From NCBI GenBank assembly GCA_021787445.1, contig JAJYLV010000002.1:37930-101929 (forward strand): 64,000 nucleotides of DNA, given 5' to 3'. How positions within the stretch are numbered: the first letter of the stretch is position 1; each line of letters opens with the position of its first letter. The notes below the pieces were generated by a model that saw only the letters and a program-made list of their open reading frames with translations, was not told the origin of the DNA and did not search any database. This document shows, piece by piece, positions 1-64,000 of this stretch. A program made the position numbers and the translations under genes. The DNA comes from Chloroflexota bacterium (GTDB lineage Bacteria > Chloroflexota > Limnocylindria > P2-11E).

Positions 1-1
1 C

Positions 2-247
2 CAGCTCGCGACGCTCCTGCGACAGGAGCTCGCCGGCGCGAAGACGCTTCGAGCGCTCCTGGTGGACGCACGCCGGTGGAAGCTGCTGCGTGCCGACGTG
101 AACGTCGAGGTCGCCGCGCGGATGCTGGCCGGCGCGCTTCTCACCTGGGTCGTGAGCGATGGCGCGTTCAGCCGGCTGCCCAAGCCGCCGTCGCGCGCCG
201 TGGTCGACGAGCTGGTTCGACTCTTCCTCGCCGCGGTCGCGTCGTGA
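2..247 (+). CDS. TetR-family regulator-like C-terminal domain (5' end outside the window)
   Basis: Open frame from the window edge (QLATLLRQELAGAKTLRALLVDARRWKLLRADVNVEVAARMLAGALLTWVVSD...); resembles a TetR C-terminal ligand domain; stop overlaps the next start (GTGA). Confidence 0.45.
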   Translation, partial: QLATLLRQELAGAKTLRALLVDARRWKLLRADVNVEVAARMLAGALLTWVVSDGAFSRLPKPPSRAVVDELVRLFLAAVAS

Positions 248-2466
248 CGGCGACCGAAGCGGAGCCGCTCATCGTCAGGCTCGACGAGGCCGCCGGTCTG
301 GCCCGATCGCTCCTCGGCGGCAAGGCCGCGAATCTCGCGCGTCTCGCGGCGGCCGGGCTCACCGTGCCTCGCGGCGTGGTCGTGACGTCCGCGGCCCGCG
401 AGAGCTGGGATGACGCCCGGTCGCGTGTCGCCGATGCCGTCGGCCGGCTCGGGGCGGGCCCGTTCGCGGTCCGCTCCTCCGGCGTCGCGGAAGACCTCGA
501 GGGCGCATCTTTCGCCGGGCAGTACGAGACGCTGCTCGGAGTCGCCGCGGCGGATGTTCCCGACGCCGTGCGGCACGTCCTCGACTCGGCCGCCAGCGGA
601 CGCGTGTCGTCCTACCGGGCCGCGCGGAACGATCGGGAGCCGTCCGGCGAGGCGATGGCCGTGCTGATCCAGGTCATGGTGGATGCCGACGCGGCAGGCG
701 TGAGCTTCTCCGCGAACCCGCTCACTGGAGCACGCGATGAGGTCGTGATCACGGCCGTTCGTGGGCTGGGAGAGCGGCTCGTGTCCGGCGAGGCCGTGGG
801 GGAGCAGTGGGTCGGCCGCGGCAGCAGCGTCGAGCGTCGCTCGGGTGACGAAGAGGCGATCGACGAGCGGACCGCCCGCGAGGTCACGGAGCTGACGCGC
901 CGGGTCGCGCGTCACTTCGGCGTGCCGCAGGACATCGAGTGGGCCGTTTCCGACGGCGTGCTCTACCTCCTTCAGGCGCGGCCGATGACGGCCCTGCCGG
1001 CTGCGGTCGAGTGGATCCCGCCGTACCCGGGGTGGTGGCTGCGCAACCTCCGGCTCGGAGAGTGGCTGCCGGACCCGGTGACGCCGCTCTTCGCGACCTG
1101 GCTCCTTCCGCGGCTCGACCTCGGCTACGCGGCCGCGACCGAGGAGGACATCGGCATCGCCATCGAGCCGGCGACGGCGATCATCAACGGCTGGTACTAC
1201 ACGACCCCGCAGGGACGCGGACCGCTCCGCGACGCGCTCTTCGAGCTCGTGCGTCGACCCCGCGCACTCGCCCGGATGATCACGCTGCTCCTGCTCGCGG
1301 GGCGCGCGCCGGAACGCGCCGATGGGCTCCTCACCACGCTCGCGACGCGCTGGCGGGAAGAGCGCCTGCCGGCATACGGCGACGCCGTGCGTGCCCGCGA
1401 GAGCGAGGCCGCGTCGGCGGGCCCGAGCGAGCTCGTCGCGGCGATCGATGAGGTCGGCGAGCTGGCGGGAAGGATCGCCTGGTCGATCGCGAGCGTCGCG
1501 GGATCGGCCTGGAAGGTCGAAGGCGCGTTCGCCCGCTTCTTCCAGGCGCACCTCTCCCGCCACATCGACGCGCCTTACCAGCGGTTGCTCATCGGCCTTC
1601 CCGGCGCCGCGCCGGGATCCGTCTCGCACGCGGTCCACAGCATCGACTGGCACTGGCCGACGGCGGTGACACCGCCGCCCGATGCGCGGGTCCAGGAGCG
1701 CCTGCGTGCCGAGCGTGAAGAGATGGAAGCCGCCTGTCGCGCCGCACTCGCGCCGGACTCCGCGCGCCTCGCTCGGTTCGACCGCCTGCTCGAAATGGCC
1801 CAGCGCTACGCCGTCATTCGCGAGCAGCAGACCCGCTCGTTCACGCTGGGCTGGCCGCTCCTGCGCCAGTGCGCACTGCGCCTCGGGACCATGCTGTGCG
1901 AGCGCGGGGCGATCGCGAGCGCCGAGGACGTCTTCTTCCTCGAACGAGACGAGGTCTCAGCCGCGCTCGCGGCCGACGGAACGACCACCCTGCACGGAAC
2001 GACGCGCGAGCGGCGCCGGCTCTGGGACGCACAGCGCCGGCTGGCCGCGCCGCTCGAGATCGGCTCGCCTCCGGCGCTCGCGCGCAGCCAGATGATCGGG
2101 ACCATCGAGACGGCGCGGTCGAAGGCACCGCCGAGCGAAGGCGTGCTCGTGGGGCAGCCGGCCAGTCCCGGCCGCGCGACCGGCCGGGTCCGCATCGTGA
2201 CGGGTCCGGAGGAGTTCGCGCGATTCGAGGCGGGCGAGGTGCTGGTCGCGCGAGCGACGGCACCAGCGTGGACGCCACTCTTCTCGCGCGCCGTCGCGGT
2301 CGTGACCGACGGCGGGACGCTCGCCGCCCACGCTTCGCTCGTCGCGCGCGAGTTCGGGATCCCGGCGGTGGTCGCGACCGGCGACGCGACGCGGCGCCTC
2401 CACGACGGTCAGACCGTCACCGTCGACGGCGCGGTCGGCGTGGTCGAGGTCGAACGCGAACGCTGA
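244..2466 (+). CDS. PEP synthase / rifampin phosphotransferase-like protein (ATP-grasp plus PEP-utilising His domain)
   Basis: N-term LLGGKAANLARLAAAGLTVPRGVVVT and AVRSSGVAEDLEGASFAGQYET; C-term TDGGTLAAHASLVAREFGIPAVVATGDATRRLHDGQTVTVDG; GTG start at 244 in a GTGA overlap. Confidence 0.85.
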   Translation: MTATEAEPLIVRLDEAAGLARSLLGGKAANLARLAAAGLTVPRGVVVTSAARESWDDARSRVADAVGRLGAGPFAVRSSGVAEDLEGASFAGQYETLLGVAAADVPDAVRHVLDSAASGRVSSYRAARNDREPSGEAMAVLIQVMVDADAAGVSFSANPLTGARDEVVITAVRGLGERLVSGEAVGEQWVGRGSSVERRSGDEEAIDERTAREVTELTRRVARHFGVPQDIEWAVSDGVLYLLQARPMTALPAAVEWIPPYPGWWLRNLRLGEWLPDPVTPLFATWLLPRLDLGYAAATEEDIGIAIEPATAIINGWYYTTPQGRGPLRDALFELVRRPRALARMITLLLLAGRAPERADGLLTTLATRWREERLPAYGDAVRARESEAASAGPSELVAAIDEVGELAGRIAWSIASVAGSAWKVEGAFARFFQAHLSRHIDAPYQRLLIGLPGAAPGSVSHAVHSIDWHWPTAVTPPPDARVQERLRAEREEMEAACRAALAPDSARLARFDRLLEMAQRYAVIREQQTRSFTLGWPLLRQCALRLGTMLCERGAIASAEDVFFLERDEVSAALAADGTTTLHGTTRERRRLWDAQRRLAAPLEIGSPPALARSQMIGTIETARSKAPPSEGVLVGQPASPGRATGRVRIVTGPEEFARFEAGEVLVARATAPAWTPLFSRAVAVVTDGGTLAAHASLVAREFGIPAVVATGDATRRLHDGQTVTVDGAVGVVEVERER

Positions 2467-2641
2467 ACGCGTTACGGAGCCGCCGGCGCCACGCGCTGAG
2501 TGACGAGCAGGCGGCGAGGAGCAGTGCCTGGCGCCGGTCCGGCCCGGCGTATCTGCGGAACAGGTCGGCCGCGCCACCGGTCGCATCCCCGGATGCCGGG
2601 CGACATAACATCGGCTCCAGCGACCGACCGGGAGGGTATCC

Positions 2642-2845
2642 GTGATCAGCAGCAACGCACGCGACCGTGTGAAGCGCTCCATCGACCAGCTCGAGGAGCT
2701 CTTCCACACCTACGACGACCGTTCGTCCGCCGACGTCAACGACTCCTACGAGGCCGCGCTGGATCGGGGCAAGGCCATCGCTTTCCAGGAGGCGGCGCAC
2801 CTGGTGAAGGCCGCGCTGCACGACATCGACGTGAAGTCGCTCTGA
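2642..2845 (+). CDS. Small hypothetical protein (67 aa)
   Basis: [32 protein letters not shown]..., overlaps downstream ATG (TGATG). Confidence 0.6.
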
Positions 2846-3132
2846 TGATCACGGCCATCGTCCTCGTCAACGCGGAAAAGCAGGCGCTCGGCGATCTCGG
2901 CGAGCGCCTCGCGGCCGTCGACGGCGTGTCGGAGGTGTACTCGGTCACGGGCGAGATCGACCTCATCGCGATGGTCCGCGCGCGCGGGCACGAGGAGCTC
3001 GCCGACATCGTGACGAAGAAGATCGCGCAGGTGCCGGGCGTAGCGCGGACGCACACCCACGTGGCCTTCCGCATGTACTCGCGGCACGACCTCGAGTCCG
3101 TGTTCGCCATCGGCGGCGACGCCTCTACCTAG
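2845..3132 (+). CDS. Lrp/AsnC ligand-binding (RAM) domain protein
   Basis: [75 protein letters not shown] typical stand-alone RAM domain. Confidence 0.85.
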
Positions 3133-3161
3133 CACTCCGCGCTCTACCTAGACTGACCCAC

Positions 3162-5663
3162 GTGCGCGCCGTCGTGATGGCCGGCGGCGAGGGGAGCCGC
3201 CTTCGTCCGCTCACGATCAACCGTCCGAAGCCGATGGTGTCGATCGTGAACAAGCCGTGTCTCGGGCACATCTTCGATCTGCTCAAGCGGCACGGGATCA
3301 CGGACGCGTTCGTCACGCTCCAGTACCTGGCGAGCGTCATCCAGGACGCCTACGGCGACGGCGGATCGGTCGGCATGCGGCTCCGTTACAGCGTCGAGGA
3401 GACGCCGCTCGGGACCGGTGGATCTGTCCGCCAGATCGGCGACGCCCTCGGCGAGCTCCCGTTCCTCGTCATCTCGGGCGACGCCCTCACGGACATCGAC
3501 CTCGGGAAGATCATGGCCTTCCATCACGAGAGGGGCGCGGCCGTGACGCTGTGCCTCAAGCACGTGCCCGACCCTCTCGAATACGGAGTGGTCATCACGA
3601 ACGCCGACGGCCGCATCACGAACTTCCTCGAGAAGCCGTCGTGGGGCGAGGTCTTCTCGGACACGATCAACACCGGCATCTACGTCATCGACCCGCGCGT
3701 GCTCGAACGGTTCGCGGTGGGGACGCCGTTCGACTTCAGCAGGGACCTCTTCCCGCAGCTCCTCGCCGACGGCGAGGCCCTCTACGGATACGCCGCGGAG
3801 GGATACTGGACCGACATCGGGAGCATCGCCGAGTACACGCGCGCGAACGCGGACGTCCTTCACGGACAGGTGCGGGTCGCGCCGCTGGGGCGCGAGGTGC
3901 GTCCAGGCGTGTGGGCGGACGGCGAGGTCGAGATCGACGACAGCGCGGACGTCCGCGGTCCGGTCTTCCTCGGCGAGGGTACGAAGGTCGGACCCCAGGC
4001 GCAGGTCATCGGACCGACCGTGCTGCGCGACTACGTGGTCGTCGAGCCGGGCGCGGTCATCGACCGCTCCATCGTGTGGCGCAACAGCTACATCGGCGAG
4101 CGCTCCGAGGTCCACGGCTCGATCGTCGGACGGCAGTGCGCGCTGAAGGCGCGCGTCGTCCTCGAGGAGGGCAGCGTCGTCGCCGACCACTCGATCGTGG
4201 GCGAGGGCGCGCGCGTCCGGGCGCAGGTGAAGGTGTGGCCCGACAAGCAGATCGAGAGCGGCGCCGTCGTCGGGTCGAGCCTCATCTGGGGCGCGCAGGG
4301 GCGCCGCGCGCTGTTCGGCCGATTCGGCGTCACCGGGATCGTCAACGTCGACCTCACGCCGGAGCTCGCGGCCGGCCTCGGTGCGGCGTACGCGTCGACC
4401 CTCGCGCCCGGCACCACGGTGACGATGAACCGCGACCAGCACCGCACGAGCCGCATGCTCAAGCGCGCGATCATGAGCGGCGTCGTCGGGAGCGGCATCC
4501 ACGTCGCCGACCTTGGGCAGGTCCCGCTCCCCATCGACCGTTACGAGACGCGGCGGATCGGCGCCGCCGGCGGAGCGCACGTGCGCATCTCGCCCTTCGA
4601 CGACCGCGTGTGCGACATCAAGTTCTTCGACCAGCAGGCGCTCGACATGGGCCGCGCGCAGGAGCGCAAGGTCGAGAACGTGTATTTCCGCGAGGATGTC
4701 CGGCGAGTGACGTACGACGACGTCGGACAGATCTATGACCTCCCGCGGATCGGCGAGGCGTACAGCGAGGCGTTCCTCGGAGAGGTCGCGAACAAGCGCG
4801 CGATCGCCGAGGCTCACTTCAAGATCGTCGTCAACTACTCGCACGGCATGGGCGCTCAGTTCCTGCCGCAGCTCCTCAGCTCGCTCGGCGTCGAGGTCGT
4901 CGCCATCAACGCGGTCGTGTCGGAGAGCGTCGGAGCGCGCTCGCTCGAGGCCTTCCAGCAGGAGATGCGCGAGCTCGCCGCGATCACCTCGACGCTGCGC
5001 GCGAGCTTCGGGGTCACGATCGACGCCGGCGCCGAGAAGGTCTTCTTCGCCGACGACCGCGGCCGGATCGCGGAAGACCGCCACTTCCTCACCGCGTTCG
5101 TCGGGCTCGCCGCGCGCGTCTCTCCGGGCGTCGTCGCGGTGCCCGTCTTCGCGCCCTCGGCCATCGAGACGATCGTGGCGGAGGCCGGCGGCCGCGTGCT
5201 CCGGGTCCGGAACTCGGCGGAGGCGCAGATGCGCTTCGCCGCGCGTGAGGATCCGCTCATCGTCGCGGACGGCCTGGGTGGCTTCATCTTCTCGCACTTC
5301 CACCCGTCCTTCGATGGGCTCTTCGCGGTCGTGAAGCTGATCGAGCTGCTCGCCGTCACGCGGACGAGCCTCGCCGAGCTCATCGATCGGACGCCGACAC
5401 CGCGGATGGCGCGGCTGAAGGTCGCCTGTCCGTGGGAGGAGAAGGGCCGCGTCATGCGGATGCTCGCGCAGGAGCCGGCGACGGAGCGGACCAAGCAGGT
5501 CGACGGCGTGAAGCACGTGTACGACGGCGAGTGGGTCCTCGTCCTGCCGGACGCGGACCAGCCGCTGTTCAACGTGTGGGCCGAAGCGCACGACGAGGGA
5601 CGCGCATGGGCGCTCGCCCATGAGTACGCGGAGCGCGTCGGATCGCTGCGGATGGCGTCGTAA
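3162..5663 (+). CDS. Bifunctional NDP-sugar (mannose-1-phosphate) guanylyltransferase / phosphomannomutase-like protein
   Basis: [32 protein letters not shown] nucleotidyltransferase, left-handed beta-helix repeats, then PMM/PGM-like domain. Confidence 0.85.
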
Positions 5664-5734
5664 GTGCTTCGCACGGACATCCATGGCTCGTGCGTCAGCG
5701 CCAGCACGCTGCCGCTGGCTGCCCTGGCGCGGCT

Positions 5735-6604
5735 GTGAGCGTACGCATCGCCGTCGCGCAGTGCGCCCCGGCGCTCGGAGCATTCAAGAGGAACCTCGAC
5801 CTGCATCTCGCCACGATCGAGCGGGCACGGGAGGCCGGCGCGCAGGTGGTCGTGTTCCCCGAGCTGTCCCTCACGGGCTACTACGTGAAGGATCTCGCGA
5901 CCGACCTCGCGTGCGCGCCGGACGACGCCGCGCTCGCGCCGCTCGCCAAGGCGGCGAACGGCATCGACGTCGTCGCCGGCTTCGTCGAGCGCTCGCCCGA
6001 CGCGCGGATCCACATCGCGAGCGGCTACTGGTCGGGCGGGGCGGTCCGCCACGTTCACCGCAAGGTGTACCCGCCGACGTACGGGATCTTCGACGATGCT
6101 CGCTACTTCGCGCGCGGCGAGCGGTTCGACGTGTTCCCCAGCGCGCTCGGACCGGCGGGGATCGCGATCTGTGAGGACGCGTGGCACATGTCCACTCCGT
6201 ACCTCTACGCCGTGCGCGGCGCGCACGTCCTCCTCTACGTCGCCGCGAGCCCCGGACGCGGCGTCTCGGAGGGCGGCGACCTCGGCACCGCCGAGTCGTG
6301 CCGCCTCATGGACGCCTTCTACGCCCAGTACCTGACGATGTACGTCGTCTTCGTGAACCGCGTCGGGCACGAGGATGGGATCGCGTTCTGGGGCGGCTCC
6401 GAGGTCGTCGCGCCCGACGGCACCGTCGTCGCGCGCGCGAAGGAGTTCGAGGAGGATCTCCTCGTCGCCGAGATCGATCCTCTCCTCGCCGCTCGCGAGC
6501 GCGCGCGGAACCCTCTCCTGCGCGACGAGCGGCACGACCTCGTGCTCCGCCACCTCGCCGAGCGGGTCGGGATGCCGCGCGGTCTCAAAGAGGTGCTGGA
6601 CTGA
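5735..6604 (+). CDS. Carbon-nitrogen hydrolase (nitrilase superfamily), probable glutaminase partner of NadE
   Basis: VSVRIAVAQCAPALGAFKRNLDLHL...VVFPELSLTGYYVKDL...AICEDAWH; adjacent to NAD synthetase. Confidence 0.85.
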   Translation: MSVRIAVAQCAPALGAFKRNLDLHLATIERAREAGAQVVVFPELSLTGYYVKDLATDLACAPDDAALAPLAKAANGIDVVAGFVERSPDARIHIASGYWSGGAVRHVHRKVYPPTYGIFDDARYFARGERFDVFPSALGPAGIAICEDAWHMSTPYLYAVRGAHVLLYVAASPGRGVSEGGDLGTAESCRLMDAFYAQYLTMYVVFVNRVGHEDGIAFWGGSEVVAPDGTVVARAKEFEEDLLVAEIDPLLAARERARNPLLRDERHDLVLRHLAERVGMPRGLKEVLD

Positions 6605-7488
6605 CCGTTCACCCGCGGCGCGAGCAGCGCGTCGGCGCGATCCGGCCCGACCCCGGCGACCTGTCGCCGCTCCGCATCGACGAGGCGCTCGTCCGGCGGA
6701 TGCTCGTCGCGTTCCTCCGCGCCGAGACGGCGAAGGTCGGGCTGCGCCGGGCGGTGGTCGGGCTGTCCGGCGGCGTCGACAGCGCCGTCGCTCTCGCGCT
6801 CGCCGCCGAAGCGTTCGGCCCGGAGCGCGTGCTCGCGGTCCACACCCCCTACCGCACCAGCAGTCCGGCCTCGCTCGAGGACGCGCGCGCCGTCGCCGAC
6901 CGCTGCGGCGTGGAGCTGCGCGTCATGCCGATCACCGCGCAGATCGACGCGTACCGCGAGCTGGTCGGCGAGGAGATGCAGCGCGTCCGTCTCGGGAACA
7001 AGATGGCGCGCGAGCGCAAGTCCATCGAGTTCGACCTCGCGTGGCCGGACGGCGCCGTCATCGGGACGAGCAACAAGACGGAGCTGCTCCTGGGATACGG
7101 CACCTGGTTCGGCGACATGGCCTCGTCGCTCAACCCCGTCGGCGACCTCTACAAGACGCAGCTGCGCGAGCTCGCGGTGCTGCTGGGGATCCCGGAGCGG
7201 GTCGTGAAGAAGCCGCCGACGGCGGAGCTGTGGCTCGGCCAGACCGACGAGGAGGAGCTCGGCTTCACGTACGCCCAGGCCGACCTGATCCTGTACTTCC
7301 TCGTCGATCGCCGCGCGCGGCCGGAGGAGCTGCTCGCCGCCGGCTTCGGCGCCGTGCTCGTCGGCCGCATCCGTGAGATGGTGCGGAAGAGCCACTTCAA
7401 GCGGGTGACCCCGCTCATCGCGAAGGTGAGCCTGCGCACGATCGGCCACGACTTCCTCTATCCCCGCGACTGGGAGGCCGATCGATGA
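6601..7488 (+). CDS. nadE: NAD+ synthetase domain protein
   Basis: VVGLSGGVDSAVALALAAEAFG PP-loop motif; GTSNKTELLLGYGTWFGDMASSLNPVGDLYKTQ; likely CTG start at 6601 (alternative ATG 6700). Confidence 0.85.
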   Translation: MTVHPRREQRVGAIRPDPGDLSPLRIDEALVRRMLVAFLRAETAKVGLRRAVVGLSGGVDSAVALALAAEAFGPERVLAVHTPYRTSSPASLEDARAVADRCGVELRVMPITAQIDAYRELVGEEMQRVRLGNKMARERKSIEFDLAWPDGAVIGTSNKTELLLGYGTWFGDMASSLNPVGDLYKTQLRELAVLLGIPERVVKKPPTAELWLGQTDEEELGFTYAQADLILYFLVDRRARPEELLAAGFGAVLVGRIREMVRKSHFKRVTPLIAKVSLRTIGHDFLYPRDWEADR

Positions 7489-7561
7489 CCGGGACGCTCT
7501 GGACGCGCAGCGCCGACCGTCACTGCTCTGAGGCGGAGGCCAAGATCCGAGACCGCGTGGC

Positions 7562-8509
7562 ATGAATGAGCTCGCGGTCGAGATAGAGCCGGTCCCACCG
7601 GCTCCGGTCCCGGTCGAGCCGCCGGTCCGGCTCGCCCTCGGCTACGCGCTCGCGCTCGCGAGCGCGGCGCTCTACGGCCTCGGCGGCGTCATGGCGAAGG
7701 ACGCGTTCAAGGCGGGGATCGAGCCCAGCGAGCTCGCCGAGCTGCGCGCGCTGTTCTCGTTCCTCGTGCTGTTCGTGGTCCTCGCGCTGTTCGGCCGTCG
7801 GCATCTGACCGTCCGGCGCGCGGACCTTCCGATCCTCGCCCTCTTCGGCGCGCTCGGCATCGCCGCGGTGAACGGGTCGTACTACGAGACGATCCAGCGC
7901 CTGCCGCTCGGCGTGGCGCTCGTCATCCAGTACACGGCGCCGCTCCTGCTCCTCGTCATCGCGCGCGTCCTCGGCCGCAGCGTCGGACGACGGCTGTGGA
8001 TCGCCGGTGCCCTGACCCTCGTCGGCTGCTACTTCGTCGTCGGCGCGTACGACGCCTCGCTGCGGCAGATGAACGCGCCGGGGACGGCGTGGGCGCTCGT
8101 TGCGATGCTCACGTTCGCGGCGTACTTCCTCATCGCCGAGCGCGTCGTCCGGCGCTACGCGCCGTGGACGCTGCTCCTGTGGGGTCTCCTCTTCGCGAGC
8201 GTCGCCTGGAGCCTCTACCGCGTCCCGACCCAGCTCCCGTGGAACGTCGTGGCGCTCGAGTGGCCGCTCATCGTCGGGATCGTGTTCGTCGCGACCCTCT
8301 TCCCGTACGTCCTCTCGCTCGGCGCGGTGTCGCTCCTGCCGGCCCCCCGCGTCGGCCTCACGTCGACGTTCGAGCCCGTCGTCGGCGCCGTCGCGGGCGC
8401 CGCGCTGCTCGGCGAGATCCTCCAGCCGGCGCAGATCGTCGGCGGGGTCCTCGTCCTCTTCGCGATCGCCCTGGTGCAGACCGTACGAGTACGCGCCGGC
8501 GGCGTCTAG
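7562..8509 (+). CDS. EamA/DMT-family transporter
   Basis: About 10 hydrophobic segments, EamA repeat architecture (LASAALYGLGGVMAKDAF..., FEPVVGAVAGAALLGEILQPAQIVGGVLVLFAIALV). Confidence 0.85.
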   Translation: MNELAVEIEPVPPAPVPVEPPVRLALGYALALASAALYGLGGVMAKDAFKAGIEPSELAELRALFSFLVLFVVLALFGRRHLTVRRADLPILALFGALGIAAVNGSYYETIQRLPLGVALVIQYTAPLLLLVIARVLGRSVGRRLWIAGALTLVGCYFVVGAYDASLRQMNAPGTAWALVAMLTFAAYFLIAERVVRRYAPWTLLLWGLLFASVAWSLYRVPTQLPWNVVALEWPLIVGIVFVATLFPYVLSLGAVSLLPAPRVGLTSTFEPVVGAVAGAALLGEILQPAQIVGGVLVLFAIALVQTVRVRAGGV

Positions 8510-8564
8510 CGGCTACGCGAGCCAGCGGATCGCGCGCCGCACGGGCCCACTAGGATCGCGCCGC

Positions 8565-9245
8565 GTGGGGAAGCTGTATCTCGTCGCGACGCCCATCGGG
8601 AACCTCGAGGACGTGTCGCCGCGGGCGCTGCGCATCCTCCAGGAGGCCCACATGGTCGCCTGCGAGGACACTCGCCACACTCAGATCCTCCTCCGGAAGC
8701 ACGGCATCCGAGCGAAGCACCTGACCTCGTACAACGAGTTCAACCACCGCCGCAAGGTGGGCGAGCTGATCGGCCAGCTCGACCGCGCCTGGGACATCGC
8801 GCTCGTGTCCGACGCGGGGACCCCGGCGCTGTCCGATCCGGGCGAGGCCCTCGTCGCCGCGGCGATCGCCGCGGGTCACGAGGTCGTCCCCATCCCCGGC
8901 CCCTCGGCCTCCGTCGCGGCCCTCGTCGCGTCCGGGCTCCCGACCCGCGAGTTCACGTTCGTCGGCTTCGTCCCGAAGAAGAGCGGGCAGCGCCAGCGTC
9001 TGCTCCGCGAGCTCCTCGCCGCGCGGCGAACGATCGTCCTGTACGAGAGCCCGTACCGCGTCGCCGACCTGCTCGGAGACCTCGCGGCGGTGGACCCGGC
9101 GGCGCGCGTCGCCATCGCACGCGAGCTCACGAAGCTGCACGAGGAGATCGAGCGCGGTACGGCGTCCGACCTCGCCGCGCGGTACGCGGGGACGGCCGTG
9201 AAGGGCGAGATCACGGTGGTGATCGCGCCCCCCGAGCGTCCCTAG
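8565..9245 (+). CDS. rsmI: 16S rRNA (cytidine-2'-O)-methyltransferase RsmI
   Basis: GKLYLVATPIGNLEDVSPRALRILQEAHMVACEDTRHTQILLRKHGI; SDAGTPALSDPGEALV; GTG start. Confidence 0.93.
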   Translation: MGKLYLVATPIGNLEDVSPRALRILQEAHMVACEDTRHTQILLRKHGIRAKHLTSYNEFNHRRKVGELIGQLDRAWDIALVSDAGTPALSDPGEALVAAAIAAGHEVVPIPGPSASVAALVASGLPTREFTFVGFVPKKSGQRQRLLRELLAARRTIVLYESPYRVADLLGDLAAVDPAARVAIARELTKLHEEIERGTASDLAARYAGTAVKGEITVVIAPPERP

Positions 9246-9254
9246 ACTGGACCG

Positions 9255-10808
9255 ATGCCCGACCGGAAGTTCTACGTCACGACGGCGATCGACTACGTCA
9301 ACGACCGACCCGGGCTGCACCACGCCTACGAGAAGACGGGCGCGGACGCCCTCGCGCGCTTCCACCGCCAGCGCGGCGACCACGTCTTCTTCCTGACCGG
9401 CACCGACGAGAACGCGACGCGCAACGACCGTGCGGCGAAGGAGCTCGGGATCCCGACCCAGGAGCTCGTCGACCGCAATGCTTCCGAGTTCCGGCGGATG
9501 TGCGACGCGTTCCAGATCTCGTACGACCGCTTCATCCGGACGTCCGTGGATCCCGACCACCGCGCCGGGGTGCAGGAGCTCGTGCGGCGCTGGATCGAGA
9601 ACGACGACGTCTATCTGGCGACGTACGAGGGCCTCTACTGCGTCGGCTGCGAGGCGTTCTACGAGGAGTCCGACCTCGTCGACGGGAAGTGCCCCATCCA
9701 CCCGACCCGGCAGATCGAGCGCCTGCGGGAGGAGAACTTCTTCTTCCGGCTCAGCCGCTATACCGAGCCGCTGACGAAGCTCTATCGCGAGCGACCGGAG
9801 GCCTGCGTCCCGGCCATCCGGCGCAACGAGGTGCTCGGCTGGCTCGAGCGGGGGCTGCGCGACATCAGCGTCTCGCGGCGCGGACTCAGCTGGGGGATCC
9901 CGTTCCCCGACCACCCGGATCACGTCGTGTACGTATGGTTCGACGCGCTCATCAACTACGTGACCGGCGTGGGGTTCGGGACGAACGAGAAGCTCTTCGC
10001 CGAGTGGTGGCCGGCCGACGTTCACATCATCGGCAAGGACATCACCCGATTCCACTGCATCTACTGGCCGGCGATGCTCATGGCCGCCGGCGTCGAGCTT
10101 CCGCGCCAGGTGTACGCGCACGGCTTCCTCGAGTACGCGGGCCAAGGCCGCCTCTCGCGCTCGAGCGGCAACATGATCGACCCCATCGCCGCCGCGAACG
10201 AGTGGGGGAGCGATGCCGCGCGCTACCTGCTGCTGCGCAGCGCGCCGTTCCAGAAGGACACCCCCATCTCGCCCGGGTCGTTCAACGCGCGCTTCGACGC
10301 CGACCTCGCGAACGGGCTCGGCAATCTCCTCTCGCGCACCGCGGCGATGGTCGAGCGCTACTTCGCCGGTCGCGTTCCCGAGGCCCGCGGCGGCGGCGCG
10401 TCGGAGGCCGCGGTGCGCGAGACCGCCGAGCGGAGCCTGCGCGATCACGACGCCGCGGCGGCGCAGCTGCATTTCTCCGAGGCGCTCGATGCCGTCTTCG
10501 CCTTGGTCGACGCGGCGAACAAGCACTACACGGTCACGCAGCCGTGGATCCTCGCGCGGGATCCCGCGCGCCGCGACGACCTCGCCGCGGCCCTCTACGT
10601 CGGGTGCGAGTCGCTGCGGCTCATCGCGTACCTGCTCTGGCCGTACATGCCGCAGACGGCGGTCACGATCGCGGAGCAGCTCTCCGTCGCGTCCCCCGCG
10701 GACGCGGCGTGGAGCGACGTCGCGCGGTGGGGCCTGCTGAGCCCCGGGAGCGAAGTGCGTCAGCGCCCGCCGCTCTTCCCTCGGCTGGAGTCGAACAAGG
10801 TCGCGTGA
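9255..10808 (+). CDS. metG: Methionyl-tRNA synthetase
   Basis: KFYVTTAIDYVNDRPGLHHAYEKTGADALARF, FFLTGTDENATRN, KDITRFHCIYWPAMLMAAG, KMSKS-like LSRSSGNMIDP. Confidence 0.95.
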   Translation: MPDRKFYVTTAIDYVNDRPGLHHAYEKTGADALARFHRQRGDHVFFLTGTDENATRNDRAAKELGIPTQELVDRNASEFRRMCDAFQISYDRFIRTSVDPDHRAGVQELVRRWIENDDVYLATYEGLYCVGCEAFYEESDLVDGKCPIHPTRQIERLREENFFFRLSRYTEPLTKLYRERPEACVPAIRRNEVLGWLERGLRDISVSRRGLSWGIPFPDHPDHVVYVWFDALINYVTGVGFGTNEKLFAEWWPADVHIIGKDITRFHCIYWPAMLMAAGVELPRQVYAHGFLEYAGQGRLSRSSGNMIDPIAAANEWGSDAARYLLLRSAPFQKDTPISPGSFNARFDADLANGLGNLLSRTAAMVERYFAGRVPEARGGGASEAAVRETAERSLRDHDAAAAQLHFSEALDAVFALVDAANKHYTVTQPWILARDPARRDDLAAALYVGCESLRLIAYLLWPYMPQTAVTIAEQLSVASPADAAWSDVARWGLLSPGSEVRQRPPLFPRLESNKVA

Positions 10809-10854
10809 TCGGACCGCCCGGGGGGTCGGCGGGGGGCTCCGGCCCCGGCCTTCG

Positions 10855-11616
10855 GTGATCGACGCGCACGCGCACCTCGCGGACGACCGCTTCGCCGCCG
10901 ACCTCGACGACGTGCTTGTCCACGCGCGTGACGCGGGCGTCGCGCGGATCCTCGCGTGCGGCGAGGACGTCGCCTCGAGCGAGAGGACGATCGAGATCGC
11001 GCGGCGCGATCGGCTCGTCCGCGCCGCTGTCGGCATCCACCCCCACCGTGCCGCGACGTGCGACGCGGCGGCGCTCGCGCGCCTCCGCGAGCTCGCGCGC
11101 GACGAACGCGTCGTCGCGATCGGCGAGATCGGGCTGGACCTGTCGGGGCGCTCCGCGCCGCGCCCGTCGCAGGAGGCCGCGCTCGTCGCGCAGCTCGCGC
11201 TCGCCGCCGAGCTCGGGCTCCCTGTCTGCCTCCACGTACGTGACGCGGGGCCCGAGGTCCGCGCGGTCCTCGACGGCGTCACGCACGGCACGGGCTACAT
11301 CCACTGCTACAGCGAGACCGCGAACGAGGTGGACGGCTGGATCGAGCGTGGGTTCTTCGTGTCGTTCGCCGGCACGGTGACCTACCCCCGCGCCGACGTG
11401 CTGCGGGCCGCCGCCGCGGTAGTCCCCGACGAGCGCCTTCTCGTCGAGACCGACGCGCCGGCGCTCGCGCCTCAGCGCCGCCGCGGTCGGCGCAACGAGC
11501 CCGCGGCGATCGGCGAGACGTACGAGACGGTCGCGCGGCTCCGGGGCCGCGACGTCCCGAGCGTCGCGGAGCTCGTCTCGCGCAATGCGGCGTCGCTCTT
11601 CGGGCCGTGCTGGTGA
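10855..11616 (+). CDS. tatD: TatD-family metal-dependent hydrolase
   Basis: MIDAHAHLADDRF..., AVGIHPHRA, AIGEIGLDL, LLVETDAPALAP. Confidence 0.92.
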   Translation: MIDAHAHLADDRFAADLDDVLVHARDAGVARILACGEDVASSERTIEIARRDRLVRAAVGIHPHRAATCDAAALARLRELARDERVVAIGEIGLDLSGRSAPRPSQEAALVAQLALAAELGLPVCLHVRDAGPEVRAVLDGVTHGTGYIHCYSETANEVDGWIERGFFVSFAGTVTYPRADVLRAAAAVVPDERLLVETDAPALAPQRRRGRRNEPAAIGETYETVARLRGRDVPSVAELVSRNAASLFGPCW

Positions 11617-11673
11617 CCGGCCGGGAACCGTAAGCCAGCTTCGTTCGTCCCTCTGAGAAAGAAGCCCCGTGAG

Positions 11674-12648
11674 GTGACGGAGATGAAGGCGAAGCCCGCG
11701 CGTGCTCTGGTCGCGCTCCTCGTTCTCCCCGCGCTCCTCCTCGCCGCGTGCGCGTCGCGGTCGACGCCCGCGGCCAGCACCGGACAGGGCGGCGTCGCCA
11801 CCCACGCGACGGTCGGCGCGGCCGCGCCGAAGGACGCCTCACGGACGCTCGCCGGCGCTCCCGCCGTCGGCGCGCCCGCCCTCTCCGTCCCCGCGCCGGC
11901 CGTCGCGGGAGGCCAGAGCGCGCAGGGTGCGCCCCTCCCGATCCCGGTCCCGCAGGCGTTCGACGGCGAGAAGGCCATCGTCCTCACCGCGAACGTCGCG
12001 CTCCGCGCCGACGACCCGTGGGGCATCGCCGACCGCGTCCAGGCGATCGCGACGGGCCTCGGGGGCGATGTCCTGTCGCTGTCGCAGTCGGGCGCGAAGG
12101 ACCAGAAGAGCGCGACGCTCACCATCCGCGTCCCTCAGGCGAGCTTCAACGAGGCGCTGCGGCAGATCCGCGGCATCTCCGACGTCGACGTGCTCTCGTC
12201 GAGCGTGAACGGCCAGGACGTCACGGACCAGTTCGTCGACCTACAGGCGCGCCTCAAGGCGAAGCAGGACGAGGAGCAGCGCTACCTGGCGCTCCTCGCG
12301 CGTGCCACCACGGTCGACGACATCCTCCGCATCGACTCGGTCCTGTCGCAGGTGCGGACACAGATCGAGCAGCTGACGGGGCAGATCGACTCGATCAAGG
12401 CGCGCACGGACTACTCGACGATCACGGTGCAGGTCTCGTCCTCCGCCGTGGTGGCGCCGACGCCGAAGCCGCTCGCATACGACCCCTCGCGGACTCTCGA
12501 GCACGCGACGGCGGCCTTCGTGTCGATCATGCGCACCTTCCTCGACGCTGTGATCTGGGCGGTCGTCTTCGGGTGGATCCCGCTCGTCCTCTTCGGCCTG
12601 GCGCTCCTCCTCGGGCGGATGCGCGGGCGCGTCCTCCCCTCCGCCTAG
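11674..12648 (+). CDS. DUF4349-type lipoprotein
   Basis: Lipobox LLAACAS; RIPQASFNEAL-like, coiled-coil segment, C-terminal TM helix. Confidence 0.8.
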   Translation: MTEMKAKPARALVALLVLPALLLAACASRSTPAASTGQGGVATHATVGAAAPKDASRTLAGAPAVGAPALSVPAPAVAGGQSAQGAPLPIPVPQAFDGEKAIVLTANVALRADDPWGIADRVQAIATGLGGDVLSLSQSGAKDQKSATLTIRVPQASFNEALRQIRGISDVDVLSSSVNGQDVTDQFVDLQARLKAKQDEEQRYLALLARATTVDDILRIDSVLSQVRTQIEQLTGQIDSIKARTDYSTITVQVSSSAVVAPTPKPLAYDPSRTLEHATAAFVSIMRTFLDAVIWAVVFGWIPLVLFGLALLLGRMRGRVLPSA

Positions 12649-12663
12649 GCATCCTCTCCCGTT

Positions 12664-12698
12664 CGGGAACGGCCGTGGCCCAGCCGCGGCCGTTCCCG
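12664..12698 (+). terminator. Strong hairpin after the DUF4349 gene; possible terminator
   Basis: CGGGAACGGCCGTGG-CCCAG-CCGCGGCCGTTCCCG, 15 bp stem with one G-U pair; no clear T-tract. Confidence 0.45.
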
Positions 12699-12715
12699 CA
12701 TGTCACACTGCGGAC

Positions 12716-13318
12716 GTGCTCGACCGGCAGTTGGAGCGGTCCTTCCCGGACATCTCGGCCATCCGCGACCCGAACATCCGCGAGCTCTGCCACGCGCAGT
12801 GGCGCTACGTGAGCGCGCACGGCGACCCCTCGCACACGGACATCGAGAAGCTCCCCATCCACCCCTCGCTGCCGGTCGCGCGCTACGGCGCGCTCGCCTC
12901 GCACGTCCGAGGGCAGATGGAGATCTCGAAGGTGCTCGTGCCGTTCGCGAAGCGCGAGTGGAAGGTCGAGCTCGACCTCGACCACTTCCTCGCGTGCGCG
13001 CTCGTGCACGACTCGGCGAAGGTCATCGAGTTCGTCGGGAAGGACGGCGAGCTCGTCGCGACGCCCGGCTTCGACCACGCGGCGGAGGGTGCGAAGATCG
13101 CCCTCACGGTCGGCTTTCCGAAGGAGGTCGCGCACATGATCGCGGTCCACACCTACCTCGGCCCGCGGCGCCTGCCGCGGACGGCGGCGGCGCAGCTGTT
13201 CCAGTTCCTCGACCCCATCTGCCTCCCGGTGTTCCCCGAGGGCGGGAAGGGCGCGGTCGAGCGCCACCTCGAGGCGAACGGGTGGTCCGTACCGCCCGCG
13301 CCGCCGGCGGTGGCGTGA
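12716..13318 (+). CDS. HD-domain protein
   Basis: DHFLACALVHDSAKVIEF HD motif; AAEGAKIALTVGFPKEVAHMIAVHT; GTG start. Confidence 0.7.
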   Translation: MLDRQLERSFPDISAIRDPNIRELCHAQWRYVSAHGDPSHTDIEKLPIHPSLPVARYGALASHVRGQMEISKVLVPFAKREWKVELDLDHFLACALVHDSAKVIEFVGKDGELVATPGFDHAAEGAKIALTVGFPKEVAHMIAVHTYLGPRRLPRTAAAQLFQFLDPICLPVFPEGGKGAVERHLEANGWSVPPAPPAVA

Positions 13319-13755
13319 TGGCGGAGATCCGGATCCACCCCCTCACCGAGCTGGACATCGACGGCATCACGCGCATCGACGAGCGCATCACGGGGAGGTA
13401 CCGGCCCGAGGTCTGGGAGGAGCGCGTCACCTACTACATCCGGCGCGACGCGGAGGCCTCGCAGGTGGCGGAGGCCGACGGCGCGGTCGTCGGCTTCATG
13501 CTCGGCGAGGTGCGCGGCGGCGAGTTCGGGCTCGAGGAAGCCACCGGGTGGCTCGACTTCATGGGCGTCGACCCCGGCACGCGCGGCAAAGGTGTCGGCG
13601 CGCGCCTCGCCGAGGCGCTCCTCGCGCACTTCCGGTCGTGCGGCGCGCACGTCGCGCGCACGATGGTGCGCAACGAGGACGAGCAGATCCTCGGGTTCGT
13701 GCGCTCCATCGGCTTCGCGCCCGCGCCGATCTCCTCCCTCGAGAAGCGCCTGTAG
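13318..13755 (+). CDS. GNAT-family N-acetyltransferase
   Basis: GVDPGTRGKGVGARLAEALLAHFRSCGA acetyl-CoA binding motif. Confidence 0.9.
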   Translation: MAEIRIHPLTELDIDGITRIDERITGRYRPEVWEERVTYYIRRDAEASQVAEADGAVVGFMLGEVRGGEFGLEEATGWLDFMGVDPGTRGKGVGARLAEALLAHFRSCGAHVARTMVRNEDEQILGFVRSIGFAPAPISSLEKRL

Positions 13756-13757
13756 CG

Positions 13758-14420
13758 TTGGCGCCGCCGAGGATCGCGCCGAAGCGGCCCGACGGGCGGA
13801 CCCTGCGGCGGAAGCGGTCCGCGACCGCGGCGGGCGCGAAGCTGCCGCGCCGGCAGGAGATATTCGACGCCGCGGCCCTCCTCATGGGACAGCGCGGGTT
13901 CGTCGGCACGACGATCGAGGAGGTCGCCCAGCAGCTCGAGCTGACGAAAGCGGCCCTCTACTACTACGTCAGCAACAAAGAGGAGCTCCTCTACCAGATC
14001 CTCGACCAGACGCTGACGCTCGCGCTCGAGCGGATCGCCGCCGTCGAGCGGTCGGAGGCGCCTCCGGCGAAGAAGATGGCCGACGTCGTCGAGACGTTCG
14101 TCCGGCTGGTGGCCGAGCGGCCGCAGTTCTTCACCGTTTACTTCCAGGAGAAGGGCCACCTCGGGCGCGAGCACCTGCGGGCGGTCACGCGCCAGGAGCG
14201 CCGGATCGTCGACGCCGTACGCCGCATCTACCGGCGCGGCGCCGCCGACCGATCGTTCCGACCGCTCGACCCCGTCGCCGCGACGTTCGGCGTGCTCGGG
14301 CTGTGCTTCTGGGTGTATCAGTGGTACCGCCCCGGAGGACGCCTATCCGTGGACGAGGTCGTTCGGACCTTCCAGGACCTCGCGGCCCGGGGGTATCTTG
14401 CCCAGCGGGCGGGCCGCTAA
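13758..14420 (+). CDS. TetR/AcrR-family transcriptional regulator
   Basis: RRQEIFDAAALLMGQRGFVGTTIEEVAQQLELTKAALYYYVSNKEELL HTH; TTG start. Confidence 0.92.
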   Translation: MAPPRIAPKRPDGRTLRRKRSATAAGAKLPRRQEIFDAAALLMGQRGFVGTTIEEVAQQLELTKAALYYYVSNKEELLYQILDQTLTLALERIAAVERSEAPPAKKMADVVETFVRLVAERPQFFTVYFQEKGHLGREHLRAVTRQERRIVDAVRRIYRRGAADRSFRPLDPVAATFGVLGLCFWVYQWYRPGGRLSVDEVVRTFQDLAARGYLAQRAGR

Positions 14421-14457
14421 GGCCTGTTCCCCGCCCGCCGGGCGGCGTATGCTCTTT

Positions 14458-14471
14458 ACTAACTAGTTAGT
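14458..14471. promoter_or_regulatory. Candidate TetR operator, 14-bp perfect palindrome
   Basis: ACTAACTAGTTAGT between the tetR gene and the BoxB-like gene, just downstream of a TATGCT -10-like box. Confidence 0.65.
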
Positions 14472-14501
14472 TAGATCGGGCCGATCGGACAGAGGTGCGA
14501 G

Positions 14502-15857
14502 ATGGCGGAGATCAAGCGCGACATGCCGCGTGAGTACCACGAGGCGGTCGTCCACTGGCAGAAGCACAACTTCCCCGACTACCCGAAGCTCGTCCAGCTC
14601 TGGGACCGCTACTTCCCGCGAGATGAGCCCTTCTGCCTCTGCGCGAAGCTCGCCGACGACGTCGACCCGGAGATCCAGCTCGGAGACCGCAAGGGTCAGC
14701 CGAAGGCGCTCAGCCCGAAGGAGCTGCCCCAGGACGCGGCGCACCTCCTCCTCGGCCAGATCCGCGCGCAGGCCTCGACGGAGTTCGGGTCGATCCAGCA
14801 GCACGAGGGGACGCTCGCGCGCGCGGCGGACCCTCAGGACCAAGCATGGGTCCTCCGCGTCATGGCGGAGGAGCTCCGCCACGGCTACCAGATGGTCCAC
14901 CTGCTGACGAGCCAGGACTGGTCCTCGGTGACCGAGCAGAAGCCCGCGGACATGGTCGAGGAGATCCTCAACATGAACACGGGCTCGCACGTTCTCGCGG
15001 CCTTCAACCTCGAGTTCGACAGCTTCACCGACAACGTCGTCTTCGCCGCCCTCATCGACCGGGTGGGGAAGTACCAGCTCTCGATGCAGAAGGTCTCGGC
15101 GTACGAGCCGTACGCCGCGAGCATGCCGCCGATGCTCAAGGAGGAGGCGTTCCACCTCGCCGCCGGGGTCGTGCCGCTCCGGCGCTGGGTCGAGCGTGCC
15201 GCGAAGGGCGACGCGCTGGTGACGATGGAGGTGATCCAGAAGAGCGTCGTGAAGTGGTTCGTTCGCGGTCTCGAGATGTTCGGCGACGACCGGCCGGGCG
15301 GCCACGGTGGCGATGACGCCGTCCGCATGGGGCTCAAGGACATGAACAACCGTCAGGCGCAGGACTCGTACATCGCCGAGGTCCAGAAGGTCCTCGACGA
15401 CCTGAACGAGCGTTACGTTCGCGCGAAGCGGCCCGACCTCTCACGCGACGAGGCGGACGCCCTGTACGCCAAGCTGAAGCGCGAGAAGGGGAGCGCCGAC
15501 GGCATCGCGTACGAGGACCTCCTGCGCCTTCCCGACCGGCGCTTCTTCCGGCGGCGCGGCGAGGGCGCGTTCCAGATGTACGGGTTCGACGGCCAGACGT
15601 TCGACGACCCCGAGAAGTGCATCGCGGACGTCGCGGCGCACCTGCCCGAGGCGTACCGCGCGTCGGTGGACGTGCGGCACTGGTCGAACATGCTCCGGAA
15701 GGTGCACGCCGGCGAGGTGTCGTTGAAGGACGCGATCAAGAGCATGCCCCGCCTCGCGCGCGTCGGTGGCTCCTGCCCGTGCGCGCGCTCGGTGCGCTGG
15801 GTCATGGACGTCGACGGCGGCGGCGCGAGCGGCGAGGGCGCCCGCTTGCACCCCTAG
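14502..15857 (+). CDS. Phenylacetic acid catabolic / BoxB-like diiron epoxidase subunit
   Basis: Ferritin-like ligands EELRHGYQ and KEEAFHLAAG; IQLGDRKGQP... layout resembles BoxB/PaaA. Confidence 0.75.
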   Translation: MAEIKRDMPREYHEAVVHWQKHNFPDYPKLVQLWDRYFPRDEPFCLCAKLADDVDPEIQLGDRKGQPKALSPKELPQDAAHLLLGQIRAQASTEFGSIQQHEGTLARAADPQDQAWVLRVMAEELRHGYQMVHLLTSQDWSSVTEQKPADMVEEILNMNTGSHVLAAFNLEFDSFTDNVVFAALIDRVGKYQLSMQKVSAYEPYAASMPPMLKEEAFHLAAGVVPLRRWVERAAKGDALVTMEVIQKSVVKWFVRGLEMFGDDRPGGHGGDDAVRMGLKDMNNRQAQDSYIAEVQKVLDDLNERYVRAKRPDLSRDEADALYAKLKREKGSADGIAYEDLLRLPDRRFFRRRGEGAFQMYGFDGQTFDDPEKCIADVAAHLPEAYRASVDVRHWSNMLRKVHAGEVSLKDAIKSMPRLARVGGSCPCARSVRWVMDVDGGGASGEGARLHP

Positions 15858-15878
15858 CGGCTCGAGGCCGTCCCGGCG

Positions 15879-16337
15879 TCAGGTCGGCTCGGCCCCGACC
15901 TTCCTTCGGCAGTAGGCGTAGAGGGCGTCGAGGACGGGCCGCGACGCCTCACGCTGCCTCTGGTCGTCCGGATAGTGGAGGTGCCGCAGGCCGTCGAGGA
16001 TCGCCTCGACGCCCTGCGACTCCGGCGTGACCGTCTTGTCCGCCGTGTCCGCGCCGCGGATGACCTGTGCCATGTACACGAGCGCGGGATCCGTGTCGAG
16101 GCCGTACGTGTCGACGAACGCGTCGAAGCTGCACTTCGCGCCGTGATGCCCCAGCTCGACGCCCTTCACATCGAAGGGCGTCGCTCCCCGCTTCTGGGCT
16201 TCGCTCTCGACCTCCGCTCCGGGGACGTAAACGAACTCCGGCGTCTTGTCGACGAACCGCTCGATGAGCCAGGGGCAAGCGACGCGGTCGACGCGCGGGT
16301 GCTCGCGTGTGATCCAGCGCACGATCGATCCCTCCAT
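15879..16337 (-). CDS. Chromate resistance ChrB C-terminal-domain protein
   Basis: ITREHPRVDRVACPWLIERFVDKTPEFVYVPGAEV...FDVKGVELGHHGAKCSFDAFVDTYGL. Confidence 0.85.
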   Translation of the reverse strand: MEGSIVRWITREHPRVDRVACPWLIERFVDKTPEFVYVPGAEVESEAQKRGATPFDVKGVELGHHGAKCSFDAFVDTYGLDTDPALVYMAQVIRGADTADKTVTPESQGVEAILDGLRHLHYPDDQRQREASRPVLDALYAYCRRKVGAEPT

Positions 16338-16339
16338 TC

Positions 16340-16795
16340 CTAGCGGCGCTTCGCGAAAGCCTTCGCGACCGAGCGCACGACGAGCAAGAAGACGATCGTC
16401 GCGATCTGACCGCCGACGATCGTCCTGTTCACGTCGATGGCCGGCCGCCACGTCACGGCGCCGTCCTTGATGACGAACGCGCCTACGGGGCTCGCGGACA
16501 TGGCAACGCCTCCGCCCCAACCGCGTCCCTGGCCTTGCGGCCCCTCACCACTTCCGCCGCCGCCACCGCCGCGCACGTTCGCGGCGGGGATGACCGTCAC
16601 GCCGTCCTTCTCGATCGGCTCGCCGTACACGCGGCGGACCGTCATGACGTCCTTGGCGCGCTCCATCAGGCCCATGACCCCTCGTGGCTCCATGACATCG
16701 CCCGAACGCTTTGACGCGTCGAGCTCGACGATCTCGCCCTGGTGGCGATGGTGCTTGTCCTCGTGCTTCTCGTCGTGGTCGTCGTGATCCGACAC
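16340..16795 (-). CDS. GerW/YtfJ-like protein
   Basis: MERAKDVMTVRRVYGEPIEKDGVTVIPAANVRGGGGGGSGEG...GGVAMSASPVGAFVIKDGAVTWRPAIDVNR typical of the YtfJ family; GTG start. Confidence 0.8.
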   Translation of the reverse strand: MSDHDDHDEKHEDKHHRHQGEIVELDASKRSGDVMEPRGVMGLMERAKDVMTVRRVYGEPIEKDGVTVIPAANVRGGGGGGSGEGPQGQGRGWGGGVAMSASPVGAFVIKDGAVTWRPAIDVNRTIVGGQIATIVFLLVVRSVAKAFAKRR

Positions 16796-16836
16796 TCGCT
16801 GCCTCCGCTCTCGAGCCGCGCAGCGGCGGGACGTCG

Positions 16837-17961
16837 CTACGTCAGCCGATACTTCGCGATCTTCTTCTTGTCGAGCTCGAGCCCCAGGCCGGGCCGCCGC
16901 GGGACCGCGACGACGCCCTTCGTCGCCTTCGGCAGCGGCTCGGTGAACAGCTCGGCCAATGGATTGTCGATCCACATCCATTCCGCCTTCCAGAGTCCGC
17001 TGACGGCCGCAGCCAGGTGCAGGGACGCGAGCTGGGCAACGCCGCAGGAGAAGCCTGTGTGGGGCGCGTACCGGACGTTGTGGGCATGGACCAGTGCGCT
17101 CACGCGCATGCCGGCCGTGAATCCGCCGACGCGCGCGACGTCCGGCTGGATGATGTCGACGGCGCGCCGGCGCAGGAGCTCGCGGAAACCGAACACGCCG
17201 AACTCAGACTCGCCGCAGGCGAGGCCGATCGTCGTGTGCCGCCGGATCTGCTCGTAGCCGTCGATGTCGTCGGGGTAGACGGGCTCCTCGAGGAACGTGA
17301 TGTCGTGGCGCTCGATCGCGTCGCAGAAGCGGATCGCCGTCGCCGCGTCATAGGCACCGTTCACGTCGATCCCGATCTCGACGCCCGGCCCCGCCGCCTC
17401 GCGAACGGCGCGCACGCTCTCGATGTCCATCCGAAAGCCGCCCAGGTCGGCGCTCCGTCCACACTTCATCTTGAGCGCGACGTGCCCCTTCTCGACCTGC
17501 TCGCGCGTCTCGCTCTGCATCGTGTCCAGATCCGCGATGTATACGGACGACCCGTACACCGGGACACGGTCACGCCCCGCGCCGCCGAGCGCCTTGTACA
17601 AGGGGACCCCCTGTGCCTGCGCGACGATGTCCCAGAGCGCCTGGTCGACGCCGCTCATCGCTTCCTGGACGAAGCCGCGGTAGTGGCCCCAGCCGCGCAG
17701 GAGGCGCATCTCGTCGTCCCAGATGCCGCCCGCGTCGCGCGGGTCGCGGCCTTGGACGACCGGCCAGAGGAGGTCGCGGAGCACCGTGTCGGTCACCCTC
17801 GGGGCCCGGCGGGCGATGCACTCGCCGACGCCGGTGATGCCGTCGTCGGTCGTCAGCTCGACGAGCGTCGCCGTGAAGGCCGCGTAGGGCCCGATCCCGA
17901 ACAGGATGGGCTTCTCGAGGCGGGCCTCCAGGACGTAGGTCTCGAGCTTGGCGATGCGCAC
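16837..17961 (-). CDS. Mandelate racemase/muconate lactonizing enzyme (enolase superfamily)
   Basis: LKMKCGRSADLGGFRMDIESVRAVREAAGPGVEIGIDVNGAY, FLEEPVYPDDIDGY, DIIQPDVARVGGF. Confidence 0.92.
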   Translation of the reverse strand: MRIAKLETYVLEARLEKPILFGIGPYAAFTATLVELTTDDGITGVGECIARRAPRVTDTVLRDLLWPVVQGRDPRDAGGIWDDEMRLLRGWGHYRGFVQEAMSGVDQALWDIVAQAQGVPLYKALGGAGRDRVPVYGSSVYIADLDTMQSETREQVEKGHVALKMKCGRSADLGGFRMDIESVRAVREAAGPGVEIGIDVNGAYDAATAIRFCDAIERHDITFLEEPVYPDDIDGYEQIRRHTTIGLACGESEFGVFGFRELLRRRAVDIIQPDVARVGGFTAGMRVSALVHAHNVRYAPHTGFSCGVAQLASLHLAAAVSGLWKAEWMWIDNPLAELFTEPLPKATKGVVAVPRRPGLGLELDKKKIAKYRLT

Positions 17962-18018
17962 CGGAGGGGTAGCCTAGCGAGGGCGGGCTCGGAGGCCCTG
18001 AGCCGCCAGCACCCCCGC

Positions 18019-18048
18019 TTGACAGCCCTTGGACCTGCGGCCTATGGT
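18019..18048 (+). promoter_or_regulatory. Sigma-A-type promoter of groES-groEL
   Basis: TTGACA-N18-TATGGT immediately upstream of CIRCE. Confidence 0.75.
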
Positions 18049-18049
18049 C

Positions 18050-18076
18050 TTAGCAGTCTCGCGGGGCGAGTGCTAA
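18050..18076 (+). promoter_or_regulatory. CIRCE element (HrcA operator)
   Basis: TTAGCAGTC-N9-GAGTGCTAA versus consensus TTAGCACTC-N9-GAGTGCTAA; upstream of groES. Confidence 0.95.
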
Positions 18077-18156
18077 AGACCCCTTTGGGCGTCCGAACTG
18101 TGGGTCAGCGCGCCCCGTGACCGATATCGGATGCACACAGACGGAGGGAGCAGACC

Positions 18157-20140
<1,984 letters not shown>

Positions 20141-20165
20141 GGCCCCTACTACCTCCTCGCGCGAC

Positions 20166-20197
20166 GCACGAGCCCGGCCGTACGGCCGGGCTCGTGC
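20166..20197 (+). terminator. Rho-independent terminator after groEL
   Basis: Perfect 15-bp stem GCACGAGCCCGGCCG-TA-CGGCCGGGCTCGTGC followed by cctttcttcttctc. Confidence 0.85.
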
Positions 20198-20270
20198 CTT
20201 TCTTCTTCTCCGGCATGTCGTCCACCGCCGCGCTCGGAGGTGACCCCAGAGACGGAGCCGACCCGGGGCC

Positions 20271-21077
20271 TCAGCGCTGCTCGGCCGCGGCTCCGGCGAT
20301 CCACGGGAAGAACGTCGCTTGGACCCACTTCACGAGCATGACGTTCGCGACCCCGAACATCGACGAGATGAACACGACCGCGAGGAGGCGTCCCGTCAGG
20401 AACGAGTTCCCGTAGGTGATCAGGAGGTAGCCGAGGCCCGTCAGGCTGACCTCCATCTCGCTGACGATCATGCCGATGATCGCGAGCCCGGCGGACACGC
20501 GCACGCCGGCGAGGATGTACGGGACGGCGGCCGGGAGCGTGATCTTCCGGAGCATGTCGGTCTCCGACAGGCCGAAGGCCGCTCCGACATCGACGTACCC
20601 ACGGTTGACGTTGCGCATGCCGGCGACGGTGTTGAGGAGCACGGGCCAGAGCGTGATGAGGAAGATGAAGAGCAGCCGGGCGTTCTGACTGATGCCGACC
20701 CAGATGATGACGAGCGGGATGATGACGACGAGCGGCGTCGCGTTCAGGAAGTTGACGAACGGGCTGAGCACCTTGTCGACCAGCTCGTAGCGCCCCATGA
20801 GCAGTCCGAGGCCGATCCCGGCGGCTATTCCGATCGAGCCGCCGATCACCAGCTCCTCGAGCGACTCCGCCAGCGGGTCGAAGATGACGCCTCGCGTGAC
20901 GAGCTGAACGAGGTCGCCGGCGATCGCCGCGGGGGTCGAGATGAGGATCGGGTTCAGGAAGAGTCCCGACCATTGCCAGACGGCGAGCACCGCCGCCACC
21001 GCGGCCGCCGGCAGGAGCGGCTCGAGCTTGCGGCTCGGCCTCGCGCGGCGGCGCTGGGCGACCACGATCCCGCTCAC
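20271..21077 (-). CDS. ABC transporter permease (SsuC/TauC-like)
   Basis: BPD_transp_1-like; ATPLVVIIPLVIIWVGISQNARLLFIFLITLWPVLLNTVAGMRNV. Confidence 0.92.
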   Translation of the reverse strand: MSGIVVAQRRRARPSRKLEPLLPAAAVAAVLAVWQWSGLFLNPILISTPAAIAGDLVQLVTRGVIFDPLAESLEELVIGGSIGIAAGIGLGLLMGRYELVDKVLSPFVNFLNATPLVVIIPLVIIWVGISQNARLLFIFLITLWPVLLNTVAGMRNVNRGYVDVGAAFGLSETDMLRKITLPAAVPYILAGVRVSAGLAIIGMIVSEMEVSLTGLGYLLITYGNSFLTGRLLAVVFISSMFGVANVMLVKWVQATFFPWIAGAAAEQR

Positions 21078-21856
21078 ACGAGGACCTCGTCGCGCACGCC
21101 GAGATGCTGGATGATCGACTCGCGCATCTCGATCGCGCGCGTGTCGCCCCGCACGTTGAACTCCCAGCGCGGGTGCGGCAGTCCGACGTCGAGGACGTCG
21201 GTCACCCGGCCGGGCTTGCCCTGGAAGAGCGCGATGCGATCGCTCAGGAAGATCGCCTCATCGACGTCGTGCGTGACGAAGACGACGGTCGTGCCGAGCT
21301 TCGACCAGAGCTTCGAGATCTCGATCTGGAGCGTCTCACGCGTGAAGTTGTCGAGATGGCCGAAGGGCTCGTCCATGAGCAGCACCTTGGGGTGCAGGGC
21401 GAGCGCTCGCGCGACGCCGACACGCTGCTGCATCCCGCCGGAGAGCGTGTAGGGCGGCACGTTCGCCACGTCCTCGAGCCCGACCATGCGCAGCGCCTCC
21501 AGGGCGATCCGTCGCCTGTCGGCGGCGGGCGTGCCGCGCGCCTCGAGGCCGATCTCCACGTTCTCCCGGACGTTCCGCCACGGCAGCAGATTGATGTCCT
21601 GGAACACGAACCCGATGTCCCGGCTGACGCCCGTCAGCTCCCGGCCGTTGAAGACGATCCGGCCGTCGCTCGGCTCCGCGAGGCCGTCGAGGATCCGCAA
21701 CAGGGTCGTCTTCCCGCAGCCGCTCGGCCCCACGAAGCTCATGAACTCGCCCTCTCGGATGCCCAGGCTCACGTCGCGCAGCGCCTCGACGCGCCGCTGC
21801 GGCGTCTCGTAGACATGGCTCACATGCTCGATCTCGAGCACGGTCGCTCCTTTCAT
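21074..21856 (-). CDS. ABC transporter ATP-binding protein (SsuB/TauB-like)
   Basis: FVGPSGCGKTTLLR Walker A; TLSGGMQQRVGVARALALHPKVLLMDEPFGHLD. Confidence 0.95.
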   Translation of the reverse strand: MKGATVLEIEHVSHVYETPQRRVEALRDVSLGIREGEFMSFVGPSGCGKTTLLRILDGLAEPSDGRIVFNGRELTGVSRDIGFVFQDINLLPWRNVRENVEIGLEARGTPAADRRRIALEALRMVGLEDVANVPPYTLSGGMQQRVGVARALALHPKVLLMDEPFGHLDNFTRETLQIEISKLWSKLGTTVVFVTHDVDEAIFLSDRIALFQGKPGRVTDVLDVGLPHPRWEFNVRGDTRAIEMRESIIQHLGVRDEVLV

Positions 21857-22683
21857 CGCCTCGGCGCGGCGGACGCCGCGACCCACGGGAAGTACCGGTA
21901 CTGGAACGCCTTGAGCAGCCCGAAGAGCATCATCGCGAGGCCCGTGCTCGTGATGATCGCCGCGATCAGGTAGTCGGTCTGGAAGAACGAGCCGTAGTTC
22001 TCCGTGAGGCCCCCGAGGCCGCTCTCGCCGACCTCCTGGCCCCCGAGGATCATGCCGACCGTCGCCTGCGCGAGGGCGACGCGCAGCCCGGCGATCATGT
22101 ACGGCGCCGCCGCGGGAAGGAACACCTTCCACGTGAGCGCGATGCCGCTCAGGCCGAACGCACGCCCGACCTCGGCGTAGCCACGGCCGACGTTCCGGAT
22201 GCCCGCGAGCGTGTTGATGACGAGGGTCCACAGGCAGATGACCGTGATGAAGGCGATGCGGGAACGGACGTCGGTGCCGAACCAGATCTCCATGAGAGGC
22301 AAGAGCGCGATCGTCGGCGTCGCGTTGAAGAAGTTGACGAACGGGTCGATCGTTCGTTCGACCAGACGGACACGGCCCATCGCCGTCCCCAGACCGAAGC
22401 CCACGACCATGGCGATCCCGAGACCGACGACCATCTCCCACAGGCTCGAGAGGAAGGCGCTGGGCAGCGTGCCATCGGCGACGATCTTGACGAACGCGCT
22501 AAGGACCGAGGCCGGCGTCGCGATGAATATCGGGTTCATGAACGCGCCGGAGAGCTGCCACAGGCCGAGCACGACGCCGATGGCGGCGACGCGCAGGATC
22601 TCGCCCCGCCAGGCCGGTGCGCGCGCACCCCGCCGCGGTCGCACCGCGGCAATGGGCAGCTCGACCGCACCGGCCTGGCGCAT
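21853..22683 (-). CDS. ABC transporter permease (second, SsuC/TauC-like)
   Basis: FVNFFNATPTIALLPLMEIWFGTDVRSRIAFITVICLWTLVINTLAGIRNVGRGYAEVGRAFGLSG. Confidence 0.92.
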   Translation of the reverse strand: MRQAGAVELPIAAVRPRRGARAPAWRGEILRVAAIGVVLGLWQLSGAFMNPIFIATPASVLSAFVKIVADGTLPSAFLSSLWEMVVGLGIAMVVGFGLGTAMGRVRLVERTIDPFVNFFNATPTIALLPLMEIWFGTDVRSRIAFITVICLWTLVINTLAGIRNVGRGYAEVGRAFGLSGIALTWKVFLPAAAPYMIAGLRVALAQATVGMILGGQEVGESGLGGLTENYGSFFQTDYLIAAIITSTGLAMMLFGLLKAFQYRYFPWVAASAAPRR

Positions 22684-22696
22684 CAGACCAGAGGTG

Positions 22697-23803
22697 CTAC
22701 TTCTCGAACGCGGCGGCGTGCGCCTTGAAGTACGCGACCGCGTCCGTCCACGGCTTGGTCACCGCCCACTGCGAGATGGGCCGGTCGCCCTGTCCCTTGA
22801 TCTGACCCGACTTCTTGGCGGAGTCGAAGTTCTTCTGGAGCGTGGCGGTATCCATGCCGCTGCCGTCGAACGGCCACGGCTGCGCCTTGGCGAGAGCGTC
22901 ATAGCCGCTCGACGCCTCGGCCGAGGTGATCGCTTTCTTCGTGTACGCGACCGCGTTCTGGACCCACTGCGCCTTGTCCTTGTCGAATACCCAGGCGGCG
23001 TGGAGCCAGGCGAGGTCGATCGCCTCCGCCGTCGCGGGGTTCGCCTTGAGCCAATCCGCCGTTGCGGTCATGTAGCTGTCGGCGTCCCACGGCTCGAGCG
23101 TCGCACCGTTCGCCAGGACGCTGACCGTCCCGCTCTTCTGGAGCTTTCCGAGCGCGTCCGCGTGCACGAATGCGACGTCGACCTGGTGCTGGACCATCTG
23201 GTTGACGGAGTTCCCGTTCGAGCCCGTCAGCTGGACCTTGACGTCGCTCCGTGTCAGACCCGCCTTCGCGAGAGCGCCGTCGAGCAGGTAGTTGTCCGGC
23301 GAAACGGTCGTCGCGATCGCGACCGTCTTCCCCTTGAGCTCAGAGAGCGACGACAGCTTGCTGGACACCATGAGGTAGTCCACATGGACCTGGTTGTTGC
23401 CGAAGATGTTCAGGCCGGCGTCGAGGTCCGTCGGGAGCGGTCCTGCCGTCGCCTGGAGCTGGCCGCTCACGACCGCGAGCTGTGTCGTGTTGCTGCTACC
23501 GAGCTGAAGGTCGGCGTTCGCGCCCCACTTCTTCAGCTCCTGGACGGTGATGTAGACGACCGTGTCCCCGATCGTCGCGTCGCCCGCCGCGTTCCCGAGA
23601 TGGACCGTCAGCCCGGTGAGGTCGGGTGTGCCGTCGGACTTGAAGTGGAGCGTCGTCGCCGAATATCCGGCCGTCGAAGGCGCCGCACTGGCGGCCGTGG
23701 TCGCTGCCGGAGCGCTCGAGCCCGAGGTCGCCGCCGGAGTCGATCCGCCGCATGCCGCCGCCAAGACGAGGCCCACGAGTGTCGACGCGATCAGTCGAGC
23801 CAT
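22697..23803 (-). CDS. ABC transporter substrate-binding lipoprotein (NMT1/SsuA-like)
   Basis: Lipobox VLAAACGG; YMLVSSKLSSLSELKGKTVAIATTVSPDNYLLDGALAKAGL-type periplasmic binding protein. Confidence 0.88.
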   Translation of the reverse strand: MARLIASTLVGLVLAAACGGSTPAATSGSSAPAATTAASAAPSTAGYSATTLHFKSDGTPDLTGLTVHLGNAAGDATIGDTVVYITVQELKKWGANADLQLGSSNTTQLAVVSGQLQATAGPLPTDLDAGLNIFGNNQVHVDYLMVSSKLSSLSELKGKTVAIATTVSPDNYLLDGALAKAGLTRSDVKVQLTGSNGNSVNQMVQHQVDVAFVHADALGKLQKSGTVSVLANGATLEPWDADSYMTATADWLKANPATAEAIDLAWLHAAWVFDKDKAQWVQNAVAYTKKAITSAEASSGYDALAKAQPWPFDGSGMDTATLQKNFDSAKKSGQIKGQGDRPISQWAVTKPWTDAVAYFKAHAAAFEK

Positions 23804-24015
23804 GCGTCCCCCCTACTTCCTCTGGTGCCGACCCTCGAGCGCGCGCCCGTGGTCGGCCCGTGCTCGCCGCAGATCGGACTGATGTTATGACCATTGCACC
23901 AGACCTTGTGCATGTTGGCCATTTGTCCGGTCTTCTCATGGCCCTGGTGGCGCCTCGTCGTCGCGGGACGAGCGCGGACGATGATGCGAAACGTCTTCGA
24001 TCACAGTGGGCGGGA

Positions 24016-24519
24016 ATGACCGATCTCGCGCTCTTGCTCCTGCGCCTCACGGTGGGGTCGTTCATGTTCGTCCATGGATCGCAGAAGCTCTTCGGCTGGT
24101 TCGGCGGCAAAGGCGTCTCCGGTGCGATGGAGATGCTCGGGAAGCGAGGCGTGCGCCCGGAGTGGCTGTGGGGCACGGCCGCCGCGCTCGCCATGACGGG
24201 CGGTGCCGCGGCGACACTGCTGGGGTTCCTCGATCCGATCGGTCCGCTCTGCATCGTCGCGACGATGCTCGCGGTCGTCACTCTCGGCCGGCATAGGGGC
24301 TTCTTCGCGCACCGGGGCGGCAACGAGCACGCCTACCTCTATCTGCTCACGGCGCTCGCGCTCGGTCTATCCGGCCCCGGGAGGTTCTCGCTGGACGCCG
24401 CGCTGGGGATCGCGCTGCCCGTCCCGCTGCTCTTCGCGGCGATCGCCCTCGCGGCGACCGGCCTCGTCGCGGTCCACGCGGCGCGGACGGCTCGCGACGG
24501 AGGAACGGCGCGCGCATGA
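24016..24519 (+). CDS. DoxX-family membrane protein
   Basis: LLLLRLTVGSFMFVHGSQKLFGWFGGKGV...MEMLG. Confidence 0.92.
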   Translation: MTDLALLLLRLTVGSFMFVHGSQKLFGWFGGKGVSGAMEMLGKRGVRPEWLWGTAAALAMTGGAAATLLGFLDPIGPLCIVATMLAVVTLGRHRGFFAHRGGNEHAYLYLLTALALGLSGPGRFSLDAALGIALPVPLLFAAIALAATGLVAVHAARTARDGGTARA

Positions 24520-25367
24520 GCGCCCTCCGCGGCGACGCCGTCGTCGACACGCACGTTCACGTCACGAGCGCCGACACGAGGCGGTATCCCCGCACCGAGC
24601 CGGCGCCGGGAGCGACGTGGTTCGTCGACCGGCCGCTCGACGTGAACGGTCTTCTGCGCGACATGGACGAGGCCGGCGTCGCCAAGGCCGTCGTCGTTCA
24701 GGGGCTCGGGCCGTACGCGTTCGACAACCGCTACCTCCTCGATGCTGTGCCGCAGGACCTCGCCCGGCTCGCGGCCGTCGTCGCGGTCGATCCGACGGAC
24801 CCGGCGGCCCCGGCGACGATGGCGCGGCTCGCCAAGCATCCCTACGTGCGCGCGGTCCGGCTCCCCGCGGGCACCGCACGCCGGTCCGACTGGCTCTCCG
24901 ATGCCCGCGCCGACCGCGTCTGGCGCGCGGCCGCGGACCTGCGGCTCTCGCTGGTCCTGTGGGTCACGGAGGACGCCCTCGCCGAGCTCGCGGCCGTCGT
25001 CAGCCGTCACCCCGACGTCCCCGTCGCCCTCGACCACTGTGGCGGAGCGACCTTCCGGCGGGATGACGACAGCGTCGCGGCGACCGCTCTCCTGGCGTTC
25101 GTCCCGCTCGAGCACGTGCTGCTCAAGGTCACGACCGCCGTTCTCGATGTGGCGGACGCTCTCGACGACCCCGCGCCCCTCGGCGCGTGGCTCGCGGAGC
25201 ACTTCGGCAGCCGGCGCCTCATGTGGGGGTCGAACCATCCCGCGAGCGGTGGGCGCTCCTACCGCGAGATGCGCGACCTCCTCGAGCGTGCGGTCGCGCG
25301 CCTCGCGTCGTCCGCACGCACGGACGTGCGAGGCGCGACGGCCGCGCGCCTTTACCGCCTGGGATGA
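24516..25367 (+). CDS. Amidohydrolase family 2 (TIM-barrel metal-dependent hydrolase)
   Basis: VVDTHVHVTSADTRRYPR, VPVALDHCGGATF, RLMWGSNHP; ATGA overlap with doxX. Confidence 0.9.
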   Translation: MSALRGDAVVDTHVHVTSADTRRYPRTEPAPGATWFVDRPLDVNGLLRDMDEAGVAKAVVVQGLGPYAFDNRYLLDAVPQDLARLAAVVAVDPTDPAAPATMARLAKHPYVRAVRLPAGTARRSDWLSDARADRVWRAAADLRLSLVLWVTEDALAELAAVVSRHPDVPVALDHCGGATFRRDDDSVAATALLAFVPLEHVLLKVTTAVLDVADALDDPAPLGAWLAEHFGSRRLMWGSNHPASGGRSYREMRDLLERAVARLASSARTDVRGATAARLYRLG

Positions 25368-25377
25368 GCCTCCCGCG

Positions 25378-25812
25378 CTACGGGTTGGTCACGACGTGCC
25401 AGATCCCGTTGATGCCGTTGCCGATGGCGTCGCCCGGCTTCTGGTCGTTCTTGTAGTAGTAGAGAGGCTTGCCGTTGAGGGTCACTTGCTTACCGCCGTC
25501 GGAGCGCGTGATCGTTCCGAGCGTACCGCTGATCCCGTTACCCGTCGGCGTGCCGCTCGCGGTGAGAGGCGGCCACGTCGTCGCGCACGCTCCGCTGCAG
25601 TTCGAGGTGTCCTTGGCGTCCTTGTCGAAGACGTAGAGCGTCATCCCGTTCGCGGCAACGAGGATCGTGCCGAGGTTCGCGTTCTTCGCCGTCTTGACCG
25701 TCGCCCCCGCCGCGCTCGCCGACGCCGCCGCGCTCGCCGACGGGCTACTGGCCCCGCTCGCGCACGACGCGAGCAGCACGACCGCGACTCCTGCCACCAC
25801 CGCTATCCGCAC
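25378..25812 (-). CDS. Secreted lipoprotein of the COG4315 Yx(FWY)xxD repeat type
   Basis: Lipobox VLLASCASG; LYVFDKDAKDTSNCSGACATTWPPL and LYYYKNDQKPGDAIGNGINGIWHVV. Confidence 0.9.
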   Translation of the reverse strand: MRIAVVAGVAVVLLASCASGASSPSASAAASASAAGATVKTAKNANLGTILVAANGMTLYVFDKDAKDTSNCSGACATTWPPLTASGTPTGNGISGTLGTITRSDGGKQVTLNGKPLYYYKNDQKPGDAIGNGINGIWHVVTNP

Positions 25813-26003
25813 TGGTGTTCCTCCCTTTGTTCCATGGGCCCCGAGGCCGTTCCGCCGCCTCAGGCGCCCTGCCCATCAAGCATGCTCCCGCCCCGCGGGA
25901 AGCGCCGGAGGGCTGGAAGGGGGAGAACAAGAAGCGTCCCGAGCGACCTGCCTCCGCTTCCGGCCCCCGCTTCGAAGACGGCGGACCGGGTCGTGGAGCC
26001 GGT

Positions 26004-26311
26004 CCTTGATACCATCGCGGACCGCCTTTGATGCTATCTCCGGTTGCGCTCCCGAGGCCCGGGCCCTTGATCGGATCTCCGGCCCTGACCCCTTTGGCAG
26101 ACCCCTCGGGACGCGGGGCAACATACGGCCCGCGAGAGATGCCGAGCAAGCGGGTTGTCCACGATCTCGCGTCGCCCCGATGCGATCGTATCCACCGATC
26201 CGTGCACTTATCCACCGCTAACGAACAGGGACGTGGAGATCGGGTGGGCAGCATAGAGATCGTCCCGAGCGACGGCCGTCCGACGGATCTCGCACCTTGA
26301 TGCGATCGCGG
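26004..26311 (+). repeat. Four dispersed copies of CYTTGATnnnATCkCsGG
   Basis: CCTTGATACCATCGCGG (26004), CTTTGATGCTATCTCCGG (26026), CCTTGATCGGATCTCCGG (26065), CCTTGATGCGATCGCGG (26295); weaker CCCGATGCGATCGTA near 26177. Confidence 0.7.
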
Positions 26312-26437
26312 TAGCGTTCCCCCGGGCGGTCCCCTCTCGGGACGGGGCGGAACTGTACTCCCGACCGCGGCCGCCGCCGCCTCGCCGTCCACGATCGGCC
26401 CTCCGACCTATCCACAGATATGGCCGACTTATCCACC
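26155..26437 (+). promoter_or_regulatory. Cluster of DnaA-box-like sites
   Basis: TTGTCCACG (26155), GTATCCACC (26188), TTATCCACC (26208), CCGTCCACG (26385), CTATCCACA (26408), TTATCCACC (26429), all on + strand; consensus TTATCCACA. Confidence 0.6.
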
Positions 26438-26475
26438 ACAAGCGGAGCGGAGGATGCCGAACCTACCATCGGTCA

Positions 26476-28749
26476 GTGGCCGATCCGATCCTCGACCCAC
26501 TCAATAAGGAGCAGCGCGCAGCCGTCACCCACGGCGCCGGACCGCTGCTCATCCTCGCCGGAGCGGGCTCCGGCAAGACCCGCGTGCTCACCCACCGCAT
26601 CGCCTACCTCATCCGCGAGCTGAACGTCCCACCGAGCGCCATCCTGGCCGTCACCTTCACCAACAAGGCCGCGCGCGAGATGAAGGAGCGGCTCGAGCGC
26701 CTCCTCCCCGCGTCGGCGCTCGGCGAGCTGACCGTCGGGACGTTCCACGCCTTCTGCGCCCGCGTGCTCCGCCGCTGGGCGCGCGCCGCGGGCATCGACC
26801 CGGGCTTCGTCATCTACGACGAGGCCGACCAGCGCTCGCTGCTGCGGCGGGCGATGGAGGACGCCGGGCTGGGGGAGCGGCTCGTGCCGCCGGGGGCGAT
26901 CGCGTCCGCGATCTCGAACGCCAAGAACGAGCTCCGGGGTCCGGCCGACCTCACGGCGTCGGCTCACGGACAGATCGAGCGCGCCGCGGCTCTGGTGTGG
27001 CCGCGCTACGAAGCGCTGCTGCGGGAGAACAACGCCGTCGACTTCGACGACCTGCTTCTCTTCGCCGTTCGGCTCTTCGAAACGAGCGACGCCGCGCTCG
27101 AGCACTTCCAGGACCGCTACGAGCACATCCTCGTCGACGAGTACCAGGACACGAACCACGCGCAGTACACGCTCCTCCGCTACCTGACGGGCTGGAAGCA
27201 GGACCTTGCCGTGGTCGGCGACGATGACCAGTCGGTCTTCTCGTGGCGCGGCGCGGACCTGCGCAACATCCTCGACTTCGAGCGCGACTTCCCGAAGACG
27301 ACGGTGGTGAAGCTCGAGCAGAACTACCGGAGCACGCAGCGCATCCTCGACGCCGCGCACGCGATCGTGCGCAACAACGCCGCGCGCAAAGAGAAGAAGC
27401 TCTGGACCGACCGTGCCGGCGGCGAGGACGTCGTCGTCGTCGAGGCGCACGACGAGCACCACGAGGCCGAGCTCATCGCGCGCGAGATCGAGCGCCTGCG
27501 CCGCGAGGGGGAGGCGAACGAGCCGCGCGGCGTCGCGATCCTCTACCGGACGAACGCGCAGTCGCGCGCGATCGAGGACGTCTTCCGCGAGCTCGGGCTC
27601 GCGTACCAGGTCGTCGGCGGCGTCTCTTTCTACGAGCGCCGCGAGGTCAAGGACGTGCTCGCGTTCCTGAGGATCCTCCGGAATCCGCAGGACACGGTCG
27701 CGCTCGCACGCGTCATCAACGTGCCGCCTCGCGGCGTCGGCGCGAAGACGCAGGCGGCGCTGCTGTCCGCCGCGCGGGACAGCGGGAGCGTCATCGCCGC
27801 CCTAAGCGACGTCGAGGCCCTTGTCGCGGTCGCGCAGCGCCAGCGCCAGGCGCTCGCGTCGTTCGGCCGCACGCTCGCGGAGCTGCGCGCGGGCCTCGAG
27901 CAGCACGACCTGCCGCAGCTCATCGATCTGGTCCTGTCGCGGACGGGCTACGGGCCGTACCTGAAGGACGGGACCGAAGAGGGCGAGGAGCGCCTGGCCA
28001 ACGTGCTCGAGCTACGGAGCATCGCCGAGGACTTCGTGCGCCTTCCGCGCGAGGAACAGCTCCCGGCGTTCCTCGAGGACGTCGCGCTCGTCTCCGACCA
28101 GGATCAGTACCAGGAGGGCGTCCCCGCCGTGACGCTCATCACGCTGCACGCCGTCAAGGGGCTCGAGTTCCCCGTCGTGTTCCTCACCGGCATGGAGGAG
28201 GGCGTTTTCCCGCACGCGCGGTCGCTCGACGAGGAGGCCGAGCTCGAGGAGGAGCGCCGCCTCTGCTACGTCGGCGTCACCCGCGCGAGGGACCGCTGCT
28301 ACCTCTCGTGGGCCCGGCAGCGCACGCTCTTCGGGCAGACCCGCTCGAACCCGCCGTCCCGCTTCCTGCGCGAGCTGCCGCGCGATGGCGTGGAGTGGCG
28401 TCCGGGCAGCGAGGCCGAGGAGCGCGACGTGTGGGCCGAGCTCGACGACGAGGCGGCGCGCGAGCGCTACGCGGCGCGGCGCGCCGCGCGCCGCGAGGGT
28501 GCGTTCGCGGGGCTCCCGTCCGCGTGGAGCGGCGCGCGCGCGGCGAACGGCGGCCACGCGTCCGAGGCCGCGTCGACGCGCGTGACGATGCGCTTCCGCG
28601 CCGGACAGAAGGTGCGCCACCGCTCGTTCGGCGAGGGGATCGTCGTCTCGAGCGCGGCGCGCGCCGGCGATGAGGAGGTCACCGTCGCGTTCCCGGGCAA
28701 GGGCGTGAAGAAGCTGATGGCGGCGTTCGCCGGCCTGCGACCCGTGTAG
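26476..28749 (+). CDS. pcrA: UvrD/PcrA-type ATP-dependent DNA helicase
   Basis: LNKEQRAAVTHGAGPLLILAGAGSGKTRVLTHRIAYL, VDEYQDTNHAQYTLL, VVGDDDQSVFSWRGAD, TLHAVKGLEFPVVFLTGMEEGVFPH; GTG start. Confidence 0.95.
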   Translation: MADPILDPLNKEQRAAVTHGAGPLLILAGAGSGKTRVLTHRIAYLIRELNVPPSAILAVTFTNKAAREMKERLERLLPASALGELTVGTFHAFCARVLRRWARAAGIDPGFVIYDEADQRSLLRRAMEDAGLGERLVPPGAIASAISNAKNELRGPADLTASAHGQIERAAALVWPRYEALLRENNAVDFDDLLLFAVRLFETSDAALEHFQDRYEHILVDEYQDTNHAQYTLLRYLTGWKQDLAVVGDDDQSVFSWRGADLRNILDFERDFPKTTVVKLEQNYRSTQRILDAAHAIVRNNAARKEKKLWTDRAGGEDVVVVEAHDEHHEAELIAREIERLRREGEANEPRGVAILYRTNAQSRAIEDVFRELGLAYQVVGGVSFYERREVKDVLAFLRILRNPQDTVALARVINVPPRGVGAKTQAALLSAARDSGSVIAALSDVEALVAVAQRQRQALASFGRTLAELRAGLEQHDLPQLIDLVLSRTGYGPYLKDGTEEGEERLANVLELRSIAEDFVRLPREEQLPAFLEDVALVSDQDQYQEGVPAVTLITLHAVKGLEFPVVFLTGMEEGVFPHARSLDEEAELEEERRLCYVGVTRARDRCYLSWARQRTLFGQTRSNPPSRFLRELPRDGVEWRPGSEAEERDVWAELDDEAARERYAARRAARREGAFAGLPSAWSGARAANGGHASEAASTRVTMRFRAGQKVRHRSFGEGIVVSSAARAGDEEVTVAFPGKGVKKLMAAFAGLRPV

Positions 28750-28767
28750 CGGACGAAGGAGGGGTCG

Positions 28768-29595
28768 GTGGAGAAGCGCGAGCAGCGTGCGAAGGCGGAG
28801 GCGTTCCGCGCGCTCCACGCCGGACCGCGCGTCCTCGTCCTGCCGAACGCGTGGGACGCGGGCAGCGCGCGCGTCTTCGAGGAGGCGGGCTTTCCGGCCG
28901 TCGCGACGACGAGCGGCGGGACCGCGGCGGTGTTCGGGTACGCGGACGGCGAGCGCGTGCCGCGCGAGGACGTCCTCCGTCTCGTCGAGGCGATGACGCG
29001 CGTCGTGCGCGTCCCCGTCACCGCCGACATGGAGGCCGGCTTCGGCGACGTGGGCGGGACGGTCCGTGCGACGATCGCCGCCGGCGCCGTCGGGATCAAC
29101 CTGGAGGACGGTGCCCACGACGGCGCGCGGGCGCTCACCGATCTCGCTCGCCAGGTCGAGCTGCTCCAGGAGGCGCGGCGCGTCGCCGACGCCGAGGGCG
29201 TGCCGATCGTCATCAACGCGCGGACGGACGTCTACCTCCGCGGGGCGGGTGAGGCGGCCGAGCGCTTCGACGAAGCGGTGCGGCGCGCGAACGCGTACCG
29301 CCGCGCCGGCGCCGACTGCCTGTTCCTCATCGGCGTTCGCGACGGTCCGACGATCGAGAGGCTCGTCCGCGCGATCGACGGCCCGGTCAACGTCGTCGGC
29401 GGCCCCGGCGCCCTCCCGATACCCGAGCTCGAGAGGCTCGGAGTGCGGCGCGTGAGCATCGCCTCGAGTGCGTCGCGTGCCTCTCTCGCGCTCGTCGAGC
29501 GCATTGCCGCGGAGCTGAGCGACGGCGGGACCTACGGCGCGATGGAGCAGCCGACGATGACGCACGCGAAGGTGAACGCGCTCTTCGAGCGCTAG
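28768..29595 (+). CDS. Isocitrate lyase/PEP mutase family protein
   Basis: LVLPNAWDAGSARVFEEAGFPAVATTSGGTAAVFGY, VTADMEAGFGD, GINLEDGAHDGARAL. Confidence 0.92.
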   Translation: MEKREQRAKAEAFRALHAGPRVLVLPNAWDAGSARVFEEAGFPAVATTSGGTAAVFGYADGERVPREDVLRLVEAMTRVVRVPVTADMEAGFGDVGGTVRATIAAGAVGINLEDGAHDGARALTDLARQVELLQEARRVADAEGVPIVINARTDVYLRGAGEAAERFDEAVRRANAYRRAGADCLFLIGVRDGPTIERLVRAIDGPVNVVGGPGALPIPELERLGVRRVSIASSASRASLALVERIAAELSDGGTYGAMEQPTMTHAKVNALFER

Positions 29596-30026
29596 GTCGT
29601 CCCGTCCTCGATCATCGCGCGGATACGGTCGGCAAGGTCGGGCGAGAACGCTACGGATCGACGCGCCTGACGGTCGATGAGGACGCCGGTCACCTCCGCC
29701 GTCGCGACGACCTCGCCCGTCGCGCCGTTCGACATCTCGTGGACGTACGAGAGGCTCGAGCGGCCGATCCGCGTGAAGTGCGAGCGTATGGTCACGACGT
29801 CCCCCGCGAGCAGCTCCTTCTTGAACTGCATGTCGTAGCGCACCGCGGAGAGCGCGAAGCCGGCACCGCGGATCCAGTCGGGCGTGATCCCGACGTCCGC
29901 GAAGAAGCTCCACGTCGCGGCGTCGAAGTGCGTGAGGTACGAGACGACGTTGACGTGTCCCATGATGTCGAGGTCGCGCGGGTAGAACACCCCGCGATGG
30001 GACACGATGCCCGGCCTATCCGTCAC
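29592..30026 (-). CDS. Acyl-CoA thioesterase (4HBT hotdog family)
   Basis: FYPRDLDIMGHVNVVSYLTHFDAATWSFFADVGI; GDVVTIRSHFTRIGRSSLSYVHEM. Confidence 0.88.
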   Translation of the reverse strand: MTDRPGIVSHRGVFYPRDLDIMGHVNVVSYLTHFDAATWSFFADVGITPDWIRGAGFALSAVRYDMQFKKELLAGDVVTIRSHFTRIGRSSLSYVHEMSNGATGEVVATAEVTGVLIDRQARRSVAFSPDLADRIRAMIEDGTT

Positions 30027-30097
30027 GCCGGGGAGCCTAGGGCGAGCGGCGGCCCGACGCGAGCGCGCCGGGCCCGCTGCACGGCGGGGATCACTAG

Positions 30098-33492
<3,395 letters not shown>

Positions 33493-33516
33493 TCGGCGCC
33501 GGATAGGATCCGTGCG

Positions 33517-33720
33517 ATGACGCGTCCGCGGTTCCGCGACCTCGGGTTCGCCCTCGGCGTCCTGCGACCGGGCCCCCGCAACGCCATCACCGACGTGCCC
33601 GGCGTCCGGGTCGGACACTCGACCATCGTGCGCGGCGACGGGCGAGGCCTTCGATCGCGCGATTGCGACGCTCTGACCGCGCTACGTCCGGCACTACCGG
33701 CTCGGATCGACCGGAGTTGA
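33517..33720 (+). pseudogene. N-terminal remnant of P1-family (DmpA/S58) aminopeptidase
   Basis: RFRDLGFALGVLRPGPRNAITDVPGVRVGHSTIVRGDG matches the family N-terminus but stops at 67 aa. Confidence 0.7.
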
Positions 33721-33732
33721 TACTTTCGCGAG

Positions 33733-36087
33733 GTGGCGGTCACATCTGAGCTCCGGCCGGCGCTCCCGACCGATACGGACATCGCGCACCTCGAGGTCGT
33801 CAAGGACGTCGTCGACGAGCTCATCGACCTCTCGCTGAACTACCGCCAGAGCGGGCACCCCGGCGGCTCGCGCTCGAAGGCCCACATCCTCCTGTCGCTG
33901 CTCCTCACCGGCGCGATGCGCTGGGACCTCTGGCGCCCGTGGCGCCGGTTCGGTGACCGGCTCATCCTCGCCGCGGGGCACACCGTGCCCCTCGTGTACG
34001 CGACGCTCGCGACGCTGAACGAGGTCGTGCGCATCGAGCGCGAGCGGCGCGGCGACGAGCGCCTCGCGTTCCCCTTCGACGGGCGCTTCGTGCTGGTGTG
34101 GGAGGATCTGCTCGGCCTGCGCCACAACAAGGGACTGCCCGGGCATGCCGAGATGGCCGGCAAGACGCTCCTCCTCAAGTGGAACACCGGCCCCTCCGGC
34201 CACGGCCTCCCGCCGTCGGTCGGCGAGGCCGTCGCCCTCCGCGCCGCGGGCCTCGACGAGGTGAAGGTCTTCGCCATCGAGGGCGAGGGCGGCCTGACCC
34301 CGGGCGCGAGCCACGAGGCGCGCAACTCGGCCTGGGGCCTCGGCCTCCGCAACCTCGTCTTCCTCGTCGACTGGAACGACTTCGGGATCGATGAGAACCC
34401 CATCTCGGGCGTCGTGCACGGCACGCCCGCGGAGTGGTTCACGTCGTACGGCTGGCGCGTGCTCGGAACGGAGCACGGCAGCGAGTGGCCGGACGTGACG
34501 CGCGTCGTGCTCGAGGCCGCGCGCGGCGACAACCCCGGCAATGTCCCGACGATGGCCTGGTTCCGGACGCGGAAAGGGCGTGGCTACCTGAAGTACGACT
34601 TCGCGTCCCACGGCACGCCGCACCCTCTGAACAGCCCGCCCTTCTGGCGTCTGCGGAAGGACTTCATGGCCAGGTACGGGGTCGAGTACGCGGGCGTGGA
34701 CGCGCCGGCGCCGACGGACGCGAGCGCGCTGCGCGACCAGGCGCGGCACAACCTCGAGGTCGCGGTATCGGCGCTCCGCCGCCGCCCGGAGGCCGTGGCG
34801 GCGATCTGCGAGCGCCTCCGCGAGCGCGCGGCGAGCGTCCCCCAGGAGATCGCGTCGTTCCGCCTCGGCGGCGCGCGGTCGCGGATCCACACCGACGAGC
34901 GCGTCACGGACTTCGAGCGCTACCCGGCGGAGATGTGGGCCAAGCCGGGGGAGTCCAAGCCGAACCGGGCCGCCCTCGCGGCGTGGGGCGCGTGGGTGAA
35001 CTCGTTCGCCCGCGCGGAGTACGGGCGCCCGCTCGTCATCGCCATGTCCGCTGACCTCGCGGAGTCGACGAACATCGCGGGGTTCGCGAAGGGCTTCGGC
35101 GGCGTCGAGGGCTGGGGCTGGTACCAGCGCGACACGAACCCCACCGGAACGCTCCTGCCCCAGCAGATCACCGAGTTCACGAACGCGGGGATCGCCTGCG
35201 GCATCGCCTCGGTCGACCTCGCGGAGGATCCGTTCCACGACTTCGACGGCTTCTGGGGCGCGTGCTCGACCTACGGCGCGTTCTCGTACCTCAAGTACGG
35301 CGAGATGCGGCTCTTCAGCCAGCTCGCGCAGGACTGCGAGCTGAAGGTGGGGAAGGTCATCTGGGTCGCCGGCCACTCGGGCCCCGAGACGGCGGACGAC
35401 TCCCGGACGCACTTCGGCGTCTTCGAGACGGGTGTCACGCAGCTCTTCCCGGACGGCGCGGTCATCGACGTGCACCCCTGGGAGTACAACGAGGTCCCGG
35501 TCGTGCTCGGCGCGGCGCTGCGCCAGAAGGCGCCCATCGTCGCGCTCCACCTGACGCGCCCGCCGATCGCCATCCCCGACCGCGCCGCGCTCGGCATGCC
35601 GTCGCACTTCGCGGCCGCGCGCGGCGCGTACGTCATGCGCCCCTACCGCGGGGACCGGCCGAAGGGCGGCACCGTCTTCGTCCAGGGCACGTCGACCACG
35701 GCGAACCTCGTGAAGATCCTCCCCGAGCTCGACGCGCGCGGCCTCAACGTGAAGATCGTCGCGGCGATCAGCCCGCAGCTCCTCGCGCTGCAGGACGTGG
35801 CGTACCGGGACGCGGTCGCGAGCCTGGCCGACCGGGTGGACGCGATGGTCATCTCGAACCGCGCGCGCCGGGTCATGGGGGACTGGATCGCGACCCCTAT
35901 CGTCGCCGAGTACTCGCTGACGTCGGACCAGGACGACCGCTGGCGCACCGGCGGCACCGTCGACGAGGTCATCGAGGAGGCACACCTCGCTCCGCACCAC
36001 CTCCTCGCGGGTATCGAGCGCTTCGTGCGCGAGCGCGAGCAGCGCCTCGCGCGGCTCGGCTCGGCGGTCGCGGAGGCGCGCGGCTAG
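33733..36087 (+). CDS. Transketolase-like thiamine-diphosphate enzyme
   Basis: LSLNYRQSGHPGGSRSKAHILLSLLLTGAMRWD, AAGHTVPLVYA, TGPSGHGLP, ADLAESTN; GTG start. Confidence 0.85.
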   Translation: MAVTSELRPALPTDTDIAHLEVVKDVVDELIDLSLNYRQSGHPGGSRSKAHILLSLLLTGAMRWDLWRPWRRFGDRLILAAGHTVPLVYATLATLNEVVRIERERRGDERLAFPFDGRFVLVWEDLLGLRHNKGLPGHAEMAGKTLLLKWNTGPSGHGLPPSVGEAVALRAAGLDEVKVFAIEGEGGLTPGASHEARNSAWGLGLRNLVFLVDWNDFGIDENPISGVVHGTPAEWFTSYGWRVLGTEHGSEWPDVTRVVLEAARGDNPGNVPTMAWFRTRKGRGYLKYDFASHGTPHPLNSPPFWRLRKDFMARYGVEYAGVDAPAPTDASALRDQARHNLEVAVSALRRRPEAVAAICERLRERAASVPQEIASFRLGGARSRIHTDERVTDFERYPAEMWAKPGESKPNRAALAAWGAWVNSFARAEYGRPLVIAMSADLAESTNIAGFAKGFGGVEGWGWYQRDTNPTGTLLPQQITEFTNAGIACGIASVDLAEDPFHDFDGFWGACSTYGAFSYLKYGEMRLFSQLAQDCELKVGKVIWVAGHSGPETADDSRTHFGVFETGVTQLFPDGAVIDVHPWEYNEVPVVLGAALRQKAPIVALHLTRPPIAIPDRAALGMPSHFAAARGAYVMRPYRGDRPKGGTVFVQGTSTTANLVKILPELDARGLNVKIVAAISPQLLALQDVAYRDAVASLADRVDAMVISNRARRVMGDWIATPIVAEYSLTSDQDDRWRTGGTVDEVIEEAHLAPHHLLAGIERFVREREQRLARLGSAVAEARG

Positions 36088-37208
36088 GCGACGTCCTGCC
36101 AGCGCAGCCCGAGCTTCCGCACGCGGTTCGCGATCGCGGGGTGGCTGTAGGACCAGATCTCTTCCCAGCGCGGCGGCTCCGGATCGGCGAGGTTCTGGTC
36201 GGCGAGACGGACGAGTGCGCGCGCCATCGCATCGCGTGAGGTGTGACGCGCGCCGAAGGCGTCGGCGGCGCTCTCGCGCCAGCGCGTGAAAGCCATGACC
36301 GCCGGGCGGCCGACCACAACGAGGACGGAGAGCGTGGCCGCCACGAGCGGGTAGGAGGCCGGGTCGGCGGTGCCGCCGACCGGCGCGGCGAGGCGGTCGA
36401 CGATGAGCCGTATCACGATGAGCGCGGCGGCGCCGGCGGCGCCGAACGCGAGGACGTAGCGGAGCGGATCGCCGGTCACGTCGTGGCCGACCTCGTGGGC
36501 GACGACCGACTCGACCTCGTCGATGGGGAAGTGCTCGAGGAGCGTATCGCCGAGCGCGATCCGCTTCGTCGGTCCGACGCCGATGACCGCCGCGTTCGCA
36601 GCGGTCGTCTTCGCGCCCATGCCCCAGCGGTAGACGCCTGACACGCGGGCGCCCGCGCGCTCGGCGACGGCGCGAACGCGCTCGGCGACGGTCGCGTCGG
36701 CGAGCGGCTCGAAGCGGAAGAAGAGGGAGGCCAGCGCGGGGCCGAGGAGCGTCCCCAGGGCGGAGACGGCGAAGGCGCCGGCGATCGTCCACAGCGCCCA
36801 CTCGGGGCGGAGGAGGATGAGGTACCACGCCGTCACGGGAACGTCGACAAGGGCGAGCGTGATGACGATCCTCTTGAGCTGGTCGACGAAGGCGCCGCCC
36901 CAGCTCTGGACGACGAGGCCCTCACGGCGGCCGCGCCTCCACGAGAGGTAGCTGGTCGGGAGCCCGACGGACCATTCGACCAGCGTGAAGGCGGCGACGA
37001 CGACGTAGATGACGACGGCGTGGCTCGCCGTCGCGCCGGCGACCGTGTCGCGCAGGTCGACGCTCGTTCCCGCGAGGTAGAGGCCGACCATGACGGCTAT
37101 GCCGAGCGTCGTCCCGGCGAGATCGAGCACGAGGCTGAACTTCCGGTACGAGCGCGCGCGCCGGAGCCGCTCGGGATCCATCCGCGGCCGCGCCTCGTGC
37201 TCGCTCAC
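36084..37208 (-). CDS. M48-family (Ste24/HtpX-like) membrane metallopeptidase
   Basis: VVAHEVGHDVTGDP HExxH motif, multiple TM helices, RESAADAFG. Confidence 0.92.
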   Translation of the reverse strand: MSEHEARPRMDPERLRRARSYRKFSLVLDLAGTTLGIAVMVGLYLAGTSVDLRDTVAGATASHAVVIYVVVAAFTLVEWSVGLPTSYLSWRRGRREGLVVQSWGGAFVDQLKRIVITLALVDVPVTAWYLILLRPEWALWTIAGAFAVSALGTLLGPALASLFFRFEPLADATVAERVRAVAERAGARVSGVYRWGMGAKTTAANAAVIGVGPTKRIALGDTLLEHFPIDEVESVVAHEVGHDVTGDPLRYVLAFGAAGAAALIVIRLIVDRLAAPVGGTADPASYPLVAATLSVLVVVGRPAVMAFTRWRESAADAFGARHTSRDAMARALVRLADQNLADPEPPRWEEIWSYSHPAIANRVRKLGLRWQDVA

Positions 37209-37903
37209 GTCGCGCCCGACGGCCGCGCCGCGACGTGCCCCCAGGTCACGGCGGCCGTGCCGAGAAAGAGCGTGTCGGTCCGCACGTCGACGATCCCCGC
37301 GGCGCGCCAGACCTCCTCCATCGCGTAGCGGTCGCAGAAGCCATCGATGGAGCGACCGAGGAATGCGCCGACGTCGTGCCACGTCGGCGAAACGAGCGCG
37401 CCGACCAGCGGGAGTCCGAGGCGCGTGTACAGCCACCAGCCGGCGCGCACGGGGAGCGCGTGCGGCCGATCGAATTCGAGCATGGTGAGGCGTCCGCCGG
37501 GTCGCACGACGCGCGCGAGCTCGCGCAGCGTCGCCACCGGATCGTCGACGTAGCGGAGAAGGTACGTGACGGTGAGGCCGTCGAAGGCCGCGTCGGGGAA
37601 CGGGAGCCGCTCGGCGCGGCCAAGGACGAAAGCGATCCCGTCCGAGCGGCGGGCCGCGTCGATCATGCTCGGAACGAGGTCGATCCCGACGACGCGGCAG
37701 CCGCTGCGACGCAGCTCGCGCGCGACGAGGCCCGTCCCGGTCGCGACATCGAGGTACAGATCAGCTGCGCGCGGGGCGGCACGCCGCGCCAGGCGACGCC
37801 GCCATCCCGCTTCGAGGCCGAGGCTGAGCAGGGTGCTCGCGCGCTCGTAGTCGGGGCCCAGCGGAGGGAAGAGCACCTCCGGGCGAACGGTGGTCGGGAT
37901 CAT
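37205..37903 (-). CDS. UbiE/MenG-like SAM-dependent methyltransferase
   Basis: LDVATGTGLVARELRRSGCRVVGIDLVPSMIDAARR; RAERLPFPDAAFDGLTVTYLLRYVDDP. Confidence 0.9.
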   Translation of the reverse strand: MIPTTVRPEVLFPPLGPDYERASTLLSLGLEAGWRRRLARRAAPRAADLYLDVATGTGLVARELRRSGCRVVGIDLVPSMIDAARRSDGIAFVLGRAERLPFPDAAFDGLTVTYLLRYVDDPVATLRELARVVRPGGRLTMLEFDRPHALPVRAGWWLYTRLGLPLVGALVSPTWHDVGAFLGRSIDGFCDRYAMEEVWRAAGIVDVRTDTLFLGTAAVTWGHVAARPSGAT

Positions 37904-38163
37904 CTTCGGATGGTAAAAGACGCGCTCCGCCGCTCCGTAACGCAGCCCGAAGGGCCGCGCGCAGCGACGGCGGCAGGAGCGCGGCGGCGAGCGCGTCGTT
38001 CGGCCAGTACGCGGCCCCGGGCAGCTGCATGAGGAGAGCCGCCGTCCCGCCGAGGAGCACGAACGTCTCGCGGTCGACGCGGCGTGCGACCGGGTCGCGC
38101 CGCAGGAGCGCCACCGCCACGGTCTGAGTGGGGAATGGGGCCCTCGCCGGCCTTGTTACGATG

Positions 38164-38177
38164 GTTGCGCGCGCAAC
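38164..38177. promoter_or_regulatory. 14-bp perfect palindrome upstream of pirin gene; candidate operator
   Basis: GTTGCGCGCGCAAC, 31 bp upstream of the pirin ATG, adjacent to TTGTTACGAT. Confidence 0.55.
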
Positions 38178-38208
38178 TTCCGCGCGCGGGAACAGAGGGG
38201 AACAGGAC

Positions 38209-39183
38209 ATGCCCGCCATCACCGTCGAGACGCCGCTCGCGCTGCCTTCCGTCCAGGTCGCCGAGGGATCGCCGGCGCGCTACCGGAAGGTCGAGCGCGT
38301 CATCGAGGCGGTCAAGACGTTCGAGGGGGAAGGCTTCCCCGTCCGACGCCCGTTCCCCGGCCTCGAGAGGGCCGTCGCCGACCCGTTCGTCCTCCTCGAC
38401 GAGATGGGGGAGGTGCAGTACGCGCCGGGTGAGGCCAAGGGCGCTCCCGACCACCCGCACCGCGGGTTCGAGACCGTCACGTACATGATCGACGGCGAGT
38501 TCGTGCACCGCGACTCGAACGGCGGCGGCGGGGTGATCGCGAACGGTGACACGCAGTGGATGACGGCGGGCGCGGGGATCGTGCACTCGGAGATGCCCCC
38601 CGAGAAGCTCATCCGCGCCGGTGGCCTCTTCCACGGGGTCCAGCTATGGGTGAACCTGCCCGCGGCGCGGAAGTGGGAGAAGCCCCGGTATCAGGACATC
38701 CGCGCGTCCGCCGTCGCCCTCCTCCGCTCGGCCGACGGCGGCGCGCTCGTGCGCGTCATCGCCGGCGACCTCGGCGGGCACGGCGGCCCCGGCGTCACGT
38801 ACACGCCGATCACGTACGCGCACGCGACGCTGCTCCCGGGCTCGCGTCTCGACGTGCCGTGGCGGCCTGACTTCAACGCTCTGGTCTACGCCCTCGGCGG
38901 ATCCGGCTCCGTCGGCGTCGAGTCGATGCCGCTTGGCTCGGGGCAGCTCGCGGTCCTCGGCCCGGGCGACGCGCTCCGGGTCGAGGGGAGCGCGGAGCAG
39001 GACAGCCGTACGCCGACGTTCGACGTGCTCCTCCTCGGTGGCCGTCCCATCGGCGAGCCGGTAGTGCAGTACGGCCCGTTCGTCATGAACACGCGCGAGG
39101 AGATCCTGCAGGCGCTGGCGGACTATCAGGCGGGCAAGATGGGCTACATCCCGGCGACGCACTTCGGAGCGGGTCCCCGCTAG
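38209..39183 (+). CDS. Pirin-family protein
   Basis: DPFVLLDEMGEVQYAPGEAKGAPDHPHRGFETVTYMIDGEFVHRDSNG...MTAGAGIVHSEMP. Confidence 0.95.
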   Translation: MPAITVETPLALPSVQVAEGSPARYRKVERVIEAVKTFEGEGFPVRRPFPGLERAVADPFVLLDEMGEVQYAPGEAKGAPDHPHRGFETVTYMIDGEFVHRDSNGGGGVIANGDTQWMTAGAGIVHSEMPPEKLIRAGGLFHGVQLWVNLPAARKWEKPRYQDIRASAVALLRSADGGALVRVIAGDLGGHGGPGVTYTPITYAHATLLPGSRLDVPWRPDFNALVYALGGSGSVGVESMPLGSGQLAVLGPGDALRVEGSAEQDSRTPTFDVLLLGGRPIGEPVVQYGPFVMNTREEILQALADYQAGKMGYIPATHFGAGPR

Positions 39184-39526
39184 CGCGCAACGGGGCCGGC
39201 GTCACACCCGTACTGACCAGCGCCGCGCCGTCCGCCCATGGCCCCTCGTCTCTCTAAAGAACTACCGGCGGACGGACCGCGGCCGGTGCCCCGGACGGCC
39301 GTGCAGAGTGAACGTTCTCACTCCCAAAACGGGTACCTCCTGATACACCTACGGCGCGCGCCGGGCTTTCCCGCTGGGAGACCGGCCGGAGAAGGGGGGA
39401 GGTGAAGCGGTCGGGGGGCGTGACCGGCAAGCGAGGCCCTCCCGTCCTGATGCCCGGGGGCCGGCCCGCGACGCTCCCCCACGGAACCGGAACAGCAGCA
39501 CAGCTGAGTTGATAGGGGGACGGAAG

Positions 39527-40588
39527 ATGCGTACGAGACTCGCGCCTCGAAGCACGAGGGGTGTGCTGGCGGCCGCGCTCGTTGCGGCGACTGTCCTTGC
39601 CGCGTGTGGAGCGCCATCGTCGAGCGCCTCGGCTCCGCTCAAAGGGAAGACCATCCATCTGACGATCGCCGGTGGGGTCGGCGGCACGTTCGACCTCGAA
39701 GGCCGCGCGCTGGCGCCCTACCTGGCAAAGCAGCTCGGAGCGACGATCGACGTCGTCAACCTCCCCGGCGGCGGTGGCCTCAAGGGCTGGAACGCCGTCG
39801 CGCACGACAAGCCGGATGGTCTGAACATCGGCATCGGCTACATCCAGGGCATGATCGCGAACGTCTGGGAGAAGGTCCCGGGCCAGAACTTCGACGCGAC
39901 GAAGCTGAGCTGGCTGGGCGGCTACGCCGGCAACCGCGGCCAGACCGCCAAGGTGCTGTTCGCGAACACGACGAAGCCGCCGTTCGACACCGCCGGCGAC
40001 CTCATCAAGACTCAGACGAAGGTGACCGAGCTGGGCGCCGTCGGGGACGTCTCCGGTCCGCTGTTCTTCAAGGTCTACAAGGTGCCCTACCGCGATCTGA
40101 CGTCGTACGCGGACGCGTCCGCCCAGAAGGTCGGCATGCTCCGCGGTGACGGCCAGCTCGACGTGAAGTTCTACCCCGGCTGGAGCTCGCTGGTCACCTC
40201 CGGCAAGCTCCATGTGCTGCTCGACTTCAGCATGCGCGACAGCTGGTCCGTGGACAGCAAGGTGCCGACGATCGGGGCCTTCATGAAGGCGCACCCCATC
40301 CCGGCCGAGGCGCAGACGGCGATGGAGGCGGACGCGGCCGCCCTGGACGCGGGAGCGGGCGTGTTCGCGCCCGCGGGCCTGCCCAAGGACGTGGCGGACG
40401 CGCTCTCGAGCGCGATCGCCGCCGCCTTCAAGGAGCAGGCATTCCAGGCGCAGGCGACCAAGAGCCACCTCTCGCCCTTCTATCTGGACTCCAGCGCGGA
40501 GCTCAAGGCGATCAACACGGCCCTCGACCCGAAGACGGTGACGATCATGCGGAAGTACGTTCCGCTCAGCAAGGGCGAGGCGTCGTGA
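39527..40588 (+). CDS. Tripartite tricarboxylate transporter substrate-binding protein (TctC-like)
   Basis: Lipobox VLAACGAP; GGVGGTFDLEGRALAPYLAKQLGATIDVVNLPGGGGLKGWNAV. Confidence 0.85.
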   Translation: MRTRLAPRSTRGVLAAALVAATVLAACGAPSSSASAPLKGKTIHLTIAGGVGGTFDLEGRALAPYLAKQLGATIDVVNLPGGGGLKGWNAVAHDKPDGLNIGIGYIQGMIANVWEKVPGQNFDATKLSWLGGYAGNRGQTAKVLFANTTKPPFDTAGDLIKTQTKVTELGAVGDVSGPLFFKVYKVPYRDLTSYADASAQKVGMLRGDGQLDVKFYPGWSSLVTSGKLHVLLDFSMRDSWSVDSKVPTIGAFMKAHPIPAEAQTAMEADAAALDAGAGVFAPAGLPKDVADALSSAIAAAFKEQAFQAQATKSHLSPFYLDSSAELKAINTALDPKTVTIMRKYVPLSKGEAS

Positions 40589-40628
40589 GCACCATTCTCG
40601 ACCGTTCCATCGCGTCCATCGCGCGTCC

Positions 40629-42722
40629 ATGACCGCGCTCTTGGGGGGACTGGTCGGGGGGCTGGCGGCGCTCGCCAGCCCCCCCGCCGTGGCCCTTCTC
40701 CTCCTCGGCAGCGTCGTCGGGATCGTGTTCGGGGTCGTCCCCGGACTCGGCGGGATCGTCCTGCTCGTGGTGCTGCTGCCGTTCATCTACAACATGTCGC
40801 CGCTCCTCGGCCTCACGCTGCTGCTCGGCGCGCACTCGGCCATCTACTACGCCGCCTCCACGACCGCCATCCTCCTCAACACTCCGGGCGCGGCGGAGTC
40901 CGCGGCCACCTGCATCGACGGCTACGCGATGACCCGCAAGGGACAGGCGGCGCGTGCCCTCGGCATCTCCGCCGCGGCGACCACCTTCGGCGGATGGTTC
41001 GGAGCGATCGTCCTCGTCGCCGCGATCCCGCTGATGCTGTTCTTCGTCACCCTCTTCCACCCGCCGGAGTACTTCTTCCTCGTGATCCTCGCGGTCGTGC
41101 TCATCGGCCAGCTGCAATCGGGCTCGGTCACGAAGGGCATCCTGTCCGGAGCCTTCGGGTTCATGATCTCCTTCGTCGGCGACGCGCCCAGCACGGGCAC
41201 GACCCGCTTCACCTTCGGAAATCTCTCGCTCTACGACGGCTTCTCCATCGCCGTGGTCGCCATCGGCCTCTTCGCCGTCAGTCAGATGTTCATCCTCTTC
41301 GGCAGCGAGCGGCACCTCTCGAGCGTCAAGGCCGGCACGGTCTCGTACCGGAACTGGGATCAAGTGCTCCAGGGCATCCAGGACGTCGCGGTGAACCGCT
41401 GGCTCGTCGTCCGCTCGGCCGCCATCGGCGTGCTCTGCGGCGTGATCCCGGGCATCGGGTCGACCGCCGCGAACTTCATCAGCTACGGGCAGGCCATCCG
41501 CACCTCGAAGCACCCGGAGCTTTTCGGCACCGGAACGCCCGAAGGCATCATCGCTCCCGAGGGCTCGTCGATCTCGAAGGAGGCGGGTGCTCTGATCCCC
41601 ACCGTGGCCCTGGGCGTGCCGAACGGCCCGGCCATGGCGGTGCTCCTCAGCGCCTTCGCGATCCTCGGGATCGAGCCGGGCCCCACGATGCTGACCACCC
41701 ACCTGACCTTGGTGTTCTCGCTGGTCTGGGTGCTGGCCATCTCGAGCCTGCTCGCGAGCGTCATGGGCTTGGCGCTCGCGCCCGTGCTGGCGAAGATCAG
41801 CACGATCCCGGGGCGCGTGCTCGTTCCATTCATCTTCGTCCTCACCATGATCGGCGCGTACGCGAGCACGACCGACATGGTCCAAGTGCTGGCGCTGGTC
41901 GCCTTCGGCGTGATCGGCCTGACGATGAAGCGCTACGGGTACTCGCTTCCCGCCGCCATCGTCGGCCTGGTGCTCGGCTCGACGGCCGAGAACAACGTGA
42001 TCTTGACGCAGCGGCTGTTCGGCTGGAGCTTCCTCGAGCGCCCGGTCACCGACATCCTCATCCTCGCCATCCTCGGCATCGTCATCAGCGGCGTGGTCAG
42101 CTCGCGCCGCGCGCGCCGCGGCACGTCCAGAACGGCCGAGAAGGACGAGAACGCGCCGATCGGGCGCGGCGAGCTCGTCGTGGACGTCATCTGGGTCGCG
42201 CTCGCCGCCGGTTATGTCGCGCTGGCGGTCGGCTATCCGCCGCCGTCGAACGTCGGGCCGACCCTCATCGGCGGCGCCGCGCTGGTCATCGCGGTCGTCC
42301 AGCTGATCGGCGGCTTCGTGCCGTCACTACGCCGCGTCACCCATGGCTCGGGCCGAATGATGTTCGCGCCGGTGCAGGTGCCGCTGGGCGAAGAGGCGCC
42401 GATCCAGGCCGCGATGGCGGAGGACATCCCGGCGCAGGTCCCGGCGGCCGCGGCCCGCACGCTCGGGGAGGCGAGCGATCAGCACGAGCAGTGGGTCGCG
42501 GTGGCCATCGCGCTCGCTCTGTACGCGGGCATCTATCTCTTCGGGTACTTCATCGCCCTGCCCGCGTTCATGCTGCTGTACTTCCTGTTCGTCCACCGCC
42601 AGGGCTGGGCGATGGCCGTCGTCTCGGCCGCGGCGATCGGCGCGCTCGCCTACGGCGTGGTCGCGCTCCTGCTCGGCGTCAACTTCCCGACGGGGCTCGT
42701 GCCGGCCCTGCTCGGCGCGTGA
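40629..42722 (+). CDS. Tripartite tricarboxylate transporter TctA-TctB fusion permease
   Basis: TctA signature FGVVPGLGGIVLLVVLLPFIYNMSPLLGLTLLLGAHSAIYYAASTTAILLNTPG; C-terminal ~190 aa with TctB-like helices. Confidence 0.9.
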   Translation: MTALLGGLVGGLAALASPPAVALLLLGSVVGIVFGVVPGLGGIVLLVVLLPFIYNMSPLLGLTLLLGAHSAIYYAASTTAILLNTPGAAESAATCIDGYAMTRKGQAARALGISAAATTFGGWFGAIVLVAAIPLMLFFVTLFHPPEYFFLVILAVVLIGQLQSGSVTKGILSGAFGFMISFVGDAPSTGTTRFTFGNLSLYDGFSIAVVAIGLFAVSQMFILFGSERHLSSVKAGTVSYRNWDQVLQGIQDVAVNRWLVVRSAAIGVLCGVIPGIGSTAANFISYGQAIRTSKHPELFGTGTPEGIIAPEGSSISKEAGALIPTVALGVPNGPAMAVLLSAFAILGIEPGPTMLTTHLTLVFSLVWVLAISSLLASVMGLALAPVLAKISTIPGRVLVPFIFVLTMIGAYASTTDMVQVLALVAFGVIGLTMKRYGYSLPAAIVGLVLGSTAENNVILTQRLFGWSFLERPVTDILILAILGIVISGVVSSRRARRGTSRTAEKDENAPIGRGELVVDVIWVALAAGYVALAVGYPPPSNVGPTLIGGAALVIAVVQLIGGFVPSLRRVTHGSGRMMFAPVQVPLGEEAPIQAAMAEDIPAQVPAAAARTLGEASDQHEQWVAVAIALALYAGIYLFGYFIALPAFMLLYFLFVHRQGWAMAVVSAAAIGALAYGVVALLLGVNFPTGLVPALLGA

Positions 42723-42796
42723 AGGCGGCGCGGGGCTGTCGCTCGGCCGCCTTCGCGGAGATATCCGCGACGCCCTCGTCGTCGGACTGGGGCGTC

Positions 42797-43213
42797 CTAC
42801 AGCTTCGGGACGATCCCGAGCTGCTGCATCTGGCCGAGCGTGTCGTACGAGGCGTAGATCTCGACGATCTTCCCGTTCCGCACACGGAAGGTGTCCAGGC
42901 CGCGCACCTTGAAGGCCTCACCGTTCGGCAGCAGGCCCATGAGCGTGCTTTGGAAGGTGCCGCTCATCGTGTAGCGCGTGCAGACGACCTCGCCCTCGCG
43001 GACCTCCTCCTCGATGTCGAAGTGGAGGTCCGGGAACGCTTCGCGGGTCTGCTGCGCGAAGTGCTGGAACTCCCGACGCCCGTTGAGCGTCGTCCCGATC
43101 GCGGTGTGGAACACGACGTCATGGTCGAGGATCTCGTCCGCGGCGCCCAGGTCGCCGCGGACCATGACGTCCTCGAAGCAGCGTCGAACGATGGCCTTCG
43201 TGTCGTCGTTCAC
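42797..43213 (-). CDS. SnoaL-like/ester cyclase family protein (NTF2 fold)
   Basis: AIVRRCFEDVMVRGDLGAADEILDHDVVFHTAIGTTLNGRREFQHFAQQTREAFPDLHFDIEEEV; GTG start. Confidence 0.88.
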   Translation of the reverse strand: MNDDTKAIVRRCFEDVMVRGDLGAADEILDHDVVFHTAIGTTLNGRREFQHFAQQTREAFPDLHFDIEEEVREGEVVCTRYTMSGTFQSTLMGLLPNGEAFKVRGLDTFRVRNGKIVEIYASYDTLGQMQQLGIVPKL

Positions 43214-43271
43214 CGCGGGGCACTGTAGCGGCGCTCTCCGATCGGTGCAGACGCGCCCTGACCTAGACGCC

Positions 43272-43661
43272 GTGACCGCGGCACGTGGCCGTGCTCGCTC
43301 CCCCGCGGCGGAGACCGTCGACGAGTACCTCAGGAGCGTCGATCCCGCGTTCCGGCAGCTGCTCCAGCGGGTCCGCAGGACGGTCCGCTCGGCCGCGCCG
43401 AAGGTGACCGAGAGCATCAGCTACGGGATCCCCACCTTCAGGCAGGATGGCAAGAGGCTCATCTATCTCAGTGCGGCGAGCCGACACTGCGCGGTCCATA
43501 TGATCGGCGCGGCACATCTCGCGGAGGCGAAGCGCCGTGGCTTCGCTGTCGGCCGCGGATCGATCCGGTTCACGCCGGATAGACCGCTTCCCGAAGACCT
43601 GCTCAAGCGGATCGTGATGGCGCGCCTCGCCGAGATCGCGGCCGGCGCGCGGCGGTACTAG
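43272..43661 (+). CDS. DUF1801-like protein
   Basis: VDEYLRSVDPAFRQLLQRVRRTVRSAAPKVTESISYGIPTFRQDGKRLIYLSAASRHCAVHMIG; GTG start. Confidence 0.88.
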   Translation: MTAARGRARSPAAETVDEYLRSVDPAFRQLLQRVRRTVRSAAPKVTESISYGIPTFRQDGKRLIYLSAASRHCAVHMIGAAHLAEAKRRGFAVGRGSIRFTPDRPLPEDLLKRIVMARLAEIAAGARRY

Positions 43662-43822
43662 CCGCGCGCTCCCTCGCTCACGGTCGCGGAGCGAGCTCCG
43701 CTGCCACCGGGATGACCGCGCGGCCCATGATCTCGATCGGCGTGATCCGATCGACCCCGGCGACCCACCCGAAGACGGTCTCGATCCCCCGCTGCCAGCG
43801 ATGAGGGTCGATGGACGTTCGT

Positions 43823-44395
43823 TCACGTTCTCGGTCGCTTCATGAAAGGGATGAGCATCGGGACCTCACGGCAGTACCGTACGTATGGGTCGCCGAAGAT
43901 CGCTCGCAGCTCGGTCTCCTCGAACGGGATCTGCACTAGCACGAACCAGAGCACGACGCACCCGACCCCGAACAGCGAGGACGTGCTGTTCGTGACGAGC
44001 GCGCATCCCAGGAAGATGAGCGTGGCCGCCAGATAGAGCGGATGCCGGACATACTTCTGGGGCCCGTTCACGATCAGCGGCTCGGTCCGCCCTTCGAGGC
44101 TCGCGATCTGAGCACGGCTGAGCATCTTCACGAACGTGACGTACGTCGACACGATCATCGTGGCCGGGCTGCGGTATCGGAATAGCCACAGGCCGAGCGC
44201 CGCTCCCGCGGCGAGCGCGATCCACCCGAGCAGCCTCACGGCCGGCGGCAGAGCGAGGGTCGTCGGTGCGCCAAGGAGGCGCGCGGCCACAGAGCCGAGC
44301 CAGAAGAGGACGGAGACAAGGGCGACGATGACCCCGCCGGCGACCAGCGCTGCCTTCGCGACCGATCGCGTACCGACGCGCTCCTGCTTCGCCAC
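43823..44395 (-). CDS. Isoprenylcysteine carboxyl methyltransferase (ICMT)-like membrane methyltransferase
   Basis: GPQKYVRHPLYLAATLIFLGCALVTNS...EETELRAIFGDPYVRYCREVPMLIP. Confidence 0.88.
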   Translation of the reverse strand: MAKQERVGTRSVAKAALVAGGVIVALVSVLFWLGSVAARLLGAPTTLALPPAVRLLGWIALAAGAALGLWLFRYRSPATMIVSTYVTFVKMLSRAQIASLEGRTEPLIVNGPQKYVRHPLYLAATLIFLGCALVTNSTSSLFGVGCVVLWFVLVQIPFEETELRAIFGDPYVRYCREVPMLIPFMKRPRT

Positions 44396-44606
44396 CGTCC
44401 TGCCTCCCTGACCGTTCCGGACGCTGGATCTTACGCGTTACCGCCAGCCGTCAGATCTTGGTCAGCCTCAGATCGAAGCCGAGGAGCTCTCCTCCTTCGG
44501 TGGCGGCCGCGTGCGCTACGCCCGCGACGTCCCGCCGCTCACACCCTTCGGCAAGGGGCCGAGGAGACCGAGGGGTGACGCCCGGCGGTCGACCGACCGC
44601 GGGAGA

Positions 44607-46079
44607 TCAGCTGATGGTCCGGAGCGCCGGCCACATCACGGGCCACGGAGCACGGAGGCCCGTACAGACGGACACGTTCTTCCCCTGCTCGCCGTTCCGG
44701 ATGCCGAGGCCGTTATCGATCGTCGCGACCTCGCGACAGCCGACGAAGTACGGACTCCAGTCGACCGGGCGCCAGTCGCCGACGTGAACGACCAGCGTGC
44801 GGTCGGCGGACGGCGGCCCCCAGTACCAGAAGGAGTTGTGGCCCGAGTACACCGGCGGCAGCTCCGTGCCGAGCAGGATCAGCGCGCTCGCCTCGCTGTA
44901 GCTGTTCGTGAGGATCACGGCATGCGCGAGCTCGGCCGGGGGAAGCGATCCGACCACTCCATCGACCGTGGCGACGAGCTGTGGCCAGCCGATCTCGTTG
45001 GCCGTGTCGGGCACCGCCGATGGGAGCGACGTCTTCGCGTACGTTGCCAGGGGCAAGATCGGCAGGGTCAGGTACGCGATGAGCGCGCCGGACATCAGCG
45101 CCGCCGCGGCGAAGGCGCTCGCCTTCAGGCGGAGGTGGCCGCGGGCCGACCAGCGGTCGACGAGCAGCGCTCCCGCAGCCATGAACACGGGCGCGCTGCC
45201 GATGGCGTAGTAGGCCTTCCCGCCGCTGACGAGGACGAGACCGAGCGCGGCGAGGCCCGCGACCCCGATCGCGCGCCACGGCCTCGCTTCCGCAGCGAGC
45301 AGGATCCAGATCAGTCCAGCGACGCTGACCGGGAAGAGGAGCGGTCCACTGAAGAGCCAAAGCAACGGGACGACCTGCGCGCGGTCCGTTCCCGCGTACG
45401 AGGCGATCGCGTGCGCCATCGCGAGCTGAGGCCAGCCATTCGTCGCCTGCCAGACGAGGTTCGGTGCCCAGATCAGAAGCGCGATCCCCATCGCCGACCA
45501 CGGCCAGGGCGAGCGGACCACATCCCATCGCCGAGCGAGCACGAGCCCGATGGCGAGCCCGGCACCGAGGAAGAGGAGCGTGTCCTTGTTCTCGAGCCCG
45601 ATGCCGGCGGTGACGCCCACCGCCGACCACAGACGTCGATCTCCGCCGGCGAGGATCGTGACCAGCAGCCAGAGGATGAGCGCCCAGGCGAGGAGATCGA
45701 GGTCGGTCGTCGTGTCGAGGTGACCGGCGCCGAGATATCCCGAGACGCCGGCGGTGACCGCGGCGAGGACCTGCGCCCGCCGCGAGCCGCCGAGGGCCGC
45801 CGCGATGAGCGCGACCAGGACCACGACGAGCGCCATCTCGAGCGCCGGCAGGATGCGCACCGCCGTCGGCGAGACGCCGAGCAGCGCTACCGACGCCGCG
45901 GAGAGCAGCGGGGTCAGCGGCGGCTGGTCGACGTAACCGAATGCCGGGTGTCGACCCGCGACGACGTAGTACATCTCGTCTCCGTGGAATCCGTACGCGC
46001 CGGAGACCGCGAGCAGTCCGGCGAACATGAGGCCGGCGATCGCGATCACCGCCCCCGGGATGCCGCTTCGTGCGCTCAC
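44607..46079 (-). CDS. Glycosyltransferase family 39-like membrane protein
   Basis: SGAYGFHGDEMYYVVAGRHPAFGYVDQPPLTPLLSAAS GT39 N-term with DE motif; many TM helices; GTG start. Confidence 0.9.
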   Translation of the reverse strand: MSARSGIPGAVIAIAGLMFAGLLAVSGAYGFHGDEMYYVVAGRHPAFGYVDQPPLTPLLSAASVALLGVSPTAVRILPALEMALVVVLVALIAAALGGSRRAQVLAAVTAGVSGYLGAGHLDTTTDLDLLAWALILWLLVTILAGGDRRLWSAVGVTAGIGLENKDTLLFLGAGLAIGLVLARRWDVVRSPWPWSAMGIALLIWAPNLVWQATNGWPQLAMAHAIASYAGTDRAQVVPLLWLFSGPLLFPVSVAGLIWILLAAEARPWRAIGVAGLAALGLVLVSGGKAYYAIGSAPVFMAAGALLVDRWSARGHLRLKASAFAAAALMSGALIAYLTLPILPLATYAKTSLPSAVPDTANEIGWPQLVATVDGVVGSLPPAELAHAVILTNSYSEASALILLGTELPPVYSGHNSFWYWGPPSADRTLVVHVGDWRPVDWSPYFVGCREVATIDNGLGIRNGEQGKNVSVCTGLRAPWPVMWPALRTIS

Positions 46080-46223
46080 ATCGACCCGGACGGTACTGCG
46101 ACTGAGCGTCGCGGCGTTTGGATACCCTGAGTGGCGCCCGAGGAGTCTTCGCTTCGACGCTCCGGCGGCTCGGAACGAAGGCGCTTCAGGCAGCGTTAGT
46201 GTGAGGATCGGAGGGGATCGGCG

Positions 46224-46718
46224 GTGGGTCCGCATCGGACGTTCGGCATCCTTCCCGTGGGATGGTTCTACCGGGAGCGGAGGGCCACGAGCCTGGGGAG
46301 AGGTCTGTCTCGCTTCTGGGCCGCATGGGCATCGCTCGGCCTGCCGCCGTATCGGCAGGTGCAGCTCGAAGTGAAGGGGAGAAGGACGGGTCGCCCGCAC
46401 CGCCTCGCGCTCGTCGTCGCGAGATACCAGGGACAGGAGCATCTGGTGTCGATGCTCGGCGAGGGCGAATGGGTCAAGAACGTGCGTGCCGCCGGATGTG
46501 AGGCGTTCATCGTCAGCGGCCGGCGGCGCAAGGTGAGCCTCCAGGAGGTGCCCGTCGCCGAGCGGGCGCCGGTCATCCAGGAATTCCTCCGCCGCGCGCC
46601 GGGGGGGCGGCCGCACCTCGGTCTGGGCGCGAACGCGACGCTCGCGGAGTGCGAAGGTGTCGCCTCGACCACTCCCGTGTTCCGCGTGGTCAGAGAAATA
46701 CACTCGCGGCGTGAGTGA
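46224..46718 (+). CDS. Deazaflavin-dependent nitroreductase-family protein (DUF385-like)
   Basis: LEVKGRRTGRPHRLALVVARYQGQEHLVSMLGEGEWVKNVRAAG. Confidence 0.88.
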   Translation: MGPHRTFGILPVGWFYRERRATSLGRGLSRFWAAWASLGLPPYRQVQLEVKGRRTGRPHRLALVVARYQGQEHLVSMLGEGEWVKNVRAAGCEAFIVSGRRRKVSLQEVPVAERAPVIQEFLRRAPGGRPHLGLGANATLAECEGVASTTPVFRVVREIHSRRE

Positions 46719-47019
46719 GATCGATCGTGGGGTCGTCCGCTACGTCGCGGATCTCGCGCGGATCGCGCTGACCGACGAGGAGGTCGACCGCTTCACCGCG
46801 CAGCTGAGCGTCGTCCTCGACGCGGTCGGGAAGCTGCGCGAGGTCGACACCGAGCGCGTCCCGCCGACCGCGTCGGTCCTCCCGCTGCAGAACGTCCTTC
46901 GCGAGGACGAGGTCCGCGAGGGCCTGACCGTCGAGCAGGCGATGCGCAACGCTCCCTCGCGCGACGGCGACCTCTTCCGGGTGCAGACCGTCATCGAGGA
47001 GCGGCCGCCGAGTGGCTGA
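46711..47019 (+). CDS. gatC: Asp-tRNA(Asn)/Glu-tRNA(Gln) amidotransferase subunit GatC
   Basis: VRYVADLARIALTDEEVDRFTAQLSVVLDAVGKLREVDTERVPPTASVLPLQNVLREDEV. Confidence 0.95.
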   Translation: MSEIDRGVVRYVADLARIALTDEEVDRFTAQLSVVLDAVGKLREVDTERVPPTASVLPLQNVLREDEVREGLTVEQAMRNAPSRDGDLFRVQTVIEERPPSG

Positions 47020-48466
47020 GGCCGGGACCGTCCGCGAGCTCGCGAGCGCGCTGCGCGCGCGCTCGACGAGCGCCGTCGAGCTCGCCCGCGACGCGATCGC
47101 GCGCGCGAAGGCGGACCCGTACAACGCATGGCTCCTCGTCGCCGAGGAGCACGCCCTCGCGCTGGCGCAGGCCGCGGACGAGCGCATCGCCGCGGGCGAC
47201 CCGGCGCTACTGTGCGGCATCCCGTGGGCGTGCAAGGACATCATCGGGACCAAGGACGTCGAGACGACCGCGGGGTCGCGCATCCTCGATGGCTACGTGC
47301 CGCCGTACTCCGCGACGGTCGTCGAGAGGCTCGACCGCGAGGGCGCGGTCATGATCGGCAAGACGAACCTCGATGAGTTCGCGATGGGCTCGTCGAACGA
47401 GAACTCCGCTTTCGGGCCGGCCCACAACCCGTGGGATCCCGCGCGTGTCCCCGGCGGGTCGTCGGGGGGCAGCGCGGTGTCGGTCGCGGCAGGCGAGGTG
47501 ACGTTCGCGCTCGGCACCGACACGGGCGGCTCGATCCGCCAGCCGGGCGCCCTCACCGGGATCGTGGGGATGAAGCCGACGTACGGGCGCGTCTCGCGCT
47601 ACGGAGTCGTCGCATTCGCCTCCTCGCTCGATCAGGTCGGTCCCTTCGCGCGGGCGGTCGAGGACGCGGCGATCGTGTGCCAGGCCCTCTTCGGCCTGGA
47701 TCCCTCCGACGCGACGACGATGCCGCTCCCGGCCGAGGATCTGCGCCGGGACCTCGAGCGCGGCGTCAAGGGCATGCGCCTCGGGGTCCCGAAGGAGTAC
47801 TTCATCCGAGGCATCGAGCCGGGGGTCGAGCGGGCGGTGCGCGCCGCGATCCGCGACCTCGAGTCGCAGGGGGCGTCCATCGAGGAGGTCTCGCTGCCCT
47901 CGACGGACAGCGCCCTCGGCGTCTACTACATCATCCAACCGGCGGAGGCTTCGGCGAACCTCGCGCGCTACGACGGCGTGCGGTTCGGTCTGCGCGTCGA
48001 GGGACCCGACCTGGTGGAGACGTACAAGCGGACGCGGGGCGCAGGTTTCGGGGCCGAGGTGAAGCGGCGCATGATCCTGGGGACGTACGCGCTGTCGACC
48101 GGCTACTACGACGCGTACTACGTGAAGGCCCAGAAGGTCCGGACGCTCATCAAGGAGGAGTTCGAGCGCGTCTTCGCGAAGGTCGACGCTCTCGTGACGC
48201 CGACGTCTCCGAGCATCGCGTTCGGCATCGGCGCGAAGGTGAACGACCCGCTGCAGATGTACCTCAACGACGTGTTCACCCTGCCGGTGAACATCGCGGG
48301 GCTGCCGGGGATCTCGATCCCGTGCGGGCTCAGCGAGGGGCTGCCGGTCGGCCTGCAGGTGATCGCCGGCTACTTCCAGGAGGCGACGCTGTTCCGCGTC
48401 GCCGCCGCCTACGAGCGGGCGACGGACCACCACACGCTGCGACCAAGTACGCTCCGGAAGTCCTAG
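47012..48466 (+). CDS. gatA: Asp-tRNA(Asn)/Glu-tRNA(Gln) amidotransferase subunit GatA
   Basis: GKTNLDEFAMGSSNENSAFGPAHNPWDPARVPGGSSGGSAVSVAAGEVTFALGTDTGGSIRQPG amidase signature. Confidence 0.98.
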   Translation: MAEAGTVRELASALRARSTSAVELARDAIARAKADPYNAWLLVAEEHALALAQAADERIAAGDPALLCGIPWACKDIIGTKDVETTAGSRILDGYVPPYSATVVERLDREGAVMIGKTNLDEFAMGSSNENSAFGPAHNPWDPARVPGGSSGGSAVSVAAGEVTFALGTDTGGSIRQPGALTGIVGMKPTYGRVSRYGVVAFASSLDQVGPFARAVEDAAIVCQALFGLDPSDATTMPLPAEDLRRDLERGVKGMRLGVPKEYFIRGIEPGVERAVRAAIRDLESQGASIEEVSLPSTDSALGVYYIIQPAEASANLARYDGVRFGLRVEGPDLVETYKRTRGAGFGAEVKRRMILGTYALSTGYYDAYYVKAQKVRTLIKEEFERVFAKVDALVTPTSPSIAFGIGAKVNDPLQMYLNDVFTLPVNIAGLPGISIPCGLSEGLPVGLQVIAGYFQEATLFRVAAAYERATDHHTLRPSTLRKS

Positions 48467-48530
48467 GCGCGACCGTGGAGCTTCGAAGCGAAGACCCCTC
48501 ATCCCTCCGATATGGCTCGGGAGGTACGAG

Positions 48531-49703
48531 ATGACCATCGCGAATAGGTCGCTGACGAACGAACGCGTCAGGAAGATCCCGGCGAGCGGGATCCGCCGCT
48601 TCTTCGACATGGTGTCGGGGGTCGAGGGCTCGATCTCCCTCGGCGTCGGCGAGCCCGACTTCGTGACGCCGGACCGCTTCCGCCAGGCGGCGATCCGCTC
48701 GATCGACGAGGGACACACGCACTACACGTCCAACTACGGCATCCGCGAGCTGCGCGACGCGATCGCGCGGCACACGGAGCGGCTGCGGGGCCTGCGCTAC
48801 GACGCGGCGACCGAGATCCTCGTCACGGTCGGCGTGTCCGAGGCGGTCGACCTCGCGCTCCGCGCCACGCTCAACGAGGGCGACGAGGTCATCATCGCCG
48901 ATCCCTCCTACGTCGCGTACGTGCCGGGGATCGTCCTCGCGGGCGGCGTGCCCGTTCCGGTCGCGACGGACGAAGCGAACGAGTTCCGCCTCCTCCCGCG
49001 CGACGTGGAGCGGGCCATCACGCCCCGGACGCGCGCTATCCTCCTCGGCTTCCCGAACAACCCGACGGGCGGGGTCCTCACCGCCGCCGACGTCGCCGGC
49101 ATCGCGACGGTTGCGCGTGACCACGACCTGCTCGTCTATTCCGACGAGATCTACGACCGGCTCGTGTACGGGACGGAGCACCGTTCGATCGTCGCGGAGC
49201 CCGGGATGAAGGAGAGGAGCGTCTACCTCGCGGGCTTCTCGAAGTCGTACGCCATGACCGGGTGGCGCGTCGGCTACGCCTGCGCGCCGGCCGAGGTCAT
49301 CGAGCAGATGATGAAGATCCATCAGTACGCCGTCATGTGCGTTCCGACGGCGGCTCAGTACGCGGCGATCGAAGCGCTCCGCAGCGGCGAGCCCGAGGTC
49401 CAGCGCATGGTCGCGGAGTACGACCGCCGGCGCAAGCGGATGTGGGAGCGCTTCAACGGAATGGGCCTGCCGGCCTTCGAGCCGCGTGGCGCTTTCTATT
49501 GCTTCCCGAACATCACGTCGACCGGTCTGGGCGACGAGGAGTTCGCCGCGCGTCTCTTCCGGGAGGAGAAGGTGGTCGTCGTTCCCGGATCGGCTTTCGG
49601 CGAGCGGGGCACAGGCCACGTCCGCGCCTGCTACGCGACGTCGATGGAGAGGATCGACGAGGCGTGCGACCGCATCGAGCGCTTCGTGAAGAGGATCCGC
49701 TGA
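48531..49703 (+). CDS. Class I/II pyridoxal-phosphate aminotransferase
   Basis: ISLGVGEPDFVTP, HYTSNYGIRELRDAIA, GFPNNPTGGVLTAADVAGI, SFSK-type AGFSKSYAMTGWRVGY. Confidence 0.95.
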   Translation: MTIANRSLTNERVRKIPASGIRRFFDMVSGVEGSISLGVGEPDFVTPDRFRQAAIRSIDEGHTHYTSNYGIRELRDAIARHTERLRGLRYDAATEILVTVGVSEAVDLALRATLNEGDEVIIADPSYVAYVPGIVLAGGVPVPVATDEANEFRLLPRDVERAITPRTRAILLGFPNNPTGGVLTAADVAGIATVARDHDLLVYSDEIYDRLVYGTEHRSIVAEPGMKERSVYLAGFSKSYAMTGWRVGYACAPAEVIEQMMKIHQYAVMCVPTAAQYAAIEALRSGEPEVQRMVAEYDRRRKRMWERFNGMGLPAFEPRGAFYCFPNITSTGLGDEEFAARLFREEKVVVVPGSAFGERGTGHVRACYATSMERIDEACDRIERFVKRIR

Positions 49704-50077
49704 TCGACGAGAGCTGGGAGAGCGAGTTCGAGCGGAAGCTGCGCGGAGGGGATGTGCTCGGCGCCTCCGACGTCCTGCGCAAAAGGGGGAAGGAGGGCTG
49801 GGTCCGGAAGGCGGAGCATGAGCGCGCGGCGCGGATCCTCGACGCGGTCGCTCCGGCGCCCATCGTGCGCCGCGACTGGGCCACCCGGCTCCTCGCGCAC
49901 CCGCGCCGGGTGGACAAGGAGCTTGCGGTCACCATCCTGCTGCCGCTCGTGCGGACACATCGCGCGGACTGCGAGCGCGCGGCGGAGCGCCTCCGGACGG
50001 AGACCGACCCCGCGGTGAAGCGAGCGCAGCAGCGCCTCGTCCGCGCTCTCGCCGCGGCACGGCCGGCGGAGCTCTGA
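49700..50077 (+). CDS. Hypothetical protein (125 aa), apparent CTG start
   Basis: Frame LIDESWESEFERKLRGGDVLGASDVLRKRGKEGW...; CTGA overlap with aminotransferase stop; next GTG only at 49754. Confidence 0.6.
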   Translation: MIDESWESEFERKLRGGDVLGASDVLRKRGKEGWVRKAEHERAARILDAVAPAPIVRRDWATRLLAHPRRVDKELAVTILLPLVRTHRADCERAAERLRTETDPAVKRAQQRLVRALAAARPAEL

Positions 50078-50685
50078 TGGGAACGCACTTCCACGATCAG
50101 CCACCGGAGCACTGGGCGCCCCCCGTCTCGCTCGACCCGACGCCGGTGTGGAAGCAGTACATCGTCATCGGCGTCCTGCTCGTGGTCGCGCTCGTCGTCA
50201 TCGCGGTCGTGTCGGTGCCCGCGGTGATGCCGACGGTCGCCGCGCCGCCGGCCGTCGTGCCGGGCGGCCGTGCTGTCCTCCCGCGCGACTGGATCCCGCC
50301 CGTCGCGGGGTATCCCCACTACGTGGGGGCGCCGCTCCTCGACGACGCGCACGCGCTGTGGCTCGTGCAGCCGACGGCAGGCACCGTCCTAGCGGTCCGC
50401 GCGCGCTGGGCTCCGAGCGCCGGCGCTCCCGAGTGCGCGGTGGCCGCGTTCCCGAGCGGGATCGCCGACACCAGCGCGCCCATCGACCGCCGGCCGTTCT
50501 TCCGGGCCTGCCCGGCGCAGGGCTGGCTCTTCGGCCCCAGCGGCGAGCCGATCCACGCTCCACGCTCGCTGGCTCGATATCTTGTGTCCGTGACGACGGA
50601 CCGCGTCATCGTGAACATCAGCGACGAGATACCCAGCTCCGTGTGGACGCCGGCGCCGAGCGCGTCGCCGAGGGGGACGCCGTGA
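50077..50685 (+). CDS. Membrane-anchored protein with degenerate Rieske-like C-terminus
   Basis: Single TM helix; FRACPAQGWLFGPSGEPIHAPRSLARYLVSVTTDRVIVN resembles Rieske box II and following strands. Confidence 0.55.
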   Translation: MGTHFHDQPPEHWAPPVSLDPTPVWKQYIVIGVLLVVALVVIAVVSVPAVMPTVAAPPAVVPGGRAVLPRDWIPPVAGYPHYVGAPLLDDAHALWLVQPTAGTVLAVRARWAPSAGAPECAVAAFPSGIADTSAPIDRRPFFRACPAQGWLFGPSGEPIHAPRSLARYLVSVTTDRVIVNISDEIPSSVWTPAPSASPRGTP

Positions 50686-52145
50686 GCGTCGCGATGGGGC
50701 GCGCCTACGAGATCGTCATCGGGATCGAGACGCACGTCGAGCTGGGGACGCTGTCGAAGATGTTCTGCGGGTGCTCGGCGCGCTGGTTCGGCATGCCGCC
50801 GAACACGCTTGTGTGCCCGGTGTGCCTGGGCCTCCCCGGCGCCCTGCCCGTCCCGAACCGGCGCGCGATCGAGCTCGCGATGACGGCGGGCCTCGCGCTC
50901 CACTGCGAGGTTCCCGAGCACACGAAGTTCGACCGCAAGAACTACATGTACCCGGACCTCCCCAAGGGCTACCAGATCTCGCAGTACGACCTGCCGCTCA
51001 ACGTGAAGGGCTGGCTGGAGATCCCCGCGGACGGCGGCGGCACGAAGCGGGTCGGGATCATCCGCGCCCACCTCGAGGAGGACACCGGAAAGCTTCTCCA
51101 CGGGCAGGGCTACTCGCTCGTCGACTTCAACCGCTCCGGCGTCCCCCTGCTCGAGATCGTGAGCGCGCCCGACATGAGCTCGGTGACCGAGGCGCTCGCC
51201 TACGCCGAGGCGCTGCGCGAGATCGTCATCCATGCCGGCGTGTCCGAGTTCCGGCTCGAGGAGGGGGCCGCGCGCTTCGACACCAACGTCTCGATCCGCT
51301 TCCGTGAGGGCGGCGAGGTGCGCTGGCCGCCGCAGAGCGAGATCAAGAACCTCAACAGCCTGCGCGCCGTCGAGCAGGCGGCGACCTTCGAGGCGCAGCG
51401 CCTCTGGGACGACTGGCACGCGGGGGGCGAGATCCGCTCGCGCAGGGCGAAGATCACCGTCGGGTGGAGCCCCGAGACCGGGCGCACGTTCCTGCAGCGG
51501 CGCAAGGAGGAGGCCGAGGACTACCGCTACTTCCCCGAGCCGGACCTCGTCGCGCTCGCGCCGTCGCGGGAGACGGTCGCCACGATCCGATCGTCGCTGC
51601 CGGAGATGCCGAGCGAGCGCCGGGCGCGGCTAGCGTCGCAGCACGGCCTCTCCGACTACGACGCGCGCATCCTCGTCTCCGATCCCGCGCTCGCGGCTCT
51701 CTTCGAGGACGCGGTGGGCCTGGGGGCCGATCCGAAGGTGACGGCCAACTGGATCGGCGGCGAGACCCTCCGCCTCCTCCGCGAGCGCTCGGTGCGCGCG
51801 GCGGAGATCCCCTTCACCGCCGCGCAGCTCGCCCAGCTCGTCGGGCTCATCACGACGCGCGAGATCAGCGCGACGATCGCGAAGGACGTCTTCGCCGAGA
51901 TGTGGGCGAGCCGCACGGACCCCGCGGCCATCGTCGAGGAGAAGGGGCTGCGTCAGGTGTCCGACGAGGGCGCGCTCGGAGCCGTCGTCGACCAGGTGCT
52001 CGCGGCGCAGGCGAAGGCGGCGACCGACTACCGCGGCGGCAACAAGCGCGCGCTCGAGGCGCTCTTCGGCGCGGTCATGGGGCGCACGAAGGGGAAGGCC
52101 GACCCGCGCGTCGTGCGCCGGCTGCTCACGGAGAAGCTCGGCTAG
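50682..52145 (+). CDS. gatB: Asp-tRNA(Asn)/Glu-tRNA(Gln) amidotransferase subunit GatB
   Basis: YEIVIGIETHVELGTLSKMFCGCSARWFGMPPNTLVCPVCLGLPGALPVPN...KFDRKNYMYPDLPKGYQISQYD; GTGA overlap. Confidence 0.97.
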   Translation: MSVAMGRAYEIVIGIETHVELGTLSKMFCGCSARWFGMPPNTLVCPVCLGLPGALPVPNRRAIELAMTAGLALHCEVPEHTKFDRKNYMYPDLPKGYQISQYDLPLNVKGWLEIPADGGGTKRVGIIRAHLEEDTGKLLHGQGYSLVDFNRSGVPLLEIVSAPDMSSVTEALAYAEALREIVIHAGVSEFRLEEGAARFDTNVSIRFREGGEVRWPPQSEIKNLNSLRAVEQAATFEAQRLWDDWHAGGEIRSRRAKITVGWSPETGRTFLQRRKEEAEDYRYFPEPDLVALAPSRETVATIRSSLPEMPSERRARLASQHGLSDYDARILVSDPALAALFEDAVGLGADPKVTANWIGGETLRLLRERSVRAAEIPFTAAQLAQLVGLITTREISATIAKDVFAEMWASRTDPAAIVEEKGLRQVSDEGALGAVVDQVLAAQAKAATDYRGGNKRALEALFGAVMGRTKGKADPRVVRRLLTEKLG

Positions 52146-52378
52146 CGCGACCACTGGCGCGCGAACTTCCGCCCGCTCGCGTCGAGGTCGGTCAGCGCGC
52201 GGTCCACGTCGGCTGTCACCCCGTGACGACTGAAGTACGCGGCCAGCGACGCGACGTCGCGGCGGAGCAGGTCGAGCGCGGCGGGGTGCGTCACCGCGTC
52301 GAACGTCTGCGACAGGTCGATGACGACCGCGCGCTCCCGCCACCACGGCACGTTGTAGCCGACGATCCGCGACGGCAT
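52142..52378 (-). pseudogene. Short protein resembling the C-terminal part of a RIO-type kinase; probable remnant
   Basis: GYNVPWWRERAVVIDLSQTFDAVTHPAALDLLRRDVASLAAYFSRHGV resembles RIO1 ...YNVLYxxGxxxxIDFPQAVDxxxNPxAxxLLxRDVxNixxYFxRxGV. Confidence 0.45.
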
Positions 52379-52414
52379 GCCGCGCGCATGGGTGGCGTCA
52401 ACAGGGACGGCTGA

Positions 52415-53023
52415 TCAGGGGATCGTCGGCGGGATCCCCAGCGACTCCCAGAGGTAGAGCGACGCGATCGTGCGATAGGGTCGCCACGGCTCCGCCAGCG
52501 ACTCGAGCTTCGCCGCATCCGGGAGCGGGATGCGATAGGCGCGCTCCACCGCGCGGCGCAGGCCCAGATCGCCGACCGGGAGGACGTCGGGGCGGCGCAG
52601 GTGGAACATGAGGAACATGTCGGCCGTCCAGCGGCCGAGCCCCTTCACCTCGGTGATCGCGTCGCGCACGCCCTCGTCGTCGAGCCGCCGGATCCGGCGC
52701 GCATCGAGCGTCCCGTCCCGGAAGCGCCGCGCCAGATCGCGCGTGTACGCGATCTTCGTCCCCGACAGGCCGCACCTCCGCAGGGTCGTCTCCCGCATCC
52801 GCAGCAGCTCCTGCGGCGTCGGCGACGAGCCCCCGTTGGCATCGACGACGCGCCCGAAGATCGCGCGCGCGGCGTGTACCGAGAGCTGCTGGCCGACGAT
52901 AGAGCGCAGGAGCGACCCGAACGCTTCCTTCGGCCGCCCGCGCGTCCACTGCCCGACGCCGAGCGGTCCGACGCTGTCGATGACCCCGCGCAGTACCGCG
53001 TCACGCCGGCGCAGGTGGGACAC
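52415..53023 (-). CDS. DNA-3-methyladenine glycosylase (AlkA-like, HhH-GPD)
   Basis: SLLRSIVGQQLSVHAARAIFGRV; ITEVKGLGRWTADMFLMFHLRRPDVLPVGDLGLRRAV. Confidence 0.93.
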   Translation of the reverse strand: MSHLRRRDAVLRGVIDSVGPLGVGQWTRGRPKEAFGSLLRSIVGQQLSVHAARAIFGRVVDANGGSSPTPQELLRMRETTLRRCGLSGTKIAYTRDLARRFRDGTLDARRIRRLDDEGVRDAITEVKGLGRWTADMFLMFHLRRPDVLPVGDLGLRRAVERAYRIPLPDAAKLESLAEPWRPYRTIASLYLWESLGIPPTIP

Positions 53024-53057
53024 GGGAAGGCGCTGACGCCAGGTCCGCGCCGACGCC

Positions 53058-54647
<1,590 letters not shown>

Positions 54648-54719
54648 GGGTGATCCGTATCCTACAAAGCGAATGACGCCGGAACGCACCGGTTCCGCAT
54701 GGCGCAAGGTCGCGGCCCG

Positions 54720-56573
54720 ATGAGCGGCGCGCTCCTCGGCGGGACGACGTTCGCAGCGGTCGGTCTCCTCTTCCTGTTGACGGCGATACGCGTGTTCACG
54801 TCCACGCTCTATCAGTCGCTCTTCGGCGCCGTTCCGAACGACACGGTCGGCGCGATCGCGCTGGGCGTCTTCGCCGCGTCGATCCTCGCCGTCGTCGCGG
54901 CGTGGCGCCTCGGTCCGCGCGGTTCGGTCGCGCTCTCGGGCACGCTCCTCGCCGGCGGGACGCTGCTGGCGACGGCGTCGCACTCCGACCGCGCGGTGAT
55001 CGTCCTCGCCGCGGTCGCGGTCATCGGCGGGACGTGGTGGGTCGCGCTGGTGCAGAGCGCACGCGGGCCATCGGGCACGTCGCCGTTCGTGATCGCCCTT
55101 CCGCTCGCCCTCGTCCTCGATCTCGCGCTGCGCGCCGCCTTCCGGACGGAGATGGTCGTCGAGCTCACGCCGGCCGTCGCGCTCCTCCTCGCCGCCGTCG
55201 CGACGCTCGTATTCCTCGCGGCCGGCCTGGCCTGGGCGAGCGGCGAGCGGCAGTGGACGTCGCCGGGAGGGCGCGGAGCGATCGCGCTGTTCGCGATCCC
55301 GGCGCTCCTGCTCCTGTCGGAGCTCGTCGGCGCGGACCCGGGCGAAGCGGCGGGCGCGGGTGGTCTCGACCGCGGGCCGCAGCCCGCGGGCACGTGGTAC
55401 GTCGTCGCCGCCCTGCTCGGTCTCGGCATGACGACGGGCGCGCTCCTCCTCGCCCGGCGCCGGCCACCGCCGCGCTTCAGCGCGCTCATCCTCGTCTTCG
55501 CGGGGTCATTGCTGCTCTGGTCACATCTGCCGGTCGCCGCGACGATCGGGGCGGCGATCGTCGCGGTCGGCACGTTCGCCGGGGCGTCGATCCTCGCGGA
55601 CACCGCGGCGCGGCCCGCCCGCGGCCCGGCCGTCGGCGCGGTCGCGCTCGCTCTCGGGTGGGTCGCCTTCGTCGCGATCGCGTTCGTCTACTACGCGTAC
55701 TACGCGCCGGGCGCCGTATCGTTCGTGGCCGTCGCCATCGTGGTCGTCGGTCTCCTTGCGGCCGTCCCGCTTCCGACGCCGCGCTTCGGGATCCCGGGCA
55801 TCGTCATCGTCGGGCTTCTCGGGATCGCCGTCCCCAGCGTTGCCCTCCTCACGCCGCCGAGCGTCTCCCGCGCCGAGCCGCGCTCGGCGTTCCGCCTGAT
55901 GACGTACAACGTCCATCAGGGGTTCGACCTCGGGAACACGCCCTCCGTGGAGAGGCTCGCCGACGTCATCGCCGCCGAGGATCCCGACGTCGTCGTCCTG
56001 GAGGAGGTCGTCCGCGGCTGGATGATCGACGACCAGCATGACGTCCTCACGATCCTGTCCGAGCGTCTCGGGATGCCCTACGTGTTCGGCCCGGAGATCG
56101 GGGATGCCTTCGGCGACGCCATCCTGTCGCGGCTGCCGATGACCGACGTCACGGTGATCCACTTCCCGCGCGAGCCCGAGATCAAGCACCAGCCGCGGGG
56201 CGCGATCCTCCTGACGGTCGGCGGGGTCCGCCTCATCGGCACGCACCTCGACGAGTTCGACAGCGCGACCGAGATCCGCCAGCGGCAGGTCGCGACGATC
56301 CTCGCGGCCTGGCATGGGACGCGGCCGGCGATCGTCGCCGGCGACCTGAACGCGCGGCCCGGCGCGGCAGAGCTCCAGCTCCTCGCCGACGCAGGCTTCC
56401 GCGACCTCGCGAAGGACGACGGCGCCGACCAGCCGACGTTCCCCTCCGACCATCCGACGGAGCGGATCGACTACGTGTGGGGCATCGGCGTCGTGGGGTC
56501 GCAAGCGCACACAGTGGCGTCGACCGCGTCGGATCACCGCGCCGTCGTGATCAACGTCACGCGCTCGCCCTAG
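54720..56573 (+). CDS. Multi-TM protein with C-terminal endonuclease/exonuclease/phosphatase domain
   Basis: About 12 hydrophobic helices, then [40 protein letters not shown]...[13 protein letters not shown]...[15 protein letters not shown]...ASDHRAVV. Confidence 0.9.
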
Positions 56574-56822
56574 TCGGCGAAGGACCGCTCCGGCGGCCCC
56601 CTTCGTCGATGGTCGCGCCATGGAGCGTGACGATCGTGCCGTCGTCCAGGTCGGCGAGGGGCCGGTCCTCGGCGGCCAGCGTTCCTGCACGGCGTTCGAG
56701 GTCCACGGCAAGCAGGGAGATGGCCCCGGCCTGGCCCGCCTGCTCCTTCTTTGCGCTGAGGCGGCGCCGATACACTGGGCTCACCGCGGCGCTTCCTCCG
56801 CGGCGGTACGAGGGAGGGCGCT

Positions 56823-59800
56823 ACGCCGCAGTTCGTCCACCTGCATACCCACAGCGAGTTCTCGCTGCTGGATGGCCTCTCGCGGATCAACGACCTCGTC
56901 GCGCGCGCGAAGGAGCTCGGGATGCCCGCGCTCGCGCTCACCGATCACGGTGCGCTGTACGGTGCCATCGACCTGTACGTCGCGGCGAAGGACGCCGGGA
57001 TCAAGCCCATCATCGGCGTCGAGACGTACGTCGCGCGCGGCAGCCGCTTCGACCGCGACGCGCGGATCGAGGGCCACGGTCGGCCGTTCCACCTCGTCCT
57101 CCTCGCCAAGGACTTCGACGGCTACCAGGCGCTCGTCCAGCTGGTGACGGCGGCGCACCTCGAGGGCTACTACTACCGGCCACGGATCGACAGAGAGCTC
57201 ATCCGGCAGAACGCGGGGCACCTCGTCGCGCTCTCGGCGTGCCTTCAGGGCGAGGTCGCGCGCGCGCTGCAGGAGGAGGGGCTCGACGCTGCCGTCGGCG
57301 TCGCGAAGGAGCACCGCGAGATGTTCGGGGAGGGCAACTACTTCCTCGAGCTGATGGACCACGGCATCGCCGAGGAGGCGCAGGTCTCCGAGGGGATCCG
57401 CGCGGTGTCGCGCCGCACCGGGATCCCGCTCGTCGTCACGAACGACCTCCACTACGTCAACGCCGAGGATGCCGAGGCACAGGACGTCATGGTCTGCATC
57501 CAGAGCGGGAAGACGATCGACACGCAGGACCGTCTCAAGATGATCGACCACCCCGAGCTGTGGATGAAGAGCGGCGATCAGATGGCGGCGCTCTTCCCGA
57601 ACGACGGCGAGGCGATCGAGAACACGCTGCGCATCGCCGATATGGTGGACATCGACCTCCCGCTGGGGCAGGTCCGCCTGCCGCGCTTCCCGCTCTCCGA
57701 GGGGAGGACCGCGGACGAGCAGCTGCGGGCGATGGCCGAAGCGGGCGTCGCGCGGAAGTACGGATCGGTCACGCCAGAGCTGCGTTCACGCCTCGAGCAC
57801 GAGCTCAACATCATCCAGAAGACCGGATACTCGGGATACATCCTCATCGTCCAGGACTTCATCCGCTTCGCGAAGGAGCAGGGGATCCTCACCGCGGTCC
57901 GCGGCTCCGCCGGCGGCTCGCTCGTCACGTACGCGATCGACCTCACCGACATCGACCCGATCCGCTACGGGCTCATCTTCGATCGCTTCCTCAACCTCGA
58001 GCGCTTCACGCAGCCCGACATCGACGTCGATTTCGAGGACGACCGCCGCGACGAGGTCATCGCGTACGTGTCCCAGAAGTACGGCGCCGACCGCGTCGCG
58101 CAGATCGGGACGTTCAACACGATGCTCGCGCGCGCGGCCGTGCGCGACGTCGCACGCGTTCTCGGGATGCCGTACGGCGAGGCCGACCGCGTCGCGAAGA
58201 CGATCCCGTTCGGCTCGAGCCTCGCCGACGCGCGCGAGATGGTCGGCGAGCTCAAGCAGCTCGCCGAGGAGCCGCACGTCGTCCGCCTCCTCGACCTCGC
58301 CGAGAAGGTCGAGGGGCTCGTGCGGTCGACCGGGACGCACGCCGCCGGCGTCGTCATCACCCGCGATCCGCTCACCGAGCTCGTGCCGCTCGAGCGGTCG
58401 AAGGGCAAGGCCGACGCCATCCAGACCCAGTTCGAGGACAAGGCGCTCGAGAAGCTGGGTGTCCTCAAGTTCGACTTCCTCGGGCTGGCGAACCTCACCA
58501 TCCTCGACCGCGCGCTCGAGCTCATCCATGAGAAGCGCGGCGTGACGATCAGGCGCGAGGAGATCCCCCTCGACGACGCGAAGACCTTCGAGCTGCTCGC
58601 GTCGGGCGAGACGACGGGGATGTTCCAGCTCGAGTCCGCGGGCATGCGGCGCCACATCAAGGACCTCAAGCCGGACCGCGTCGAGGACGTCATGGCGATG
58701 GTCGCGCTCTTCCGCCCGGGCCCGATGGAGTGGATCCCGACGTACATCCGCCGCAAGCGCGGTCAGGAGCCGATCACGTACGACCATCCCGCGCTCGAGC
58801 CCGTCCTCAAGGGGACGTACGGCGTCATGGTCTACCAGGAGGACGTCATGGCGGTGACCCAGGCGCTCGCCGGGTTCTCGCTGGCCGAGGCCGACGTCCT
58901 CTGCTACACGATCCGAAAGAAGATCCGCGAGAAGCTCGACGCGCAGAAGACGAAGTTCATGGCCGGCGCGCACAAGCAGGGCGTGCCGATGGACGTCATC
59001 GAGAAGGTGTGGGCGAACTTCGAGCCCTTCGCGCGCTACGGGTTCAACCGGGCGCACGCCGCCATCTACGGGATGATCGCGTACCACACGGCGTACCTGA
59101 AGGCGAACTACACGGCGGAGTACATGACCGCGGTGCTCTCGACCGAGATGGGGTCTCCGGAGCGGATCGCTATCGCCGTCGCGGAGTGCCGACGCCTCGG
59201 GATCGACGTCCTCCCGCCGGACATCAACGCGAGCGACCTCGGTTTCGCGGTGGACGGGAACACGATCCGCTTCGGCCTCGGCGCGGTGAAGAACGTCGGC
59301 CAGGGCGCGGTCGAGACGATCGTCGAGGCGCGGCGCGCGGGCGCGCCGTTCCGCTCGCTCGACGGCCTCTGCCAGCGCGTCGACCTGCAGCGCGTCAACA
59401 AGCGGGTGCTCGAGTCGCTCATCAAGTGCGGCGCGTGCGACGCGTTCGGTCCTCGCCTTGCCCAGATGGACAAGCTCGACGCCGTCCTCTCGACCGCCCA
59501 GCGCGAGCAGAAGGACCGCGCGAGCGGCCAGGTCGGCCTGTTCGACCTGTTCGCGGCCGTGCCCGACGGCGGGAGGATCGAGGGCCCCGAGGCGCCGCGG
59601 CGTGAGCTCCTGGGGTGGGAGAAGGAGCTCCTCGGGATCTACCTCTCGCAGCACCCGCTCCAGGAGTACAGCCAGCGGCTTCCGCCTGACCTCGTCGTCA
59701 CCTACCTCGCCGAGCTCCGCGAGGCTGGCGACGACCTCGTCACCGTCGCGTGCGTCGTGACGAGCGCGCGGAAGCACGTCACGAAGAACAAGCAGCTCAT

Positions 59801-60419
59801 GCTCTTCGCCCAGGTCGAGGACCTCACCGGGTCCGCCGAGGTGACCGTCTTCCCGCGCACCTACGAGGCGACGAGCGGCGTGTGGGCTTCCGACGAGATC
59901 CTCCTCGTCCTCGCGCGTGTCGAGCAGCGCGACGACGCCGCGCAGCTGCTGTGCGAGCACGCGGTCCGCTTCGACGAGGCGGGGATCGCCGAGATCCGCG
60001 CGAAGACGGAGGAGCGTCGCGTGTTCCTCGCGCGTAAGCAGAAGTGGTCGGGCAACGGCGGCGCGTACCGCGTGAACGGCAGCGGGAATGGCAATGGGAA
60101 CGCCGGATACGCCAATGGGAACGGCCGGACCGAGGCGCCGTCACCACCCCTCCCGACACCGGCGTCGGCGGCGCCCCCGATCCTCGTGCGCTTCCGCGCC
60201 GCGCTCGACTACGAGCGTTCGATCGCCCTGTTCCAGCGCATCCAGGGCGTCCTCGACCAGCATCCAGGCGCCTCACCCGTCGCGCTCGAGCTTCCGCGTG
60301 CTCAGGGGATGCCCCAGCGCGTACGCACCTCGTTCCGGGCGGAGGCGAGCGAGGACCTGGCCGCCGCGATCGAGCGCGAGGTGGGCGACGTCGTCGAGGT
60401 GGTCGTCGGGGCCGACTAG
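56823..60419 (+). CDS. dnaE: DNA polymerase III alpha subunit, apparent ACG start
   Basis: (T)PQFVHLHTHSEFSLLDGLSRINDLVARAKELGMPALALTDHGALYGAIDLY; PDIDVDFEDDRRDEVIAYV; first ATG in frame only at 56922. Confidence 0.96.
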   Translation, partial: TPQFVHLHTHSEFSLLDGLSRINDLVARAKELGMPALALTDHGALYGAIDLYVAAKDAGIKPIIGVETYVARGSRFDRDARIEGHGRPFHLVLLAKDFDGYQALVQLVTAAHLEGYYYRPRIDRELIRQNAGHLVALSACLQGEVARALQEEGLDAAVGVAKEHREMFGEGNYFLELMDHGIAEEAQVSEGIRAVSRRTGIPLVVTNDLHYVNAEDAEAQDVMVCIQSGKTIDTQDRLKMIDHPELWMKSGDQMAALFPNDGEAIENTLRIADMVDIDLPLGQVRLPRFPLSEGRTADEQLRAMAEAGVARKYGSVTPELRSRLEHELNIIQKTGYSGYILIVQDFIRFAKEQGILTAVRGSAGGSLVTYAIDLTDIDPIRYGLIFDRFLNLERFTQPDIDVDFEDDRRDEVIAYVSQKYGADRVAQIGTFNTMLARAAVRDVARVLGMPYGEADRVAKTIPFGSSLADAREMVGELKQLAEEPHVVRLLDLAEKVEGLVRSTGTHAAGVVITRDPLTELVPLERSKGKADAIQTQFEDKALEKLGVLKFDFLGLANLTILDRALELIHEKRGVTIRREEIPLDDAKTFELLASGETTGMFQLESAGMRRHIKDLKPDRVEDVMAMVALFRPGPMEWIPTYIRRKRGQEPITYDHPALEPVLKGTYGVMVYQEDVMAVTQALAGFSLAEADVLCYTIRKKIREKLDAQKTKFMAGAHKQGVPMDVIEKVWANFEPFARYGFNRAHAAIYGMIAYHTAYLKANYTAEYMTAVLSTEMGSPERIAIAVAECRRLGIDVLPPDINASDLGFAVDGNTIRFGLGAVKNVGQGAVETIVEARRAGAPFRSLDGLCQRVDLQRVNKRVLESLIKCGACDAFGPRLAQMDKLDAVLSTAQREQKDRASGQVGLFDLFAAVPDGGRIEGPEAPRRELLGWEKELLGIYLSQHPLQEYSQRLPPDLVVTYLAELREAGDDLVTVACVVTSARKHVTKNKQLMLFAQVEDLTGSAEVTVFPRTYEATSGVWASDEILLVLARVEQRDDAAQLLCEHAVRFDEAGIAEIRAKTEERRVFLARKQKWSGNGGAYRVNGSGNGNGNAGYANGNGRTEAPSPPLPTPASAAPPILVRFRAALDYERSIALFQRIQGVLDQHPGASPVALELPRAQGMPQRVRTSFRAEASEDLAAAIEREVGDVVEVVVGAD

Positions 60420-60467
60420 CTCGCCCGCCGCGTACCCCTCCCGCGCGCGCGGTGTCATGCTCGCGGC

Positions 60468-61235
60468 ATGCAGTCGCGGTCCGCGGCCTCGCCGCCCGAG
60501 TCCGACCTCGCCGAGGCGGTCCGCCGCGTCGAAGAGGAGAAGGAGGAGTTCCTCTCCATCGTCGCGCACGAGCTGAAGACGCCGCTCACCCCGCTCAAGA
60601 GCGTGGCTCAGCTCCTTCGCCTGCGGCTCGCGCGCGCACGTCGCGGCGAGCGCGAGCTGGACCTCGATTCGCTGGAGACGAACCTCGCGACGATCGAGCG
60701 CCAGGTGGACCGGATGGACCGCCTCGTCACCGACCTGCTCGAGGTCTCGCGCATCGGGCGCGACCGGCTCGAGCTGATCCTCGAACGCGTCGACATCGCC
60801 TCGCTCGTCCGCGACGTCGTCCAGAGGTGGACCGAGGCCACGGCGGAGGAGGGGCGTCACCGCCTCGAGCTCGAGGCGCCGCCGAGCCTCGAGGTGACGG
60901 CGGACCGGCAGCGCGTCGACCAGATCCTCGTGAACCTCGTCGGGAACGCGGTGAAGTACTCGCCACACGGCGGCGCCGTGCACCTCCGTCTCGAAGAACG
61001 ACCCGGCGAGGTGGTCTTCACCGTCCGCGACGGCGGCATCGGCCTCGCGGAGGACGAGATCGCTCTTGTCGGCCGCGAGCCCTTCGTCCGGGGGCGCCGT
61101 GCGCACGGGTTCGCCGGCGTCGGTGTCGGCCTGTACCTGTCGCGGCTCGTCGCCGAGCGCCACGGCGGTCGCGTCGAGATCGAGAGCGAGGGCGAGGACA
61201 AGGGGACGACGGCGCGGTTGATCCTGCCGCGCTAG
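60468..61235 (+). CDS. Sensor histidine kinase (HisKA and HATPase_c)
   Basis: EEFLSIVAHELKTPLTPLKSVAQLL; DQILVNLVGNAVKYSPHGGAV; GVGLYLSRLVAERHGGRVEIES. Confidence 0.93.
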   Translation: MQSRSAASPPESDLAEAVRRVEEEKEEFLSIVAHELKTPLTPLKSVAQLLRLRLARARRGERELDLDSLETNLATIERQVDRMDRLVTDLLEVSRIGRDRLELILERVDIASLVRDVVQRWTEATAEEGRHRLELEAPPSLEVTADRQRVDQILVNLVGNAVKYSPHGGAVHLRLEERPGEVVFTVRDGGIGLAEDEIALVGREPFVRGRRAHGFAGVGVGLYLSRLVAERHGGRVEIESEGEDKGTTARLILPR

Positions 61236-61239
61236 CGGG

Positions 61240-61323
61240 TGCCGGAGGAGGGACTCGAACCCTCACGGGCTTGCGCCCACGGGTGTTTGGGACCCGATCG
61301 GCTACCGATTTCGACACTCCGGC
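61240..61323 (-). tRNA. tRNA-Leu (anticodon CAA), class II variable arm, C at position 33
   Basis: RC: GCCGGAG TG TCG..CGA T CGGGT CCCAAAC ACCCG, variable arm GGGC-GCAA-GCCC, T-arm GAGGG TTCGAGT CCCTC, acceptor CTCCGGC, A73; CCA not encoded. Confidence 0.88.
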
Positions 61324-61344
61324 GCGACGTCGATTGTGACAGGA

Positions 61345-62130
61345 TCAGCGCGCCGGTAGCACCTCCACGACGGCGCCGCGCTTCACGTTCAGCCGGTCGA
61401 TCGCGCGCGCGCCACGCATCGCGAGCTCGAGGTGGCCCGAGCTGTTGATGACCGCGACGAGCTCGTCCGCGTCGGCCTCGGCGTAGAAAGAGACGAGCCG
61501 TCCGACGACGACGCTGCCCACCCCGACGGTCACGGAGCCACGCGGCACGAGCTCCTTGCCGATGTCGGTGACGACGTTGCCGAAGCGGTCGACGTGCACG
61601 ACGTGACCCGCCGCCGATCCGTCAGGGCGGCGCTGCGGCGGACGGATGGGGTAGGGGACGATCGAGTCGATCGCGTCGCCGACCTCGCGCAGTGCGGCGC
61701 CGGTCGCGAGGCGCGCCGCGATCGGCGCGAAGATGTCGCGTCCGTGGAACGTCGGACTGACGGGGTGGCGCCACAGCGCGCGGACCGTCAGCTCCACCGC
61801 CTCGCCGTCGGTCGATCCGCGCGCTACGAGCTCGAGGGTCCCGTTGTCGGGACCGACGCCCCGGCGGCCGTGCGCCTGGATCGCGATGCCTCTCCGCTCC
61901 GACCCGACGCCGGGGTCGACGACGCACACGACGACGCTTCCTTCGGGGAGGTCGCGCCACGCGGCGTTCAGGACCCACCCCGCTTCCGTGATGTCGCCGG
62001 GCGCGATCTCGTGCGAGATGTCGATGAGCTGGACGTCCGGCACGGCCTTCAGGAGGACGCCCTTCATCGACGACACGTAGTGATCGCGCGTCCCGAAGTC
62101 TGTCAGCAGCCCGACCACCTGGCGGCTCAC
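61345..62130 (-). CDS. SAM hydroxide adenosyltransferase (DUF62 family)
   Basis: VGLLTDFGTRDHYVSSMKGVLLKAVPDVQLIDISHEIAPGDITEAGWVL...VVDPGVGSERRGIAI...GPDNGTLELV; GTG start. Confidence 0.93.
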   Translation of the reverse strand: MSRQVVGLLTDFGTRDHYVSSMKGVLLKAVPDVQLIDISHEIAPGDITEAGWVLNAAWRDLPEGSVVVCVVDPGVGSERRGIAIQAHGRRGVGPDNGTLELVARGSTDGEAVELTVRALWRHPVSPTFHGRDIFAPIAARLATGAALREVGDAIDSIVPYPIRPPQRRPDGSAAGHVVHVDRFGNVVTDIGKELVPRGSVTVGVGSVVVGRLVSFYAEADADELVAVINSSGHLELAMRGARAIDRLNVKRGAVVEVLPAR

Positions 62131-62939
62131 GACGTCCCCCTCCTCGAAGGTCTCACGAGCCCGGGCATCGTACGCAGCGCGTCGCGGACGAGCGCGGGCG
62201 GGCCGATGATGACCTGAGGCTCGTCCCACGTCGCCTCCGCTCCGGTCGTCAGCGAGGTCAGCGCCGCGCCCGCCTCCCGCGCGATCAGACCGCCCGCGGC
62301 GACGTCCCAGGGGCCGAGCGCGCCGTGCACGAAGAGGTCGAAGCGGCCCGCGGCGACGTATGCGATCTCGAGTGCGGCCGACCCGAGCATCCGCATTCGC
62401 GCGCAGTGCGCGTTGAGCATCGCGAAGCGCGACGTCGGCCGCGATGCCGCCTGGAACGCGAGGCTGCACAGAACGAAGGCGCGCGCGACCTCGCGCACGC
62501 GGGACACGTGGATCGGCGCGCCGTTGAGGCGCGCACCGCCGCCCTCGTATGCGACGAACGTCTCTCCGGTGCGCGGGGCGTGGATCGCGCCGGCGCGGGC
62601 GCGGCCATCCTCCACGTAGGCGATGGAGACGCAGTAGAAGGGCACGCCCCGGCTGAAGTTGAGCGTCCCGTCGATGGGGTCGACCACCCAGAACCGCCGG
62701 CCGCGCCGTGTCTTCGCCGCCGCGCCCTCCTCGGCGAGGACCGGGACGCCGCGGTCGTGCTTGCGCAGCAGCCGGATGATCGCGTCCTGAGCGGCGTGGT
62801 CGGCCGCCGTCGCGAAGTTCGCGCGCCCCTTCTTGCGCTTCACGATCTCGATGCGCTCGACGTCGATCCCGTCGCCCACGAGCTGGGCGGTCGAGGCGGC
62901 GAGGTCGGCCAGGTCCGGCCAGCGCCGGGCGGGCATCAT
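62127..62939 (-). CDS. Inositol monophosphatase family protein
   Basis: FWVVDPIDGTLNFSRGVPFYCVSIAYVEDGRARAGAIHAP; GPWDVAAGGLIAREAGA; start may be 62960. Confidence 0.92.
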   Translation of the reverse strand: MMPARRWPDLADLAASTAQLVGDGIDVERIEIVKRKKGRANFATAADHAAQDAIIRLLRKHDRGVPVLAEEGAAAKTRRGRRFWVVDPIDGTLNFSRGVPFYCVSIAYVEDGRARAGAIHAPRTGETFVAYEGGGARLNGAPIHVSRVREVARAFVLCSLAFQAASRPTSRFAMLNAHCARMRMLGSAALEIAYVAAGRFDLFVHGALGPWDVAAGGLIAREAGAALTSLTTGAEATWDEPQVIIGPPALVRDALRTMPGLVRPSRRGTS

Positions 62940-62946
62940 GCGCGCT

Positions 62947-63555
62947 GTGGCGGACACCAAGCCGATAGTGCATCAGGGCGACGCCGAGGCCGGCGACCTC
63001 CTGCGCCGAGCGCGGGACGGCGACCCGCGCGCCTTCGAGCAGCTCGCGCGCCAGAGCGAGCGCGCCCTGTACGGACACGTCCTGAGGATCGTCGCGAACT
63101 CCGCGGACGCGGAGGACGTCGTACAGGACGCCTTCGTGTCGGTATGGCGCTCGCTCGGCGCGTTCCAGGGCGGATCGTTCCGCGCCTGGGTCTTCCGCAT
63201 CGCGACGAACCGCGCCATCGACGTCATCCGCGCGCGGAGGCGGCGCGGCGAGCTGCCCCTCGAGCCGTCGGAGGACGACGAGGTCGAATGGGCCGAGCCG
63301 GCGGCGTCCGGCCCGGGCCTCGCGGAGCTGGCCGGCCAGAGCGAGGCCGTCAGCATCGTCGAGCAGGCGCTCGGGACGATCCCCGCCGAGCAGCGGGCGG
63401 CGCTCCTGTTGCGCGACGTCGAGGGGTTCGCCTACGAGGAGATCGCGCGGATCATGGCGGTGGAGGTCGGTACGGTGAAGTCGCGCATCCACCGCGCACG
63501 CGTCGCGGTACGGAACGTCCTCGTGCAGCGTGGCTGGCAGGGGGCGGCGGGATGA
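62947..63555 (+). CDS. ECF-type RNA polymerase sigma factor
   Basis: DAEDVVQDAFVSVWRSLGAFQGGSFRAWVFRIATNRAIDVIRARRRR; sigma4 GFAYEEIARIMAVEVGTVKSRIHRAR. Confidence 0.95.
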   Translation: MADTKPIVHQGDAEAGDLLRRARDGDPRAFEQLARQSERALYGHVLRIVANSADAEDVVQDAFVSVWRSLGAFQGGSFRAWVFRIATNRAIDVIRARRRRGELPLEPSEDDEVEWAEPAASGPGLAELAGQSEAVSIVEQALGTIPAEQRAALLLRDVEGFAYEEIARIMAVEVGTVKSRIHRARVAVRNVLVQRGWQGAAG

Positions 63556-63592
63556 CGGGAACCGAGCGCCCGTGCGGAGCGTCACAAGAGAG

Positions 63593-64000
63593 GTGAGGGA
63601 TGTGCATGTCGATAGCGACCTGTCCGCGTATCTCGACGGCGAGCTCGCGCCCGCCGACAGGACGCGCGTCGACGCTCACCTCGGCTCCTGCGGGCGCTGC
63701 CGGGCCCGGCTCGGCGAGCTCCGCGCGACGGCGGCCCTCGTCGCCGCGCTCCCCGCGCCACATCCGTCGCGCTCGCTCGTGCCCGTCGTCACTCAGCGGT
63801 GGAGCTGGCTGCGGCCCGTCCGAGCGCTCTCCGCGATAGCGACCGGTGCGTTCCTCTTTGCCTTCCTCCTCACCGCCCTCGGGCGATATGGCGGCGGTCT
63901 CGGCGGCGGCGACGAGTCGACGGCGATCTTCGGCGGCGCCGGACCGACCGCTGCCCCGGCCGCCGCGCCGGCCGGGGCGAGCGCGCCGCGCGCCAGATCG
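63593..64000 (+). CDS. Anti-sigma factor with HC2-type zinc finger (3' end outside window)
   Basis: VDSDLSAYLDGELAPADRTRVDAHLGSCGRCRARLGEL (H-x3-C-x2-C) then TM helix; directly follows the ECF sigma gene. Confidence 0.85.
   Translation, partial: MRDVHVDSDLSAYLDGELAPADRTRVDAHLGSCGRCRARLGELRATAALVAALPAPHPSRSLVPVVTQRWSWLRPVRALSAIATGAFLFAFLLTALGRYGGGLGGGDESTAIFGGAGPTAAPAAAPAGASAPRARS

Follow-up and report, generated by a model that had tools for sequence, protein, structure and literature searches.

To our knowledge, few bacterial genes have a documented conserved start codon other than AUG, GUG and UUG, with infC foremost among them. infC, the IF3 gene, is the textbook case of a start that IF3 discriminates against, and its start codon in E. 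coli is AUU. Non-canonical starts in S. aureus (PMC13009471) include AUA in infC, AUA in ccpN and AUU in cvfC1, each with an extended Shine-Dalgarno (SD) sequence, and in reporters such starts with a strong SD gave about 10% of the AUG level and are described as IF3-modulated. In Listeria, the starts ATT of infC and ATC of rnhC are confirmed (PMC13068326). A literature search returned no report of a conserved non-canonical start, or of such a mechanism, for the replicative polymerase gene dnaE.

The dnaE gene analysed here resembles infC of E. coli, S. aureus and Listeria in having a conserved weak codon, no canonical codon at the site and, in the genus of the studied gene, an SD predicted to be strong. 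It differs in that it encodes the replicative polymerase, its codon is mostly AUC and here ACG, it has a leader hairpin of its own, and its IF3 dependence is putative. ccpN, cvfC1 and rnhC likewise have conserved non-canonical starts outside infC, the S. aureus genes also having an extended SD, whereas these are other genes from another phylum, are experimentally supported, and have no promoter-proximal hairpin described for them in the available parts of the sources. We conclude that dnaE probably acquired an infC-type weak start, ancestrally AUC and here ACG, behind a promoter, a hairpin and an SD, and that DnaE synthesis would be low and IF3-responsive.

The dnaE locus and its reading frame

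The window, which is the whole stretch of 64,000 nucleotides that was analysed, lies on contig C93 of genome G000, a 2.5-Mb draft in 185 contigs. The named relatives are metagenome-assembled genomes of uncultured Chloroflexota. The features of the locus are as follows.

56771 to 56776, plus strand: -10 promoter box TACACT (TAGACT or TAAACT in relatives), with a predicted transcript start at about 56783
56784 to 56803, plus strand: leader hairpin CCGCGG-CGCTTCCT-CCGCGG of 6 bp, from manual structural alignment, folds and compensatory changes in alignment A3
56811 to 56817, plus strand: Shine-Dalgarno sequence AGGGAGG, predicted to pair strongly (-11.2 kcal/mol) if the anti-SD is standard
56823 to 56825, plus strand: ACG, the apparent non-canonical start of dnaE, where most relatives have AUC
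56823 to 60419, plus strand: dnaE, encoding the replicative alpha subunit of DNA polymerase III; the span runs from ACG through the stop codon (60417-60419)

The product scored 1240.9 bits against the NCBIfam DnaE model NF004226, whose cut-off is 1002. Its PHP, NTPase/palm, finger and HHH domains are present at full length, with the Pfam models PHP, DNA_pol3_alpha, finger and HHH_6 all above their cut-offs. The frame opens after TGA 56757-56759 and contains the near-cognate codons CTG 56775, ACG 56808, AGG 56811 and ACG 56823. From the last of these it begins ACG CCG CAG TTC GTC CAC, giving T P Q F V H L H T H S E F S L L D G. Position 3 of the NF004226 profile aligns to frame residue 22, which is this ACG codon, and the NCBIfam profiles place the expected Met at most two codons from it. 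The next in-frame ATG, at 56922, lies 30 codons past the conserved F (taken as codon 0). The preliminary description had placed an ACG at the position of the expected Met with AGGGAGG 5 nt before it, and re-reading recovered both exactly, with the spacer at 56818-56822. Its further statements, that the studied frame has no upstream ATG, GTG or TTG and that a start at ATG 56922 would delete the first PHP motif HLHTHSE, agreed with the sequence and its translation. Downstream, tRNA-Leu(CAA) lies on the minus strand at 61238-61323 and is spanned by a plus-strand open reading frame at 60044-61339.

The same genome contains a second DnaE-type polymerase gene (L002, contig C67), about 43% identical and with an ATG start, which is found in most of the family. 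Its normal start could suggest that the studied dnaE is decaying while the second copy carries replication. This reading is very remote, because the studied gene is open from ACG across 1,198 codons, is 93% identical to its counterpart in G004, changes mostly at synonymous positions and keeps its leader, while divergence is greater in the C67 copy, which co-occurs with the studied dnaE in most of the family. An extra dnaE-like gene, 56% identical and with an ATG start, was also seen in another genome (L048, G007:C95) that is listed with 5% contamination, and its contig is possibly foreign.

Start codons of dnaE across relatives

Across the order, 24 distinct species were compared; the homologous codon is ATC in 18, ACG in two, and ATA (L030), GTC (L034), TTG (L038) and GTG (L064, outgroup family f2) in one each, so that AUC, AUA, ACG or GUC occupies the site in 22 of the 24. 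The second ACG species is L043 (the same as L063; genome G025). The three same-genus loci that cover the region (L004, L005 and L006) have ATC in place of ACG, with a similar SD at a similar distance. A canonical codon in relatives would have spoken against the ACG start proposed in the preliminary description, and none was found at the site in family f1 apart from TTG in the leader-less L038, with GTG confined to f2. Initiation at the ACG is well supported by relatives that lack a canonical codon and by the ACG of L043, but the idea of an isolated exotic start is not, as the weak codon is conserved across the family and the non-standard start of dnaE is an inherited lineage trait rather than a lone oddity. 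As a qualitative control, most clear orthologues among genes syntenic with G004:C134, shadow frames included, share canonical codons near the alignment start.

Where coding begins can be narrowed down in several relatives. In L025, L034 and L043 an in-frame stop lies six to eight codons before the conserved F, which limits the plausible starts to ATC, GTC and ACG, respectively; in L043 the frame is closed by a TGA eight codons upstream of F. Sequences of genus g2 differ in length by 1 nt (GGGGCAGGTC versus GGGGCAGGGTC) directly before the ATC, but the frame is maintained between the ATC and F, indicating that coding begins at about the ATC. Seven species have a canonical codon four to five codons before the weak one, ATG in L028 and L035 (g3) and GTG in L029, L030, L032, L037 and L039 (g2), and the claim is therefore strictest for the studied dnaE, L025, L034 and L043. 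Two loci deserve separate mention. In L034 (G019:C17) the TGA six codons before F is followed by GGT CCC GCC GTC CAG CAG, with an apparent GUC start that is two bases from AUG. In L140 (G131:C97) the frame is interrupted by a TGA just two codons ahead of the conserved F, reflecting either an indel error or an unusual start.

The 30 codons from F onward change mostly synonymously, with 401 synonymous versus 32 non-synonymous pairwise differences in g2, which argues against a start at the internal ATG. Although CTG 56775, ACG 56808 and ATG 56922 are all in frame, translation from any of them instead of ACG 56823 is highly unlikely: CTG 56775 overlaps the -10 box and so precedes the predicted 5' end of the transcript, no separate SD accompanies ACG 56808, a start at ATG 56922 would cost the protein its first PHP motif although the codons ahead of it are under purifying selection, and relatives do not share the upstream frame.

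In a DnaE tree, the two ACG species were placed apart. The ancestral dnaE start of f1 was likely AUC, for which ACG, AUA and GUC would be weak substitutes. Table 11 does not list ACG among its starts, and initiation at ACG should be weaker than at AUC. We know of no C-to-U mRNA editing system of the plant-organelle kind in bacteria. ACG is the codon repaired by such editing to AUG in plastids (PMC9845219), yet the same conversion in the dnaE mRNA is scarcely conceivable, since the AUC of 18 relatives could not be turned into AUG in that way.

The leader of dnaE

Hairpin-bearing members of f1 share a common layout of a -10 box, a short GCTTC-loop hairpin, an SD and the weak codon. The distance from the -10 box to GCTTC is 14 nt in the studied leader, 14-16 nt in the hairpin-bearing f1 relatives and 11-12 nt in genus g8. 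GCTTC is invariant in the loop, which reads GCTTCC at 56791-56796, and the hairpin is kept throughout f1 except in g8, where only GCTTCC remains, and in g5, where all of it is lost. With the anti-SD assumed rather than taken from this genome, SD pairing energies are -10.7 to -11.4 kcal/mol in g1 and g4 (including the studied gene), -7.1 to -7.3 kcal/mol in g2 and -5.5 to -8.2 kcal/mol in g3, where four of five SDs are weak. Genus g2 (L026-L041) also has a near-invariant GTGGGGCAGG between the hairpin and the AUC, a conservation beyond the apparent need of an SD.

Pairing was assessed on 12 leaders of g2 and g3 (alignment A3) because MAFFT misaligned the 3' arm on the full leader set. These leaders form a hairpin of 5+2 bp with a bulged A on the 3' side, and their covariation score was 0.169 versus 0.063 for shuffled alignments (0 of 500 as high). 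Both-sided changes occur in two pairs while five of the seven never vary, so the structural support is moderate. The fixed spacing of the hairpin to the -10 box would allow a role at the DNA level, whereas the compensatory changes favour one in RNA. A covariance model (R1) built from the same 12 leaders, with the genus of the studied genome left out, matched the studied genome only at the dnaE leader (56771-56806, E = 0.035). Of the 18 other f1 genomes in which it matched anything, 17 had the match at the dnaE locus, the exception being G022, where the leader is lost; across 177 genomes of the class, scattered weaker matches elsewhere had E values of 0.001-0.09. No Rfam 15 model reached its gathering score in the window, and none reached E ≤ 1 in 56730-56900. 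A loop-SD pseudoknot that would sequester the SD, suggested by CUUCC and the purine-rich SD, was rejected: when 19 leaders were compared with shuffles of their downstream sequence, the lowest p was 0.088 and none fell below 0.05.

Sister families and infC starts

In families f3, f4 and f5, nearly all dnaE loci read have a GTG, ATG or TTG start, usually shortly behind a TACCAT- or TAGACT-like -10 box in the layout of a leaderless mRNA (L134-L176). These orthologous genes share a similar -10 box directly upstream with the studied dnaE but differ from it in their canonical starts and in lacking both leader and SD. Family f2 combines a GCTTCC hairpin with a GTG start, and L038 of f1 has lost the leader and starts with TTG; leader and weak codon thus go together within f1. 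The leader seems to be older than the weak codon.

Weak starts are also found in infC of this clade (loci examined include L179-L198 and L229-L242). The start is AUA in the studied genome (L187, G000:C120) and in 19 other f1 genomes, and GTA in G002 (L178); it is AUA in f5, AUU in f4, and AUC or AUA in f3 with one probable CUG. In G028 of f2 (L231), an ACG aligns to the AUA, and the 12 open codons upstream of it include no canonical start. The use of the same weak codons by infC and dnaE, ACG included, is the main reason for reading the ACG of dnaE as a genuine weak start.

The recurrence of ACG also bears on whether the true codon is ATG and the ACG an assembly or sequencing error or a strain variant. 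A single T-to-C change separates the two codons, and the genome is a draft in many contigs. Moreover, ACGCCGCAG of the studied dnaE equals ATCGCGCCGCAG of L005 and L006 minus TCG, a single 3-nt deletion; ATGCCGCAG could be obtained likewise from a 3-nt deletion, and a deletion yielding ATG with a later T-to-C change is as possible as a direct deletion to ACG. Nevertheless, an error or variant is unlikely, because ATG is absent from this site in all f1 relatives and ACG is also found in dnaE of L043 and replaces AUA in the infC gene of G028, hence recurring at weak-start sites of the clade.

Implications for DnaE supply

In the proposed mechanism, the dnaE transcript would start from its own promoter and carry a 5' GCUUC(C)-loop hairpin, then the SD, then the weak codon. 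The SD would help to place initiator tRNA(fMet) on the non-AUG codon, as in infC, and IF3 would discriminate against this codon, slowing initiation and keeping DnaE synthesis low and responsive to IF3 and to the state of the ribosome. A low initiation rate with IF3 sensitivity is plausible, and it is likewise plausible, by analogy with measured non-canonical starts, that the weak start throttles polymerase levels as the preliminary description had suggested. More tentatively, the leader might act as a lineage-specific translational operator, in which the 5'-terminal GCUUC-loop hairpin (with the bulged A in two genera) and the IF3-discriminated AUC or ACG start would let either the DnaE protein or the condition of the translation machinery set the amount of replicative polymerase; we regard this as possible but doubtful.

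Gene callers restricted to ATG, GTG and TTG will truncate dnaE in these genomes, with loss of the first PHP motif. In this clade, ACG turns up repeatedly as a weak start, in both dnaE and infC. The dnaE loci form a natural series from leaderless with GTG, through a leader with GTG and a leader with AUC, AUA, ACG or GUC, to a lost leader with TTG, which lets one ask whether the start codon sets the supply of polymerase.
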